Origin: SAR92 clade bacterium
GTDB lineage: Bacteria; Pseudomonadota; Gammaproteobacteria; Pseudomonadales; Porticoccaceae
Direction of reading: 5' to 3'
Length of the DNA stretch: 64,000 nt
NCBI GenBank assembly: GCA_004211905.1
Contig: SHBP01000001.1
Span: 248,001 to 312,000, forward strand
Part shown: in pieces, positions 1 through 64,000 of the stretch
Layout of the letters: each line of letters opens with the position of its first letter
Position numbering within the stretch: position 1 is the stretch's first letter
Made by a program: the position numbers and the translations under genes
The notes under the pieces: model-generated
Told to the model about the DNA's origin: nothing
What the model saw: the letters and a program-made list of their open reading frames with translations, nothing else
Database searches by the model: none

Positions 1-278
1 CCGCAAGTACCAGGTAGCGATAGCTCTCTATGTATAGCGTGAATAAACTCTGGCTCTGGAATCCCTTTCTCCATCGCCAATTGCGGGGTAATACCAGTAA
101 TAAGGCAAGCTTGGGCTGATGGCAGGATGTCTCGCTGTGGTTGGCAATAAATCACCAAAGGATCACCAATGGGGTTCAGTTCTTCATCAGTCCTAAGCCC
201 AGCAAACTGCGAAGGTCGATCTTTTGCAGGATCAACTCCGAAGGTTTCATAGTCATGCCAGTAAAAAGTATTGGCCAT
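1..278 (-). CDS. sbcB: Exodeoxyribonuclease I (SbcB), N-terminal part, runs off the left edge
   Basis: Translating the minus strand from an ATG at 278 gives about 92 residues that run off the window. They open with MANTFYWHDYETFG, the first exonuclease motif of the DEDD family (Asp and Glu of the metal site), followed by DRPSQFAGLRTDEELN and an LITGITPQ segment. These match the start of E. coli exonuclease I closely in order and spacing. The enzyme degrades single-stranded DNA 3' to 5' and acts in mismatch repair and recombination. The catalytic C-terminal part is outside the window. The coiled-coil gene lies 56 bases upstream on the same strand, so co-transcription is possible. Identification is firm, and only completeness is unknown. 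Confidence 0.9.
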   Translation of the reverse strand, partial: MANTFYWHDYETFGVDPAKDRPSQFAGLRTDEELNPIGDPLVIYCQPQRDILPSAQACLITGITPQLAMEKGIPEPEFIHAIHRELSLPGTC

Positions 279-334
279 AGGATTCTGGGTAACCAGAGTT
301 ATAAATTAACAATCAGCTCTTTAGTGCGGCTCTA

Positions 335-1129
335 TCAAGGCTCAGATGATTCTGCTTCATTTAATACGGGCACTGTGGGTTTTGTCGTCGGCTGAATCGA
401 AACAGGCCTCTGCTCTAGCTCATAGATTTTTTGAGTCATACTGCGGCGAAAGCTGTCCATTGCATCAATCGCATCAGCATTGTTTGTCATTTCGCGATCA
501 GTTTTAGCTAAGGCGGCTCTCAGACGGTTCAACTGATCTATCGTGTCACGTTGATTTTGGTTGGCTTTATCAAACTCTTCAGTTAAGGCCAAATAATTAA
601 TACTCACATCACTAATACTAGAACTCTCCTTAGCGATTCTCTTTTCCAAGGCTTTAATAGAGTCTTGAAGGGCAATTCGTTTATTAGCTAAAAAGGAAAT
701 ATCTTTTTTATTATTCGCAATTTTAGTTTTATTGGTATCATTAGCAACACCCCAGAGCTTTCGGATCTCACTCCAGTGTTTTTTTAATTCGTCTTTATGT
801 TTACTAATATTGATTTGCATTGCAGCCCCAGATTGAGTGACCGACTCATCAGTGCTACTGAGGCGAGACTCAAGCAAATCAAATCGCTCTTGCAAAGACA
901 CATGCTTTTTGAGCAGGTCCTGATATTGGATCCAACCAAACCCACCTCCCAGAATTAAGCCTACAAATGTCAGTACAGCCAAGGTCTTTATGAGTCCAGA
1001 GCCATCAGCCGTGCCCTTTAAGCCAGTTTGATCACCCCGACCATCAGGTATTTTTCGACCAATCATATCGTCTCGCTCGGCGACAATTGGTGATCTAGGT
1101 TTCTTATCCATCGTATCTTTTATTTCCAT
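335..1129 (-). CDS. Single-pass membrane protein with long coiled coil, function unknown
   Basis: I do not recognise a named family. The protein (about 264 residues from this ATG) has a charged cytoplasmic start, one hydrophobic helix at roughly residues 47-67 (TLAVLTFVGLILGGGFGWI), and then a long region of heptad-like, Lys/Glu/Gln-rich sequence suggesting a coiled coil, ending in a Pro/Thr-rich tail. The reading frame is open further to a TTG at 1162. However, a TATAAT-like -10 box on the minus strand at 1183-1178 would leave almost no leader for that start, so I prefer the ATG at 1129, with the ATG at 1111 as an alternative. No start has a good Shine-Dalgarno sequence. It lies directly upstream of sbcB. 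The architecture suggests a scaffold or cell-envelope role, but that is inference. Confidence 0.7.
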   Translation of the reverse strand: MEIKDTMDKKPRSPIVAERDDMIGRKIPDGRGDQTGLKGTADGSGLIKTLAVLTFVGLILGGGFGWIQYQDLLKKHVSLQERFDLLESRLSSTDESVTQSGAAMQINISKHKDELKKHWSEIRKLWGVANDTNKTKIANNKKDISFLANKRIALQDSIKALEKRIAKESSSISDVSINYLALTEEFDKANQNQRDTIDQLNRLRAALAKTDREMTNNADAIDAMDSFRRSMTQKIYELEQRPVSIQPTTKPTVPVLNEAESSEP

Positions 1130-1220
1130 TGTAAAGAGTAGAGGAGATTGAACGTGATTCAATCGGGTTATCTACAAATTATACGCTGATATTGGCCAAT
1201 ATATAAAAGCACTGTGCATA

Positions 1221-1255
1221 AAAAAACCGGTGCGCGCTAACTAACACCGGTTTTT
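1221..1255 (-). terminator. Rho-independent terminator after the urate-oxidase-type membrane gene
   Basis: An inverted repeat (ACCGGTG...CACCGGT) is flanked by A-runs on one side and T-runs on the other, so it can work in both directions. It lies 17 bases past the stop of the minus-strand gene at 1272-1910 and gives a GC-rich stem followed by a U-tract in that transcript. Confidence 0.85.
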
Positions 1256-1271
1256 AGCATTTAAGCATCAC

Positions 1272-1910
1272 TTAAAGCATATTAATCACAGCGATTAAGA
1301 CAGCTGTTAACACCAGACTTGAGCCTATGACGCCATTCACCGTAGTCATTGGTCCTTGCTTACCTTTAAGCGCGTTAATTTCTAATGCGGCGACAATGGC
1401 TAGGGCGACAATTAGACCCGTACCACCGACAGCGCTTCCATAGCCGTAACCAGGATAATGAGGTCCCGCAAACATGCCAAATAACATCGGAGCTGAGAAT
1501 AAAGTGTTAGTTCTAGAGGCTAGCAAGGCTTTGGCACCCGCAGCAGCCTTATCACCACCTTCTTCAATACCTAAAGCGATCTTCTGTGCAGGCCATATAA
1601 CCATCCAGACGTTCGCTGCCATCAGCGTTCCCATGGTGGCACCGACGATAATATAGTTATTTAGCTGGCCATAGCCATGTACCATACCCAATAAAATAAC
1701 ACCCGTCACAAATGTCCACATGGCTCCCCATCTGAACCACCAAAGGGCACTTGGAGCTAACTTTTGTTTAGCGTCCGCTAAACCTTCCGCAGATGCCTGC
1801 TTGAAGTAGCCGCCTTGAACAAAGTTAAAATAGTAGAGCATCCCAATCCAGGTGATACCAAAAAGCAGGTGACCCCAACGGGTAAGTAAATTAAGAAATT
1901 CCATGGTCAT
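1272..1910 (-). CDS. Stand-alone urate oxidase N-terminal (PuuD-type) membrane domain protein
   Basis: The 212 residues form about six transmembrane helices (approximately 12-32, 57-77, 84-107, 134-155, 160-183, 189-212). The opening pattern, Trp-Gly-His followed by GITWIGMLYYFNF, matches the membrane domain of PuuD-type urate hydroxylases (Pfam Urate_ox_N/DUF989). In classical PuuD this domain is fused to a C-terminal cytochrome c; here no CxxCH is present and the gene ends after the sixth helix. No purine catabolism genes are nearby, so urate oxidation is unproven. A membrane haem or redox role is possible. The ATG at 1910 has an AGGA eight bases upstream. A terminator follows the stop. Family assignment is fairly sure; function is not. 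Confidence 0.75.
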   Translation of the reverse strand: MTMEFLNLLTRWGHLLFGITWIGMLYYFNFVQGGYFKQASAEGLADAKQKLAPSALWWFRWGAMWTFVTGVILLGMVHGYGQLNNYIIVGATMGTLMAANVWMVIWPAQKIALGIEEGGDKAAAGAKALLASRTNTLFSAPMLFGMFAGPHYPGYGYGSAVGGTGLIVALAIVAALEINALKGKQGPMTTVNGVIGSSLVLTAVLIAVINML

Positions 1911-2104
1911 GAGTGTTTCCTCGAGAGTTAAAACCCTACAGGTTGTGAGTGTGTTTTCACCACATTATAGTTTTTTTAACACGTTTTGATAGGCTTTTTG
2001 TTAAGTTTATATACTTTTTAGTGCTAGAGCCTTTCATTAATAATGGATCAATCTTAGTTAAGTACAAAACGACGCCTCAAATAACCTCAAATATAAGCAG
2101 GCAC

Positions 2105-2133
2105 AAAAAACCCCGCTTAAAAGCGGGGTTTTC
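2105..2133 (-). terminator. Rho-independent terminator of groESL
   Basis: The stem CCCCGCTT/AAGCGGGG has a short loop and T/A runs on both sides. It begins 19 bases past the groEL stop on the minus strand. Confidence 0.9.
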
Positions 2134-2151
2134 TTTTTCTCTAAAGGTAGC

Positions 2152-3837
<1,686 letters not shown>

Positions 3838-3856
3838 TCAAAAATTCAATTAAAAT

Positions 3857-4150
3857 TTACGCGTCGATGACGGCTTTAATATCGCTTTCACTAAGGATGA
3901 TGAGTTCTTCACCATCAACATCAATTTTGTCATTGCCAGCATACTGCCCAAATACAACAGTATCGCCAACCTTAACGTCTACGGCTCGCACATCACCGTT
4001 ATCAAGGATTCTGCCACTGCCCACAGCAACAACTTGGCCTTGATTGGGTTTTTCTTGCGCAGAACCAGGCAATAAAATGCCGCCTGCAGTCGTTTGTTCT
4101 TCTTCTTCGCGACGAACGATAACTCGGTCGTGTAATGGGCGAATCTTCAT
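3857..4150 (-). CDS. groES: Co-chaperonin GroES (10 kDa)
   Basis: GroES is the seven-subunit lid of the GroEL cage. The protein starts [12 protein letters not shown] and has the mobile loop region around [16 protein letters not shown], both typical. The ATG at 4150 gives the usual 97 residues and has GGAGAAG seven bases upstream. A TTG 15 bases further upstream is in frame but lies across that ribosome binding site, so I reject it. It is the first gene of the groESL operon. The 140-base leader region contains a sigma-32 promoter and a small hairpin (CACTT-CGC-AAGTG at 4208-4220). Confidence 0.97.
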
Positions 4151-4226
4151 AGTTTTCTTCTCCAATTAATCTTTCTACAGTTGTCGAGTTAAGTTGCGAT
4201 ATTGATCACTTCGCAAGTGTTTATAC

Positions 4227-4255
4227 ATATGGTGACACAGAGATAGTTTTTCAAG
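4227..4255 (-). promoter_or_regulatory. Sigma-32 heat-shock promoter of groESL
   Basis: On the minus strand a CTTGAAA (-35, 4255-4249) is separated by 14 bases from CACCATAT (-10, 4234-4227). This matches the E. coli RpoH consensus (CTTGAAA, 11-16 bases, CCCCATNT) almost exactly. It is about 77 bases upstream of the groES start. No CIRCE/HrcA operator is visible, so control is inferred to be by RpoH. Confidence 0.85.
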
Positions 4256-4289
4256 GGTAAAACCAGAATTTTTTACTTTAAATACCCTT

Positions 4290-4760
4290 TTAATCTAAAT
4301 CTTTTCGCTCCCAGGCCTCTCCCTCAAATACCTCACCGTCTGCAGCGCCGTTATGACCTGGCGTTTGCTGCCCAGAACCGGGTTGAAAACCCGCATTGTG
4401 AGTACCCGCCACAACCATATTTTTCATGATACGCTTTGCAAAAAGCACTCTAATTGCCGGTATCAATCCGGCAAAACCAATAACATCGGTAAAAAATCCT
4501 GGCGTTAGCAGTAACGCTCCAGACACCGCGAGAATAAATCCCTCGGCAATTTCCGTTGTTGGCAACTGCCCCTCTTGTAGTTTTTGGCGCCCTCGCCACA
4601 AGGTGGCAAATCCTTGTTCCCTCAAAAGCCCAGCGCCGACCACCGCGGTCAACAGCACTAACCCAATGGTTGGCAGGGCTCCAATTTGAGTGCCCACAGA
4701 GATCAACAGCCACATCTCTAAAACGGGCATTACGATAAAGAGCAGTAATAGGTACCTCAC
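4290..4760 (-). CDS. fxsA: FxsA family cytoplasmic membrane protein
   Basis: FxsA is a small inner-membrane protein whose overproduction relieves exclusion of phage T7 by the F plasmid; its native role is not settled. The 156-residue product has hydrophobic helices at about residues 1-20, 25-45 and 75-105, with the family pattern PTIGLVLLTAVVGAGLLR followed later by LLTPGFFTDVIGF. The C-terminal 40 residues are polar and variable. The start is a GTG at 4760 with AAAGGAG eight bases upstream. It sits upstream of groESL on the same strand with no obvious terminator between, a neighbourhood common in gammaproteobacteria. Confidence 0.92.
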   Translation of the reverse strand: MRYLLLLFIVMPVLEMWLLISVGTQIGALPTIGLVLLTAVVGAGLLREQGFATLWRGRQKLQEGQLPTTEIAEGFILAVSGALLLTPGFFTDVIGFAGLIPAIRVLFAKRIMKNMVVAGTHNAGFQPGSGQQTPGHNGAADGEVFEGEAWERKDLD

Positions 4761-4847
4761 GGGTAACTCCTTTCATTAGTTCTATTAATGTTAATTGGGG
4801 TAGTTTGCACTATTTCAACTAATCACTGAATAGCGTAGTCTTAAGAC

Positions 4848-5159
4848 ATGGATGATATGACATCTGAACAACGCTTTTATAGCATTATTCAGCAGATACC
4901 ATCGGGTTGCGTAGCGACCTATGGGCAGGTTGCTGAATTAGCAGGATTACCTGGCTGTGCAAGGATGGTTGGTCGAACATTAAGCCAATTGCCAAGTGGC
5001 AGCCAGCTACCCTGGCATAGGGTAATTGCAGCATCAGGCAAGATTAGTTTGCCAGAAGATAGCGAGTCTTTTTTAAAGCAGAAAGAAAAATTATTAAGTG
5101 ACGGCATTGAGATTAACCACAATCGCGTTAATCTCAACCACTATCAGTGGCAACCGTGA
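4848..5159 (+). CDS. atl: Alkyltransferase-like protein (ATL, MGMT family without catalytic Cys)
   Basis: The 103-residue protein is the winged-helix DNA-binding domain of O6-alkylguanine-DNA alkyltransferases: VATYGQVAELAG is the helix that inserts into DNA, followed by the arginine-finger region GCARMVGRTL. The active-site motif PCHR is replaced by PWHR, so it cannot take up an alkyl group. This is the hallmark of ATL proteins such as E. coli YbaZ, which bind O6-alkylguanine and channel it into nucleotide excision repair. It lies alone between divergent fxsA and the ampG-like gene; a second in-frame ATG at 4857 is a possible start. Confidence 0.9.
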   Translation: MDDMTSEQRFYSIIQQIPSGCVATYGQVAELAGLPGCARMVGRTLSQLPSGSQLPWHRVIAASGKISLPEDSESFLKQKEKLLSDGIEINHNRVNLNHYQWQP

Positions 5160-5207
5160 TTTAATAGACCGTACTAAATTTGGCTTTTTCGGACAATGAG
5201 GTCATTA

Positions 5208-6458
5208 ATGAATTCTCTCAGTATCAGACGAGCAATGCTTAATCGGCGCATGTTGATTTGCATTTTTACGGGATTCGCCTCCGGGATGCCTCTGTATGTC
5301 CTAATTTCGCTGGTACCCGCATGGTTAAGGACTGAGGGTGTAGGACTCAAAGAAATTGGGGCGTTCGCTCTCATAGGCCTCCCTTATATATGGAAATTTG
5401 TCTGGTCACCACTACTCGATCGCTACTCTTTATCGCTATTTACTTACAAACCAGGGTTGCGCCGCAGTTGGATGCTTTCTACACAGGTATTGTTACTGGT
5501 TACCATCGGTACCCTCGGCTTTCTCGACCCGCTAACCCAACTCTGGCCTATCGCTTGGTTGTGCTTGGGTATCGCCTTCCTAAGCGCAACTCAAGACATA
5601 GTTTTGGATGCCTATCGCCGGCAAATACTCCCCGATCAGGAATTAGGCCTAGGCAATTCGATCCACGTCAATGCTTACAGAGTAGGCGGATTAATTCCAG
5701 GATCTCTGTCCTTGGTACTTTCAGACTTCCTGCCCTGGGAAACCGTCTTTCTAATTACCGCTGCCTTTGTCCTGGCGGGTATAGCGTTAACACTGTCAAT
5801 TAAAGAGCCTCCTCGCGCCCATCAACAGCCGGCTACCTTACAAGCAGCGATAGTGGAGCCCTTTAACGATTTTTTTTCTCGACAAGGGATTCAACAGGCG
5901 CTGCTTATTCTGGCGTTTATGTTGTTGTACAAATTGGGGGACAGTATGGCAACCGCCCTGGCTACACCCTTCTATTTGGACATGGGCTTTAGTAAAACTG
6001 AAATAGGTATAGTGGCAAAACAAGCGGCGCTATGGCCGATGATTATCGGCGGTATTGCCGGCGGGATTCTAATGCTCAAAATTGGTATAAACCGAGCTCT
6101 ATGGTTATTTGGCTTTGTGCAGATTATTTCTATCTTAGGTTTTGCTGTTCTAGCCCGTGTTGGTGGAGGATTGTGGCTTCTCGGGCTGGTTATCGGCTTT
6201 GAGTACCTAGGGGTTGGCCTTGGAACAGCAGCCTTTGTCGCCTTTATTGCTCGCACAACAAATCCAGCATTTGCCGCTACTCAATTTGCCTTATTTACTG
6301 CATTAACTGCAGTGCCTCGCACTGTTGCGAGTGCCGCCACCGGAATCATCGTTGAAGGAGTTGGATGGGAGAATTTCTTTTATATGTGTACCCTGATTGC
6401 TATTCCTGGAATGCTTTTACTGTTTAAGGTAGCGCCATGGAATGAGGAAACATATTAA
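5208..6458 (+). CDS. ampG: AmpG-like muropeptide permease (MFS)
   Basis: This is a polytopic membrane protein of about 416 residues with roughly 12 hydrophobic helices. The start region (FASGMPLYVL), the PYIWKFVWSPLLDRY segment near residue 60 and the FLSATQDIVLDAYRR segment near residue 130 are typical of AmpG permeases, which import GlcNAc-anhydro-muropeptides during peptidoglycan recycling. Its 3' end overlaps by 4 bases the convergent ampD, which acts on the imported substrates, and this supports the call. I choose the ATG at 5208 because GAGG lies six bases upstream; the ATG at 5196 is an alternative. It is shorter than E. coli AmpG (14 helices), closer to the Pseudomonas AmpP type. Confidence 0.85.
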   Translation: MNSLSIRRAMLNRRMLICIFTGFASGMPLYVLISLVPAWLRTEGVGLKEIGAFALIGLPYIWKFVWSPLLDRYSLSLFTYKPGLRRSWMLSTQVLLLVTIGTLGFLDPLTQLWPIAWLCLGIAFLSATQDIVLDAYRRQILPDQELGLGNSIHVNAYRVGGLIPGSLSLVLSDFLPWETVFLITAAFVLAGIALTLSIKEPPRAHQQPATLQAAIVEPFNDFFSRQGIQQALLILAFMLLYKLGDSMATALATPFYLDMGFSKTEIGIVAKQAALWPMIIGGIAGGILMLKIGINRALWLFGFVQIISILGFAVLARVGGGLWLLGLVIGFEYLGVGLGTAAFVAFIARTTNPAFAATQFALFTALTAVPRTVASAATGIIVEGVGWENFFYMCTLIAIPGMLLLFKVAPWNEETY

Positions 6459-7000
6459 CTTTTCAAAAGATTTTTGAAATAAGCCCAATCAAAGGCAGGC
6501 CCCGGGTCTGTTTTTCTCTCTGGAGCAATATCGCTATGGCCTTGTATTCTCTCTCTATTTATCGATGGGTATTCTGTAAGAATACACTGGGTTACTTCTA
6601 CTAATTGCTGATATTGAGCATCTGTGTAGGGCTCAGTATCCGTTCCCTCTAGTTCAATACCAATGCTAAAGTCATTACAGGCCGCTCGCCCATCAAACTC
6701 TGACACCCCCGCATGCCATGCACGTTGATGGAAAGGCATAAATTGTGTCACCTCCCCTTTTCTGTCAATAAGCAGATGAGCTGACACCTTGAGATCAGAA
6801 ATCTCGGCAAAATAAGGATGCCCCTTAGGGTCTAAATTATTGGTGAACAATTCTGCAACATGACCACCACCAAACTGACCCGGCGGCAAGCTAATATTAT
6901 GAATGACCAACAGGCTAATATCTGCGGGGTTTGGCCGCAAATCAGCGTTGGGTGATACCAATACTGTTGCTGTTGATAACCAGCCATCGTGAATTCGCAT
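6455..7000 (-). CDS. ampD: 1,6-anhydro-N-acetylmuramyl-L-alanine amidase AmpD
   Basis: AmpD is a cytosolic zinc amidase that removes the peptide from anhydro-muropeptides and thereby sets the level of the AmpR inducer. The 181 residues follow E. coli AmpD along their whole length: LLVIHNISLPPGQFGGG (first zinc His), RAWHAGVS, NDFSIGIELEGTD, GHSDIAPERKTDPGPAFDW (second His and Asp). The ATG at 7000 is chosen because it aligns with the E. coli start; the frame is open upstream to 7069 but that extension has no family similarity. It is convergent with the ampG-like gene and divergent from nadC, the common gammaproteobacterial order. Confidence 0.97.
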   Translation of the reverse strand: MRIHDGWLSTATVLVSPNADLRPNPADISLLVIHNISLPPGQFGGGHVAELFTNNLDPKGHPYFAEISDLKVSAHLLIDRKGEVTQFMPFHQRAWHAGVSEFDGRAACNDFSIGIELEGTDTEPYTDAQYQQLVEVTQCILTEYPSINRERIQGHSDIAPERKTDPGPAFDWAYFKNLLKS

Positions 7001-7117
7001 GTTGTGTCTCGGTGGTTTTTTGGTCAGTGTAGAGTTATTGAAACAGATCAGTGGAATAAAGCCAAACAACCAATTAATGATACAATATCGGGCAAATACA
7101 AAAGGAGTTAAAGTAAC

Positions 7118-7960
7118 TTGAGCACTTTACTTGAGGACACCGTCGCCGACATCGCATCCTGTGTTGAACGGGCGCTTAAAGAAGATATAGGCACTGGTGA
7201 CATTACTGCTATGCTCATTCCTGAGCAACAGCAAGCCAAGGGTGAAGTTCTATGCCGAGAGCATGCGGTTATCTGCGGTTGCGCTTGGGTTGATGAAGTT
7301 TTCAAGCAATTGGACCCCAAAACAAGTATTCACTGGTTGGTACAAGATGGTGATGAGGTTGTACCAGATCAAGTACTCTTTACCCTCAGCGGTAGCGCTC
7401 GGGTTTTACTAACTGGCGAGCGAACCGCGCTTAATTTCTTACAGCTGCTTTCTGGCACTGCCACACTAGCACGGCAGTATGCCTCGCTCACCACGGGCAG
7501 CGAAGTAAAGATACTGGACACGCGCAAAACCATACCCGGACTGCGCTTAGCACAAAAATATGCTGTTGCCGTGGGCGGTTGTAATAATCATCGAATTGGG
7601 TTGTATGACGCTTTTTTAATCAAAGAGAACCACATTGCCGCCTGCGGGGGCATTGCTCTTGCAGTGGCTAAAGCCCGTGAGATCGCTCCAGAAAAAGTCG
7701 TGGAAGTTGAAGTGGAAAACCTAGATGAGCTAAACGAGGCCTTGGATGCTCAAGCAGATGTGGTGATGCTAGACAATTTCTCACCCAGCGATATCGACAA
7801 CCTGAACCACCTCAACTTTGGTGAAACCAAAATTGAGGTGTCCGGTAATATTACTGATGAAACTGTTAAGCACTACATTAACTCTGCAGTGAATTACATC
7901 TCATCTGGCAGTCTCACCAAGCATGTACAGGCTACTGACCTATCTATGCGTCTTATATGA
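7118..7960 (+). CDS. nadC: Quinolinate phosphoribosyltransferase (nicotinate-nucleotide pyrophosphorylase, carboxylating)
   Basis: NadC converts quinolinate and PRPP to nicotinate mononucleotide in NAD synthesis. The 280-residue product shows [29 protein letters not shown] and [20 protein letters not shown] (substrate-binding Arg, His and Lys), then VVMLDNFSP and VSGNI near the C-terminus. The start codon is TTG at 7118, supported by AAAGGAG at 7101-7107. The stop lies only three bases from the end of the convergent pilin fragment, the same position pilA takes in Pseudomonas. Confidence 0.96.
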
Positions 7961-7963
7961 ATC

Positions 7964-8248
7964 CTAGCAATAATTGTAGGTTGTTAGGCAGGTTCCGGAA
8001 CTGGTCCAAACTAAGCTCCCATTCAATGCCACTGGGTTTAATACATAGGTTGCGCCATCGACAGTCGCTGCTCCTGTGACGGTAATTGCACCAGTGGTGG
8101 CTATAGCCGCAGACGCGACATTGATCCCTCCTACAACACTTAATTCATTGCGATCTAGATCTCCCCATGTATTACATGCGGGGAGGGATTGATTAAGCTG
8201 ATAACAGAGATCTACTGAAGTTTTCACTGCTGCAGCGGCTGAGACCAC
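7964..8248 (-). pseudogene. pilA: Type IV pilin (PilA-like), C-terminal fragment only
   Basis: The 94 readable residues look like the C-terminal two thirds of a type IV major pilin: SAAAAVKTSVDLCYQ continues the conserved alpha-helix, then a beta-rich Gly/Thr/Ala domain, then the Cys-flanked end TSSGTCLTTYNYC. What is missing is the prepilin leader and the FTLIELMIVVAIIGILAA-type hydrophobic helix, without which the protein cannot be exported or assembled. Upstream on this strand the sequence runs directly into the 3' part of pilC in opposite orientation. The remnant therefore has no promoter or start of its own. The homology is read by eye; the truncation is clear. Confidence 0.75.
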
Positions 8249-8549
8249 TTCTGCAGTAATGGAACTTAAAGTAGATGTGGCTCAGGGTAGTTTGGTAAAT
8301 GTTGCCATGAACAAAAACACTCTTTTTCCTCCTCTGTTACAGCAGTTAACCAAGGTTGGCGAGGAATCAGGTTCTCTTGAAATTATGATTAACAAAGCTG
8401 CAGAAACCTATGAAGATTCGGTCAATGACGCCGTTGATGCACTTACAGCTCTACTTGAACCGGTAATAATGTCATTTTTAGCGGTGGTCATTGGCGGGCT
8501 AATGATTGCAATGTATTTGCCTATATTTACATTGGGTAGTGTCATCTGA
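8244..8549 (+). pseudogene. pilC: PilC (type IV pilus platform protein), C-terminal fragment only
   Basis: The reading frame gives about 100 residues with the end of the second T2SSF domain: LFPPLLQQLTKVGEESGSLE, then DAVDALTALLEPVIMSFLAVV and finally IAMYLPIFTLGSVI. This is the signature C-terminus of PilC/GspF platform proteins, which are normally about 400 residues. The preceding three quarters, including the first T2SSF domain and three helices, are absent, and pilB, usually upstream, is absent too. An ATG at 8259 is in frame but has no credible ribosome binding site. The 5' end abuts the pilin fragment at about 8240-8255, which marks the deletion junction. Confidence 0.8.
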
Positions 8550-8614
8550 ATATATTTTGCAGGCTGTTATACTTGCGCATTTACGTAGTCTGACTATCTA
8601 GGTGTCGACCATCC

Positions 8615-9496
8615 ATGAATCATTTTGTGACTCAAAACATCTCCCCGGAAACCATTACAGCGGTTGTCTTTTGCTTTGGTTTAGTGGTCGGCAGTTTCTT
8701 GAATGTAGTTATTTTGAGGTTACCACAACAATTAAAGGCACAATGGAAAAACGATTCTGAGGTGTTTCTTGGGATCGTTCAAGAGGACAAAAATGAAGTC
8801 CAACCATCCAATACATTACTTTGGCCTCCTTCACATTGCACAAATTGTGGCCAGCAGATCAAACCTTGGCAAAATATTCCTGTCATCAGCTATTTGTTAC
8901 TAAGAGGGCGCTGCAATAATTGCTCCCACGCTATATCTCTCCAGTATCCCTTCGTAGAGTTATTAACAGGTTTTATGCTCGCAGTAACCGTTGCCTACAT
9001 TGGCGATGCGATAAACGCTATATATGCCATTATTTTTACTTTGTGCCTGATCGCCCTTGCTGGTATTGATGTCAATGAGAAATTACTCCCCGATCAGATT
9101 ACCTTACCCCTCCTTTGGGTAGGCCTTTTTGCTAATATTAATGGAACTTTTGCCCCACTTCCCGACGCCGTAACGGGCGCTATAGCTGGATATCTGAGTC
9201 TCTGGAGTCTTTATTGGATGTTTAAGTTGGTCACCGGGAGAGAAGGCATGGGTTATGGTGACTTTAAATTACTGTCCGCTTTAGGTGCTTGGCTTGGCTG
9301 GCAAATGCTACCTTTAGTAATTCTTATCTCTAGCACTTTTGGCGCAGTTTTTGGCGTTGCAGCGATTCTATTAGGTGGTCAGGGACGCAATCTGCAGATT
9401 CCATTTGGTCCTTTTCTCGCTGGAGCGGGATGGATTGCATTATTATGGGGTGATACCATCGTCACTTGGTATTTTTCAGGCTTTAATGCTATTTGA
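8615..9496 (+). CDS. pilD: Prepilin peptidase / N-methyltransferase PilD
   Basis: PilD is an inner-membrane aspartic protease that cleaves and methylates prepilins and type II secretion pseudopilins. The 293-residue protein is full length: GSFLNVVILRLP near the start, a zinc module with two CxxC pairs (CTNCGQQ about residue 74 and CNNCSHA about 98), the first catalytic Asp in LAGIDVNEKLLPDQITLPLLW and the second in GMGYGDFKLLSALGAWLGW, with seven to eight helices. It is the third gene of pilBCD elsewhere; here pilB and most of pilC are gone, so its surviving substrates are probably elsewhere. Followed by coaE. Confidence 0.95.
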   Translation: MNHFVTQNISPETITAVVFCFGLVVGSFLNVVILRLPQQLKAQWKNDSEVFLGIVQEDKNEVQPSNTLLWPPSHCTNCGQQIKPWQNIPVISYLLLRGRCNNCSHAISLQYPFVELLTGFMLAVTVAYIGDAINAIYAIIFTLCLIALAGIDVNEKLLPDQITLPLLWVGLFANINGTFAPLPDAVTGAIAGYLSLWSLYWMFKLVTGREGMGYGDFKLLSALGAWLGWQMLPLVILISSTFGAVFGVAAILLGGQGRNLQIPFGPFLAGAGWIALLWGDTIVTWYFSGFNAI

Positions 9497-9534
9497 GCCT
9501 GAATCAACTTCACGGAATAACCCAGGCTTAGACT

Positions 9535-10149
9535 TTGAACAAACAACCATACATCGTCGGTTTAACAGGCGGCATTGGCAGTGGTAAGAGCACTGTTTCC
9601 CAAGGCTTTCAAAAGTTAGGAATAGCTTCAGTAGATGCCGACTATGCGTCCCGAGCAGTAGTTGAACCCGGCATGCCAGCTTTAAGTGAAATTGCACAAC
9701 ATTTTGGTGATAATTTCCTATTGGCCAATGGCGAGCTAGATCGAGCCGCCTTGCGGGCAGTTATCTTTGCTGATACTGAAGAAAAAGCCTGGTTAGAAAG
9801 ACTTCTGCACCCACTTATTAGAGACTGGATTGTGGGTCAACTACAGTCCGCTAAAGGTCCTTACGTTATCTTGGAATCCCCACTATTGTTTGAGACTAAT
9901 CAGTTTGAGCTCGTCAATACAGTGTTGCTCATCGATTTGCCTGTGGAGTTGCAGCTAGAGAGGGCCAGCATGCGTGATAGTAGCGAGACTGAGCAGATTC
10001 AACATATTATCGACAGTCAAATGTCTCGAGAAGAAAAGTTGAGTAAAGCAGACTGGATATTTGATAATGCGTTGAATCAAGATACCATGACCAAAAGAAT
10101 TGAAACCTTACATGCTGAATTTTTAGCCCTAGCCAACTCAAAAAATTAG
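9535..10149 (+). CDS. coaE: Dephospho-CoA kinase
   Basis: CoaE carries out the last step of coenzyme A synthesis, phosphorylating the 3'-hydroxyl of dephospho-CoA. The 204-residue protein starts with [15 protein letters not shown] (Walker A) and shows the [13 protein letters not shown] segment, HPLIR and the lid-type sequence ILESPLLFE. The start is a TTG at 9535. It lies 38 bases after pilD and ten bases before yacG on the same strand, as in Pseudomonas and many relatives. Confidence 0.95.
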
Positions 10150-10159
10150 ATTTTTAATC

Positions 10160-10351
10160 ATGACTACCTCTGTTAAATGCCCGACCTGTAATAACGACGT
10201 TCCCTGGATAGTTGATCGGGAGTACCGCCCTTTTTGCTCTAAACGCTGCCAACAGATAGATTTTGGCGACTGGGCTACAGAGAGTTTTAAAATTGCCGGT
10301 GAGCCCGCAATGGATACCCAGCTGCTCGGCGAAGAAGATACAGAGCATTAA
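10160..10351 (+). CDS. yacG: DNA gyrase inhibitor YacG (zinc protein)
   Basis: YacG is a small zinc-finger protein that binds the GyrB C-terminal domain and blocks DNA binding by gyrase. The 63 residues contain the four zinc cysteines in [10 protein letters not shown] and [15 protein letters not shown], followed by an acidic tail. Position directly after coaE and convergent with mutT is the standard context. Confidence 0.95.
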
Positions 10352-10357
10352 ACAAGA

Positions 10358-10756
10358 TTACCCTAGAATTTTCTCTAAAATTGCTCGATTTGCCTCTGGA
10401 AAATCATAGTTCATAAGTTGGTCAACAGGGACCCATGCTATTTCTTGTCCTTCCATTCCCCTCGCCTCTCCCTCGAATGCAGTAACCGACCAAATGTCGA
10501 GGGATACTTTTTTATCTACGTAGTCATGCTGTATTTTCATCAATGGTTCAGCATGAGTAACCCTAATACCCAACTCCTCTTCAAGCTCCCGAGATAAACC
10601 TTGCTGTGGAGCTTCACTATGCTCAATTTTTCCACCCGGAAATTCCCACAAACCACCTTGATGCAAGTGACCCGCACGACGGGAAACAAGGATTTGATTG
10701 GGGTATTGGTTTTTATCGCCATAAATAACCGCAGCAACCACTTGAATGCGTTTCAT
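10358..10756 (-). CDS. mutT: 8-oxo-dGTP diphosphatase MutT (Nudix)
   Basis: MutT hydrolyses 8-oxo-dGTP and so prevents A-to-C transversions. The 132-residue protein has the Nudix box G-x5-E-x7-REUxEExGU, read as GGKIEHSE...SRELEEELGI at about residues 41-64, preceded by GGLWEFPGG. It is the last gene of the long minus-strand array and lies 14 bases after argJ. No terminator is visible in the six bases separating it from the convergent yacG. Confidence 0.95.
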   Translation of the reverse strand: MKRIQVVAAVIYGDKNQYPNQILVSRRAGHLHQGGLWEFPGGKIEHSEAPQQGLSRELEEELGIRVTHAEPLMKIQHDYVDKKVSLDIWSVTAFEGEARGMEGQEIAWVPVDQLMNYDFPEANRAILEKILG

Positions 10757-10770
10757 CTCAGCACCGCAGG

Positions 10771-11976
10771 TTAAGTTCGATACTCTGCATTGATACGGAC
10801 ATATTCGTGAGTTAAATCGCTAGTCCAGACAACTTCGCTGGCGTCTCCTCGATTCAAACAAACACGTATTTCAATATCCTCTGGCTGCATAGCTGCTTGT
10901 CCTGCTTCTTCACTGTAACTGGGGGCTCGCGCTCCATGGTCAGCAATTAAAACTGAATTGAGCAATATTTGAACCTCGTTGACATCCAAATCTTCAATAC
11001 CAGAGCGCCCAATAGCGGCAAGGATTCGACCCCAGTTTGGATCCGATGCTGATAGTGCGGTTTTGACTAGAGGTGATTCTGCAATGGTATATGCGACCTT
11101 TAAAGCTTCTGACTGATTAATAGCAGTATCAACAACCACTGTGACAAATTTAGAAGAACCCTCTGCATCACGAATAATAGCTTGGGCTAGATCGGTAAAC
11201 ACTTGGCACAGGTTTTCAAGAAAGCTGTCAAAAGATTCTTCATCTATTATGACGCCACTCGCTCCTGTGGCCACCAAAACAACAGAGTCATTAGTTGAGG
11301 TATCACTATCCACAGTAATGCGATTAAAGGACTTTTCAGTCGCGAGTGTGAGTGCTCGATGCAGTAGCTCTTCATTAACAACTGCATCAGTGGCTACATA
11401 AGCTAGCATGGTAGCCATATTTGGCTTAATCATGCCTGACCCTTTCGCTATTCCCGTAATGGTCACTGGCTTGTCAGTTCCGAATTGTGTACTGCTACCT
11501 TTTGCTCTTGTATCTGTGGTTAAAATTCCTTGAGCAGCATCAGCCCAGCCTGATTCGCTAAGCTGATCAAATGCATCAGGCAAACCAGCTAATAATTTGT
11601 CAATCGGCAGGAGCTCACCAATCACTCCTGTAGAAAACGGTAGGATAGTATCGATTTCCACACCAGCAAGGGTCGCTAAGGCACTGCAGGTTTGGGTAGC
11701 ATCCAATAAACCTTGCTCTCCAGTGCCAGCATTGGCATTGCCAGTATTAGTCACTAAGTAGCGCGGGCTGCAACGAGCTAGACGTTCTTTGCACACAGTT
11801 ACTGGCGCTGCACAAAAAGCATTCTTGGTGAATAGAGCCGCCACCGAGCTACCTTCGGCTATTTCCATAACAACAAGGTCAGGTCGGTCCGCAGATTTTA
11901 TTCCGGCACTAGTAGTCCCTAATTTAAACCCAAGTACTGGGTGCAGTTCGGGCAGTTCTGAAGTTCCTGTGGCCAT
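10771..11976 (-). CDS. argJ: Bifunctional ornithine acetyltransferase / N-acetylglutamate synthase ArgJ
   Basis: ArgJ transfers the acetyl group from N-acetylornithine to glutamate in the cyclic arginine pathway. The 401-residue precursor has the self-cleavage site KPNMATMLAYVATDA, where the Thr becomes the catalytic N-terminus of the beta chain, the oxyanion region FSTGVIGE and the end segment VWTSDLTHEYVRINAEYRT. Length and order are normal. It lies 23 bases downstream of secA on the same strand, as in Pseudomonas. Confidence 0.96.
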   Translation of the reverse strand: MATGTSELPELHPVLGFKLGTTSAGIKSADRPDLVVMEIAEGSSVAALFTKNAFCAAPVTVCKERLARCSPRYLVTNTGNANAGTGEQGLLDATQTCSALATLAGVEIDTILPFSTGVIGELLPIDKLLAGLPDAFDQLSESGWADAAQGILTTDTRAKGSSTQFGTDKPVTITGIAKGSGMIKPNMATMLAYVATDAVVNEELLHRALTLATEKSFNRITVDSDTSTNDSVVLVATGASGVIIDEESFDSFLENLCQVFTDLAQAIIRDAEGSSKFVTVVVDTAINQSEALKVAYTIAESPLVKTALSASDPNWGRILAAIGRSGIEDLDVNEVQILLNSVLIADHGARAPSYSEEAGQAAMQPEDIEIRVCLNRGDASEVVWTSDLTHEYVRINAEYRT

Positions 11977-11999
11977 AACTTTTACCCCTGTTGCGCTAG

Positions 12000-14804
12000 C
12001 TAGATCTTACCACAGCAATGCTTAAACTTTTTACCTGATCCACAGGTGCAAAGGTCGTTACGCCCAACTTTTGGCCCCTGCCTTATTATGGGTTGAGCTG
12101 CAGCCTCATTGGTCTTTTGAGAATTTATATCAGCCTCTTCCGATAACCCGGAAGTCTCAGCATGCTGATACTCTCGATTCTGCTGCTCTTTGCGGCGCTG
12201 CTCTTCTAAACGCTGCATATCCTCTTTGCTGGCAACTTCAATATGGCTGAGATAGCGAATGGTGTCATATTTAATGTTATCCAATAGTTTCTGAAACAAT
12301 TTAAAGGACTCTTGCTTATATTCTTGTTTTGGATTTTTCTGGGCATAAGCCCTAAGCCCTATGCCTTGGCGCAACTGATCCATACTGGCGAGGTGCTCCT
12401 TCCAGAGATTATCCAATACTTGCAACATGATCTGGCGCTCTACCTCACGCATTTGATCACCCACATGAGCATATCGCTGAAGGTAGTCTTGCTGGATCAC
12501 GGCAACGATTTTCTCTCGCAGGTCGGTTTCCTCTAGACGATCGTCCTCATCGAGCCATTTTTGCACTGTGATCTGATTAGAAAACTCGGTAGCGAGCGCT
12601 TTTTCTAGACCCTCAATATCCCATTGTTCTTCAATGCTCATCGGCGGAATATAAGTACTGATGCATTGATCGATAACATCACCCCTGACGTTGGTGATAA
12701 CATCCGAAATATCATCATCCTCGAGTAAATCATTACGCTGCTGATAAATAACCTGCCTCTGGTCATTGGCAACGTCGTCGTATTCAAGTAAATGTTTTCG
12801 AATATCAAAGTTACGCCCTTCAACCTTGCGTTGAGCCTTGATGATGGCATTGGTGACCATGCGATGCTCAATAGACTCACCGTGTTCCATTCCCATGCGC
12901 CGCATCATATTTTTTACTGTATCTGACGCAAAAAGCCTCATCAATGGGTCTTCAAGAGAGAGATAAAATCGAGATACACCAGGATCACCCTGACGTCCAG
13001 ATCGGCCGCGCAACTGATTATCTATCCGCCTAGACTCGTGTCGCTCGGTAGCAACAATATGTAATCCGCCTGCCTCTATAACCTTGGCATGACGATCATT
13101 CCAATCGTCTTTCAGTGCTTGGATCTTGTCTTCGGTAACGTTCTTCTTTCCGTTAAGCTCCTTTAATTCAGCATCAAGGTTGCCGCCTAAAACAATATCA
13201 GTACCACGCCCCGCCATATTTGTAGCGATCGTGACTGCACCTGGGCGGCCTGCATTGACAATGATATTGGCCTCTAACTCGTGCTGCTTAGCATTCAATA
13301 CGCTGTGCTTAATCTTGGCCTTCTTAAGCATGCCAGACAGGAGTTCAGATGTCTCAACGGAGGCTGTACCCACCAGCACAGGTGCGCCCGCTGCAACAAT
13401 CTCTTTAATGTCGGTAATAACAGCCTCAAATTTTTCTTCTTGGCTAAGAAAAACAAGATCATTTAGATCTACTCTGACCACATCAACATTCGTTGGAATG
13501 ACCATGACTTTCAAGCCATATATCTGATCAAACTCATAAGCCTCTGTGTCTGCAGTACCAGTCATCCCAGCCAATTTGTGGTAAAGGCGAAAATAATTTT
13601 GGAATGTCGTTGATGCTAGGGTCTGGCTCTCTTGCTGTATCTGTAAGTTCTCTTTCGCCTCAATGGCTTGATGTAACCCCTCGGACAGCCTGCGACCGGG
13701 CATAGTGCGACCAGTATGCTCGTCAATTAACACTGCCTGTCCATCTTGAATGATGTATTCAACATCACGATGAAAGAGGTGGTTTGCACGCAATGCTGAA
13801 CTGACGTGATGCAACAATCCAAGATTGGTCGCTTGATAAAGACTTTGATCTTGATCTAAGAGGCCTTCTTTAATCAAGATCTCTTCAATTTTCTGATGCC
13901 CATCCTCTGTTAAGTCTACGCTTCTGGATTTTTCATCAATAACGAAATCACCAATGACTACTTGCTGTTCCTCAACATCGGCGTCCTCATCGTTACTCTC
14001 TATCACCGGTAATAATCGCGAGGTAAGAACATTAATTGTTTTATATAAAGCTGAGCTATCTTGGGCCGCTCCAGAGATTACCAGAGGAGTCCGTGCCTCA
14101 TCGATGAGAATAGAATCAACCTCATCTACAATTGCAAAGGACATCCCACGTTGGGATTTATCTTCCAGACGCAATGCCATATTGTCACGGAGGTAATCAA
14201 AACCAAACTCATTATTAGTGCCGTAGGTAATATCGGCAGCGTAGGATTGCTGGCGAGTGCTCGGCTTGAGCTCCCCTTCATCATCTGGACCTAAATAAAA
14301 GGAATTTGCGGTGTTAGCCCCTTGATAGGACTGAATAACACCCACTGACAAACCTAGTGCCTGATAAAGTGGCGCCATCCATTGAGCATCACGGCGAGCT
14401 AAATAATCATTTACAGTGATGACATGCACACCCTCACCAGACAAGGCGTTTACGTAAGCTGCAAGAGTGGCCACCAAGGTTTTACCTTCACCGGTTCTCA
14501 TTTCTGCTATTTTGCCCTGGTGCAATGTCAATCCACCAATCATCTGGACATCAAAGTGGCGCATCCCAAGCACTCGACTTGACGTTTCTCGAACTACGGC
14601 AAAGGCCTTGGGAAGAATTCCGTCTAAGGTGTCACCGCTGGCGAGTTGTTCTCGGAACAAATCAGTCTGCCCCTTCAACTCAGTGTCACTTAACTGTTTC
14701 AGTTCATCTTCATAGACATTAATTTGCTTTACGACCTTGCCCATTTGGCGAAGTTCGCGGTCATTGCTGGTACCAACAATCTTTTTTAACACTTTCCCTA
14801 ACAT
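12000..14804 (-). CDS. secA: Preprotein translocase ATPase SecA
   Basis: SecA drives proteins through SecYEG. The 934-residue protein has Walker A in [10 protein letters not shown] (about residue 105), the DEAD-type Walker B in [21 protein letters not shown], the preprotein cross-linking domain, GTASVETSE and [15 protein letters not shown] of the second motor domain, and [18 protein letters not shown]. The C-terminus carries the SecB-binding zinc site [14 protein letters not shown]. Full length with no anomaly. It follows the M23 peptidase gene and precedes argJ in the same array. Confidence 0.98.
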
Positions 14805-14881
14805 AGCGGTTTCCGTTATTTTTTAACAATAGAAATCAGGAGATGTATTCTTCCCAATGAATCAGATCTTGGAGGAAGATT

Positions 14882-15823
14882 TTAGCGGTAGGTTCGGCGG
14901 ATATAGGTAGCTGGATCGACAGTGCGACCATTTTTAAACACTTCAAAATGTACATGGGGGCCCGTAGAGCGGCCTGAACTTCCCATCTGAGCAATAACTT
15001 CACCTTTTTTTACAATAGCGCCCAGGTCAGCAAGATTTTTTTCATTGTGAGCATAGCGAGTCACATAGCCATCGCTATGATTAATTTCGACCATCAAGCC
15101 ATAACCGCTACGGTCTCCAGACCATGTTACGACTCCCGAGGCTACCGCCACCACGTCATCGCCTTTACGGCCGGCAAAATCAATACCACCATGCCACTGT
15201 TTTTTGCCATGAAAAGGGTCAATACGCATACCATATTCTGAAGACATCCAACCTTTTCTGACAGGTCGTCCCGCAACAAACTGCTCATTTTTTAACTTTT
15301 TATCAGATAACATCGACTGGAGAATCTGCAGTTGAGATTCACGGCTGCTAATGGTGCTATCTAATTTGGCAAACATGACTGATACTTTGTCTTGAATTTC
15401 AGCTTGTTCAGCAATTTCTGACAATGGCGTCTCTACTGGGCCACCTAATCCGGGCGTTGACGAGAAGTCAAACTCTCCGTCCTCTAAGCTGGCAACCTGT
15501 GTTAGCTGTTCCCCAAGCGCATCAAGGCGCACAAGCCGCGATCTTAACCTAGCCAACCTTACCGTCATTGCCGCCAGGGAGTTATCTAACTGTTGTCTAC
15601 CTAGATCTACCTGTTCTTGTTGGGCCACAATTTGATGCTGCATTTCGACGATACTATTATCGAACAATAATTCCCACCGGCCGTCAGCAATCTTAACGCC
15701 TAACATTGTACCTGCGGCTAAAGGCACGCCAAGTACCAAAGCAGATAAGACGCATTTAGCCCAGCTGTTTAGGCGGATAGTCCTAACTTTCTCGGCTCGA
15801 TTGCTTATAAGGATTATTTTCAC
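14882..15823 (-). CDS. Membrane-anchored M23 peptidase with coiled coil
   Basis: The 313-residue protein has an N-terminal signal anchor (about residues 22-46), a coiled-coil stretch (about 60-180) and a LytM/M23 domain with the zinc motif HGGID (H-x3-D) and the HVH motif in GPHVHFEVFKNGR. All metal residues are present, so it should be an active murein endopeptidase in the periplasm rather than an EnvC/NlpD-type degenerate activator. Members of this family regularly sit between lpxC and secA at the end of the dcw cluster in gammaproteobacteria. Confidence 0.88.
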   Translation of the reverse strand: MKIILISNRAEKVRTIRLNSWAKCVLSALVLGVPLAAGTMLGVKIADGRWELLFDNSIVEMQHQIVAQQEQVDLGRQQLDNSLAAMTVRLARLRSRLVRLDALGEQLTQVASLEDGEFDFSSTPGLGGPVETPLSEIAEQAEIQDKVSVMFAKLDSTISSRESQLQILQSMLSDKKLKNEQFVAGRPVRKGWMSSEYGMRIDPFHGKKQWHGGIDFAGRKGDDVVAVASGVVTWSGDRSGYGLMVEINHSDGYVTRYAHNEKNLADLGAIVKKGEVIAQMGSSGRSTGPHVHFEVFKNGRTVDPATYIRRTYR

Positions 15824-15844
15824 TAAAAAATGAGACCTGTTTTA

Positions 15845-16750
15845 CTAACTTGCGTGGATGTAAGAAATGGGCACTTCTTCGGGATTGTTCTCGAAAGTCA
15901 CTACTTCCCACGCATCTTTATCAGCCATTAATGCTCGCAATGACACATTATTTAAACCATGGCCTGATTTATGTGCATCATATTCGCCAATTAGACAATT
16001 ACCTACAACATAGAGATCACCGATGGCATCGAGAATTTTATGTTTCACGAACTCATCGCTATAACGCAACCCTTGTTCATTAACAATATGATCATCATCA
16101 ATGCCAACCGCATTATCCAAGCTAGCACCACGGGCAAGGCCAATGGATTTTAAATACTCCATATCACGCATAAATCCAAAAGTTCTCGCTCGGCTGACTT
16201 CTTTGACGAAACTTGTACTTGAGAAGTCAACGCTAGCATTAAGTGTTTGTTCCTTGAGAACCGGATGATCAAAATCGATAGAAAAATTAACTTTAAACCC
16301 ATCAAAAGGCCTAAAAGTGGCGACTTTGTCATCTTGTTTAACTGTGACTGGTTTTTTAATACGTATGAACTTTTTAAGCGCCTCTTGCTCAACAATCCCT
16401 GCAGACTGAAGCAAGAATACAAAAGGAGCTGCACTGCCATCCATGATAGGGATTTCTTCTGCTGACACATCTACCAGAAGGTTATCGATACCCATTCCAG
16501 CCAATGCGGACATTAGGTGTTCTATGGTAGAAACGCGAGTCTTGCCACTCACCAGCGTCGTATGCATATTGGTGTCACCAACATTTTCTGGGGTAGCGGC
16601 AATAGACACTGAAGGATCAAGATCAGTACGTCGGAATACAACACCTGTGTCTGGCTCTGCAGGATTTAGAGTTAAATAGACTTTCTGGCCAGTATGGAGA
16701 CCCACACCAGTGGCACGAATAGTATTTTTAATTGTGCGCTGCTTAATCAT
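15845..16750 (-). CDS. lpxC: UDP-3-O-acyl-N-acetylglucosamine deacetylase LpxC
   Basis: LpxC carries out the committed zinc-dependent step of lipid A synthesis. From the ATG at 16750, which has AGGAA seven bases upstream, the protein is 302 residues and starts [21 protein letters not shown]. Zinc ligands are seen in [10 protein letters not shown] and [12 protein letters not shown], and the catalytic His in HKSGHGLNN. The frame extends to a TTG at 16774 but the alignment with other LpxC proteins favours the ATG. It follows ftsZ in the usual order. Confidence 0.97.
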
Positions 16751-16854
16751 GTCTATTCCTATTATCAATCGCAAATAGTAACAGACAAGCCCCTTATCAC
16801 CAAGATTTTTGCAATCTGAGGCGTGGCAATAAGAGGCTCAAAGTCATCACAGCA

Positions 16855-18027
16855 TTAATCCGCCTGTTTTCTCAAAAAAGCAGGTACATCGAGATAATCA
16901 AGCTCAGGATCAGCCTGAATTTCAGCTTTTCTGGCAGTAGATCCCTCTCCAACTGCGGAGCCTCGTCTGATGCTAGTGGGCTGCTCTAACCTACCCCAGT
17001 CGAAGTCTCCACCAGTCTTTCGAGGTGGCTGATTGTCAACTACGACACCTCTTGGGCCGGTTTTAGCACCCGGAGCACGTAATCCAGTAGCAACAACAGT
17101 AACGCGCAACTGATCGTTAAGATCGGGATCAAAAACGCTACCGACAATAATCGTAGCATCCTCATCAGCAAACTCTCTGATCGTATTACCGACATCTTCA
17201 AACTCACCCAAAGTGAGATCAAATCCACTGGTAATATTAACCAAGATACCTTTGGCTCCCTGCAGATTAACATCTTCAAGCAATGGACAACGGATAGCCC
17301 CTTCAGCTGCAACCGCAGCACGATCAGGACCATTTGCGTCCCCAGTACCCATCATGGCCATTCCCATTTCAGACATCACCGTTCTCACATCAGCGAAATC
17401 GACATTAATCAGACCATCCAATAGAATTAGATCAGTGATACCTTGAACAGCTCCAAATAAAACGTCATTAGCTTGTCTAAAGGCATTAAGTACGGTCATA
17501 TCCTTACCCAATACCTGAAGCAGCTTTTCATTTGGAACGATAATAAGAGAATCAACACGCTCTTTTAGTTGAGCGATCCCCTCATCAGCAATCGCCATGC
17601 GCTTGCGCCCTTCAAATGAGAATGGCCGTGTGACGACACCAACCGTCAATATCCCCATTTGCTTTGCTATTTCTGCAATAACAGGGGCACCACCTGTACC
17701 TGTGCCGCCACCCATACCTGCAGTGATGAAGACCATATCTGCTCCCTCTAAAACCTGCGCAATACGTTCTTTATCTTCCATTGCCGCTTGACGCCCTACC
17801 TCAGGGTTCGCACCAGCACCAAGACCTTTGGTCAGTGCACCACCCAGCTGTAAAACGGTTGCACTATCTAAGTTATACATAGACTGAGCGTCGGTGTTAG
17901 CACAAATAAAATGCACACCATCGATATTACTGTCAATCATATGGCGTACTGCGTTACAGCCACCACCACCAACACCCACTACTTTGATTTCTGCATTTTT
18001 CGGAATGCTATCCACTAACTCGAACAT
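16855..18027 (-). CDS. ftsZ: Cell division GTPase FtsZ
   Basis: FtsZ is the tubulin-like protein of the division ring. The 390 residues show [15 protein letters not shown], the GTP signature [15 protein letters not shown] (about residues 105-119), the T7 loop [11 protein letters not shown] and the conserved C-terminal peptide [15 protein letters not shown] that binds FtsA and ZipA. The ATG at 18027 has AAGGAG seven bases upstream. The gene follows ftsA after 58 bases. Confidence 0.98.
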
Positions 18028-18085
18028 ATCGTTCTCCTTATTTGCGCCTCACAATTAAAATATTAACCACTATTTCTAGTAGCAC

Positions 18086-19324
18086 TTAAACTCCATCTTG
18101 AAACCAGCCTTTAACTCTCTCAAACATACTTCCAGTCTGCCCATTACCGGAATCGCTATGACCATATTTACTTTGTTGATCGACCCCAAAGTGCAATAAG
18201 CCAACACCTGTTGAATAAATTGGATTGTTAACGATATCTGACAGACCTTTTACTTTGGTTGGAGCACCGATTCGGACAGGCATATGGAAAATTTCCTCGG
18301 CCAATTCAGTAACACCCTCCATTTTTGATGTGCCGCCAGTTAACACAACACCAGCTGCAATAAGTTCTTCAAACCCACTTCTGCGAAGCTCTGCTTGGAC
18401 CAGAGTAAATAATTCGTCGTACCTAGGTTCTACCACTTCAGCAAGTAATTGACGGGACATATCTCTAGAATCACGATCGCCAACACTTGGAACTTTTACT
18501 GTTTCATCTGGCCCAGCTAATTTTGCAAGGGCACAGGCATACTTAATTTTTAGTTCTTCAGCGTGGGGGGTGGGTGTCCGCAGTGCCATTGCTATGTCGT
18601 TAGTCACCTGATCACCCGCTATTGGGATAACGCCGGTATGACGAATTGCTCCTTCCGTGAAAATCGCAATATCTGAAGTGCCTCCACCAATGTCGACTAA
18701 CGCGACACCGAGTTGCTTCTCATCTTCGGTCAAAATTGCGTAACTAGATGCCATCTGCTCTAACGCCAGATCTTCTACCTCTAGGCCACAGCGTCGTATA
18801 CATTTTTTGATGTTTTGAGCCGCGTTTGCAGCACAGGTAACTAGATGAACCTTAGCTTCAAGTCGAACGCCGGACATACCAATAGGTTCTCTGACACCCT
18901 CTTGATCATCAATAATGAATTCTTGAGGGAGAACGTGAAGAATCTCCTGATCAGCTGGAATAGCAACAGCTCTAGCCGCATCAATGACTCTTTCAATATC
19001 CAGGGGTTGAACCTCTCCAGCCATGCCTATCCCAACGATGCCGTGAGAATTCAAGCTTCGGATATGGCTACCGGCAATGCCGGCATAGACAGAATGAATG
19101 GAACAACCTGCCATCAGCTCAGCCTCTTCCACGGCGCGCTGAATTGAATTTACGGTGGCCTCAATGTTAACCACTACTCCTTTCTTTAGCCCAGAGGACT
19201 CGCACATTCCTGTGCCAATAATCTCTAGGTCCCCACTGGCGCCAACTGCACCCACAATAGCTACCACTTTAGAGGTTCCTATATCTAGGGCGACTACCAT
19301 ATTCTCTTCATTAGAATTGCTCAT
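18086..19324 (-). CDS. ftsA: Cell division protein FtsA
   Basis: FtsA is the actin-like ATPase that tethers FtsZ to the membrane. The 412-residue protein has the phosphate-1 motif VVALDIGTSKVVAIVG, the phosphate-2 region VALVDIGGGTSDIAIF, the adenosine motif VVLTGGTSKMEGV and an amphipathic C-terminal helix (MFERVKGWFQDGV) that binds the membrane. It lies 24 bases after ftsQ and upstream of ftsZ. Confidence 0.98.
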   Translation of the reverse strand: MSNSNEENMVVALDIGTSKVVAIVGAVGASGDLEIIGTGMCESSGLKKGVVVNIEATVNSIQRAVEEAELMAGCSIHSVYAGIAGSHIRSLNSHGIVGIGMAGEVQPLDIERVIDAARAVAIPADQEILHVLPQEFIIDDQEGVREPIGMSGVRLEAKVHLVTCAANAAQNIKKCIRRCGLEVEDLALEQMASSYAILTEDEKQLGVALVDIGGGTSDIAIFTEGAIRHTGVIPIAGDQVTNDIAMALRTPTPHAEELKIKYACALAKLAGPDETVKVPSVGDRDSRDMSRQLLAEVVEPRYDELFTLVQAELRRSGFEELIAAGVVLTGGTSKMEGVTELAEEIFHMPVRIGAPTKVKGLSDIVNNPIYSTGVGLLHFGVDQQSKYGHSDSGNGQTGSMFERVKGWFQDGV

Positions 19325-19348
19325 AATTTTTACCTTTTACGCTCTCTT

Positions 19349-20152
19349 TTATGCCGCACTGTAATTTTTTGATATCTGATCTTGGTCTTCACTAGCAAGC
19401 GCATCATCCTTCCAAGAAACCGCGAGGCCATTTGGATAGCGCAAATCAATAGATGCAATATTGCCTATCTGTAAGTCCAGCCCAGATTTCCAAACAATGA
19501 CTAATCGCCTAATTTTCTCAACGACGTTATCCCGACCCAGTACCAACCTAATCCCTGGGGCTGTTTGTATCTGCCATGCGCCCACTGCATCCCTTTGTAA
19601 TTCGGTCAACTTTAAGCTGGTTGGAATCAGAAGTTCTGACACCAATTGATACTGCCTAATCATGTCTTGAGAGCTTCCAAAGTCAGCTTCGAGTACAGGC
19701 AGAGACTCAAGATTGCTATTTTCAGGAAGCTCTAGCTGGTCGCCGAGACGATTTAAAAAACCCTTCTGTCCCCAACGAGCAATAGGAACCTCTTCTAGAA
19801 CTTCGACCTTTAAGGTTGACGGCCATTCACGTCGCACACTGACTTGATGAATCCAAGGGTGGCTCTGCAATTCCTGGCGTAACTGATTAAGATTCATACT
19901 CAAAAAACCCCCATCTATTTCTGCGTTGACCAAATTAGCTAACTCTTCTTCTTCAAGATGCTTAAACTCACCACCGACCATAATTCTGCTAAGTGGCGTA
20001 TCGATCTGCTTATAAATAAAATCTGCGCCGTAAATGGCTGCAATAAAAACAGTTACCATTAACAAGCGTAAAAACTTCTCACTCAAACCATCAAAAAAGC
20101 CTGATTTCTGCTTTTGATTAAAATTTGCTCCTCTTGGGCCTCTTTTAGTCAT
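19349..20152 (-). CDS. ftsQ: Cell division protein FtsQ
   Basis: FtsQ is a bitopic inner-membrane protein that forms the FtsQLB complex. The 267 residues have a basic cytoplasmic start, one helix at about 29-47, a POTRA domain (about 55-125, with HPWIHQVSVRREWPSTLKVEVLE) and the beta domain with the LRYPNGLAVSW end. The start overlaps the ddl stop by four bases, indicating translational coupling. Confidence 0.95.
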   Translation of the reverse strand: MTKRGPRGANFNQKQKSGFFDGLSEKFLRLLMVTVFIAAIYGADFIYKQIDTPLSRIMVGGEFKHLEEEELANLVNAEIDGGFLSMNLNQLRQELQSHPWIHQVSVRREWPSTLKVEVLEEVPIARWGQKGFLNRLGDQLELPENSNLESLPVLEADFGSSQDMIRQYQLVSELLIPTSLKLTELQRDAVGAWQIQTAPGIRLVLGRDNVVEKIRRLVIVWKSGLDLQIGNIASIDLRYPNGLAVSWKDDALASEDQDQISKNYSAA

Positions 20153-21087
20153 CTTATGGAAGCCTCTAAAATTCCAAATACAAGCTGATCAAAGTCCATA
20201 CCTGCAGCGATAGCAGCCATAGGAACTAAACTGTGACTTGTCATACCGGGTACTGTGTTTACTTCTAAAAGCTGGAAGGCACCGGAGCTATCTGCCATCA
20301 AGTCAACTCGACCCCACCCTTCGCAACCAAGACTATTGAATGCATCCAGAGATAGCTTCTGTAGCTCGTTCTCTTTGTCTGGGGAAAGTCCACTGGGACA
20401 GAAATAAGCTGTTTCATCTGAGAAATATTTCGCCTGATAGTCATAAAATATCTCGTTTGAACGAATTCTTATTGAAGGTAAAACCTGATCACCAAGAATG
20501 GCGACGGTATATTCCTCACCTTCTAGTAAAGGCTCAGCAATAACCACAGCATCATAATTTGCAGCATGTAACCAGGCAGCTTTTAGTTCGTTAGCATTCT
20601 CTACTCTACTCATTCCAATACTTGACCCTTCAGAGGCTGGCTTAACCATCGCTTTACCGCCAAGCGCATCGAGGGCTTCAGACCAATGCGTATCCTTGTG
20701 TAACAGAAAAAAATCAGTTGTTGGTAAGCCAATATCTCTCCATAACTCCTTACATCTCTTCTTATCCATGGCTAATTCAGAGGCTAAAACACCACTTCCC
20801 GTGTAAGGGATTTTTAGACCTTCCAAAGTTCTCTGTAACTTGCCATCTTCTCCACCGGGCCCATGCAGCGCAATAAAGATACGGTCTAAATCATAGTCTG
20901 CTAATTGTGTTGCAATATCATCCTGCGCATCGATCAACAAGGTTTCGACACCCATATTTATTAAAGCCTCATAAACTGCTTCACCACTCATCAATGAAAT
21001 TTCGCGTTCTGATGAGGTCCCACCATATAAGAGGCCCACACGACCAAATTGGCTGACGTCTCTGGAGTTTTTTAGGTGAGTAGTCAT
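20149..21087 (-). CDS. ddl: D-alanine--D-alanine ligase
   Basis: Ddl makes the D-Ala-D-Ala dipeptide for MurF. The 312-residue ATP-grasp protein shows [32 protein letters not shown], the [14 protein letters not shown] region and the metal-binding end [26 protein letters not shown] (split here: [18 protein letters not shown]). It is of DdlB length and in the DdlB position, overlapping murC and ftsQ by four bases on each side. Confidence 0.97.
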
Positions 21088-22517
21088 ATTTTCACCTGCC
21101 CCAGTTCAGTATCGGTCAACATCGCAACTAACTTAGTGACGCTTCCAGCTCCTTGAGTCAGCACCAAATCATCCGCTTTGACAAAATCGGCAACCAAGCT
21201 AGGTACTATTTCTAACGTCTGCGCATGAATAGGATTTACCGCAGACTTTTGGCTTATGCTGCTGCATAGATCAGTACTACTTGCACCCTCTATCTCTTTC
21301 TCACCGGCCGCGTAAACATCCAGAACAATTAATACGTCTACCTGGGAGAGAACCTCAACAAAGTCATCAAATAGATCTCGTGTTCTTGTATAGCGATGGG
21401 GTTGAAAGACCATTACTAGTCTTTTACCGGGCCATCCCGCGCGAACCGCATCGATGGTTGCTTTAACCTCAGTAGGATGATGCCCATAGTCATCAACCAA
21501 CATGGCGGTACCCTCTTTCACAGGATAATCACCTATAATTTCAAAGCGACGACCAACGCCGCTGAATTCCTGCAATCCATTAATAATGGCACTGTCAGGA
21601 ATACCCTCATCACTGGCAACCGCAATGGCTGCCGCAGCATTCAGAACGTTGTGTCTGCCGGGAATATTTAAAGTGATCTCCAGTGAGGTCAATTCATCAG
21701 GCCGATCAATTACAAAATGTGTCTGATGCTGACTATTACTAACCTTTCGAATTCTGTAAGCCGCATCATCACTAAATCCATAGGTTAGGGTTGGTCGAGC
21801 CACCTGAACAAGAAGGCTTCTAATAACCTCGTCATCGACACACAACACCGCTAATCCGTAGAATGGGAGGTTATGAAGGAATTTAATGTAGGTGTCTTTA
21901 ACCCGGTCAAAGTTAAAGTCATATGTCTCCATATGATCAGCTTCGATATTGGTGACCACTGAAACCATTGGCTGCAGATGCAAGAAGGACGCGTCACTCT
22001 CATCGGCCTCGGCAACCAGGTAACGACTGCCACCAAGTTGAGCATTGGTACCTACACTATTTACTCGTCCACCCACGATAAATGTAGGGTCACGTCCATC
22101 CGCTGCGAAAATAGCTGTAATGAGGCTAGTCGTTGTTGTTTTTCCGTGAGTCCCCGCAACAGCAATTCCATGTCTATAGCGCATCAGCTCGGCAAGCATT
22201 TCAGCTCGCCTTACTACTGGAATTCCATGAGCTACTGCGGCAGCAATTTCAAGATTTTCAAAGGTTACAGCAGATGACTTAACTACAACATCTGCACCCT
22301 CGATATTACTTTCACTATGCCCCTCAAACACCTGTGCACCGGCCTTCTGAAGTTGCTTTGCGCTAGCATTAATCGTTATGTCAGATCCTGATATTTCGTA
22401 GCCCTGATTTAGCAACACTTCTGCAATGCCGCACATGCCACTGCCACCAATTCCAACAAAATGGATTCGGCGAATCCGACGCATTTCAGGTACGTGGAAA
22501 TCAGATCTATTGACCAT
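21084..22517 (-). CDS. murC: UDP-N-acetylmuramate--L-alanine ligase MurC
   Basis: MurC adds L-Ala to UDP-MurNAc, the first amino acid of the stem peptide. From the ATG at 22517 the protein has 477 residues; GGAGGTGG lies just upstream within the end of murG, so I choose this start over the longer frame to 22583. The sequence shows [21 protein letters not shown], the ATP site [14 protein letters not shown] and [14 protein letters not shown]. It overlaps murG by 11 bases and ddl by four. Confidence 0.96.
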
Positions 22518-23607
22518 TAGCCACCTCCAGACACATATCTGCAACCTGCTGTGCCGCACCATTCTTAGCCAGCGCCCTCGCACTGATGGCCATAGCTAGC
22601 CGTTTTGCTGAATCCAGTGTGATCTCAGTGATTATTGCGGCTAGATTTTCAGGGTTTAGATTTATTTGCTGAATCATCTCAGCCGCGCCATGATCGACCA
22701 ATAGCTGACCATTGGCGGTTTGATGATCATCAATAGCATAAGGAAATGGAATTAGTAAGGCGCCAAGTCCCGCAGAGGTTAGCTCTGCTACTGTAAGGGC
22801 TCCCGCACGACAAATAACAAAGTCGGCCCACTCGTAGGCAACTTCAATCGATTCAATGAAAGGTACTACCGTCAACGCATCACTGTCTTTATCAAAACCT
22901 TCAGCCGCATAGAGCTCTACTGTGGCCTCTAAATGAGCCTTTCCAGTCTGATGGAAAACATCAGGGCAAATCGCAGAGTCAATTTGAGCAAGTGCTTTTG
23001 GTAAAATGGTATTTATCGCTAATGCACCTCTGCTCCCACCCAAGACAAGTAATTTGGGTTTTCCATCCCTCGCTTTGAATCGCTCTTGTGGAGGTATTAT
23101 CTGGGCAATTTCTCTGCGCACTGGATTTCCTGACCAGACTCCTTTTTTCAATGTATTCGGGAAGCCTTGCATCACTCTCCTAGCAAAGAGAGCTGTCAAT
23201 CTATTAGTTGTTCCTGCCACTGAGTTTTGTTCATGAATAACAACAGGGATACGTTTTAACCAAGCCGCAACAGCCCCCGGACCAGACGCAAAACCTCCCA
23301 TACCTAGCACGACCTGAGGTTTGAATTCTGATATGACCTTCAAAGCTTGAGAAATAGAGCGCCATAATAACAATGGAGCTTTAATGACGGCTAAAAGCCC
23401 TCGCCCACGAATACCCTCAATGTCGATAAAATGAAGATCTATATTCTTTGGCGGAACTAAGTCTGCCTCTATTCCCTGACGTGTCCCAAGCCAAGAAACG
23501 ATCGCTTGCTGATTGCGTAACTTATCGACGACTGCTAATGCAGGATACACATGTCCGCCAGTGCCTCCAGCCATGACCATGACCCTTATCTGATTAGCGT
23601 CGGACAT
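22507..23607 (-). CDS. murG: UDP-GlcNAc:undecaprenyl-PP-MurNAc-pentapeptide GlcNAc transferase MurG
   Basis: MurG makes lipid II from lipid I at the cytoplasmic face. The ATG at 23607 has GGAGGT seven bases upstream and gives 366 residues, in frame with a longer but unsupported extension to 23655. Motifs: [16 protein letters not shown] near the start, [12 protein letters not shown], and the C-terminal donor-binding segment [12 protein letters not shown] with [14 protein letters not shown]. The start overlaps the 3' end of ftsW by 14 bases. Confidence 0.97.
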
Positions 23608-24775
23608 TCGCAGACCTCCGGCTAGTGGTTTCTGGTTGATTGAGGTCATGAGCAAAACGAAGCATCATCCCCACCATTGCACAAGAAACTATCAAACTAC
23701 TTCCGCCATAGCTGACGAAAGGAAGGGTTAATCCTTTTGTTGGTAACAGGCCCGCATTCACGCCTAAATTGATAAACGTCTGTCCGCTAATCAATAAGCC
23801 AAAGCCGATTAGCACAAAGGCGGGATACCATTCCTGCTGCTCGATAGCTTTTCTACTCAAACCAAAGATTCGAGTAACCAATAAACAGTAGAGACCTATT
23901 AGACAAATAACACCAAGGAAGCCAAATTCTTCAGCGAAAATAGCAAATACAAAGTCAGTGTGGGCTTCGGGTAGATAGAGCATTTTTTGTACTGACTGAC
24001 CGAGCCCTACGCCAAACCATTCGCCTCGACCAAAAGCAATCAAAGATTGGGTGAGTTGATAACCACTATTAAATTGATCGGACCAAGGATCAAGATATGC
24101 CGTGATCCGCGCCATTCGATAGGGAGATGAGTCTTTCAACCACCAAAGTACTGCCGCACTAATAGCTATGAGGAAAATGTACTGTCGTAGCTTAGCCCCT
24201 CCAAGGAACAACATCGCCATGAATGTTCCACCGAGAACTACCACAGAACCAAAATCAGGCTCTCTGATCAACAATACAGTCAACAAACCTATCAACGCTA
24301 TAAGCTTGCCAAAATGCTCCCAACCCTCTCCCAGAGTTTCTCTATATTGCTGCAAATAGGTCGCTAAGAATACGATAGTCGCCACCTTGACTAGCTCTGA
24401 AACCTGAATAGTAAAGCCACCCAACGCCAACCACCGGCGGCTTCCATTCAGCTCTCGTCCGATACCTGGAATCAAAACTAAAACCAGAAGCACAACTGAA
24501 GCGAGCATCCATAATCGAGAGTACTTTGACCAGAACGTAGATGGCGTCAAAAAAGTCACCAGCACGGCTATAGCGCTGAGTACTAAATAGACGATGTGAC
24601 GTTTGAAGAAAAATAGTTCATCGCCTAATCTGTGGTCTCCAAAGCTAAATGACGCCGAACTGATCATGATAAAGCCAACAGAAATTAGAGCCGCTACAGG
24701 CAATAGTAGCGACATATCTAAGTGCCATTGCCTATTGCTTTGCTTAGAAACAGATAAGGGCATTGTTATTAACAT
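23594..24775 (-). CDS. ftsW: Peptidoglycan glycosyltransferase FtsW (SEDS family)
   Basis: FtsW polymerises lipid II at the septum together with FtsI. The 393-residue protein has about ten helices, the extracytoplasmic signature RRWLALGGFTIQVSELVK (about 115-135) and the C-terminal family motif PFVSYGGSSLIVSCAMVG. The ATG at 24775 overlaps the murD stop (ATGTTAA); ATG 24763 is an alternative. Confidence 0.97.
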   Translation of the reverse strand: MLITMPLSVSKQSNRQWHLDMSLLLPVAALISVGFIMISSASFSFGDHRLGDELFFFKRHIVYLVLSAIAVLVTFLTPSTFWSKYSRLWMLASVVLLVLVLIPGIGRELNGSRRWLALGGFTIQVSELVKVATIVFLATYLQQYRETLGEGWEHFGKLIALIGLLTVLLIREPDFGSVVVLGGTFMAMLFLGGAKLRQYIFLIAISAAVLWWLKDSSPYRMARITAYLDPWSDQFNSGYQLTQSLIAFGRGEWFGVGLGQSVQKMLYLPEAHTDFVFAIFAEEFGFLGVICLIGLYCLLVTRIFGLSRKAIEQQEWYPAFVLIGFGLLISGQTFINLGVNAGLLPTKGLTLPFVSYGGSSLIVSCAMVGMMLRFAHDLNQPETTSRRSANVRR

Positions 24776-26169
24776 GATGCCCCCCCATTCAATGTGTCCA
24801 GTAGCTTTCCATTGTTAGATAAAACAGCATGCTGGAAACATTGACCGCGCTCTTCAAAACCTGAAAATAAATCAAAGCTTGCGCAGGCAGGTGAGAGCAG
24901 AACTATATCGCCAGCTACAGCCGTTTGTTTTGCCACCACTACGGCGCTATCAAGTGACTCAGCCCGATAAATATTAACCACGGAATTTAGTGCCTTCTCG
25001 ATCTGATGGGCATCTTCTCCATAGAGCACACCGCACTTCAAAAACCGACCGGCTGCATCTCTCAAATCATCAAATCTCTGACCCTTGCCTTGTCCTCCAG
25101 CTATGAGCAATATATTTTTCTTGGATTGCGACCCAAAGCCCTCTATCGCAGCCAAAGTAGCACCGACATTGGTCCCCTTTGAATCATCTATATAGAGAAC
25201 ATCATCGATTGTGGCAATTGACTCACAGCGATGAGGCAAGCCTTTGAATACGCGCAATGTCTGCAGCATAACTGTGTTCTGCAATTTTATGGCAGACCCT
25301 AACGCTAAAGCGGCCAGAGCGTTAACGATGTTGTGTCTGCCCTTCATGGCAATGTCATGAGTGCTGATCAATTGATCAGATCCAGCATATAAGTAGTCGA
25401 TATCGCTAACAGTATCGATACCAAAGTGCCCATCCATAGGCTTATCAAAACCAAATGTTATCTGACAGCTTGCGTGTGAATGCTGCGGCGCAGTCAAACT
25501 GTCTTGCCGGTTAGAGACGGTGACTGAAGCTCCCAAGAAAATATTCTGTTTAGCAGTAGTGTAAGACTCTAAGTTTTGATACCGATCCATATGATCCGGA
25601 CTGATATTCAAAAGACAAACGACTGCACCAAGACTGTCACTCATTAATTCAAGTTGAAAACTGGATAATTCTAATATGTAGAGCTGACAATCAGAGTGAA
25701 GAAGGTCAAGCATAGGAACACCCAGATTACCGCCCACACCTGTTTTTAAACCACTTGCTTTTGCCATTTCCCCTAGCAATGTTGTCACTGTACTCTTCCC
25801 ATTCGAGCCAGTGATTGCAACGACTGGCGCTGATGCTGCAGCGAGAAACAGTGCTAAGTCTCCTACAATCTCAATGCCCTTTTTATGTGCTCTCTGTAAA
25901 ACCGGCTCACTGAGAGATATTCCTGGACTGACTACAATAAGATCAACATCTAACAAGATCTCATCGGTAAATTCTCCGACGGAAATCTTAACGTGTGGAT
26001 ATAATTCCTTGACCTTAGATAGATTGGCCGGCGCCCTTCTGCTGTCTGCAAAAGTAAAGTCGGCACCTATATCTGACAGATAACGCGCCACCGAAATACC
26101 CGTGGCACCCATGCCAAAGATCACGATGTTACGCTTAACGAGATTGCTCTCTGTCATTACATTTACCAT
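24769..26169 (-). CDS. murD: UDP-N-acetylmuramoyl-L-alanine--D-glutamate ligase MurD
   Basis: MurD adds D-Glu to UDP-MurNAc-L-Ala. The 466-residue protein shows IVIFGMGATGISVARYL, the ATP site AITGSNGKSTVTTLLGE, LELSSFQLE and YIDDSKGTNVGATLAAIEG, all typical of MurD. The stop overlaps ftsW and the start is two bases past the mraY stop. A second ATG at 26157 is possible. Confidence 0.97.
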   Translation of the reverse strand: MVNVMTESNLVKRNIVIFGMGATGISVARYLSDIGADFTFADSRRAPANLSKVKELYPHVKISVGEFTDEILLDVDLIVVSPGISLSEPVLQRAHKKGIEIVGDLALFLAAASAPVVAITGSNGKSTVTTLLGEMAKASGLKTGVGGNLGVPMLDLLHSDCQLYILELSSFQLELMSDSLGAVVCLLNISPDHMDRYQNLESYTTAKQNIFLGASVTVSNRQDSLTAPQHSHASCQITFGFDKPMDGHFGIDTVSDIDYLYAGSDQLISTHDIAMKGRHNIVNALAALALGSAIKLQNTVMLQTLRVFKGLPHRCESIATIDDVLYIDDSKGTNVGATLAAIEGFGSQSKKNILLIAGGQGKGQRFDDLRDAAGRFLKCGVLYGEDAHQIEKALNSVVNIYRAESLDSAVVVAKQTAVAGDIVLLSPACASFDLFSGFEERGQCFQHAVLSNNGKLLDTLNGGASC

Positions 26170-26171
26170 CT

Positions 26172-27254
26172 CTATCTAAGTTTCAATGTTGCTAAACCTA
26201 CTAGCACCAACACAACGGTGATAATCCAAAAGCGCACGATTACTCTTGGCTCTGGCCAACCTTTTAATTCGTAGTGATGATGCAGTGGCGCCATACGAAA
26301 AATTCGCTTCCCAGTTAGCTTGAAAGAAGCTACCTGTAAAATCACCGATAGTGTTTCTACTACAAATACACCACCCATAATCGCCAACACAATCTCCTGG
26401 CGCACAATAACTGCAATTACACCAAGCGCAGCACCTAATGCCAGCGCGCCAATATCTCCCATAAATACCATAGCGGGATAAGTGTTGAACCAGAGAAACC
26501 CCAACCCAGCACCGCAGAGAGCTCCGGTAATAATGAGTAGCTCGCCCGCCCCACTGATAAAAGGGATGTGTAAATAGTTAGCAAACTGATAGTTACCTGT
26601 TAGATAAGCAATTATCCCTAAAGCACCACTCACCAAAACCGTAGGCAAGATTGCCAAGCCATCAAGACCATCAGTCAGATTAACGGCATTACTGGTCCCG
26701 ACGATAACCAGATAGGCAAAAAGTATATAAAAAGGTCCCATGGCCAAGGCTACGTTTTTAAAGAACGGCACAATGAGTTCGGTCTCGGCAGGTACTTGAG
26801 CTGTATAGTAAAGTACCAAAGCTGCAGTTAAGCCAAACAAAGACTGCCACAGATATTTCCAGCGGGCGGGCAGACCCCGAGGATCTTTTTCTACTACCTT
26901 TCGGTAATCATCAACCCAGCCAACTAATCCAAATGTCAACGTAGTTCCAAGGACTATCCAAACATAGCGATTTCCCAAATCCGCCCAGAGCAGTGTGCTA
27001 ATAAACACTGCCAGTAAAATGAGCGCTCCTCCCATCGTTGGGGTTCCAGCTTTACTGAGATGAGATTGAGGGCCATCGTCCCTTATTGCCTGCCCCATCT
27101 GCAGTTGATTAAGCTTGCCAATAACAGCTGGCCCAAAGACCCAACTGATCACCAACGCAGTAACTACAGCAAAAATTCCACGTAGTGTGAGGTACTGAAC
27201 AACCGAAAACCCGCTATAAAACTGACTAAGATAATCCGCTAACCAAACTAACAT
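26172..27254 (-). CDS. mraY: Phospho-N-acetylmuramoyl-pentapeptide-transferase MraY
   Basis: MraY transfers phospho-MurNAc-pentapeptide to undecaprenyl phosphate to give lipid I. The 360-residue, ten-helix protein has the substrate-binding DDYRKV, the catalytic [13 protein letters not shown] segment and the His cluster [14 protein letters not shown]. Length is exactly that of E. coli MraY. The start overlaps the murF stop by seven bases. Confidence 0.98.
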
Positions 27255-28645
27255 GAGATTTTTTCTCCAGTAACGAGTGCTTGAACAATTTTTTCCATTG
27301 ACGAACTTCGCGATCCTTTCACTAAAATGGTGATATTTTTTCCTAGCGCTTCCAATTCAGATACCTTGGCATTTAAGGCACTAATTAATGCCTCTTGATT
27401 GTTGAAATGATTTCCGCCAAATTCCTCGCTAGCAAACTTACTATTAACGCCAGTGCTGTAAAAACACTCTATATTTTGATCTTTTGCGTGACGGCCTACT
27501 TCACGATGTGATGCCTTAGTGTGATCTCCCAGCTCTCCCATATCTCCCATTACCAAGATTCGGTAGCCCTGAGTATTGGATAAAACCTCAATAGCAGACT
27601 TGAATGAATCAGGATTAGCGTTGTAACTATCATCGATCACTAGGCATCTATCAGACACAATTTTGTGCTGCAGGCGGCCAGGTATTGAGCCCACGGATTC
27701 CAGCCCAGTACTAATTTGTGCGAGGCTGGCGCCAGCGCCAGCGGCACAGGCCGCAGCAGCAAGCGCATTACTAACTGAATGTAACCCTGGAGTTCCGAGT
27801 GTTAAGGTCTGCTCTCCATCTGATAGGCTTGGACATGAACTGAGACAGAGCGTAAAGGTGAAACAGCCATTACCAGAGTCTTCAATATCCTTCGCAAATA
27901 GATTCGCATTTTGGTTTGTTGTTGAGAAGCTTAGATAATCGCGATCGTTAATTACCTCCAACCATTGCTTAACCCATGGCTGATCAAGATTGATAACTGC
28001 GATTCCATTGGGCTGAAGGCCTTCGTATATCTCCGCTTTTGCTGAAGCGATAGCCTCATGACTGCCAAACCCCTCGATATGAGCACTTTGCGCATTATTG
28101 ACTAATGCGATATCAGGCTTGGCAATAGAACAAAGATATTCAATCTCACCTAAAGCACTAGCACCCATTTCTATAACGGCTACATCTGCCTGTGAATCCA
28201 TGGACAATAGAGTTAGTGGTACACCGAAGTGGTTATTTAAATTACCCTTAGTTGCATGAACTCTTTTACCTTGAGATAGAATCTTCGCAATCGCTTCTTT
28301 AACAGAAGTTTTACCTGAACTTCCGGTCAGCGCAATAACAGAGCCCTGAAAACTATCCCTTCGCATTACGGCTATATCACCAAGCGCCTTGGTGGTATCT
28401 TCGACCACCCATTGGGGTATTTTTAGCGCTTTGTCAGGCTTAGATACAACCGCCCCAGATATTTTACTGGCGACCTTTTCGATGAAACGATGTCCATCAA
28501 ACCGTTCACCCTCGATCGCAACAAAAAGATCGCCTGAATTAGTGGAGCGACTGTCGATAGACACCGCAGAGAAATACCCACCCGGATTCACCAAAGTGCC
28601 GCCAAATCGCAAGGCTGCATCACTAAGAGACATTTGATGCATCAT
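27248..28645 (-). CDS. murF: UDP-MurNAc-tripeptide--D-Ala-D-Ala ligase MurF
   Basis: MurF adds D-Ala-D-Ala to give the complete pentapeptide. The 465-residue protein has [20 protein letters not shown] at the N-terminal domain, the ATP site [31 protein letters not shown] and [20 protein letters not shown], all typical. The start overlaps the murE stop by four bases. Confidence 0.97.
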
Positions 28646-30261
28646 AGATCACCTCCGAGTCGCACTGCGGGATCAATCTTATGAAGAGCCAATCTAGCCT
28701 CAGCTTGATCACTGAAAGGTAAGCGTTCAGCTCCAAGAATTTGATAGTCCTCATGACCTTTTCCGGCGATCAAAATAACGTCTTCTTTGCATGCCGTCCC
28801 AATCGCAAAACTAATTGCCGATCTTCGATCAGCATCAGTATGAATATCCCCGGTAGTCCCCAAGAGAATATCTTTAATGATCTTCTCCGCCGATTCAGTT
28901 CGCGGATTATCTGAGGTCACAACCACCTTATCGGCATTCACGGATGCGATCTTACCCATCTCCACACGCTTGCCAATATCACGATCACCGCCACAACCAA
29001 AGACAACCCACAGAGCACCGTTACAGTGAACCTTTAAGGCCTGAAGTGCTTTATCTAGAGCATCTGGTGTATGAGCATAATCGACAATAACCGCAGGACC
29101 ATTGCCATTTGCAACAAGCTCCATGCGCCCACTCACCGCACTCAAATTAGGTATTAATTCTAAAACTTTAGAGAAAAGATCGTATTCACTGTCATCTGTC
29201 TGGATCACGAAAGACCCAATAACTGCGAGTAAATTATAGAGATTAAATTTTCCTAATAAACTAGACGCTACTTCTCCAGAGCCCCACGGAGTCTGAATAG
29301 TCGCAGTGAATCCTAAGGGCGAAAATTCCATAGAACGGCAGTAAATATCTGCAGTGATATTCTCCAAACTATAGGTAATTACCCGGATATTTGGATCAAG
29401 ATCAGCAACAATCGATTTGCCAACATTATCATCAATATTGATTACCGCATTTTTCAGGCCAGTCGCTTTGAATAGTCTTCGCTTGGCATCTGCATAATGA
29501 TTTAAGTCACCGTGATAATCTAGATGGTCTCTGCTCAAATTAGTGAAAACCGCCGTATCTACCTCTACGCTGGAAATCCGGCCTTGCACCAAGGCGTGTG
29601 ATGAAGCTTCAATGGCGACTGCACTACAACCATCGGAAGCTAATTCAGCAAGAATGCCCTGCATAGAGATAGCATCTGGAGTGGTGAGACACGAAGGCTG
29701 GACATTCTCAGAAGAGGAGGAAATCTGGCTATCCTCAGCACTCTGTATTCTAGCTATCCCATGACCTAAAGTTCCTACAAATCCACATTTAAAGTCTTCA
29801 CTGTCAGGTTGTGAATTATCCTGTAGCTGGGAAAATAAATCTGCGTACAGCTGTGCACAGGTAGTTTTTCCATTGGTGCCCGTTATCGCCACAATGGCTA
29901 ATCGTTTGGAAGGTTCACCATAGAAGCGCCCAGCAATCGAAGATAATGACTGAGCCAAATATTCAATGCCTATCACTGGAATCGCGGACTTAACGCCGCC
30001 ATGAATTGGCTTTACAGCTTCATTATTTACACCATCCCATTCAGCCAGAACTGCAACCGCTCCGCGATCAATCGCTTGGGGAATATATTGTATTCCATCT
30101 TTCTGAGATCCTTTGAGAGCCACAAATAAATAGCCTGGCATAACGCTGCGACTATCTATAGTCATACCTTTAATCGCTATCCGCGGGCATTTTTTTGAAA
30201 GGTTTAAACCCTGAATCAAGTCTGACAGCATGATCTTTGGTTCACGAGAGAAGCCCATCAT
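28642..30261 (-). CDS. murE: UDP-MurNAc-L-Ala-D-Glu--meso-diaminopimelate ligase MurE
   Basis: MurE adds the third stem amino acid. The 539-residue protein has MTIDSRSVMPGYLFVALKG, the ATP site AITGTNGKTTCAQLY, EASSHALVQGR and the DNPR motif (VVTSDNPRTES). DNPR marks specificity for meso-diaminopimelate, as expected for a Gram-negative. It is somewhat longer than E. coli MurE (495), with an insert of Ser/Glu-rich sequence around residues 180-200. The start overlaps ftsI by four bases; an in-frame ATG at 30231 is an alternative. Confidence 0.96.
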   Translation of the reverse strand: MMGFSREPKIMLSDLIQGLNLSKKCPRIAIKGMTIDSRSVMPGYLFVALKGSQKDGIQYIPQAIDRGAVAVLAEWDGVNNEAVKPIHGGVKSAIPVIGIEYLAQSLSSIAGRFYGEPSKRLAIVAITGTNGKTTCAQLYADLFSQLQDNSQPDSEDFKCGFVGTLGHGIARIQSAEDSQISSSSENVQPSCLTTPDAISMQGILAELASDGCSAVAIEASSHALVQGRISSVEVDTAVFTNLSRDHLDYHGDLNHYADAKRRLFKATGLKNAVINIDDNVGKSIVADLDPNIRVITYSLENITADIYCRSMEFSPLGFTATIQTPWGSGEVASSLLGKFNLYNLLAVIGSFVIQTDDSEYDLFSKVLELIPNLSAVSGRMELVANGNGPAVIVDYAHTPDALDKALQALKVHCNGALWVVFGCGGDRDIGKRVEMGKIASVNADKVVVTSDNPRTESAEKIIKDILLGTTGDIHTDADRRSAISFAIGTACKEDVILIAGKGHEDYQILGAERLPFSDQAEARLALHKIDPAVRLGGDL

Positions 30262-32000
30262 GACTCACCTCGCTTTCTAATCAATTTAGGAATAGATGCG
30301 ACTGTGCGGTTTACGTTGATTTGATCAGGTGTTACCTGAAGTAATCTCAGGGCACTACCAGTGACCTCGGAAAAAACCGGCGCTGCCACTAGACCGCCAA
30401 AGTAACTACCATCAGATGGCTCATCAATAACAACTACAGTCACTAGGCGCGGATTTTCAATCGGTGACAATCCAGCAAAAGCGGACATATAACGATTTTC
30501 ATCATAACCTCCACCGGTTTTAACCTTGTGCAAAGTACCTGTCTTACCTCCAACAGAGTAACCATCGATCATGGCCCTTTTACCTGTGCCCCTGCGGCTA
30601 CTGGCTGCCTGCAACATATATCGGACTTGCCGTGAGGCCTCAACACCAATCACTCTCGAACTTGGCGACTCTGACTCCAGAGCAACCAGAGACACTTCTC
30701 TGCGAATGCCATCGTTGGCAAGAACAGCATAAGCCCGGGCCAGCTGGAGAGAGGAAACACTCAAACCATAACCAAAAGCAAAAGTGGCTTGAGTCACTGG
30801 ATCCCATTTTCGATAGGCCGGCAAACTACCTAGTGTCTCACCAGGAAATCCGCTGCCAACTACTTCACCGAAGCCTACCCTCTGAAATAATTCGCGCGTT
30901 AATTCAGGATTAAGCGCCAAGGCCACCTTAGTTGTTCCGACCTGACTTGACTTAGTTAATACTCCACTGAGATCCAATTCGCCGTAGTTTGAGGGATCTA
31001 CAAAGGTCTTGTAATCAACCTTCAGATATCCCGGGCTTGTATCAATTAAACTCTCAGATGAAAATTTCCCACTCTCAAGTGCCGCTAAAATAGTAAAAGG
31101 TTTTACAGTAGAACCGGGCTCCATCACATCAGTCATGGCTCGGTTACGAATAGAGCCTTGACGTAAATAAGATCGATCATTCGGATTGAATGAAGGCTGA
31201 TTTACCATAGCTAAAACTTCGCCGGTTATTACATCAAGCACCACGACCGAGCCAGATTTAGCATTGTGTTTCTTTACCGCTTTTTTAAGCGCCCTATATG
31301 CAGCATACTGAACGCGTAGATCTATACTTAAACGCAGATCTTCACCTGATCTTGCAGATTTAATCAGTGAAATATCATTAATGACTCGACCAGCTCGGTC
31401 TTGTACAACCTTTTTTGCGCCCGCTTCGCCGGTTAACCACGTATCGTAGGCAAGCTCCATTCCCTCTTGACCGTTGTCATTAATATCAGTAAATCCAACC
31501 AACTGCGCGGTAACTTCGCCTGCAGGATAAAATCGCTTGTACTCCTTTTGGCTAGACACGCCTAAAATATTTAAATCTAAAATACTTTCGGCTTTATCTA
31601 TTGGAAGCTGACGCGCGAGATACATGAAGGATTTATTTCGATAGCGCTTCAAGCGAGCTTTAAGCTGCACTTCAGACAGGGACATGGCAGCCGATAATCG
31701 CTTGAGATCTTTGTCTTGGATTTGCTGAGGATTTGCAATGATCGCCGTAACCGGAGTGCTCACAGCAAGAGGCTCACCATTCCTATCAGTAATCAGACCT
31801 CTATATGCTGGAATAGACACCTTACGAATCGATCGGTTATCTCCCTGATTCTGAAGAAAGTCAACGCCTCTCTCTTGGCTAGGAAGAATTTGAAGTTGTG
31901 CTATTTTTGCCAAAAGTATCAGTGGTAGAGAGGCCAAAAATAGCATTACTAAATAGTAACGCCATCGCGGTATAACTGCCTGTACCGATTTCTTGGCCAC
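30258..32000 (-). CDS. ftsI: Peptidoglycan transpeptidase FtsI (PBP3)
   Basis: FtsI is the septal class B penicillin-binding protein that cross-links peptidoglycan. The 580-residue protein has an N-terminal helix (about 14-32), the YRGLITDRNGEPLA segment, the catalytic STVK in EPGSTVKPF, and KTG in GGKTGTLHKV. The middle motif, SSN in E. coli, reads SSQ here (KSSQVGTTK), and the codon is clearly CAG. The start is a GTG at 32000, 58 bases downstream of ftsL. All other features are normal. Confidence 0.96.
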   Translation of the reverse strand: MAKKSVQAVIPRWRYYLVMLFLASLPLILLAKIAQLQILPSQERGVDFLQNQGDNRSIRKVSIPAYRGLITDRNGEPLAVSTPVTAIIANPQQIQDKDLKRLSAAMSLSEVQLKARLKRYRNKSFMYLARQLPIDKAESILDLNILGVSSQKEYKRFYPAGEVTAQLVGFTDINDNGQEGMELAYDTWLTGEAGAKKVVQDRAGRVINDISLIKSARSGEDLRLSIDLRVQYAAYRALKKAVKKHNAKSGSVVVLDVITGEVLAMVNQPSFNPNDRSYLRQGSIRNRAMTDVMEPGSTVKPFTILAALESGKFSSESLIDTSPGYLKVDYKTFVDPSNYGELDLSGVLTKSSQVGTTKVALALNPELTRELFQRVGFGEVVGSGFPGETLGSLPAYRKWDPVTQATFAFGYGLSVSSLQLARAYAVLANDGIRREVSLVALESESPSSRVIGVEASRQVRYMLQAASSRRGTGKRAMIDGYSVGGKTGTLHKVKTGGGYDENRYMSAFAGLSPIENPRLVTVVVIDEPSDGSYFGGLVAAPVFSEVTGSALRLLQVTPDQINVNRTVASIPKLIRKRGES

Positions 32001-32058
32001 GTTTTTTATCTACCTTTCAGTCACTCATGTGACTTTGTGTGTTTTAACAAAACCTCAA

Positions 32059-32355
32059 TTAAGGGGCCCTAACAATTACAATTTCATCTGACTGGGGGCT
32101 ATGCATATTGAACTTTGCAATTGCAGACATTTCGATCCTCTGCAATGAACCCCAGGCGCTTTGCTCTAACAAGTATCTGCCATAATCAACCTGCATTTGG
32201 TTTGCCTCCCCTTCAAGCATCACCAATTCTGCATACTTTTCACGACACAGATGACTGACATAAGCCACTGATATCGCTGTTACAACCACCAACACCCACA
32301 AACTTGCAATCTGCATTTGCGCCGACAAAAAATTGCTTTGCTCCAGAGAGGTCAT
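32059..32355 (-). CDS. ftsL: Cell division protein FtsL
   Basis: This is a 98-residue bitopic membrane protein with one helix at about 18-38 and a following short coiled coil with heptad Leu/Met, as in FtsL of the FtsQLB complex. Sequence similarity is low, as usual for FtsL, so the call rests on size, topology and position between rsmH and ftsI. The ATG at 32355 lies one base past the rsmH stop (TGAAATG). The frame is open upstream to 32379 but inside rsmH. Confidence 0.9.
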   Translation of the reverse strand: MTSLEQSNFLSAQMQIASLWVLVVVTAISVAYVSHLCREKYAELVMLEGEANQMQVDYGRYLLEQSAWGSLQRIEMSAIAKFNMHSPQSDEIVIVRAP

Positions 32356-32356
32356 T

Positions 32357-33295
32357 TCAGGCGACCCTCTCTGCCACACGCATAACCGCGCTGCGAGACC
32401 TTATATTGTCCCCAACTTCAAGATCAGTAGGCTTAATCGCTTTTCCCACTTTCTTTAAACGGACACCACGCTCAACATCTCTCACCGGGAGGTTTTTCGG
32501 CAACTTAATGCCTCGCTCTTGATCACGAATAAATCGCTTTACTCGTCGATCCTCTAGCGAGTGGAAGCTGATCACGACGAGTCGACCTCCAACCTGCAGT
32601 ACATCTATAACCCGATTGAGTAAAACCTCTAAATCATCGAGCTCTCGATTAATAAAAATCCTTATGGCTTGAAAAGCCTTGGTCGCTGGATGCTTCCCTC
32701 TTTCCCACGCCGGGTGCGCCGCAGCCAAAATAGAGGCCAACTGGACTGTTCTAGTGATTGGGGTTTTACTTCTCTCTTGAACTACAGCACTAGCCATCCG
32801 TCGAGCAAATCGCTCCTCACCATATTCTTTAATCACGCGACTAATTTCTTGCTCATCAGCACTTGCAATCCACTCCGCGGCAGATAGTCCAGCGGAGGTA
32901 TCCATTCTCATATCAAGAGGCCCATCCCGCATAAAACTGAAACCGCGATCAGCTTCATCTAATTGAGGTGATGACACGCCAAGATCGAGCAAAACGCCAG
33001 AGACCTTGCCCATGTGTGCTTGATCGTTTACAAAATTAGACATGTCGGCAAAACTGCCGTGAACCAGCCTTAACCGAGAATCTTGCTTAAAGCGTTCACG
33101 ACCAGACTCAATGGCCTGGGGATCCTTGTCTATAGCCAGCACAATTCCATTTTCAGATACTTTGTCTAATAATTCTGCCGAGTGACCGCCACGACCAAAA
33201 GTACCGTCGACATAGAAGCCATCTGCGTTAGTCACTAACGCTTCAACCGCCTCCTTTAATAATACTGTCGTATGCTCAGTCACGAACAATTCCAT
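32357..33295 (-). CDS. rsmH: 16S rRNA (cytosine(1402)-N4)-methyltransferase RsmH
   Basis: RsmH methylates N4 of C1402 of 16S rRNA. The 312-residue protein has HTTVLLKEAVEAL, the SAM-binding YVDGTFGRGGHS, GVLLDLGVSSPQLDEADRGF and VISFHSLEDRRVKRF, all highly conserved. The ATG at 33295 sits right at a ribosome binding site, and a GTG at 33283 would give the spacing and N-terminus (TEHTTVLL) usual in the family, so the start is uncertain by four residues. It follows mraZ after three bases. Confidence 0.96.
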   Translation of the reverse strand: MELFVTEHTTVLLKEAVEALVTNADGFYVDGTFGRGGHSAELLDKVSENGIVLAIDKDPQAIESGRERFKQDSRLRLVHGSFADMSNFVNDQAHMGKVSGVLLDLGVSSPQLDEADRGFSFMRDGPLDMRMDTSAGLSAAEWIASADEQEISRVIKEYGEERFARRMASAVVQERSKTPITRTVQLASILAAAHPAWERGKHPATKAFQAIRIFINRELDDLEVLLNRVIDVLQVGGRLVVISFHSLEDRRVKRFIRDQERGIKLPKNLPVRDVERGVRLKKVGKAIKPTDLEVGDNIRSRSAVMRVAERVA

Positions 33296-33298
33296 TCC

Positions 33299-33766
33299 TT
33301 ACCAAGATAAATTTTTCAGGGCGTCTGACATATTGTCCCTATCTATCAGCATGCCGCGATAGTTCTCCTGAGACTTTTCTCTCTCAGTATTCCAGTTATC
33401 TTCCGACCAGATCTCAAGTCTTTGAGTTCGCCCTACTAAGATCAGTTTTTTGTCCAGGTCCGCAAAATTTCTAAGCTCTGTAGGAATTAGAATTCTCCCG
33501 CTGCCGTCGAGTTGAATATCTTTTGCCTGACCCACAACGAATCGACTCAGCATTTCGCCAAGATCATCCAATGCCGGAAGAGCGGCTACTTTTTCTTCGA
33601 ACTTCTTCCACTCAGGTAGCGGTGAAAGAGTCAGGCAGGTAGACTTCATGTCGATGGTGATAACAAGGTCGCCACCACACAATTCGGACAATAAGCCACG
33701 ATAGCGGGTCGGGATTGCCATCCGACCCTTCGCGTCCATATTGATTGGATCACTACCTCTAAACAT
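33299..33766 (-). CDS. mraZ: Transcriptional regulator MraZ
   Basis: MraZ is the DNA-binding repressor of the dcw cluster. The 155-residue protein has two SpoVT/AbrB-like repeats, seen as INMDAKGRMAIPTRYR near the start and IQLDGSGRILIPTELRNFA in the second half. It is the first gene of the array, and its own binding repeats lie just upstream at 33802-33827. Confidence 0.96.
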   Translation of the reverse strand: MFRGSDPINMDAKGRMAIPTRYRGLLSELCGGDLVITIDMKSTCLTLSPLPEWKKFEEKVAALPALDDLGEMLSRFVVGQAKDIQLDGSGRILIPTELRNFADLDKKLILVGRTQRLEIWSEDNWNTEREKSQENYRGMLIDRDNMSDALKNLSW

Positions 33767-33801
33767 TTTTAGCCTTTTCTAGTTATGAAAGCGGCTTAAA
33801 A

Positions 33802-33827
33802 TACCACTTTTTGCCACTTTTCCCCAT
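33802..33827 (-). promoter_or_regulatory. MraZ box: three 10-base direct repeats upstream of mraZ
   Basis: On the minus strand, reading towards mraZ, three repeats follow each other at exact 10-base spacing: TGGGGAAAAG, TGGCAAAAAG, TGGTA. The known MraZ operator is three TGGGN repeats with 5-base spacers, that is, a 10-base period. The block begins about 36 bases upstream of the mraZ ATG. Match is good in spacing and in TGG, weaker in the fourth base of the second and third repeats. Confidence 0.75.
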
Positions 33828-33833
33828 ATGTGC

Positions 33834-33862
33834 ACACTATTAGGCAAGGATGCTAATGTCAA
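33834..33862 (-). promoter_or_regulatory. Tentative promoter of the dcw cluster
   Basis: On the minus strand a perfect TTGACA (33862-33857) precedes a weak -10 (TAGTGT at 17-base spacing, or TAATAG at 14). It lies just upstream of the MraZ repeats, so MraZ bound there would sit at the start of transcription. Only the -35 is convincing. Confidence 0.4.
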
Positions 33863-34091
33863 GCGTCAAGGAATGATAAAAATGTAATAAAATCAGTAAG
33901 TTCCACCAATATTAACCATTCCCATAAAAGAACAGGATAAGCTCTTAATATTTAGCAATATAAAACATCAAACTACCGCTAAAACTTAAAGTAACTTCTA
34001 GTTTATGGGTTTTTAAGAACATTTTGATAATAAAAATATCGGTTTATATACTTTTTGGTTATTGATATTTTGGGTTTAAGGCTAGAAAACA
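33863..34091. other. AT-rich intergenic stretch between the dcw promoter and the rnpB terminator
   Basis: This part of the 373-base gene-free stretch between mraZ and rnpB is very AT-rich, with stop codons in all frames. I see no credible gene, tRNA or strong inverted repeat in it. It separates two minus-strand units. Confidence 0.6.
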
Positions 34092-34123
34092 AAAAAGGTC
34101 AGCAAAACTTGCTGACCTTTTTC
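34092..34123 (-). terminator. Rho-independent terminator downstream of rnpB
   Basis: A perfect stem, AGGTCAGCA/TGCTGACCT with a short loop, is bordered by A6 on one side and T6 on the other. It lies about 20 bases past the 3' end of the RNase P RNA on the minus strand and could also act in the other direction. Confidence 0.88.
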
Positions 34124-34139
34124 ATTGAACTAAAAAATA

Positions 34140-34521
<382 letters not shown>

Positions 34522-34607
34522 GAAAGAAGTTTACCACACAATCTGGCTTAATTAGACTCAACATTTGACCTATTAAGCTATTAACTAAACGTGAGTTAAA
34601 TTAAAAT

Positions 34608-34868
34608 TCACTTCAACAAAGGGTGGTCAGCAGGAAGCTGCCTGGAAATCCACAACGCTAATTTATGCCGCATATTTGGATCGCTAATCTGATCTTTAGC
34701 TAAAGGCTGAATCAGTTTATCTTCAATCAGAACTCGATACACAAATTCTACTTTAAGCTTAAGTGAGTCTTGATTTTCAATCTCACCATAACCACGTTTT
34801 TGCGCATATACCGCACCGATTTGAAGGGCTTTTTTTACTAATTCTGGCTCGTTTTTAATTTTGTTCAT
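34608..34868 (-). CDS. DUF5062-like small protein
   Basis: This 86-residue, soluble, mostly helical protein has the pattern ELVKKALQIGAVYAQKRGY, EFVYRVLIEDKLIQPLAKDQ and the end MRHKLALWISRQLPADHPLL. From memory this resembles the DUF5062 family seen in Vibrio and relatives; function unknown. It lies upstream of rnpB and downstream of purL on the same strand, 52 bases after the purL start region boundary. There is no good ribosome binding site, so confidence rests on the protein pattern. Confidence 0.72.
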   Translation of the reverse strand: MNKIKNEPELVKKALQIGAVYAQKRGYGEIENQDSLKLKVEFVYRVLIEDKLIQPLAKDQISDPNMRHKLALWISRQLPADHPLLK

Positions 34869-34920
34869 CGATTAAAGTACCTATGATTACAAATGCTTTA
34901 ATGTCGTTTTTTTAAGTCAA

Positions 34921-37900
34921 TCAGTCTACAAATTGTCGCGCATTTCGGAATATTCGCATCCAGGCACCGTCCTCACCCCAATCGTCAGGATGCCAAGAAT
35001 TAAGCACTGACCGAAATACCCTTTCAGGGTGTGGCATCATCAATGTAACTCGTCCGTCGGTCGAAGTAACACCAGTCAATCCCTCGGGAGATCCATTAGG
35101 ATTAGCAGGATAACGAGACGCAATTTCATAATCATTTTCGATAAAACGCAGTGCTATTTGATGGTTGTTATTTAATTTAATCAAATCTTCAGGCGAGGAA
35201 AACTCGGCTCTACCTTCGCCATGAGAAACAGCGATCGGCATAATAGATCCGGCCATGCCATTCAACAAAACAGAACCTGAGGACTCAACCCGGACTAGGG
35301 AAAATCTAGCCTCAAATTGTTCGGAGAGATTGCGCACAAACCGAGGCCACAGATCTGCACCAGGAATGAGCGACTTTAGGTTACTCAGCATTTGGCAGCC
35401 GTTGCAAACGCCTAAGCTAAATGTATCCTGACGGCTGAAAAAATGCTCAAATTGATCTCGTAACTGACTATTGAACAATACTGTCTTTGCCCATCCCTCT
35501 CCTGCTCCTAACACATCACCATAAGAGAAGCCGCCGCAGGCTACCATCCCGCTGTAATCCTCCAAAGAATGCCGCTGAGCCAGCAGATCACTCATGTGCA
35601 CATCAACCGCGGCGAATCCAGCGCGATCAAAAGCCGCTGCCATCTCAAGGTGACTATTAACCCCCTGCTCTCTCACAATTGCCACCTTTGGCTTAGATCC
35701 CCTTTTTATATAAGGTGCACTGATATCATCATTCGAATCAAAGGTTAAGCTAACTGAAAGGCCTGGATCTGTTTTTTCAATACGATCGAATTCTTCACGA
35801 ACACAGTCAGCGTTATCCCGTAAAGACGCGATTTGGAAAGACGTTTCACTCCAAGCACTTTGCAAAACATCACGCCTCTCAGTAAAAATTATCTCGCCTT
35901 GTTGTCTAATCTCGACTCGGTCACTGTCATTAAGACCGCCTAGATTCATTACCGACGTGCCCGCAGACTCAAATCGCTGAGACAATTCTTCGACTTGGCC
36001 CGCCTTGACTTGAATGACGGCGCCTAATTCTTCGTTGAACAATGCCGCGACGATATTATTATCTGGACCGCATAGACCAACATCAAGATCAACGGTGATA
36101 CCAACATGACCTGCAAAACTCATCTCTGTAAGAGTAGTTAAAAGTCCTCCATCTGATCTGTCGTGATATGCCAGAATATCTCCGGATTCAATGGATTCTT
36201 GCATTGCATTAAAGAAGCCTATCAAAGCCTCTGGACTATCAACATCTGGCACTGAAGCACCAAACTCAGAATAGACCTGAGACAAAATAGAACCACCCAA
36301 GCGATTGGCGCACTGATTCAGATCAATCAGCAGTAATTTAGTTTCACCGCAATCTGTTCGCAGCTGAGGAGTAAGAGTTTTACGCACATCCAACACAGGA
36401 GAAAATCCAGTGATTATTAGTGACAAAGGTGAGGTAATGGATTTATCTTGTCCTTCTGACTGCCATGCGGTTCGCATTGACATTGAATCCTTCCCCACAG
36501 GTATCGTAATACCTAGTTTGGGACAAAGATCCATGCCGACTGCCTCTACGGTTCGGTATAGCTTTTCATCCTCACCGGGGGACCCAGCAGCACACATCCA
36601 ATTCGCAGATAATTTAATGTCTTTAATATCATTTATTCGAGCAGCACAGATATTGGTTAGTGCCTCACCAATTGCCATACGCCCTGATGCAGGTCCATTC
36701 ACCAAAGCAAGTGGAGTGCGCTCACCCATCGCCATGGCCTCACCAGCATTACTATCATAGGTCACAGTTGTCACAGCACAATCTGCTACCGGCACCTGCC
36801 AAGGCCCAACCATTTGATCTCGCGCAACCATGCCGCTGACAGTCCGATCACCAATTGTGATTAAAAAACTTTTACTTGCGACCGATGGATGGCGCAAAAC
36901 ACGAAAAACCGCCTCGTTAATATCAATACCGCACCCAGAAAACTCATCACAGATTTGCTCTAACTTAGTCGCATTTCGATGCATTTTAGGCGTCTTGCCA
37001 AACAATACCGACATTGGTAAATCCACTGGCTTGTTATCAAAATGGTCATCAACGACCATTATATCCTTGGCTTCAGTCGCCTCACCTACCACTGAATAAG
37101 GACACCGCTCACGCTCACAAATTGCAACAAATCTATCTAAATCGTCGGGCATAACAGCTAGAACATAACGCTCCTGCGCTTCATTACACCATATCTCAAC
37201 TGGGGACATTCCAGGTTCATCATTGGGTACGGCGCGCAAATCAAAGCGTCCCCCTGTGCCTCCATCTTTAACTAACTCAGGCAAAGCATTTGAGAGGCCT
37301 CCAGCTCCCACATCGTGAATGAATGCGATGGGATTGGTATCGCCTAATTGCCAACAAGAGTCTATGACCTCTTGGCAACGTCGTTCGATCTCTGGATTTT
37401 GGCGCTGCACTGAAGCAAAATCCAGATCAGCTGAGCTAGTTCCCGTAGTCATTGAGGATGCCGCTCCCCCACCCAAACCAATAAGCATGGCTGGGCCGCC
37501 CAGCACTATTAGTTGGGCTCCAGCTTCAAATTCTGGTTTATCAACATGGTCTTCTCGGATATTACCGTAACCACCGGCAATCATTATTGGCTTGTGATAT
37601 CCCCGTCGTTCACCTGCAAAGTCCATCTCAAATGTTCTAAAGTAACCACAAATATTGGGGCGGCCAAATTCATTGTTAAACGCGGCGCCACCAATTGGAC
37701 CTTCTATCATAATGTCCAGCGCAGATACAATACGGTCAGGCTTCCCATAGTCAGTCTCCCAAGGCTGAATGAACTCAGGTATCTGTAAATTAGACACTGT
37801 AAACCCTACCAAACCTACCTTGGGTTTTGATCCTCGACCTACAGCACCTTCATCTCGAATTTCGCCTCCTGAGCCTGTTCCTGCTCCTGAATAGGGAGCG

Positions 37901-38805
37901 ATCGCAGTGGGATGATTGTGAGTTTCAACCTTCATTAATAGATGAACTGGTTCGTGGCTATACCTATACTCTCCTGTTACTGGGTCAGGATAAAAACGAC
38001 CACCTTCTGACCCCACCACAACAGCGGCGTTGTCCGAGTACGCAGACAACACGTTGTCACCATTAAGGGTATTGGTATTACGAATCATTCCAAAAAGTGA
38101 ATGCTCTTGATTGACCTCATCGATAGTCCAGCTGGCATTGAATATTTTATGTCGACAATGCTCTGAGTTTGCTTGAGCAAACATCATCAACTCAGTGTCA
38201 GAGGGGTTCCGCTCCAAATCATTGAAGCTTGCAACCAAATAATCTATCTCATCATCCGCCAAGGCTAAACCTAGATTTACGTTTGCTAGTCGCAAAGCAT
38301 CGGCACCTCCGCCAATAACATCAACTAATGTCAACGCGGAAGGTTCTTCATGGCTAAATAACGCCTCTGCCTGAGATAACTCAGAGAGAACAGCTTCAAC
38401 CATGCGATCGCTAAGTAATTCTCCCACTGCAGCCAATTGTTGCTCTGATAAAATCTTATCAGAATCAATATAGTAAGCAGTTCCTCGCTCAACCCTAACA
38501 ACGTTTTTTAATCCACAGTTGTGGACAATATCTGTGGCCTTACTTGACCAAGGAGATATGGTTCCAGGGCGAGGAACAACCAGCATCAGCTTACCCCTAT
38601 TATCCGCATCCTCAAGGGATGGCCCATAGGTAAGAAGAGCTTCTAGCGTTTCAACCTCACTTGAAACAAGAGGCTCACTTACTTCTACAAAATGAACATA
38701 TTCAGCACTAACTGAGTTAATGGAAGCCTCAGAGGCCTGAAGTTTTGTAAGTAACTTTTGGCGCCTAAACGCAGAAAGTGATGGTGCGCCGCTAAGGATC
38801 ATCAT
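34921..38805 (-). CDS. purL: Phosphoribosylformylglycinamidine synthase (large, single-chain PurL)
   Basis: PurL converts FGAR, glutamine and ATP to FGAM in purine synthesis. The 1294-residue protein is the large gammaproteobacterial type: N-terminal PurS-like domain, two AIRS-type halves ([19 protein letters not shown] about residue 290; [22 protein letters not shown] in the second half) and a C-terminal glutaminase with the Cys nucleophile in [13 protein letters not shown] and the His/Glu in MPHPERVFR. No anomaly. It is divergent from mltF, as in Pseudomonas. Confidence 0.98.
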
Positions 38806-38968
38806 GGAGTTTAAATCTCAAAATCATCAAGGTTGGGAAGCGCATATTCTATCGGAAAAAAACCTTCTTTGGCAGATAGAATTTAGTAAACCATGTACAA
38901 TCTTTGGCGTAGTATTTTGATGAATGGCATAAATTGATTAAAACTTCGGGAGCATACTGGATAAAGCT

Positions 38969-40420
38969 ATGCGTCAACTATCTAAAAGAGTCAGAAGAAT
39001 CCGCAACCGAACGATTCTTTTTTTTCTTGCTACAGCGCTGATATTTTATCTCTCAAGTAGCCGGCAAATGTCTGATCTTGAGCGTGTAAAAAGCAAAGGC
39101 TCTTTAGTTATGCTTACCATCCCCGGCCCAACAACCTATTTTGAGGACGGGCGAGGGAAAAATGGTTTTGACTATATTGTGGCAAAGGCATTTGCCGATA
39201 GTCTTCAGGTTGAGCTAGTAGTTCAAGTTAAGCCAAGTCTGAAAGGTTTACTTCTTGCCATAGGCGGCCCCCAAGGGGATTTCGCAGCAGCCAACTTAGT
39301 CAAAACAAAGCTTCGCAGTGAGTCTCTAGTGTTTTCTAGTTCTTATCTTGATGTTACTCAACAGTTAATTTACAGGCGTGGCTCAGCAAAGCCAAGGACA
39401 CTGGAAGAATTAGATGGCGATCTTCTTGTCATCACAAGTTCATCTCACAGTGAGAGATTGAAGTACCACAAAGAAAATATTCCGTCCCTGATGTGGCGTG
39501 AGCAAGAAGATCTTGAGATGAATGACTTAATGAGGATGGTAGACAGTGGTGGAGTGGATTACGCTGTAGTCGATTCCATCGCTTATCTGGTAAATCGCCA
39601 TATCTACCCCAGGGCTGGGTTAGCTTTTAATATTTCAGAATCTGAACCCGTATCTTGGGCTTTTGCTGCTCACAGCGATGGGACATTAATGGCTGCCGCC
39701 AATCAATTTCTAGGCGACTACATTTCTAGCGGTCAAATGGTTGCATTAAAGACTCAACTTCTTTCTCAGAGCGATAATTTTTCAGTTGCTGATTCTAGTA
39801 GACTGGGCAAATTAGTCGAACTAAGACTACCAACCTATGAAGCTTTATTTCGTCAAGCCGCCAAAAAGCATTCTTTAGATTGGGAGCTAGTAGCTGCAAT
39901 TGCCTATCAAGAATCTCATTGGAACCCGCGGGCGAAATCGCCGACAGGAGTCCGCGGCCTTATGATGCTCACACTTGATACCGCTAGAGAAATGAAAATA
40001 TCTAATCGCCTAGACCCCGATCAAAGTATTCAAGGGGGGACAGCCTACCTTGTTAAGCTAAAGCGAAAATTACCTACCAGAATTACTGAGCCAGACCGCA
40101 CACTTTTGGCTTTAGCTGCATATAATGTAGGGTTTGGACATTTGGAGGATGCGCGAATCTTAACCCAGCGCAGCGGGAGAAATCCTGATAAATGGGAAGA
40201 TGTTCGCGAGCACCTGCCTTTATTAAGTAAAAAAGAATATTACTCTAAGTTAAAGCATGGGTATGCTCGAGGAGCGGAGCCTGTTTTATACGTAGATAAC
40301 ATTCAGTATTACCAGCATTATCTTCGACTTCATTCGCTATCAAAGCAAAACTTACCTCTAAAGAAGCCAGAATCTGATACTAAGACCGACTGGGAGCAAA
40401 CCCAATTGCCATCGATCTAG
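38969..40420 (+). CDS. mltF: Membrane-bound lytic murein transglycosylase F
   Basis: MltF cleaves the glycan strand and leaves 1,6-anhydro ends. The 483-residue protein has an N-terminal hydrophobic segment (about 12-29), a solute-binding-protein-like domain (SBP_bac_3, about 38-260) that regulates the enzyme, and a C-terminal SLT domain with the catalytic Glu in AIAYQESHWNPRAKSPTGVRG and later LALAAYNVGFGHLEDA. No lipobox Cys is seen, so it may be anchored by the uncleaved helix. It lies between purL and tadA, the standard neighbourhood. Confidence 0.95.
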   Translation: MRQLSKRVRRIRNRTILFFLATALIFYLSSSRQMSDLERVKSKGSLVMLTIPGPTTYFEDGRGKNGFDYIVAKAFADSLQVELVVQVKPSLKGLLLAIGGPQGDFAAANLVKTKLRSESLVFSSSYLDVTQQLIYRRGSAKPRTLEELDGDLLVITSSSHSERLKYHKENIPSLMWREQEDLEMNDLMRMVDSGGVDYAVVDSIAYLVNRHIYPRAGLAFNISESEPVSWAFAAHSDGTLMAAANQFLGDYISSGQMVALKTQLLSQSDNFSVADSSRLGKLVELRLPTYEALFRQAAKKHSLDWELVAAIAYQESHWNPRAKSPTGVRGLMMLTLDTAREMKISNRLDPDQSIQGGTAYLVKLKRKLPTRITEPDRTLLALAAYNVGFGHLEDARILTQRSGRNPDKWEDVREHLPLLSKKEYYSKLKHGYARGAEPVLYVDNIQYYQHYLRLHSLSKQNLPLKKPESDTKTDWEQTQLPSI

Positions 40421-40436
40421 ACTAGTGGCTGGAGTT

Positions 40437-40901
40437 TTATGATCTTCTTTGACGGAAAAAATCCCTCAGTACTGCAGCACACTGATCGGCGAGGATTCCT
40501 CCTTCCCAAAGGATGGAGTGATTAAAGTGGCCATCTTTCATAAGCTGTAATTGGCTTGTTAATGCGCCAGCTCTTGGCTCTAAAGCACCAAAAAAGATTT
40601 GCCTAATACGAGCGTGAACCATGGCACCAACACACATCGTGCATGGCTCAATCGTAACGTAAATATCACAGCCAGTTAATCGGTAGTTACTTAAGTTCTT
40701 TGAGGCATCACGCATCGCCATAATTTCAGCATGAGCAGTGGGGTCATGGCTCACGATTGGTTGGTTATGACCCTGACCAATTATCTTGCCATTTCTAACA
40801 ACCACTGCGCCCACAGGCACTTCACCTCGATCGGCAGCCTGTTGAGCTAATTCAAGCGCTCTTATCATAAAATGATTATCTGTTGGCAAGGTAGCATCCA
40901 T
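40437..40901 (-). CDS. tadA: tRNA-specific adenosine-34 deaminase TadA
   Basis: TadA makes inosine at the wobble base of tRNA-Arg(ACG). The 154-residue protein has the zinc and catalytic motif HAE in PTAHAEIMAMRDAS and PCTMCVGAMVHARI, with the N-terminal start FMIRALELAQQAADRGEVPVGAV typical of the family. Convergent with mltF after 16 bases. Complete. Confidence 0.97.
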   Translation of the reverse strand: MDATLPTDNHFMIRALELAQQAADRGEVPVGAVVVRNGKIIGQGHNQPIVSHDPTAHAEIMAMRDASKNLSNYRLTGCDIYVTIEPCTMCVGAMVHARIRQIFFGALEPRAGALTSQLQLMKDGHFNHSILWEGGILADQCAAVLRDFFRQRRS

Positions 40902-41223
40902 GTTCTTAGTATCGGATAATAATACAGTTGATTATTTTAATAACGACATCATGACATCATCTCATTTAGAAATCTCCCTTGACGCAGGTCTAAATGCACT
41001 ACCTTATCTACCCGACAATGAAGGATTAGAGCTAGTCACTAAGTGTATTTTTAACAAACAGATCACTCTTCTAAAAAACTGAGCACAGGATGCGTTAAAA
41101 ACGGTAGATTTAATTAGTATTTACTGTAGTATGGCGATCTCTGGGGCGTGCATCCAGGCGTATGTAGTTATGGAGTGCACCCAGTCAAACTAAACATGTT
41201 ATCAATTTCTCTAGGGGAGAATT
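40902..41223. other. Intergenic region before the TonB receptor; one doubtful small frame
   Basis: Between divergent tadA and the receptor gene lie 322 bases. An open frame at 40951-41082 (MTSSHLEISLDAG..., 43 residues, plus strand) has reasonable codon use but no ribosome binding site and no family I know, so I do not call it. The last 100 bases must hold the receptor promoter; an AGGGGAG ribosome binding site precedes 41224. No Fur-like palindrome is seen here. Confidence 0.5.
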
Positions 41224-43737
41224 ATGAAAACTAAAAATATTTGGAAAATTAACACTATTGCAGCTGCAATAATTGCTGGTGGCGTTGCGTTACCATCAAT
41301 TGCAACAGCTGCTGAATCTACCGCCACCTTAGAAGAGGTAGTTGTCGTAGGTTCTCGTGGAGCACCGCGGTCTGTTGGAGACTCACCAGTCCCAGTTGAC
41401 GTTATCAGTGCCGATGAGCTCGGAAGAGCTGGCAGCAACGACCTGATGATGCAGCTTCAAAGCGCTGTTCCTTCATTAAATGTCCACTTACAACCCATTA
41501 GTGATGCGGCGAGTATGATCCGTCCAGCTAACCTTCGTGGTCTGTCTTCTGACAGTACTCTGATCATGGTTAATGGCAAGCGTCGTCACCGTGCATCAGT
41601 TATCGCCTTCCAAGGCGGTGGTGTAAACGATGGTTCACAGGGTCCAGATATCTCTGTAATACCGAGTATCGCTCTGAAATCAGTGGAAGTTCTTCGTGAT
41701 GGTGCTGCGGCACAGTACGGTTCTGATGCTGTTGCTGGCGTAATCAACTTCGTATTGAACGATTCTGCAGAAGGCGGAAGTTTGAAAGTTAAGCAAGGTC
41801 AATTCAGTGAAGGTGATGGCGACACAACTGTAGTCATGGGTAACTTTGGCATGCCTCTTACTGACGCTGGCTTTATGAACATAAGCTTTCAGATGAAAGA
41901 GAATGAAGCTACATCGCGCAGCGTTCAGCGTCCAGATGCTCAGGCATTAATTGACGCAGGTAACAACTCAGTGACTCGTCCTGCTCAAATCTGGGGTGCG
42001 CCGATTATTGATGATGACGTTACTTTCTTCTTCAATTCTGGTCTCGACCTCGGTAACGGTGGTCAAGCATACATGTTTGGTAACTACTCTGAGCGTGACA
42101 TCGATGGTGGATTCTACTTCCGTAATCCTGATGGTCGTGGCGGCGTTTTCACTAAAGGTGATGGAACTCGCTTGATTGCTGACGTTACTGGCGACATGTC
42201 TGGTAACTGCCCAACTGCTCTTGACCCTTCCGATTATGCTGGTCGTGACGCAGTTATCGCAGATCCAAACTGCTACATCCTTAACCAAGCAGCACCTGGT
42301 GGTTATACTCCACGATTTGTGGGTAACATCACTGACTCATCTTTCACTATGGGTAGAAGCGGAGAGTTTGCATCTGGACCATTGGCTGGAACTGCTTTTG
42401 ATATCAGCGGATCGGTTGGTCGTAACGAAGCATCTTTTGGATTGAACAACACGTTTAACCCTTCTATGGGTCCTGATTCACCTCGTGACTTCGAGACTGG
42501 TAGCTACATTCAGCTAGCTAAGACATTCAACGTAGATATGTCTAAAGAATACGACTCTATGAGTGTTGCTTACGGTGCCGAGTGGCGTGAAACAACCTTC
42601 TCTGTTATTTCTGGAGAAGAAGCCTCATGGGTAGCTGGTCCTTATGCAACTCAAGGATTCAACGTAGGTTCTCACGGTTTTGCTGGTTTCTCACCAGATT
42701 CTGCCGGAGCATTCTCACGTCGTAACTATGCAGTCTATGGTGATGTTTCAAACCAAGTATCTGACGATTTGTTAGTTCAAGGTGCCATTCGTTACGAAGA
42801 CTACAGTAGTGGCCTTGATACAACTAACTACAAGTTAGCGTTCAACTACCAGTTGACTGATGACCTTGCTCTTCGTGGATCGCACAGTACAGGTTTCCGT
42901 GCCCCTACTCAGGGTCAGGCTAACGTTGTTAATACTCAGACTACTCTTGTTGACGGTCAGTTAACTCAAGCCCAAACTCTTCCAGGGTTCAAGCTTGGAG
43001 CTGAGCAACTACAACCAGAAGAATCTACGAGCTTTGCAATTGGTATCGTAGCAACTTTAGGTGAAGTTGAGCTAACAGCTGACTGGTTTAATATTGAAGT
43101 CGATGATCGTATCGCACTAACTAGTAACGCAGCTCCAACTGATGCACAGCGCGCAGCGATGACTGCTGCTGGCATTCCTAATGCTGAGCTAATTGGTGAA
43201 GTGAACTACTTTACTAACGACTTCAACACTGAGACCTCAGGATTAGACATTGTTGCTACTTACAGTGCTGACCTGATGGGCGGAAGCACCGACTTCAGTG
43301 CGGCTTATAACTACACTGATACTGAAGTTTCAGACCAAGGTAATGTGACTAGTGATAGCAAAGTGAAGCGTTTGGAAGAAGGTCTTCCTAACCATCGCGC
43401 AACTTTCACTATGGATCAGCAGTGGGAAAATGTTAGTGCATTTGTAAGAGCCAACTACTATGGCGAATACTATGCAGTGCATGCTGACTGGTTTGGTACT
43501 AATGCTGATTCAGCAATGACAGTTGACGTAGAAGTTACCTATGACATAAATGATAACTTCAACGTTTCTGTTGGTGCACAGAATATCTTCGATCAAGAAG
43601 CAGAGAAGATTGATGGATCAGCAGGTGCAGTTGCAGAAGGTGTTCCTGGCAACGTTCTTGGCGCAATCTACTATGAGACTTCGCCAATGGGTATTGAAGG
43701 TGCTTTCTGGTACGTTAGTGCTGGCTACAACTTCTAA
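41224..43737 (+). CDS. TonB-dependent outer-membrane receptor, substrate unknown
   Basis: The 837-residue protein has a signal peptide (about 1-29, cut at ATA-AES), a TonB-box-like region followed by LEEVVVVGSRGAPRSV, a plug domain (VPVDVISADEL, NLRGLSSDSTLIMVNGKRRHR, EVLRDGAAAQYGSDAVAGVINF) and a 22-strand-type barrel ending in the aromatic YVSAGYNF. The family is that of large iron-complex/other TonB receptors with the RRHRAS motif. The gene uses many frequent-looking codons and has a strong ribosome binding site (AGGGGAG) and terminator, suggesting high expression. It stands alone, so the substrate cannot be inferred. Confidence 0.93.
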   Translation: MKTKNIWKINTIAAAIIAGGVALPSIATAAESTATLEEVVVVGSRGAPRSVGDSPVPVDVISADELGRAGSNDLMMQLQSAVPSLNVHLQPISDAASMIRPANLRGLSSDSTLIMVNGKRRHRASVIAFQGGGVNDGSQGPDISVIPSIALKSVEVLRDGAAAQYGSDAVAGVINFVLNDSAEGGSLKVKQGQFSEGDGDTTVVMGNFGMPLTDAGFMNISFQMKENEATSRSVQRPDAQALIDAGNNSVTRPAQIWGAPIIDDDVTFFFNSGLDLGNGGQAYMFGNYSERDIDGGFYFRNPDGRGGVFTKGDGTRLIADVTGDMSGNCPTALDPSDYAGRDAVIADPNCYILNQAAPGGYTPRFVGNITDSSFTMGRSGEFASGPLAGTAFDISGSVGRNEASFGLNNTFNPSMGPDSPRDFETGSYIQLAKTFNVDMSKEYDSMSVAYGAEWRETTFSVISGEEASWVAGPYATQGFNVGSHGFAGFSPDSAGAFSRRNYAVYGDVSNQVSDDLLVQGAIRYEDYSSGLDTTNYKLAFNYQLTDDLALRGSHSTGFRAPTQGQANVVNTQTTLVDGQLTQAQTLPGFKLGAEQLQPEESTSFAIGIVATLGEVELTADWFNIEVDDRIALTSNAAPTDAQRAAMTAAGIPNAELIGEVNYFTNDFNTETSGLDIVATYSADLMGGSTDFSAAYNYTDTEVSDQGNVTSDSKVKRLEEGLPNHRATFTMDQQWENVSAFVRANYYGEYYAVHADWFGTNADSAMTVDVEVTYDINDNFNVSVGAQNIFDQEAEKIDGSAGAVAEGVPGNVLGAIYYETSPMGIEGAFWYVSAGYNF

Positions 43738-43800
43738 AACTCAGTTAATGAGTTCATAGAAAATTAAGTTTGATTTTTATTCGGACTTAAATGCTACAAG

Positions 43801-43832
43801 AAAAAGGGATGCCAACTGGCATCCCTTTTTTT
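43801..43832. terminator. Bidirectional rho-independent terminator
   Basis: The stem GGGATGCCA/TGGCATCCC with a two-base loop is flanked by A5 and T7. It serves the receptor gene on the plus strand and, being symmetric, the convergent minus-strand membrane gene at 43843-44550. Confidence 0.9.
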
Positions 43833-43842
43833 ATGTTCAATT

Positions 43843-44550
43843 TTAATATAGCTCTCCATTTCCGGATTTAGATCTAGCATCAATGATGTCTATCTGCTTT
43901 TGAAAGGCAAAACTTAATGAGAAAATACTAACTACACTAGCTATCACTATGAGCTTCTGAATTGTAGCCTGCCTAACCATTTCATCTAAATTATCAAAAG
44001 GATTTCCTGCTAACAACTGATAAACAACGTAGGCAACAACACAGAGTAAGTATCCAGCTGTAACCCAAGCAAAGCGGTTATCTACCTCGCTTCGCAGTAA
44101 AACGATCAAATACAGCAATGCACCGGGCACTAATAATCTAAATGCGTTGACGGCAAAAAAGACATGTAGATCAAGATAGAGGTCATAGGGTGTCAAACCA
44201 ACACCTGCAAAAAACACAGTTCCTACAAAAAAGAAAAGAGAACCTACAAATGAAAGTCTTGTATTTATAAGGTCTTCGCGAAATAAGGCACATATATAAA
44301 AGAAAGCTATTCCCACAGCCGCGAAGAAAAACATCGACATATTGAAAAAAAAGCCTGAAAGAAAATTCACCTGATCTGAATGTGAATGATATCCCCCAAG
44401 GTCACTCAAAAAGTTGTGGGTAAATGAATAGCCCGCCTGTGCCGCATCGTGTATGTTACCCCCAGGATAGAAATACATTCCCAGACAAACCGAAAACATA
44501 AAAAAGACCGAAACAAACTGTAAAACTCGAACAGGCCAAAAATTACTCAC
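43843..44550 (-). CDS. DUF998-like multipass membrane protein
   Basis: The 235-residue protein has about six to seven transmembrane helices (approximately 7-27, 60-85, 98-118, 125-147, 158-178, 205-222). The segment HNFLSDLGGYHS near residue 46 resembles the (I/L)SDLG motif of DUF998 membrane proteins; function unknown. The start is GTG at 44550 with AAAGGAG eight bases upstream. It is divergent from fbpA, 143 bases away, so it may share the Fur-controlled region. Family call is moderate. Confidence 0.72.
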   Translation of the reverse strand: MSNFWPVRVLQFVSVFFMFSVCLGMYFYPGGNIHDAAQAGYSFTHNFLSDLGGYHSHSDQVNFLSGFFFNMSMFFFAAVGIAFFYICALFREDLINTRLSFVGSLFFFVGTVFFAGVGLTPYDLYLDLHVFFAVNAFRLLVPGALLYLIVLLRSEVDNRFAWVTAGYLLCVVAYVVYQLLAGNPFDNLDEMVRQATIQKLIVIASVVSIFSLSFAFQKQIDIIDARSKSGNGELY

Positions 44551-44638
44551 AGCGTTAGCTCCTTTAAATATGCCATTTAGATTACCAGAGGGTTACAAAT
44601 TATTCAGCAAAGATACAAACCTGACTTGCTTTTTTGTC

Positions 44639-44657
44639 GCAAATGATAATAATTACC
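44639..44657. promoter_or_regulatory. Fur box upstream of fbpABC
   Basis: The 19 bases GCAAATGATAATAATTACC match the E. coli Fur consensus GATAATGATAATCATTATC at 15 of 19 positions by hand count. It lies about 37 bases upstream of the fbpA ATG, in the divergent region with the DUF998-like gene. This implies repression by iron. Confidence 0.75.
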
Positions 44658-44693
44658 GTTCTCATATAGATTTACTCCAAATAGGTCCCTTTC

Positions 44694-45734
44694 ATGCAAC
44701 GTTCTACCTCGTTATTTCACGCCATCATTACCACAATAGCTGTTAGCCTATTAGGTATTGCGCCAATAGAGTCAGTATTTGCAGATGAAGTAAATATTTA
44801 TTCGGCTCGGCAAGAGTCACTAATAAAACCTCTTTTAGACCGATTTACTCAGAAGACTGGCATTGAAATAAATATGGTTACTGGTAAAGGTGATGCCTTA
44901 CTTACAAGACTAAAAAGTGAAGGAATGAACTCTCCGGCAGATCTATTGTTAACCGTTGATGCCGGAAGACTTTACCGGGCCCAAGAAGCTGGGGTACTTC
45001 AAGCAGTCGAATCTCTTGGTCTGAATAATGATATTCCGAGTCATCTTCGTAGCTTAGATGGTCAGTGGTACGGACTGAGCGTTCGTGCAAGGGTTTTAGT
45101 TTATGCCAAGGATCGAGTACAACCTAGTGAACTTAGCAGCTACGAGGCTCTTTCAGATCCAACTTGGAAAGGGAGAATTTGTATTCGTTCATCCAGTAAC
45201 ATTTATAATCAATCCCTGGTAGCTGGCATGATCGCCTCTCAAGGAATGGCAGATACTGAAATCTGGCTCGCAAGTTTCGTAAGTAACTTTGCCCGGCCGC
45301 CAGCTGGAGGGGATAGAGACCAAATCAAAGCCGTTGCTGCCGGACAATGTGATGTAGCAATCGTCAACAGTTACTATCTGGGTGCAATGATCTCATCCAG
45401 CGACAAAACTCAACAAGATGCAGCAAGTAAAGTAGCTTTATTCTGGCCCAATCAAAAAGATCGCGGTACACATATCAATATCTCTGGCGCCGGAGTCACC
45501 CGAGCCGCAAAGAATATTGAGTCCGCAAAACAACTTATTAGTTTCTTGGCGTCTAATGAGAGCCAACAATGGTACGCGGATCGCAACAATGAGTTTCCGG
45601 TGCGAGATACCGTACAAGTCAGTAGTACTCTGGACTCTTGGGGTCCCTTTAAAGCAGATACCATTAACGTCACTGAATTGGGACGTAACAATGCTGAGGC
45701 TATTAAAGCCATGGATCGTGCGGGTTGGAAATAG
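44694..45734 (+). CDS. fbpA: Ferric iron ABC transporter, periplasmic binding protein (FbpA/FutA type)
   Basis: The 346-residue protein has a signal peptide (about 1-30, cut near VFA-DEV) and the family start EVNIYSARQESLIKPLLDRF. The iron-binding tyrosines lie in the NSYYLGAM segment near residue 225. FbpA-type proteins bind free Fe3+ in the periplasm and hand it to FbpBC. The gene is first of an fbpABC operon under the Fur box at 44639-44657. Other relatives bind phosphonates or thiamine, but the Tyr pair and Fur box support iron. Confidence 0.92.
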   Translation: MQRSTSLFHAIITTIAVSLLGIAPIESVFADEVNIYSARQESLIKPLLDRFTQKTGIEINMVTGKGDALLTRLKSEGMNSPADLLLTVDAGRLYRAQEAGVLQAVESLGLNNDIPSHLRSLDGQWYGLSVRARVLVYAKDRVQPSELSSYEALSDPTWKGRICIRSSSNIYNQSLVAGMIASQGMADTEIWLASFVSNFARPPAGGDRDQIKAVAAGQCDVAIVNSYYLGAMISSSDKTQQDAASKVALFWPNQKDRGTHINISGAGVTRAAKNIESAKQLISFLASNESQQWYADRNNEFPVRDTVQVSSTLDSWGPFKADTINVTELGRNNAEAIKAMDRAGWK

Positions 45735-45742
45735 ACTCTCAA

Positions 45743-47398
45743 ATGTCAGCCATGAGCTCCACTGAGCAGCCTACAGGTCGCCGTTGGCGCGCAAGCTTAT
45801 TTATTGTCACTGCAGTTATTGCATTGCCGATACTAGTCATATTTGCCAGCCTTCTACTACCGTTTTCAACCGCTTGGCAGCACCTTTTTGAAACCGTATT
45901 AACGGACTATGTAACAAATTCTCTAATTCTAATGATTGGCGTTGGTTTTGGCACTTTACTACTAGGCGTAAGTGCCGCTTGGCTCACAGGCATGTGTGAT
46001 TTTCCAGGACGTAAAATTCTATCCTGGGCTTTTTTACTCCCTATGGCCATGCCAGCCTACATTATTGCTTACACTTACACAGGGATCTTGGACTTCTCTG
46101 GGCCTATTCAAAATTCACTTAGAGGAATCTTTGATTGGCAGTATGGAGACTACTATTTCCCCCAAGTAAGGTCTCTTAGCGGCGCTATTTGTATGCTGTC
46201 ATTAGTACTTTACCCCTACGTTTATATGTTAGTCAGAGTCGCCTTTATTGAGCAGTCAACGGCAGTTCTTGAGGCCAGTCGCAATCTGGGTAAAAGACCC
46301 TGGGAAACTCTCTTTCAAGTGGCTATCCCCATGGCCCGTCCAGCCATTGTTGCAGGGGTTAGTCTGGCACTCATGGAAACCCTCGCCGACTACGGAACAG
46401 TCGCTTATTTCGGTGTTAATGCCTTTACCACTGGAATTTTTAGAACTTGGTATGGTCTTGGGGATCTAACGACCGCCGCTCAATTATGCGCGTTCTTAAT
46501 GTTATTTGTATTTGCTCTTATTCTGGCGGAGCGATGGTCTCGGCAACGTCTTCGATTCCATCATGATTCCGCACAAAAGAAAATGGCTCGTATGCAACTG
46601 AAAGGTTGGCGCGCAATACTGGCGTTGTCGATTGGGATTCTAATTGTTTCTCTTGGATTCATTATTCCTGCAGGGCAGCTGGCTCTTTGGGCAGCGACAC
46701 GTATACAAGAAAACCTCAACGCAAACTTTTTAAGCCTACTCTTTAATAGTTTTGCTCTCGCATCTCTGGCATCTCTTTGTTGCTTAATCATCGCAATATT
46801 TTTAGCCTACACAAAAAGAGTCTTTAACTCACGAATCGAGCTTGGTGCCGTAGGAGTTGCCAGCCTTGGATATGCGGTTCCGGGTACGGTCATCGCTGTT
46901 GGTGTTCTAATCCCAGTCGCTTGGCTCGATAACCAAATCGACTTTCTGAGTAAAGCATGGTTTAACTACCCCACAGGGCTTTTGTTAAGCGGTACCATAG
47001 GGATCCTAGTGTTTGCCTATGTCATCAGATTCTTGTCTGTTGCGCTCAATACCGTGGATTCTGGTTTGACAGCCATCAAACCCAGTATCGATGAATCAGC
47101 CCGTTCCTTGGGCGCAACACCCGTCAGAGTCCTTAGCCGTGTCCACTTACCGATACTGCGAACTAGCCTACTTACAGCGCTTTTGTTGGTCTTTGTTGAA
47201 GTGTTAAAAGAACTACCTACTACGCTGATCTTGAGGCCGTTCAATTTTAATACACTTGCGGTTCGAACTTATGAACTTGCCTCTGATGAGCGCTTAATTG
47301 ATGCTGCACTCCCGGCGCTCGCAATTGTTATAATTGGTCTGTTGCCGGTACTACTAATTACCAAAAGTATTCTTAATGAGCGCTCGACTAATGAATAA
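45743..47398 (+). CDS. fbpB: Ferric iron ABC transporter, fused permease FbpB
   Basis: The 551-residue protein has 12 helices in two homologous halves, each with an EAA loop: EASRNLGKRPWETLFQVAIP in the first and ESARSLGATPVRVLSRVHLP in the second. This internally duplicated form is typical of FbpB/ThiP permeases. I start at the ATG at 45743, after the fbpA stop; a further ATG at 45752 is possible. The 3' end overlaps fbpC by eight bases. Confidence 0.92.
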   Translation: MSAMSSTEQPTGRRWRASLFIVTAVIALPILVIFASLLLPFSTAWQHLFETVLTDYVTNSLILMIGVGFGTLLLGVSAAWLTGMCDFPGRKILSWAFLLPMAMPAYIIAYTYTGILDFSGPIQNSLRGIFDWQYGDYYFPQVRSLSGAICMLSLVLYPYVYMLVRVAFIEQSTAVLEASRNLGKRPWETLFQVAIPMARPAIVAGVSLALMETLADYGTVAYFGVNAFTTGIFRTWYGLGDLTTAAQLCAFLMLFVFALILAERWSRQRLRFHHDSAQKKMARMQLKGWRAILALSIGILIVSLGFIIPAGQLALWAATRIQENLNANFLSLLFNSFALASLASLCCLIIAIFLAYTKRVFNSRIELGAVGVASLGYAVPGTVIAVGVLIPVAWLDNQIDFLSKAWFNYPTGLLLSGTIGILVFAYVIRFLSVALNTVDSGLTAIKPSIDESARSLGATPVRVLSRVHLPILRTSLLTALLLVFVEVLKELPTTLILRPFNFNTLAVRTYELASDERLIDAALPALAIVIIGLLPVLLITKSILNERSTNE

Positions 47399-48434
47399 CC
47401 AATTAATCTTAGACCAAGTAACCGTTAAGTATGGCGCTATACCCGCGGTTTCCGATGCTACTTTTTCTCTAGTAGAGGGTGAAATTGGCTGTCTGCTGGG
47501 GCCCTCAGGATGCGGCAAAACTACCCTACTAAGAGCCATTGCTGGGTTCGAGCCTGTGTCGACAGGTAGCATCAGTCTGCATGGAGAATTCATCAGCACG
47601 CCAAGAAATACAAAAGCTCCGGAAGACAGAGCTGTGGGTATGGTATTTCAAGATTTTGCTCTCTTCCCGCACCTAAATGTTAATAAAAACATTGGTTTTG
47701 GCCTCAGTAATCTTTCAGGTGCAGAAAAAAACCTTCGTATTACTGAAATGTTAGAACTTGTAGGTTTAACAAGTGTTGCAGAACGCTTTCCTCATGAATT
47801 ATCCGGCGGACAACGACAACGAATTGCTCTGGCAAGAGCATTAGCCCCAAGCCCACAAATCTTATTACTCGATGAGCCGTTTTCTAACCTGGATGCGGAA
47901 CTTCGAACTCAGTTAGCGGCTGAAGTGAGATCGCTGTTAAAGAAAAACAAGGTCACTGCACTCATGGTCACCCATGATCAAGATGAGGCCTTTGCTATGG
48001 CAGACAAAATCGCACTGCTCAATGCTGGGAATATTGTGCAAGTAGATACCCCATACAAGTTGTACCACAAACCAGGTAGTCTATTTGCAGCGGACTTCAT
48101 TGGAAAAGGTGCCGTTATCAACGTGGGTATTGATGCAGCAGGCTTATTAGGAAATAACCTGGGTAGCCTGTCTCTTAACACGCTCCCTGAAGACTTCGGC
48201 AACACCGTTAAATTACTAGTACGACCTGATGATATTGCATATGACGATACGTCCGATACGAAGCTAGAAATTGTTTCTAAATCTTTCCTCGGACCTAACT
48301 ACCTCTATGAATTAGCTCTGAACGATGGTCAACTTGTACCCTGCTTAACTCACAGTCACGTTGATATTGCAGTTGGTGATGAACTTCCCGTGCAATTTGA
48401 TCTGCGGCACGTCGTCATTTTCAATCCTGACTAA
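47391..48434 (+). CDS. fbpC: Ferric iron ABC transporter, ATPase FbpC
   Basis: The 347-residue protein has Walker A (GPSGCGKTT), Q-loop VFQDFALFPHLNV, signature LSGGQRQRIALARAL, Walker B ILLLDEPFSNLD and the switch His in VTHDQDEAFAMAD, followed by a C-terminal regulatory domain with LLVRPDDIAYDD. I prefer the ATG at 47391, whose ATGAATAA overlaps the fbpB stop, over the one at 47376. It is the last gene of the operon; its stop abuts the stop of the convergent next gene with no gap. Confidence 0.93.
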   Translation: MNNQLILDQVTVKYGAIPAVSDATFSLVEGEIGCLLGPSGCGKTTLLRAIAGFEPVSTGSISLHGEFISTPRNTKAPEDRAVGMVFQDFALFPHLNVNKNIGFGLSNLSGAEKNLRITEMLELVGLTSVAERFPHELSGGQRQRIALARALAPSPQILLLDEPFSNLDAELRTQLAAEVRSLLKKNKVTALMVTHDQDEAFAMADKIALLNAGNIVQVDTPYKLYHKPGSLFAADFIGKGAVINVGIDAAGLLGNNLGSLSLNTLPEDFGNTVKLLVRPDDIAYDDTSDTKLEIVSKSFLGPNYLYELALNDGQLVPCLTHSHVDIAVGDELPVQFDLRHVVIFNPD

Positions 48435-48620
48435 CTATTTTTGTTGGTATTTCTGGTCTCTTTTGCGCTTCTTTAATGCAGCCAGTTGCCATTCCGGCAA
48501 CTTTACTCGAGTATCATAATCAGCATCTTCGTCATAGTCAGACATATCCTCTGACATTACTCTATTGAGCTTACTCAAGGCTAACTTAAACCATCCGTTT
48601 GAAGTTGTTTTATCTGGCAT
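48435..48620 (-). CDS. Small charged hypothetical protein
   Basis: This 61-residue protein has an acidic stretch (SEDMSDYDEDADYD) and a basic end (LKKRKRDQKYQQK). I do not recognise the family. A GGAGG lies 12 bases upstream of the ATG at 48620, and the gene fills the gap between fbpC and the SMR gene without overlapping either, which supports coding. Its stop codon is directly adjacent to the fbpC stop. It may be co-transcribed downstream of the SMR gene. Confidence 0.5.
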   Translation of the reverse strand: MPDKTTSNGWFKLALSKLNRVMSEDMSDYDEDADYDTRVKLPEWQLAALKKRKRDQKYQQK

Positions 48621-48659
48621 AAATATGAAAGCCTCCAGCGAGCTGTGTAATCTTTGTTA

Positions 48660-48989
48660 TCAAGAGTGAGGTACGCTAAAGGTGTTGACCAATACCACAC
48701 CGCCAACAATTAGAAATAAACCAAGAATTGCTGGCCACTTCAGTACGTCTCCATAAAGGACGTAAGACATGATGGCTACTAAGAACACGCCTACTCCACT
48801 CCACGTAGCATAAACCACGGACAGAGGTATAATCTTTACCGCGTGTGTCAAAAGATAAAAGGACGCTGTTAACAAAACTGCTAATGCAACTGTCGGAATA
48901 ACTTTTGAAAAGTTTTGCGTTAACGGCAGCATGAGAGTGCCAGCAACCTCTAAAACAATTGCACCCAATAGAAATAGATAACTGGTCAC
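48660..48989 (-). CDS. Small multidrug resistance (SMR) family transporter
   Basis: SMR proteins are four-helix proton antiporters that export cationic compounds, guanidinium or polyamines as dimers. From a GTG at 48989 (GAGAGGA about eight bases upstream) the product has 109 residues, the normal size. The key membrane Glu is in GAIVLEVAGTLML (helix 1), and the AVKIIPLSVVYATWSGVGVF segment of helix 3 and GLFLIVGGVVLVNT of helix 4 are typical. The frame stays open to 49049 but that would add 20 residues not seen in the family. Substrate type cannot be told. Confidence 0.9.
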   Translation of the reverse strand: MTSYLFLLGAIVLEVAGTLMLPLTQNFSKVIPTVALAVLLTASFYLLTHAVKIIPLSVVYATWSGVGVFLVAIMSYVLYGDVLKWPAILGLFLIVGGVVLVNTFSVPHS

Positions 48990-49442
48990 TTTGCATATCC
49001 TCTCAATACAGGAATTTTTTTGTAGAGTAACCCACTCGTCGTGATTCAATCAACTCTCAGAAGTGTTTTACCCAAGTACACTAACTCTTGAAAGGCAAGA
49101 GTTAGTGTTATCTTGAATTTTGTGAATTGTTATATTAGGGAAGTTTGTAGACTGGCATCCCATCATGCCCTTTTAGACATTGACCAGCGTATCATTTTGA
49201 TAACCATGCCCTATGGGCTAGTTGTCTATGCAGTTTAGCCATAATTTACAAGCTAATATTCCTAACGCCTGATCTTGATCCTCAAATTCATCACTGAGGA
49301 CTTGTCTGAGCTCACACAAATTTCACAATAAAAATACATTCGCAACAAGTCTTTAAAATGTTATCTTATCAACAAAATCTATCTTTATACGAGATCTTAG
49401 ATCACCGCAACAAGTCCACATGTTTTTTAAAGAGTTTTCCCT
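48990..49442. other. Gene-free stretch of about 450 bases between SMR gene and ggt
   Basis: No reading frame here is convincing on either strand. It contains a perfect 12-base inverted repeat at 49078-49108, a short GCCC-TAT-GGGC palindrome near 49205, and must hold the promoters of the divergent SMR and ggt genes. The region just before ggt is AT-rich. Confidence 0.5.
49078..49108. repeat. Perfect 12-base inverted repeat with 7-base spacer
   Basis: ACACTAACTCTT and AAGAGTTAGTGT are exact reverse complements separated by GAAAGGC. It lies about 90 bases upstream of the SMR start. No U-tract follows, so an operator or RNA hairpin is more likely than a terminator. Confidence 0.8.
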
Positions 49443-51185
49443 ATGCTTAACAAAAGACCCTATCTATTGGGTATCCTCATTACTGTCGCTGTCATACTAG
49501 GTTGCCAGCCTTCTATTAATCCAAGTCCGACAGACTTGAATATCACACCAAAGAAGTCCTTTAGTACCGCAGCTGTTGCTATACCTGACAACTATGGTGC
49601 AGAAATTGCTGAAAATATTCTTAATTCAGGAGGCAATGCGGTTGATGCGGCTGTGGCTGCAGGCTTTGCTCTGGCAGTCACGTTTATTGATGCAGGGAAC
49701 ATTGGTGGCGGTGGCTTCATGACTATCAAGATAGATCAGGAAGTTGCATTTCTTGATTATCGCGAAAAAGCGCCACTAACCGCTCATAAGAATATGTATC
49801 TTAATGATCAAGGTGATGTTATCGATAATATAACCTTGATCGGGTCCCAAGCAGCTGGAGTACCCGGAACAGTAGCAGGCTTTTGGGAAGCTCACCAAAG
49901 ATTTGGCCAGTTACCCTGGAAGGACCTCGTCCAACCTGCCATAGAACTGGCTGACAAGGGTTTTGTGCCTGCGCCAATACTTGTGGAAAGTATCCATAGT
50001 ATGGAGCAGCGTTTTAAGGGTAAAACAAACTTTAATGACTACTTTAACTCCATCAGTTCTGACAGCTTATTTAGGCAACCAGAGCTTGCTAACACACTTC
50101 GGCGTATAGCTGAATTCGGCGCTGACGATTTTTATCGTGGAGAAACTGCTGCACTTATTGTTCAGCAAATGGAAAAGAGCAACGGTCTTATATCTAGAGA
50201 AGATTTGGACGCATATTCCGCCGTATGGCGTGCGCCCGTGCGAGCTACATGGCGTGATTATGAAATCATATCTGCCCCGCCTCCCAGCTCCGGAGGCTTT
50301 GCAATCGTTCAGTTGTTGAAGATGAAGGATTATCTCTCCGAGCTCTTTGAGGGTATTGAGCACAACTCAGCTCAATATATTCATCTTGTCGCTGAGATGG
50401 AAAAGAGAGTATTTGCAGATCGTGCCGAATATCTTGGTGATCCTGATTTTTTTGATATTGATATTGATGCTCTGATTGATGATGATTATTTAGCTAGGAG
50501 AGCCGCAGAGGTAAACCCAAAAGCCATCTCGGTAGTAAATAGTGTTAACCCAGGATTAGAATCGCCCAATACAACCCATTACTCAATTGTTGATCAATGG
50601 GGCAATGCTGTTTCTAACACTTATACTATTAATTGGGATTATGGCAGTGGTGTGGTGGTCGGTGGTGCAGGTTTTTTACTCAATAATGAAATGGATGACT
50701 TTAGTGCCAAACCCGGAACACCAAATATTTACGGTGTGGTGGGCAGCGTAGCTAATGAAATTCAGCCAGAAAAACGCATGCTGTCATCAATGTCTCCCAC
50801 TATAGTGCTCAAGGATGGAGAGGTTGAGATGGTTCTTGGTACCCCTGGCGGTTCAACTATTTTTACCACTGTGTTTCAGGTGATTACCAACATCTTGGAT
50901 TTCGGCATGTCTGTTGAAGAAGCAATTGGCATTACTCGGTTTCATCATCAGTTAGTACCGCCAGACCTTATCACCTACAGCGGATTCACCATTGGCCAGC
51001 ATCTCCCAAAAGAGACTGTTGCAGATCTTTCTGAAAAGGGATATCGGTCTGAACCCCACTCATTTGAGTATGGGGATGTTCAAATAATTATGAAAAGTGG
51101 TGACTCTTGGATCGCAGCCTCAGATCCTCGTGATAGAGGGCAGTCTCGAGTTTTTGAAGTAACATCAAAAACCCGAGACCATTAG
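49443..51185 (+). CDS. ggt: Gamma-glutamyltransferase, lipoprotein form
   Basis: GGT hydrolyses or transfers the gamma-glutamyl group of glutathione and related peptides; the proenzyme cuts itself at a conserved Thr. The 580-residue protein has an N-terminal lipobox (VILGCQ, Cys about residue 21), GGNAVDAAVAAGFAL, DYREKAPLTAH, and the processing site NTTHYSIVDQWGNAVS where the second Thr becomes the nucleophile, then LLNNEMDDFSAKPG and SSMSPTIVLKDG. The classical E. coli enzyme is a soluble periplasmic protein, so the lipid anchor is a difference. Alone in its unit. Confidence 0.93.
   Translation: MLNKRPYLLGILITVAVILGCQPSINPSPTDLNITPKKSFSTAAVAIPDNYGAEIAENILNSGGNAVDAAVAAGFALAVTFIDAGNIGGGGFMTIKIDQEVAFLDYREKAPLTAHKNMYLNDQGDVIDNITLIGSQAAGVPGTVAGFWEAHQRFGQLPWKDLVQPAIELADKGFVPAPILVESIHSMEQRFKGKTNFNDYFNSISSDSLFRQPELANTLRRIAEFGADDFYRGETAALIVQQMEKSNGLISREDLDAYSAVWRAPVRATWRDYEIISAPPPSSGGFAIVQLLKMKDYLSELFEGIEHNSAQYIHLVAEMEKRVFADRAEYLGDPDFFDIDIDALIDDDYLARRAAEVNPKAISVVNSVNPGLESPNTTHYSIVDQWGNAVSNTYTINWDYGSGVVVGGAGFLLNNEMDDFSAKPGTPNIYGVVGSVANEIQPEKRMLSSMSPTIVLKDGEVEMVLGTPGGSTIFTTVFQVITNILDFGMSVEEAIGITRFHHQLVPPDLITYSGFTIGQHLPKETVADLSEKGYRSEPHSFEYGDVQIIMKSGDSWIAASDPRDRGQSRVFEVTSKTRDH
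51143..51179. repeat. Long imperfect inverted repeat in the 3' end of ggt
   Basis: GTCTCGAGTTTTTGA and TCAAAAACCCGAGAC form a 15-base stem with one mismatch and a seven-base loop, inside the last codons of ggt. It may act as a transcript end or stabilising hairpin between the convergent ggt and the receptor gene; no T-run follows. Confidence 0.7.
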
Positions 51186-51200
51186 CAGTGTAACAACCTT

Positions 51201-53465
51201 TTACAAGGTTATTTGTATCCTCACTCCTAAGTTTCGCCCTGGCAGAGGTACTTCTTTCTTGACAAATGAAGAGTGGTTTCTGGCCACTTCATCAAGTAGA
51301 TTCTTTGCAAAGAAAGAAAGTCTCGCTGTTCGTTGCCCGCCGATATCAAATGTTTTTACTGCGTTGAAATCCAACATTGTAAAAGCACTGGTAACAGTTT
51401 CATTGGTACCAATATCTGTCTGAGATTCGACATCCTTTAAATCAAGATTTAGCTCAAAATCATTTGCGGCATAAGAAATCCCATAAATATTTCGATCAGG
51501 AGTCATGCGAGGAATATTGCTCTCATCTCGAAAATCTCCTGTGACTGAATCACGGCCAAATGTCAGAGTAAGGTCACCATTACCCAACTCAAAAACGGTA
51601 CCCAGCTCAAATTCATAGCCGATGAAGTCAGCATCCTGCTGCAAATAATTCGCTAGGATTAAATCGCCATGGTCATGCTCCTCTTCATGGTCCTCATGCT
51701 CTTCTTCAGTTTCGTCTTCCAGATAAATGTAATTGCTGACATGGTTTTGGAATAGGGTGAAAGTTCCAAAGACTCCTGAATATTCATAGCCTAAGGTTAT
51801 GTCAAAATTTGTTGACCGCTCAGCCTCTAAATCAGGGTTACCCACCTCAAATCTTCCAGTGGCCAAATGCGGCCCATTCATGAACAGCTCCACTGCTGAA
51901 GGAGCTCGTTGAACAATACCGCTGGTGACATTTAGTTCAAACTTGTCATTGATCTCTTTGCCCAAGCTTACCGCGAGACTTGTACTATTAAAGTCCTTTG
52001 TAAAACTGGTTAGTTCATCATGATCATCGTGATCATCGTGATCGTCGTGATCATCGTGATCGTCGTGATCGTCGTGATCGTCGTGATCGTCGTGATCGTC
52101 GTGACTAACTGAGCCTTTCCGGCGAGTCCTGTCGTGTCTAATGCCAAAGTCTAAATGAAATGAATCCACTTCTTTACTCACGTAGTACCCAAGCGTCATT
52201 TCTTCAGAGGCTGTTGGATTCATAAACGCTTCTTCACCCACGATGGCCGTATCTTCCTCTACAAAATTAACTGAAATTTTTTGTAGAATCTCGCTATTTG
52301 ATAAATCAAAAATGGCACCGTATTCGCGAGCATCATTGGAGAACACTGTAGGTCCCTCTTCATGATGTTCATCGCCTTCATGCTCCTCTCCCTCGTGCTC
52401 TTCTCCTTCGTGCTCTTCTTCAGCGTGTTGCTCGGTTAACGAGTAGTCTGTGTCTCGGAGGAAATAGTCGACCTGTTTCAACCAACTATTATTAACGACA
52501 TAAGAACCTTCTAAATTGACCACATCTGAATCGGTCGTTGAGAAGATTCTTTCACCCTCATGCTCATCTCCATGCTCATCTCCATGCTCATCTCCATGCT
52601 CATCTCCATGCTCATCTCCATGCTCATCTCCATGCTCATCTCCATGCTCACCATGAAATGGAATGCCATAAATACTTTCAACACTATTGACCGAAACTCC
52701 AAAGTAGCCCCAATCGCCTGTCTTCGACACTCCAAATTTCAACGCTTTATTCTCAAAATCAGAATTAGCAAGGAAGCCCGCTTCCTCTTCATGGTCCCCC
52801 TCATGGTCGTCGTGATCCTCATCGTGATCCTCGTCATGGAGAATAGCTCCACTTGGAATATCAAAATTGTCAAACTGAGAATTCTTATATCCAAGACTGA
52901 TATTTAAACCACCGATATTGTTTTGATAGGACAAAGTATGTCCATCGCCATCATTAACAGATTGCGCTTCTAGGCCAATCTTTAAAGTCGAGCCAGAAAA
53001 ATCGTCTCGAGCAATAGTGTTATCAACCACATTGATAATGCCACCGATGGTGCCGTTAGCATAAAGTAGTGATGATGGACCTCTTACGATCTCAATCTGT
53101 TGGATGTTATTCAAGTCAACATCATTTACATGATCAACGCCGATTCCGGCAACATCCCGTACAACCATGCCATTATTGAGGACTTTTACACGATTTCCAG
53201 ACATACCGCGGATAATAGGCTGGCCAACACCTGAACCATAATCTGCAGAGGAAACACCTAGCAAGCCGTCCAACGACTCCCCTAAACTCTGAGTAGCTGT
53301 CGTTTCAATATCCTCGCCAGTTACAACATGAAGTGGATTTTCGATATCACTCAAGGTTTGATCAATTAGAGAAGATGTGATGATCACCTCTTCTATCTCG
53401 TTTGCAATTGTATTAACACTTAATAGGGTGCCCGCCATTACGGCAGCACAAATACGCGGGTTCAT
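51201..53465 (-). CDS. ZnuD-like TonB-dependent receptor with His/Asp/Glu repeat loops (probable zinc uptake)
   Basis: The 754-residue protein has a signal peptide (about 1-22), a plug domain (PLHVVTGEDIE, SADYGSGVGQPIIRGMSGNRVKV split here: GQPIIRGMSGNRV, QQIEIVRGPSSLLYANGTIGG) and a barrel ending in GRNLGVRIQITL. Metal-ligand-rich loops occur at about residues 210-222 (HDEDHDEDHDDHEGDH), 272-301 (HGDE x7), 349-363 (HEGEE), 454-481 (DDH x9) and 583-598. This resembles Neisseria ZnuD, a zinc receptor. The ribosome binding site AGGAGG is strong. The small secreted CxxC gene lies 49 bases upstream on the same strand. No Zur box is visible. Zinc is inference. Confidence 0.88.
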   Translation of the reverse strand: MNPRICAAVMAGTLLSVNTIANEIEEVIITSSLIDQTLSDIENPLHVVTGEDIETTATQSLGESLDGLLGVSSADYGSGVGQPIIRGMSGNRVKVLNNGMVVRDVAGIGVDHVNDVDLNNIQQIEIVRGPSSLLYANGTIGGIINVVDNTIARDDFSGSTLKIGLEAQSVNDGDGHTLSYQNNIGGLNISLGYKNSQFDNFDIPSGAILHDEDHDEDHDDHEGDHEEEAGFLANSDFENKALKFGVSKTGDWGYFGVSVNSVESIYGIPFHGEHGDEHGDEHGDEHGDEHGDEHGDEHGDEHEGERIFSTTDSDVVNLEGSYVVNNSWLKQVDYFLRDTDYSLTEQHAEEEHEGEEHEGEEHEGDEHHEEGPTVFSNDAREYGAIFDLSNSEILQKISVNFVEEDTAIVGEEAFMNPTASEEMTLGYYVSKEVDSFHLDFGIRHDRTRRKGSVSHDDHDDHDDHDDHDDHDDHDDHDDHDDHDELTSFTKDFNSTSLAVSLGKEINDKFELNVTSGIVQRAPSAVELFMNGPHLATGRFEVGNPDLEAERSTNFDITLGYEYSGVFGTFTLFQNHVSNYIYLEDETEEEHEDHEEEHDHGDLILANYLQQDADFIGYEFELGTVFELGNGDLTLTFGRDSVTGDFRDESNIPRMTPDRNIYGISYAANDFELNLDLKDVESQTDIGTNETVTSAFTMLDFNAVKTFDIGGQRTARLSFFAKNLLDEVARNHSSFVKKEVPLPGRNLGVRIQITL
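52022..52102. repeat. Nine tandem copies of a 9-base unit (DDH codons)
   Basis: The unit GATC(A/G)TCGT is repeated nine times without interruption. On the minus strand it encodes Asp-Asp-His. Copies differ only at one A/G position. Confidence 0.9.
52375..52419. repeat. Three tandem copies of a 15-base unit (HEGEE codons)
   Basis: The 15-base units C(C)TTC(A/G)TGCTC(C/T)TCT repeat three times and encode the Glu-Gly-Glu-Glu-His loop of the receptor on the minus strand. Confidence 0.8.
52561..52650. repeat. Seven and a half tandem copies of a 12-base unit (HGDE codons)
   Basis: TGCTCATCTCCA is repeated seven times exactly, followed by a half unit. On the minus strand it encodes His-Gly-Asp-Glu in the receptor. 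The copies are identical at the DNA level, which points to recent slippage. Confidence 0.92.
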
Positions 53466-53514
53466 AGAACCTCCTGGAAAAATTTAAATTTAATGTAATT
53501 AGTTGAAATTAAAT

Positions 53515-53799
53515 CTAAATTTTAGGCGGCGCTCGAGAGAGGTATTCAGAGAATCGGGAAGTTAAAGCCGCAGAGATCTGCGCCGGAGATAAATTTTCTA
53601 CAGAAGGTAGAACAGAAAATAAAGCCCTGACCTGAGAAACTAAAGTGCCTTTGAATACATGACAGGTGTCACACTCAACTTGAGCTGACGTTTGGGCAGA
53701 AACGGTATGGGCAGCATCGTGAGCTAAATTATTGCCCACAAAAAGCACTGCAATCAGAAGTAGCAGCGCAGAGTACTTATTGAGTTTGGAATCTAACAC
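53515..53799 (-). CDS. Small secreted protein with CxxC motif, upstream of the ZnuD-like receptor
   Basis: The 94-residue protein starts at a GTG at 53799 with AAGGG seven bases upstream (the open frame reaches 53820). It has a signal peptide (about 6-28, LLLLIAVLFVGNNLAHD), then His-rich AHDAAH, a CDTC motif (about residue 46) and a helical tail. I do not recognise a named family; short His/Cys proteins near metal receptors are common. The 49-base spacing to the receptor suggests one operon and a role in periplasmic metal handling, which is inference. Confidence 0.65.
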   Translation of the reverse strand: MLDSKLNKYSALLLLIAVLFVGNNLAHDAAHTVSAQTSAQVECDTCHVFKGTLVSQVRALFSVLPSVENLSPAQISAALTSRFSEYLSRAPPKI

Positions 53800-53911
53800 A
53801 ACTGAAACCCTTAAAAACACCGTTAAGACCTATTCAGGTCCGAGACTATAGATTATTTTCTCAGAATTTCAAACTTTTATAGCGAGATCGAATAAATTTT
53901 TTTTGACTCAA

Positions 53912-55408
53912 TCAGCAGCAATGATCCGAAATAAAGGTTTCTGCGCAAGTAAAAATAAGCTGTTTGCGCTCTTCATTCATATTTTCGAGGGTTTTGCGCA
54001 TAAAAGACAATCTTGGATTGTTCTTTAGCACCCCCATGTGCCGGCTAACAAATCGCCAATATAAACCGTCGACAACATCGCACCATTCACCCTTCTTATA
54101 ATCGCTCATTTTTATCATATAGTTTGACCCACAGATGTATGGCTTGGTAGCGAATATACCCCCATCAGCGAAGGTACCCATTCCAAAGACATTTGGCGTC
54201 ATTACCCACTCAGAGGAATCAACGTACATCTCCATGAACCAACGGTACACATTCATAGGGTGGACTTCACAAAGGGTCATTAAATTGGATATGACCATCA
54301 AACGATTAATGTGGTGGGTATAACCATAGCGGTCGGAGAAGTTAATTGCATCATCCAAGGGTGGTATCCCTGTCTCACCAGAATACCAGCTTGGACTTAA
54401 GGCATTAGAAAAGTTAAAAAAGTTGCTCTGTAATTGTGTCTCGCCATGATGTTGGTAGACCCCTCGAATAAATTCCCGCCAGCCAACAATTTGCCTCAAA
54501 AACCCTTCAATCGAGTTAAGGGAAACATCATTTTTCTCAGTATATGCCAATACCTTATCAATAATATCTCGAGGGGTAATTAGCCCCATATTTAAACCAG
54601 GGCTGATTGCACTGTGAAACATAAAAGTATCATTCTGCAAAATAGCATCTTCATAAATACCAAAATTTTCAAACTTAAACTGTAAAAAGTAATCGATATT
54701 CTCCAGGGCATCAGCGCGAGTGAGCGGCATCCACACATCATCCATTTGGCCAGGATGTTCAGGGAATGTTTGCTCAATGATTAGTTTAAGAGGTTCGATA
54801 TATTGAGATTTAGTGGGCTTGTAGGAATCAGGTAACGTGAGCCCTTTTGGGATTTTTTTGCGATTATCTTCATCAAACGACCACTTACCCCCGAGTGGTT
54901 TTTTGTCTTCATCCATCAGCAAGTTTAGCTTTTTGCGCACCTCTTTATAAAAGTTACCCATACGCAATACTTTAGACATGCCTGTAAAGCGCAGAAACTC
55001 CTGACGATCTAACAAAAACATCGGTGAAGGCAAAACAGTTAATGGAAGATTTTGCTGTGCTGCAAAGTTATGTATTCTTGTCTCAAAATCTTTGTCTTCG
55101 ATTTCAAATACTTTTAGGGCTGTGATGGCATTGTCTGTAATACAGGTTGCTAACTTTTCTTCATAGGTTTGACCAAATGCCTCATGTTCAATATCTAGGT
55201 ACTCCACCATTGAGTCTGCTGCGATAAGCTCGTCACGCTTTTCACGCATTGCCACTAAGAACATCAGTATCTTTAACTTGTGGTGTTTTTCATAGGTGCA
55301 AAGACCAAGATCCTCCGCCATGAAAACAAAGTTGGTACCGGCGCTTTGAATACTTTCGACGGGAAATAATTGGTTACCTAGTATTAAAAGCAAACTCTTT
55401 TCTGTCAT
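53912..55408 (-). CDS. Deoxyribodipyrimidine photolyase-related protein (FeS-BCP cryptochrome/photolyase)
   Basis: The 498-residue protein from the ATG at 55408 starts LLLILGNQLF and shows FMAEDLGLCTYEKHHKLK, ALEN...YFLQFKFENFG, FLRQIVGWREFIRGVYQ, HHINRLMVISNLMTLCEVHP and TKPYICGSNYMIKMSDYKKG. This is the DPRP/FeS-BCP class, (6-4) photolyases with a [4Fe-4S] cluster; cysteines suited to it are seen in TLCEVHP, YICGS and EWCDV. It repairs UV lesions in DNA with light and FAD. A longer frame reaches 55507 but only the shorter start fits the family. Single-gene unit. Confidence 0.92.
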   Translation of the reverse strand: MTEKSLLLILGNQLFPVESIQSAGTNFVFMAEDLGLCTYEKHHKLKILMFLVAMREKRDELIAADSMVEYLDIEHEAFGQTYEEKLATCITDNAITALKVFEIEDKDFETRIHNFAAQQNLPLTVLPSPMFLLDRQEFLRFTGMSKVLRMGNFYKEVRKKLNLLMDEDKKPLGGKWSFDEDNRKKIPKGLTLPDSYKPTKSQYIEPLKLIIEQTFPEHPGQMDDVWMPLTRADALENIDYFLQFKFENFGIYEDAILQNDTFMFHSAISPGLNMGLITPRDIIDKVLAYTEKNDVSLNSIEGFLRQIVGWREFIRGVYQHHGETQLQSNFFNFSNALSPSWYSGETGIPPLDDAINFSDRYGYTHHINRLMVISNLMTLCEVHPMNVYRWFMEMYVDSSEWVMTPNVFGMGTFADGGIFATKPYICGSNYMIKMSDYKKGEWCDVVDGLYWRFVSRHMGVLKNNPRLSFMRKTLENMNEERKQLIFTCAETFISDHCC

Positions 55409-55649
55409 GACAATGTTAGTCCCTATATTGCAAATGAAGATTGCGTGAGCGATGAGATCTACTCTACATATGTAATGAATACTATATATATGGCGTTTTA
55501 AGATCATTAAAACGATTGATCAATTGATCTCAGGGAACGTTCAGGACCGACAACAAAGACTGTTGCGGAAATTTATAACCACAAATTGAGGATGCAAAAT
55601 AAGATAGTTAAGGTCAGTATAGTTTTGATGACCTTCAATTTGATCACAA

Positions 55650-55669
55650 CCCCATGATACTTCATGGGG
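55650..55669. terminator. Possible hairpin terminator after the secreted protein gene
   Basis: CCCCATGA-TACT-TCATGGGG forms an eight-base perfect stem. It lies 16 bases past the stop of the minus-strand gene at 55686, but on that strand no U-run follows; on the plus strand only ATTTTA follows. Weak. Confidence 0.4.
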
Positions 55670-55685
55670 CATTTTAGTGAATCTA

Positions 55686-56123
55686 CTATTTGAAATTAAC
55701 TTTGTTAATAATCTGGCTGTCTACCATCTTTCGAATATCTTCATAGCCCTTTGAAATTTCGTCGATTTCTTCATTCTCATCGCCATGTCGCTTCATCCAT
55801 TCTTTGTTCACAGCCTTGTATTTTTCTTCGCTTGGCTGCATGGCCGCCATATTTTCATAGGTAATAGTTAACCAAACATTAGGACTATTGGCGCTGTCAG
55901 ACGTGTAAACCGAGTAATCAACGATATAACCAAGCTCCTTCTGTATCTCCATGCCGCGAACCCAAGTTCTTTTAAGCTTTACTAAATAATCGTCTAAATA
56001 GTTTGGTTCTACTGACACAACAGTTAACTGAACATGCTCTTCGCTAGGTGCATAATCCTCATAGACCTCTGCAAAACTAGAAAAAGCAAAAAAAAGTATA
56101 GCAATCAAAAATATGTTTTTCAT
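55686..56123 (-). CDS. Secreted protein of unknown function (ferredoxin-like-fold candidate)
   Basis: The 145-residue protein has a signal peptide (about 1-18, cut at SFA-EVY). The mature part has the pattern HVQLTVVSVEPNYLDDYLVKLK, WVRGMEIQKELGYI and a helix-rich end, which resembles the small dimeric alpha/beta-barrel (NIPSNAP/ABM-like) proteins, but I cannot name a family. AAGGAG lies six to seven bases before the ATG. It stands alone with its own start signal. Confidence 0.72.
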   Translation of the reverse strand: MKNIFLIAILFFAFSSFAEVYEDYAPSEEHVQLTVVSVEPNYLDDYLVKLKRTWVRGMEIQKELGYIVDYSVYTSDSANSPNVWLTITYENMAAMQPSEEKYKAVNKEWMKRHGDENEEIDEISKGYEDIRKMVDSQIINKVNFK

Positions 56124-56271
56124 AAAGCTCTCCTTAATATAGTTGAGAGTTGATAGTAATTATTTTTATGCACAAATGAAAGAGATTGTCGGATTTCTAA
56201 GAATAGCCTTTCACTTTTTCCAACATATCAACACTAAATACAAGGTTGTTCTTTAACAGACTCCAAAATAA

Positions 56272-56913
56272 CTACCATGTGTTAAAGTTTTTAAAATGGA
56301 AATAGTTAACGCCCTTACCTGCATTACCATTATCTATCATCGTATTTGCCAGCAAAGCAGCTTCTATGCTCCGATACCGACTTAATCCTCGGATTAAAAA
56401 AGGGTCAAAAACTTTCGATAGCAGTTGGCCAACCTTCTCGGCACTTCTTTTTTTTTGCCTATCTCCAATCAATAATCCTGGACGGTAGATATTAATACGT
56501 GAAAAGTTCAGTAATTTTATCGCATCTTCTAGCTGCCCCTTAGTGCGCAAATAAAAATTCTTTGAGCTTGCATTAGCCCCCACAGAAGATACTAGACTAA
56601 TCACCGATGCGCCTGATTTTGCTGCCATTTGTGCAATACCAAGGCAATAGTCAAAGTCTATTTTTCTAAACGCTTCCTGGCTGCCAGCGGTCTTAATAGT
56701 AGTTCCTAAACAGAGGTACAAATGATCACAATGCGGCAAGTCGCCGCTAGCCAACAACTCATCAAAATCCACTTCAATAGGCATTACATTGTCTGGCAGG
56801 TCGTTTGGTGTGCGTCGCAATACAGCGATCGGGCTTTCCTCAACCAAAGCTAATTGCTTCAATACATGACTGCCAACCAAACCGGTGGCACCGACAACTA
56901 GAGATTTCGCCAT
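56272..56913 (-). CDS. NAD(P)-binding atypical short-chain dehydrogenase
   Basis: The 213-residue protein has the Rossmann Gly motif GATGLVGSHVL at its start, an LCLGTTIKTAGSQEAF segment, SLVSSVGANASSKNFYLRTKG and IYRPGLLIG. This is the HTATIP2/YbjT-like atypical SDR class, usually with unknown substrate in bacteria. The catalytic Tyr/Lys pair YLRTKG is present in modified form. It is divergent from csaA. Confidence 0.85.
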   Translation of the reverse strand: MAKSLVVGATGLVGSHVLKQLALVEESPIAVLRRTPNDLPDNVMPIEVDFDELLASGDLPHCDHLYLCLGTTIKTAGSQEAFRKIDFDYCLGIAQMAAKSGASVISLVSSVGANASSKNFYLRTKGQLEDAIKLLNFSRINIYRPGLLIGDRQKKRSAEKVGQLLSKVFDPFLIRGLSRYRSIEAALLANTMIDNGNAGKGVNYFHFKNFNTW

Positions 56914-57079
56914 ATCTTAATCCTAATAAACGCGATGAAATATCACTAAGTAATCTTGACAACATACCACACATAGAAATTACTCTAGTTAATATAGTGA
57001 AAATATTAACCTTAACTGGTTTAATAAGGTCAAATAAAGTAACCACAAGAATCATCTGTTAAAAGCATAGGTTTCTCAA

Positions 57080-57418
57080 ATGAATGACTTAAGTTGGCAA
57101 GAGTTTGAGCGCGTGGAATTGCGAGTCGGAACGGTTGTAACCGCCGAAATATTTAAGGAGGCTCGTAAACCGGCGATAAAGTTGACCATTGATTTTGGAG
57201 ATGAGATCGGTACGAGAAAATCTTCAGCACAAATAACCGATCACTACACCCCTGAAGCATTAATTGGTAAACAAATTTCTGCGGTGGTTAATTTCCCTAA
57301 AAAACAAATTGGGCCCATTATGTCTGAGTGCTTAGTTACGGGGTTTATTCAAGACGACGGTAGCGTCGTTTTAGCCGTGCCAGACAAACAAGTGATTAAT
57401 GGCTGTCGCCTAGCTTAG
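57080..57418 (+). CDS. csaA: tRNA-binding OB-fold protein CsaA
   Basis: The 112-residue protein is a single tRNA_bind (OB-fold) domain with the pattern ERVELRVGTVVTAEIFKEAR, YTPEALIGKQISAVVNFP and a C-terminus VLAVPDKQVINGCRLA. CsaA is a dimeric tRNA-binding protein with chaperone activity in Bacillus. It begins just downstream of the divergent SDR gene and precedes the symporter gene by 102 bases on the same strand. A decayed second copy lies at 59346-59663. Confidence 0.92.
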   Translation: MNDLSWQEFERVELRVGTVVTAEIFKEARKPAIKLTIDFGDEIGTRKSSAQITDHYTPEALIGKQISAVVNFPKKQIGPIMSECLVTGFIQDDGSVVLAVPDKQVINGCRLA

Positions 57419-57520
57419 ATAAACTCAACATCAACTTAGTAGACTCTGTGCTTTAACGCTGACCTCAACCCGTGACTAACTTTTGGTTCCTATTCTGGTT
57501 GAACACTATATGATAAAGAT

Positions 57521-59152
57521 ATGAATACTTTCCTAATTTCAGTGGTTATTAGTATCCTCGTATATTTAGGTGTCGGCTGGTATGCAGGGCGCAAAGTCAA
57601 AAGTTTAGATGATTATTATGTAGCCGGCCGAAATGCACCTACTTTACTTATAGTGGGTACCCTTGTTGCCAGTTTTTTAAGCACCAATGCGTTTCTTGGA
57701 GAAGTGGGCATGTCCTATCAAGGCCATGGTCCATTAATTATTATTATGACTGGTGTTAATAGTCTGGGCTATATAATAGGGGCGTTATTTTTCGGGCGTT
57801 ATTTACGTCGTAGTCGCGCTCTTACTGTTCCTGAATTCTTTGGGCAACGCTTTCAGAGTCGACGCTTGCAAGCATTTGCCGGACTTACCATTGTCATCGG
57901 TTTGACCTGTTACCTTCTTGCCGTCACCTGGGGTGTTTCTCTAATTGTCACTGAGGTAAGTGATATTTCATATACCACTTCCATCATCATGGTATGGCTG
58001 GGATATACAGCATTCACTCTCTACTCTGGATCAAAAGGCGTCATACTTACAGACACCATTATGTTCGTGCTCTTCTCCACTGTAACGCTAATTACTTTGT
58101 ATTACATTGTTCAAGCAGGCGGAGGATGGGACTCAAGTTTAGAACAACTAGTAACTTATCAAGAAAAACCAGAGATAATTTCGTGGCATGGCGTTATCGG
58201 TCCCGACAGTACTTGGCAAACACCTGCAGAGGGATTAATTTGGGCCCTTATCTTAGGCGTAGCATGGGGTGTGGTGGTTGCTGTCAGTCCTTGGCAATCA
58301 AGCCGATATCTGATGGCAAAAAATGAACATGTAGTCATCCGATCTGCCTGCGGTGCAGCAATGGCAGTTCTCCTTTTTTACCTCGTAATTACTTTCGGCG
58401 CGGCCGCAGTCAATCTTATTAACCCTAACATCGACCCACCTGAAAGCGCCTTAATTTGGGTTGCGATAAACATTATGCCCACGGTTTTAGGCGCTATGTT
58501 AGTGTGCGGTATTCTTGCGGCCGGCCTTTCTTCCGCCTCCACTTTTCTATCTCTTGTTGGATTTAGTGCAAGTAATGATATTTTTCAGCACTCTAACGAC
58601 CCAAAGAAGCAGTTGCGCTCTACACGATACACTATGATCGTCATGGGACTAATCGTTGTCGTTCTTTGTCTAGTATTACCAACCAATATTTTTTGGATAA
58701 CCTACTTTGCCGGACCAGTATTTGCATCATCGTGGGGAGTGGTTGCTTTTATGAGTATTTGGAGTAGGCGTATTACTGAAGCAGGCGCATTTTGGGGAAT
58801 GGTAAGTGGATTCATGGGTAATGTTATTGCCAATTTGTTAAAACTTTTTGCAGGTGTAGACCTTCCTGTTTATATGGATCCTATCCTTCTTGGAGGTGCT
58901 ATCAGTTTAATTACCGTACTGCTGGTTTCCGCCTCTGGAAGCGTGAGCCTTGAATCACAAAACTTTCGAGAACAATTACACAAAGCTCCAGCGAACAATC
59001 AGGATTCCCAGGAAATAGCACGGACACTGATCTGGTCAAAGATGATGATCATCACCGGAGTGGTAGTTGTAGCGCTATTAATTAACTTTTATGCAAAACC
59101 ATATGAAACCGCAATAACAAATTATGAGTTACGTCTTGGAGATCAATCATGA
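57521..59152 (+). CDS. Sodium:solute symporter (SSS family), substrate unknown
   Basis: The 543-residue protein has 13 or more helices. The SSS start LGVGWYAGRKVKSLDDYYVAG (split here: GRKVKSLDDYYVAGR), SFLSTNAFLGEVGMS, and GILAAGLSSASTFLSLVGF near residue 330 (Na2 site serines) are typical. Relatives carry proline, pantothenate, acetate and other small acids; the sequence alone does not decide. Its stop overlaps by ATGA the start of a 35-residue membrane peptide, which suggests coupling. A 23-residue remnant of a second copy's C-terminus is found at 61252. Confidence 0.92.
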   Translation: MNTFLISVVISILVYLGVGWYAGRKVKSLDDYYVAGRNAPTLLIVGTLVASFLSTNAFLGEVGMSYQGHGPLIIIMTGVNSLGYIIGALFFGRYLRRSRALTVPEFFGQRFQSRRLQAFAGLTIVIGLTCYLLAVTWGVSLIVTEVSDISYTTSIIMVWLGYTAFTLYSGSKGVILTDTIMFVLFSTVTLITLYYIVQAGGGWDSSLEQLVTYQEKPEIISWHGVIGPDSTWQTPAEGLIWALILGVAWGVVVAVSPWQSSRYLMAKNEHVVIRSACGAAMAVLLFYLVITFGAAAVNLINPNIDPPESALIWVAINIMPTVLGAMLVCGILAAGLSSASTFLSLVGFSASNDIFQHSNDPKKQLRSTRYTMIVMGLIVVVLCLVLPTNIFWITYFAGPVFASSWGVVAFMSIWSRRITEAGAFWGMVSGFMGNVIANLLKLFAGVDLPVYMDPILLGGAISLITVLLVSASGSVSLESQNFREQLHKAPANNQDSQEIARTLIWSKMMIITGVVVVALLINFYAKPYETAITNYELRLGDQS

Positions 59153-59256
59153 GCGGAGAAATGTTACTTGCTATAGGTTACGGGTCAATGATGATACTAG
59201 GAGGTTTACTCGTGTGGTGGGACCTCTATCAGCCCAATGATGATTCTTCTGATTGA
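59149..59256 (+). CDS. Small single-helix protein translationally coupled to the symporter
   Basis: This short frame encodes 35 residues: MSGEMLLAIGYGSMM followed by ILGGLLVWWDLYQPN and an acidic end. It is one transmembrane helix with a Trp-Trp edge. The ATG overlaps the symporter stop (ATGA). A paralogue, 34 residues with the same MSGEMLL start and WW, lies at 61320-61424. I recall similar peptides being called symporter small accessory proteins. The repeat of the same arrangement in two places makes coding very likely. Confidence 0.82.
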   Translation: MSGEMLLAIGYGSMMILGGLLVWWDLYQPNDDSSD

Positions 59257-59345
59257 TTAAATCACGTCAGGCCTTTTGCTAAAAACTCTATCCTCTACTA
59301 AAAAAATCTAAACCCTTCTGATCGGACTAAATGTACCAATGCTGT

Positions 59346-59663
59346 TGGTTATTCGACCGATTAGTTGCGTGTTCGAACCATATTATCAGCTGAAATTTTC
59401 AAAGAAGCGCGAACCCCAGCAATTAAGTTGAATATTCATTTCGGAGATGACATTGGCATCAGGAAAGCATCTGTACAAATCACCGATCATTACACCCCTG
59501 AAGGATTAATTGGAAAGCAAATCTCAGCCATAGTAAATTTCCCAAAAAGACAAATTGGCCAGATGATGTCCGAATGCTTGGTAATAGGTTTTATTCGGAA
59601 TGATGGTAGCGTTATACTCGAGTGCCCGATAAAGCGACAAAAAATGGGGCTCGATTGGCATAA
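59346..59663 (+). pseudogene. csaA: Decayed second copy of csaA
   Basis: Between 59365 and 59620 the frame reads LRVRTILSAEIFKEAR and onwards, with 61 of 77 aligned residues identical (hand count) to CsaA at 57080. The N-terminus is broken: an in-frame TAG at 59362 precedes it, and the matching W-F-D-R-L codons (59346-59363) are in another frame. Near 59620 one base is missing; in the shifted frame VPDKATKNGARLA and a stop at 59663 follow, matching the CsaA end. Because of the shift, the main frame runs on into matB. Confidence 0.85.
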
Positions 59664-59709
59664 GTTGCCAATTATTATTTGTTTAAACTTGTATAGGGAA
59701 GTGTTAGAG

Positions 59710-61230
59710 ATGAAACAAAACGCTAATTTATTTGCTCATTTCCAATCCCATTTTCCTGATGATTCCTCAACATGCTTGCTAATCACGGATAACGGCCAGA
59801 CAATAACCTATGGTCAAGCTGATGAGGCGTCAGCGCAAATTGCAAATAGCCTTCTAGAATTGGGAGCCTCCCTAGGTGATCGAGTCACTGTGCAGGTTGA
59901 AAAATCAGTGGAAGCCCTTTACCTATATCTCGGATGTCTGCGCGCAGGTCTTGTCTATCACCCCCTTAATACTGCCTATACGGCATCTGAAATTGAGTAT
60001 TTTCTGACCAATGCAGAGCCCTCTATTATAATCTGTAAGAGCGAATTTCAGGATATTGTTAAATCTGTAACAGTTAACTGTAGCGTTAAGGCAATTCTGA
60101 CCCTTAATGCTGACGGGACTGGAACGCTGCTAGATTTAATTCAAGATGCCTGCACAACAGCGCAAACCGCCATGCGCTGCGGGACGGATATGGCCGCTTT
60201 ACTCTATTCCTCTGGCACAACTGGCCGACCAAAAGGGATTATGTTGAGCCATGACAATCTTCGTTCGAATGCTGAAATTTTGGTTGATTCCTGGGGATTT
60301 TCCTCCTCAGATCGCCTTCTCCATATGCTCCCAATTTATCACGTTCATGGCTTATTCGTCGGCATAAGCTGTGTATTGATGAGCGGCGCGAGCATGTCCT
60401 GGCATAAATCATATAACGATGACATTGCCGTGAATGCTATGCCCGAATGTACCGTTATGATGGGAGTCCCTACCTACTACACTCGCCTATTAAAGAATCA
60501 TAAATTCTCATCAGATTGTTGCCAAACAATGCGTCTGTTTATATCTGGTTCCGCACCACTACTATCAGAGACTTTTCACGAGTTCAAAGCACGTTGCGGC
60601 CATACTATTCTTGAGCGCTATGGAATGTCTGAAACTAATATGAATACATCCAATCCACTGGATGGCGAACGTAAACCAGGGACCGTGGGGCCTGCTTTGC
60701 CTGGGGTTTTAATAAAAATAGTTGATGATCAGGGTCAAGAGGTAATACTAGGTGATATCGGTAATTTGCAGGTCAAAGGCCCGAATGTATTCTCCGGATA
60801 TTGGAGAATGCCAGAAAAAACCAAGAAGGACTTCACTACGGACGGTTTCTTTAATACTGGCGACAAAGCTAGCATCGATGATAATGGTTATATATCAATT
60901 GTTGGGCGATCAAAGGATTTAATTATATGTGGTGGGCTGAATGTCTATCCAAAGGAAGTTGAGATGGTGATTGATGACATTTCAGAAATCAAAGAATCTG
61001 CAATTATTGGCGCTCCCGATGCAGACTTTGGTGAAGTTGTCGTTGCAATTATCGTTGTTGAGGATAGTTACTCTCTAGACAACAAATTCATAGAAAAGAA
61101 AGTCATCAATTACTGCAAAACCCAGCTCGCGAACTTTAAGATACCAAAGAGAGTAGATGTAGTTAATTCTCTTCCGCGAAATGCGATGGGCAAAGTGCAG
61201 AAAAATCTCTTAAGAGACAGATTGAAATGA
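59710..61230 (+). CDS. matB: Malonyl-CoA synthetase (MatB)
   Basis: MatB joins malonate (or methylmalonate) and CoA with ATP, giving malonyl-CoA and AMP. The 506-residue protein from the ATG at 59710 (GGAAG nearby) has the adenylate-forming P-loop YSSGTTGRPKGIMLSH, LPIYHVHGLFVG, the family signature MMGVPTYYTRLL and SGSAPLLSETFHEF, ILERYGMSETNMNTSNP, and GRSKDLIICGGLNVYPKEVE with the C-terminal Lys in PRNAMGKVQKNLLR. The frame is open upstream to 59365 through the decayed csaA, so a readthrough fusion of 621 residues is formally possible. It is followed by a symporter remnant. Confidence 0.92.
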   Translation: MKQNANLFAHFQSHFPDDSSTCLLITDNGQTITYGQADEASAQIANSLLELGASLGDRVTVQVEKSVEALYLYLGCLRAGLVYHPLNTAYTASEIEYFLTNAEPSIIICKSEFQDIVKSVTVNCSVKAILTLNADGTGTLLDLIQDACTTAQTAMRCGTDMAALLYSSGTTGRPKGIMLSHDNLRSNAEILVDSWGFSSSDRLLHMLPIYHVHGLFVGISCVLMSGASMSWHKSYNDDIAVNAMPECTVMMGVPTYYTRLLKNHKFSSDCCQTMRLFISGSAPLLSETFHEFKARCGHTILERYGMSETNMNTSNPLDGERKPGTVGPALPGVLIKIVDDQGQEVILGDIGNLQVKGPNVFSGYWRMPEKTKKDFTTDGFFNTGDKASIDDNGYISIVGRSKDLIICGGLNVYPKEVEMVIDDISEIKESAIIGAPDADFGEVVVAIIVVEDSYSLDNKFIEKKVINYCKTQLANFKIPKRVDVVNSLPRNAMGKVQKNLLRDRLK

Positions 61231-61251
61231 CAAGCACTATCAGGACATACG

Positions 61252-61323
61252 ATGATGAACTTTTATGCAACGCCTTATGAGATTGCTTTAACACAACAAG
61301 GCCCTCTGAAGTTTGGACCATGA
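61252..61323 (+). pseudogene. C-terminal remnant of a second SSS symporter
   Basis: The 23-codon frame MMNFYATPYEIALTQQGPL... aligns with the end of the symporter at 57521 (NFYAKPYETAITNYELRLG). It has the same ATGA overlap with a following small single-helix gene. The rest of the symporter is missing; the sequence before the MM codons is not similar to the intact gene, so the break lies near 61258. Confidence 0.75.
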
Positions 61324-61424
61324 GCGGGGAAATGCTTTTATCTATCAGTTATGGACTAGTCATGGTGGCTGGCGGTGCGTTCATCTGGTGGTTAATAAAA
61401 AGATACTTCGAAGAGGCTGAGTGA
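61320..61424 (+). CDS. Second small single-helix protein (symporter accessory paralogue)
   Basis: A 34-residue frame, MSGEMLLSISYGLVMV then AGGAFIWWLIKRYFEEAE, matches the peptide at 59149 in its start, helix and WW. Unlike the symporter it followed, it is intact. Overlaps the remnant stop by ATGA. Whether it still works, perhaps with the first symporter, is open. Confidence 0.75.
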   Translation: MSGEMLLSISYGLVMVAGGAFIWWLIKRYFEEAE

Positions 61425-61469
61425 TGACCAAAACAAATAATCTTCGCCCTACGTTTATTGGAGTTACGC

Positions 61470-62663
61470 ATGATGAATAACCCTTTAGAACAAATTGATG
61501 ATCTGTTAGAGCACCAAGATTGGAGCTTTCCCGTCCCAATTTCTTATGGCCCTGGTCGATTGTCTGAAATTAGCTCACACTGCAAAACGATGGGCCTTCA
61601 AAATCCTCTTATTGTGACAGATAAAGGTAGCGCTCATTTACCGTTTATTAAGCTACTTCAAGACTTTTTGTCTCTCGCGAACATCCCGTCAGCCTTGTTT
61701 GATGAGGTTTCACCTAATCCACTAGAGAAAGACATTCTCGCTGGCCGAGAGAAATTCCATAACGGCAAGCATGATGCGGTTATTGCTATTGGCGGTGGAA
61801 GCGCTATGGATGGAGGGAAGTGCATTTGTCTGACAGCGAATAATGATTACAGCGTTTGGGATTTTGAGTTTGAGTTGCCAGTACCTATGATTCAGCATGA
61901 TCAACCCTTTCCAACATTAATTACGATTCCAACAACAGCGGGTACAGGCGCTGAGACTGAGAGCACCGCTATGGTGACGGATGTTAATAAATGTATGAAA
62001 TTTTGTGTCTGGCATCCTGACCTAAAACCATCTCTCGTACTTCTCGATCCCGAACTCACATTAGATTTGCCACCAACACTAACCGCATGGACAGGGGCAG
62101 ATGCGATGGTTCACGCCATTGAGGCGTTCCTTGTACCTGGGTTTCATCCACTTTGTGATGGGGCTGCGCTAGAAGGTCTGCGACTTGTCTCAAAATGGCT
62201 ACCCACAGCCGTTCATGAACCAAGCAATTTAGCTGCTAGAGGTGGCATGCTTGTAGGATCTTGCCTTTCTGGAATCGCTTTCCTAAAAGGTCTAGGTATG
62301 GTCCATGCTATATCTCATATGGTCGGGGCCGAATTTGACACTCAACATGGCCTTACAAATGCCATTATTCTCCCTGTTGTGCTCCGCTTTAATCTCCCAG
62401 GATTAGAGTCTCAGGTTGCGAGGATGGCGAAGGTGATGAACTTGAAAGATGGCTCAATTGATAGCTTTATTGCTGAAATCGAGAACATGCTAGATGATAT
62501 TAATATCCCTAAATCACTTAAAGAGATTGATGTGCCACCTGAATGCGCTCAAAGAATTGCAGAAAAAGCAATTTTAGACAGCGCTGCCGGCACTAACCCA
62601 CGTCAGGCAACTGTTGAAGAAATTAGAGTCTTAGTCGAAACTGCGATTGAAAGATCTCGCTAA
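61470..62663 (+). CDS. Iron-containing alcohol dehydrogenase (group III)
   Basis: The 397-residue protein has GGGSAMDGGK (NAD site, about 95-105), PTTAGTGAETESTAMV, and the metal ligands in GADAMVHAIEAF and GMVHAISHMVGAEFDTQHG. It oxidises or reduces a primary alcohol/aldehyde with NAD(H). GGAG lies within ten bases of the ATG at 61470; ATG 61473 is an alternative. The aldehyde dehydrogenase gene starts 17 bases further, so the pair would turn an alcohol into an acid. Substrate unknown. Confidence 0.93.
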   Translation: MMNNPLEQIDDLLEHQDWSFPVPISYGPGRLSEISSHCKTMGLQNPLIVTDKGSAHLPFIKLLQDFLSLANIPSALFDEVSPNPLEKDILAGREKFHNGKHDAVIAIGGGSAMDGGKCICLTANNDYSVWDFEFELPVPMIQHDQPFPTLITIPTTAGTGAETESTAMVTDVNKCMKFCVWHPDLKPSLVLLDPELTLDLPPTLTAWTGADAMVHAIEAFLVPGFHPLCDGAALEGLRLVSKWLPTAVHEPSNLAARGGMLVGSCLSGIAFLKGLGMVHAISHMVGAEFDTQHGLTNAIILPVVLRFNLPGLESQVARMAKVMNLKDGSIDSFIAEIENMLDDINIPKSLKEIDVPPECAQRIAEKAILDSAAGTNPRQATVEEIRVLVETAIERSR

Positions 62664-62680
62664 ACCAGAGGTTATTATCC

Positions 62681-64000
62681 ATGGAAAATCTTAGCAAATT
62701 TTATATTGACGGTCGTTGGCAAGATCCAATCTCAACAGGAACTATGCCAGTATTAAACCCTGCGACTGAGATGCAGGAAGGTACAGTGGCCCTAGGTAAT
62801 AATGAAGACGTCAATCGAGCGGTTACCGCCGCCAAAAAAGCTTTTGAAAGTTTTTCAAAAACCACCAAGCAAGAGCGCCTGGATCTATTACATCGTTTAA
62901 AAACTGCTACACAAAGACGATTTGAAGATCTGGCACAGGCTATGTGCGCAGAGATGGGTGCACCAATTACTATGGCTCGTGATGCTCAGGCCGATGCAGC
63001 AATAGGTCATCTTGATGGTTTCCTAGAAGCACTAGAGGGTTTTAACGAGAGTGAAACTCTGTCTAGTGGTGATGAACTAATCCATGAACCTATTGGAGTT
63101 TGTGGTCTTATCACCCCTTGGAATTGGCCGATGAATCAAATTGCTCTCAAGGTCATTCCAGCGCTCGCAACAGGCTGCACCTGTATCCTCAAACCCTCAG
63201 AGCATACGCCTATTTCTGCAATGATTTATGCAGAGATTATTGACGAGGCCGGCTTTCCAGCAGGTGTTTTTAATCTTGTAAATGGAGACGGTCCGACAGT
63301 TGGTGCTGCTCTCTCTAAACATCCAGATATTCAGATGATGTCATTCACAGGGTCTACTCGGGCCGGTAAATCAATTACGCGAGATGCGTCAGAAACGATT
63401 AAGCGTGTCACTTTAGAACTTGGCGGTAAGTCACCTAATCTTGTCTTTGCTGACTGTGACCTAGAGACTCAAGTCACAGCCTCTGTCGATGAATGTATGT
63501 ACAACACAGGCCAGTCCTGTGACGCTCCGACACGCTTGCTCGTAGAACGAAGCTGCTATGGTGAAGTGCTCCAGATTGCAAAAAAAGCAGCGATGGCAAC
63601 TACGGTTGGAGATCCCAAAAAAGAAGGTGATCACATAGGGCCTCTATTTGATCAAATTCAATTTGATCGTGTGCAAGCAATGATAAGTGTAGGTATCGAA
63701 GAAGGAGCGACTGTCTTGGCTGGAGGACTAGGCAAACCAAATGGTATGGATTTAGGTTGGTTTGTTAAGCCTACTATTTTTTCTGATGTATCAAATGATA
63801 TGAGAATTGCTCAAGAGGAGATCTTTGGTCCTGTTCTGGTAATCATTCCCTTTGAAAACGAGGATGAGGCCATTGCCATTGCAAATGATACCCCCTATGG
63901 TCTTGCCGCTTACCTTCAGACTGGAGATCCAGTCCGTGCAAGGCGTGTGGCCGCTCGATTACGTGCGGGAGCAATCCACATTAATGGTGGTGGGTTTAAT
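62681..64000 (+). CDS. Aldehyde dehydrogenase (NAD(P)+), C-terminus beyond window
   Basis: The 440 residues seen start MENLSKFYIDGRWQDP and contain ITPWNWPMNQIALKVIPALATG (split here: TPWNWPMNQIALK), FTGSTRAGKSI, the general-base Glu in TLELGGKSPN and the catalytic Cys in NTGQSCDAPTRLLVE, followed by EEIFGPVLVIIPF and NDTPYGLAAYLQ. The last 35-40 residues lie outside. It follows the iron alcohol dehydrogenase and probably oxidises its aldehyde product. Confidence 0.95.
   Translation, partial: MENLSKFYIDGRWQDPISTGTMPVLNPATEMQEGTVALGNNEDVNRAVTAAKKAFESFSKTTKQERLDLLHRLKTATQRRFEDLAQAMCAEMGAPITMARDAQADAAIGHLDGFLEALEGFNESETLSSGDELIHEPIGVCGLITPWNWPMNQIALKVIPALATGCTCILKPSEHTPISAMIYAEIIDEAGFPAGVFNLVNGDGPTVGAALSKHPDIQMMSFTGSTRAGKSITRDASETIKRVTLELGGKSPNLVFADCDLETQVTASVDECMYNTGQSCDAPTRLLVERSCYGEVLQIAKKAAMATTVGDPKKEGDHIGPLFDQIQFDRVQAMISVGIEEGATVLAGGLGKPNGMDLGWFVKPTIFSDVSNDMRIAQEEIFGPVLVIIPFENEDEAIAIANDTPYGLAAYLQTGDPVRARRVAARLRAGAIHINGGGFN

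Follow-up and report, generated by a model that had tools for sequence, protein, structure and literature searches.

The window analyzed here is a stretch of 64,000 nucleotides of DNA from a SAR92 clade bacterium. Towards its end lies a run of forward-strand genes that includes an SSS symporter, a very short membrane-peptide gene overlapping it (pep1), a remnant of a second symporter, and a second copy of the small gene (pep2). The features of this locus are as follows.

57080..57418, + strand: intact csaA-like tRNA-binding protein gene (NF007493, 178.1 bits, cut-off 160; 82% to the copy at related locus L058)
57521..59152, + strand: SSS symporter of 543 amino acids, with 14 predicted membrane helices and without TM15 (PF00474; AlphaFold pLDDT 85.4)
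59138..59141, + strand: GGAG, Shine-Dalgarno (SD)-like, within the final codons of the symporter (-6.4 kcal/mol with the anti-SD; 12 of 1000 shuffles equal or better)
59149..59152, + strand: ATGA start/stop overlap of symporter and pep1, read from the sequence
59149..59256, + strand: pep1, putative detached TM15 of the symporter, 35 amino acids, tail without K or R (profile 31.1 bits, E 2e-8)
59350..59663, + strand: csaA pseudogene, frame broken near both ends (74% to the intact copy in amino acids; tblastn match at 59365-59637; DNA alignment)
59710..61230, + strand: malonyl-CoA synthase gene, matB type (NF005702, 739.7 bits, cut-off 558)
61242-61245, + strand: AGGA preceding the remnant frame, read from the sequence
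61252..61323, + strand: symporter remnant, a 23-codon frame that opens at ATGATG (50% in amino acids over 22 codons to the tail of the intact symporter)
61320..61323, + strand: ATGA start/stop overlap of remnant and pep2, read from the sequence
61320..61424, + strand: pep2, second putative TM15 peptide, 34 amino acids, basic tail kept (KR) (profile 45.3 bits, E 7.5e-13)
61473..62663, + strand: iron-containing alcohol dehydrogenase gene (PF25137/PF00465; 77% to the L058 copy)
62681..64000, + strand: aldehyde dehydrogenase gene that continues past the end of the window (85% to the copy at locus L016)

The SSF domain (PF00474) covers residues 32-430 of the symporter (110.5 bits against a cut-off of 22.8), and its family suggests a putative role in Na+-coupled solute uptake. 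A sequence-only reading of this DNA had drawn attention to a 35-residue membrane peptide that occurs twice. The repetition was confirmed, as both peptides begin MSGEMLL and contain one hydrophobic stretch and a WW pair; the length is correct for pep1 and one residue too long for pep2. The overlap by ATGA with an upstream stop, also proposed in that reading, is seen at pep1 with the full symporter and at pep2 with the remnant. The second symporter is reduced to 23 codons beside an intact small frame, as had been described, and its residues NFYATPYEIAL... are the counterpart of NFYAKPYETAI... at the end of the intact symporter. A long open frame (59365-61230) joins the csaA pseudogene to matB, and this was taken as coincidence. 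Among the members of the symporter's clade whose flanks were examined, a close copy of the matB-type gene at 59710-61230 is found only in the window and in L058/G024.

Relation of the peptides to fused symporter tails

The genome containing the window also has, on a different contig, a second symporter of this type, which is 51% identical and runs about 50 residues past the matched part. In a first search covering 12 other loci, 11 extend similarly (including this second symporter), and one, L004 in genome G024, is split. The fused extensions share a layout of -GE-, one hydrophobic stretch, and a basic tail, and the same layout is found in the peptide. A scan of public genomes identified 345 relatives, 80 of which were examined; the 3' end is readable in 79, and L084, which runs off its contig, was left out of all counts. 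The same helix is fused to the symporter in 71 of these 79 loci, each with an extra C-terminal hydrophobic segment that is mostly preceded by xGE, and is split off in the other eight (L023, L027, L035, L037, L038, L043, L046, and L058). The eight split symporters are 538-555 amino acids long and continue only briefly past the last PY. L058 is apparently the same contig, of 35,985 bases, as that of G024.

A profile built solely from the C-terminal extensions of the 71 fused relatives matches all 10 split peptides (those of the eight relatives, pep1, and pep2) at 31-47 bits. In controls, the best of 2000 shuffled peptides reached 11.8 bits, the best slice of the symporter 10.9 bits, and the best other small open reading frame of the window 8.1 bits (716 frames scanned, both peptides among them). 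Since the profile detects every split peptide and the controls score far lower, the peptide and the C-terminal segment of the fused relatives are homologous. Judged by sequence homology, it is the symporter's own last helix (TM15) encoded separately, and not an unrelated partner. The earlier description of the peptide as symporter-coupled therefore holds in a stronger form, as the peptide would be a piece of the symporter itself. Conservation at related SSS loci, which that reading had named as a check, is seen in the eight separate peptides, three of them ATGA-linked (L058, L023, and L043). The WW pair is no feature of the family in an alignment from which L046 was omitted.

Comparisons between split peptides show an excess of pS over pN for L037-L038 (p 0.003), L027-L035 (p 0.001), and pep1-L058 (p 3e-6, silent sites saturated); these p values rest on rounded site counts and are rough, and of the three pairs only L037-L038 stays well below saturation. 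Sequence comparison thus points to purifying selection on the split peptides.

Recurrence of the split and its junctions

The history of the split was analyzed in a careful tree of 32 chosen rows of symporter cores with the tail removed. It requires at least four changes between the split and fused states, and a single origin appears in 0 of 200 bootstrap trees. A larger, quick tree of 77 rows (L062, L086, and L099 dropped; L047, with one internal stop, still included) also needs four changes, three of them forced by starred branches. Placing all split rows in one clade was rejected (p-AU 9e-98), as was grouping the five split rows of the clade that includes the window (p-AU 2e-5) or the window with L023 and L058 (p-AU 0.003); the grouping of the window with L058 was borderline (p-AU 0.039). 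Because at least four changes are needed and one split clade is rejected, fission of TM15 appears to recur in this symporter family, and perhaps re-fusion does too. One side of the 77-row tree, with 38 rows ranging from Verrucomicrobiota and Myxococcota to Gammaproteobacteria, is wholly fused, and the fused form is therefore the likely ancestral state under a root placed at the midpoint only. The clade of the window has split genes among which two fused groups are nested, six genes of SAR92 type and six of Luminiphilus type, a pattern that both repeated fission and re-fusion would fit. At the position where the split gene starts, fused genes have ATG in L029, L033, and L041 and TTG in L024 and L025, and this favours some re-fusion.

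The two nested fused groups and these start codons would also suit an opposite history, in which an unrelated single-span partner was recruited as an accessory peptide and the fused genes formed later by fusion. Carriers of LeuT fold with small partners have precedents in MAP17 and the two-subunit NSS importer. However, the wholly fused side of the larger tree, with the same reservation about its midpoint root, makes the fused form the likelier ancestor, and recruitment of an independent peptide seems very doubtful.

The split falls at the same place in the eight loci and in the window, and start and stop are never more than 8 bases apart among the 10 cases. The stop has an offset of +1, giving ATGA, at five sites (twice in the window, and in L058, L023, and L043), an offset of +8, giving ATGAGCGGTGA or ATGGGGGGTGA, at four (L027, L035, L037, and L038), and an offset of -5 at one, L046, where it precedes the start. 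The codons for M-S-G-E make a stop possible beside the start in both other frames, the one in the third frame requiring GGT for glycine. A change of one base in the upstream loop could therefore yield a neat two-gene overlap, and we infer that this is a route by which the overlaps may arise. All eight split public records are titled MAG, and the splits might be suspected of being sequencing or assembly frameshifts in metagenome-assembled genomes. However, independent assemblies share the junction, at the five ATGA sites and at the four with the +8 offset, and the small frame appears to be under purifying selection; an artefact of this kind is extremely improbable.

SD-like signals were compared at the starts of the split peptides and at the matching sites of fused genes. 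The mean strength is -5.3 kcal/mol at split starts against -3.3 kcal/mol at fused sites (10 versus 57, p 0.025), and the difference is also found when the comparison is limited to the 17 fused sites in the nearer half (p 0.046). The 57 fused rows were drawn from 71, with L034, L062, L076, L086, and L099 left out together with nine further rows in which the motif rule gave no site. Four of the 10 split sites (pep1, L058, L023, and L027) are better than 95% of their own shuffles; in the same shuffle comparison almost no signal is seen at the L043 start and none at that of pep2 (855 of 1000 shuffles equal or better). The SD signal at split starts is thus modest, and translational coupling by re-initiation at the overlap can be proposed by analogy. 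Programmed ribosomal frameshifting across the overlap would instead still make the fused product, and the peptide would never be a free protein. The closeness of start and stop in every case and the fused state of most relatives are in keeping with this, but two different overlap frames exist, the stop precedes the start in L046, and the frame of pep1 is open for just 7 codons ahead of its start (42 codons in all) and that of pep2 for 13 (47 in all). SD-like sites are, in addition, commoner at split starts than at fused ones. Taken with these observations, frameshifting is highly unlikely.

The second locus copy and peptides without a symporter

In G024/L058 the gene order is csaA, matB, symporter, peptide, alcohol dehydrogenase, and aldehyde dehydrogenase. 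The window has csaA, symporter, and pep1, followed by the broken csaA, matB, the symporter remnant, pep2, and the same two dehydrogenases, and comparison of the two orders indicates two copies of the locus in tandem. We infer that the tandem arose either as a duplication or when the copy of a relative recombined with this locus at csaA. The losses across 57080-64000 are complementary, with copy 1 lacking matB and copy 2 having a broken csaA and a deleted symporter. Silent differences between the two csaA copies of the window (pS 0.79) are close to those between the window and L058 genes (0.77), so that the two window copies are either old or foreign to each other. The broken copy has a pN/pS of 0.19, and its decay therefore looks recent; because of this, the intact 34-codon frame of pep2 is weak evidence for selection. 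Most likely, pep2 is a leftover, namely the TM15 gene of the second locus copy, from which the symporter has been deleted.

One other symporter-less copy was found, in G068, a genome of the same genus (contig 77, locus L106). Here csaA is joined to the last 60-odd residues of the symporter, everything between them having been lost, and the peptide is still there. What is left of the symporter stops early and no longer forms an ATGA junction with the peptide, whose own tail is frameshifted when compared with G024 by eye. In the comparison of G068 with G024, dN/dS is 0.41 for the peptide helix, lower for the dehydrogenase (0.12) and csaA (0.07), and higher for the dead symporter tail (0.63). Although the numbers are small, amino-acid change is greater in the peptide than in the dehydrogenase (p 0.02); constraint on the peptide may exist but is not significant (p 0.20). 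In G068 the peptide has outlasted its symporter, but apparently as a relic. The suggestion made from the sequence that the peptide has a function of its own is not supported, because this sister copy without a symporter is decaying. Searches with the peptide profile in 369 genomes of the class and 398 of the phylum (overlapping draws of limited reach, the window's own genome included) gave one outside match, within a 272-codon frame. A search of 50 genomes of the genus (E<=0.1) matched both window peptides, G024, and G068, along with three weak, partial matches in G068 contig 85, G020, and G028 (E 0.02-0.07).

The other suggestion made from the sequence was that the peptide can serve the remaining symporter, and pep2 may conceivably do so. 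Several observations could be taken to mean that selection has kept pep2 as the better TM15, serving the intact symporter in trans while pep1 degenerates. It resembles the family more than pep1 does, with the higher profile score (45.3 versus 31.1 bits) and with KR retained past the helix. At least one K or R is present in the tail in 75 of 76 rows, and pep1 is the sole exception, with none. This count includes 66 of the 71 fused rows (L047, L052, L062, L086, and L099 left out), and its segments were picked automatically, so that L054 and a few other rows are probably out of register. The pep2 frame is also intact and still ATGA-coupled to a mini-frame preceded by AGGA, and pS exceeds pN between pep2 and the L058 peptide (p 1e-6). 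However, the latter comparison includes the period before the symporter was lost, the neighbouring csaA pseudogene has a similarly low ratio, no SD signal is present at pep2, and the parallel orphan in G068 is decaying. On the branch of pep2 itself pS is 0.73-0.92, and since silent sites are saturated its dN/dS allows no conclusion. Action in trans is accordingly an unlikely reason for the persistence of pep2. A broader form of the idea is that TM15 is an exchangeable module in this family, repeatedly cut off and re-fused at one junction, with micro-subunits from second loci acting in trans and pep2, not pep1, completing the carrier of the window; this is quite improbable.

The symporter tail and pep2 might also have been spared only as a promoter or leader of the downstream alcohol dehydrogenase. 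In copy 2 of the window and in G068 alike, the deletion of the symporter spared its 3' tail and the peptide, which in both cases precede the same dehydrogenase. A promoter scan, however, found six sites against a shuffle mean of 6.3, one of them a 9-of-12 match at 61227-61256. This explanation is conceivable but rather unlikely.

Topology, known systems, and significance

Structural models place TM15 at the end of the carrier. The fused relative L024 (Porticoccaceae; from a 52-row alignment) is 68% identical to the window protein, and its AlphaFold model (mean pLDDT 87.9) has a last helix at 543-576 behind a short loop, with pLDDT of 92-97 over 541-570. Fifteen membrane helices are counted in this model and 14 in that of the window symporter, which ends in a helix at 496-538 (pLDDT 85.4). 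With the L024 model as the query, standing in for the window symporter, an SSS/LeuT-type fold was recognized among solved structures (Z 32.1 to SGLT2, with 2.9 A over 510 residues). Chains of human SGLT2 and SGLT1 (from MAP17 complexes), SiaT, NIS, and CHT1 match best, at Z 31-32. In L024 model numbering, the match covers residues 1-534 for at least one fifth of the solved structures listed, and it reaches 548-551 for a few from SGLT and DUR3 and 569 for one from NSS. TM15 is thus, in these models, an extra helix added to the 14-helix SGLT plan. The N terminus lies outside in the SSS family, and with 15 helices the tail is therefore predicted to be inside, consistent with the basic tails.

These results can be brought together in an explanation that we consider very probable as a whole: fission of TM15, coupled synthesis, non-covalent repacking, and pep2 as a leftover. 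Fission in the TM14-TM15 loop would have turned TM15 of a 15-helix SSS symporter into a gene of its own, a step backed by sequence evidence, namely the homology and position of the peptide, the recurrent splitting, and the purifying selection on split peptides. Ribosomes finishing the 14-helix symporter at ATGA would restart at once on the peptide, and the two products would therefore be made together. The peptide would insert with the N terminus facing outward and the basic tail facing inward, and would pack non-covalently on the C-terminal helices to give a 15-helix carrier as in the fused protein. Its role would probably be in stability or membrane assembly, as for MAP17 with SGLT2. Speaking against this mechanism, pep1 beside the intact symporter lacks K and R in its tail, a poor fit to an essential N-out/C-in helix.

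Other carriers of related fold also have small partners. SSS carriers with two-helix small subunits exist, such as the VC_2705 type (TIGR03648) with its DUF4212-type partner, where an SSS carrier and a small adjacent membrane protein are paired as in the window. The window symporter is no member of the TIGR03648 large-subunit family (95.6 bits against a cut-off of 320.75), and small subunits of the DUF4212 or MetS type are absent from the NCBIfam and Pfam matches of nine of the 10 split peptides at E<=1. In these two collections the matches of the peptides to known families were all at E 0.014 or worse, to unrelated models. NSS carriers have the LeuT fold, and the second subunit of MetP is small. 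MetP is described as a Na+-coupled NSS methionine importer encoded with a second subunit (PMC3219685). The pairing of a carrier with a second subunit is common to both systems, whereas MetP belongs to NSS and the window symporter to SSS.

Pfam contains a MAP17 family, and it is not among the Pfam matches of the peptides at E<=1. MAP17 is reported to rest with its single helix on TM13 of SGLT2 and to increase the surface expression of this carrier (PMC10803289, PMC10203128). Like the window pair, SGLT2-MAP17 (human SLC5A2) combines an SSS-fold carrier with a separate single-helix partner. MAP17, however, is no piece of a carrier, whereas the bacterial peptide shares its ancestry with the fused C terminus of relatives and its gene overlaps that of the carrier by ATGA. 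MAP17 is thus the nearest analogue of the peptide, the likeness being one of layout only. A GeneTack survey describes adjacent frames that are fused elsewhere, with start and stop no more than 10 nt apart and re-initiation (PMC3711429); this pattern corresponds to the layout in the window, and the word 'symporter' is absent from the main text of the survey. The annotation 'symporter small accessory protein' was found neither among the NCBIfam matches nor in the literature searched. That literature, which lay mostly outside subscription papers, contained no report of an SSS carrier whose last helix is split off, and in a review on prokaryotic SSS carriers (PMC7918813) the terms 'accessory', 'small protein', and 'subunit' do not occur in the main text.

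The neighbouring genes offer a hint of the substrate. In the 17-row clade that includes the window, the flanks examined contain the iron alcohol dehydrogenase in 14 rows and the aldehyde dehydrogenase in 14. Seven rows (L023, L027, L029, L030, L032, L033, and L035) also carry, close to the symporter, relatives (64% or more) of a dmdA-type DMSP demethylase, accompanied by alcohol and/or aldehyde dehydrogenases; the dmdA-type assignment was made for the HTCC2080 protein only (NF009133, 450.5 bits, cut-off 410). As a guess from this gene content, the symporter might take up DMSP or a related compound. In L023 the alcohol dehydrogenase match (5006-5994) is divided into three pieces, of which two overlap but lie in different frames, and the gene may therefore be broken in that record. 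An order-wide search with the symporter (E<=1e-180) found it in three of 390 genomes, the window's own included; L103 from this search, whose DmdA is identical to that of HTCC2080, was set aside.

The locus points to one source of the 30-40-codon genes that are easily missed, namely a carrier's own helix set free. The survival of such a small gene after a deletion need not mean that it has a function of its own. With natural fused and split versions in close relatives, the effect of covalent linkage of the terminal helix on assembly of the LeuT fold becomes approachable, and the family bears on whether fission can give rise to MAP17-like partners.
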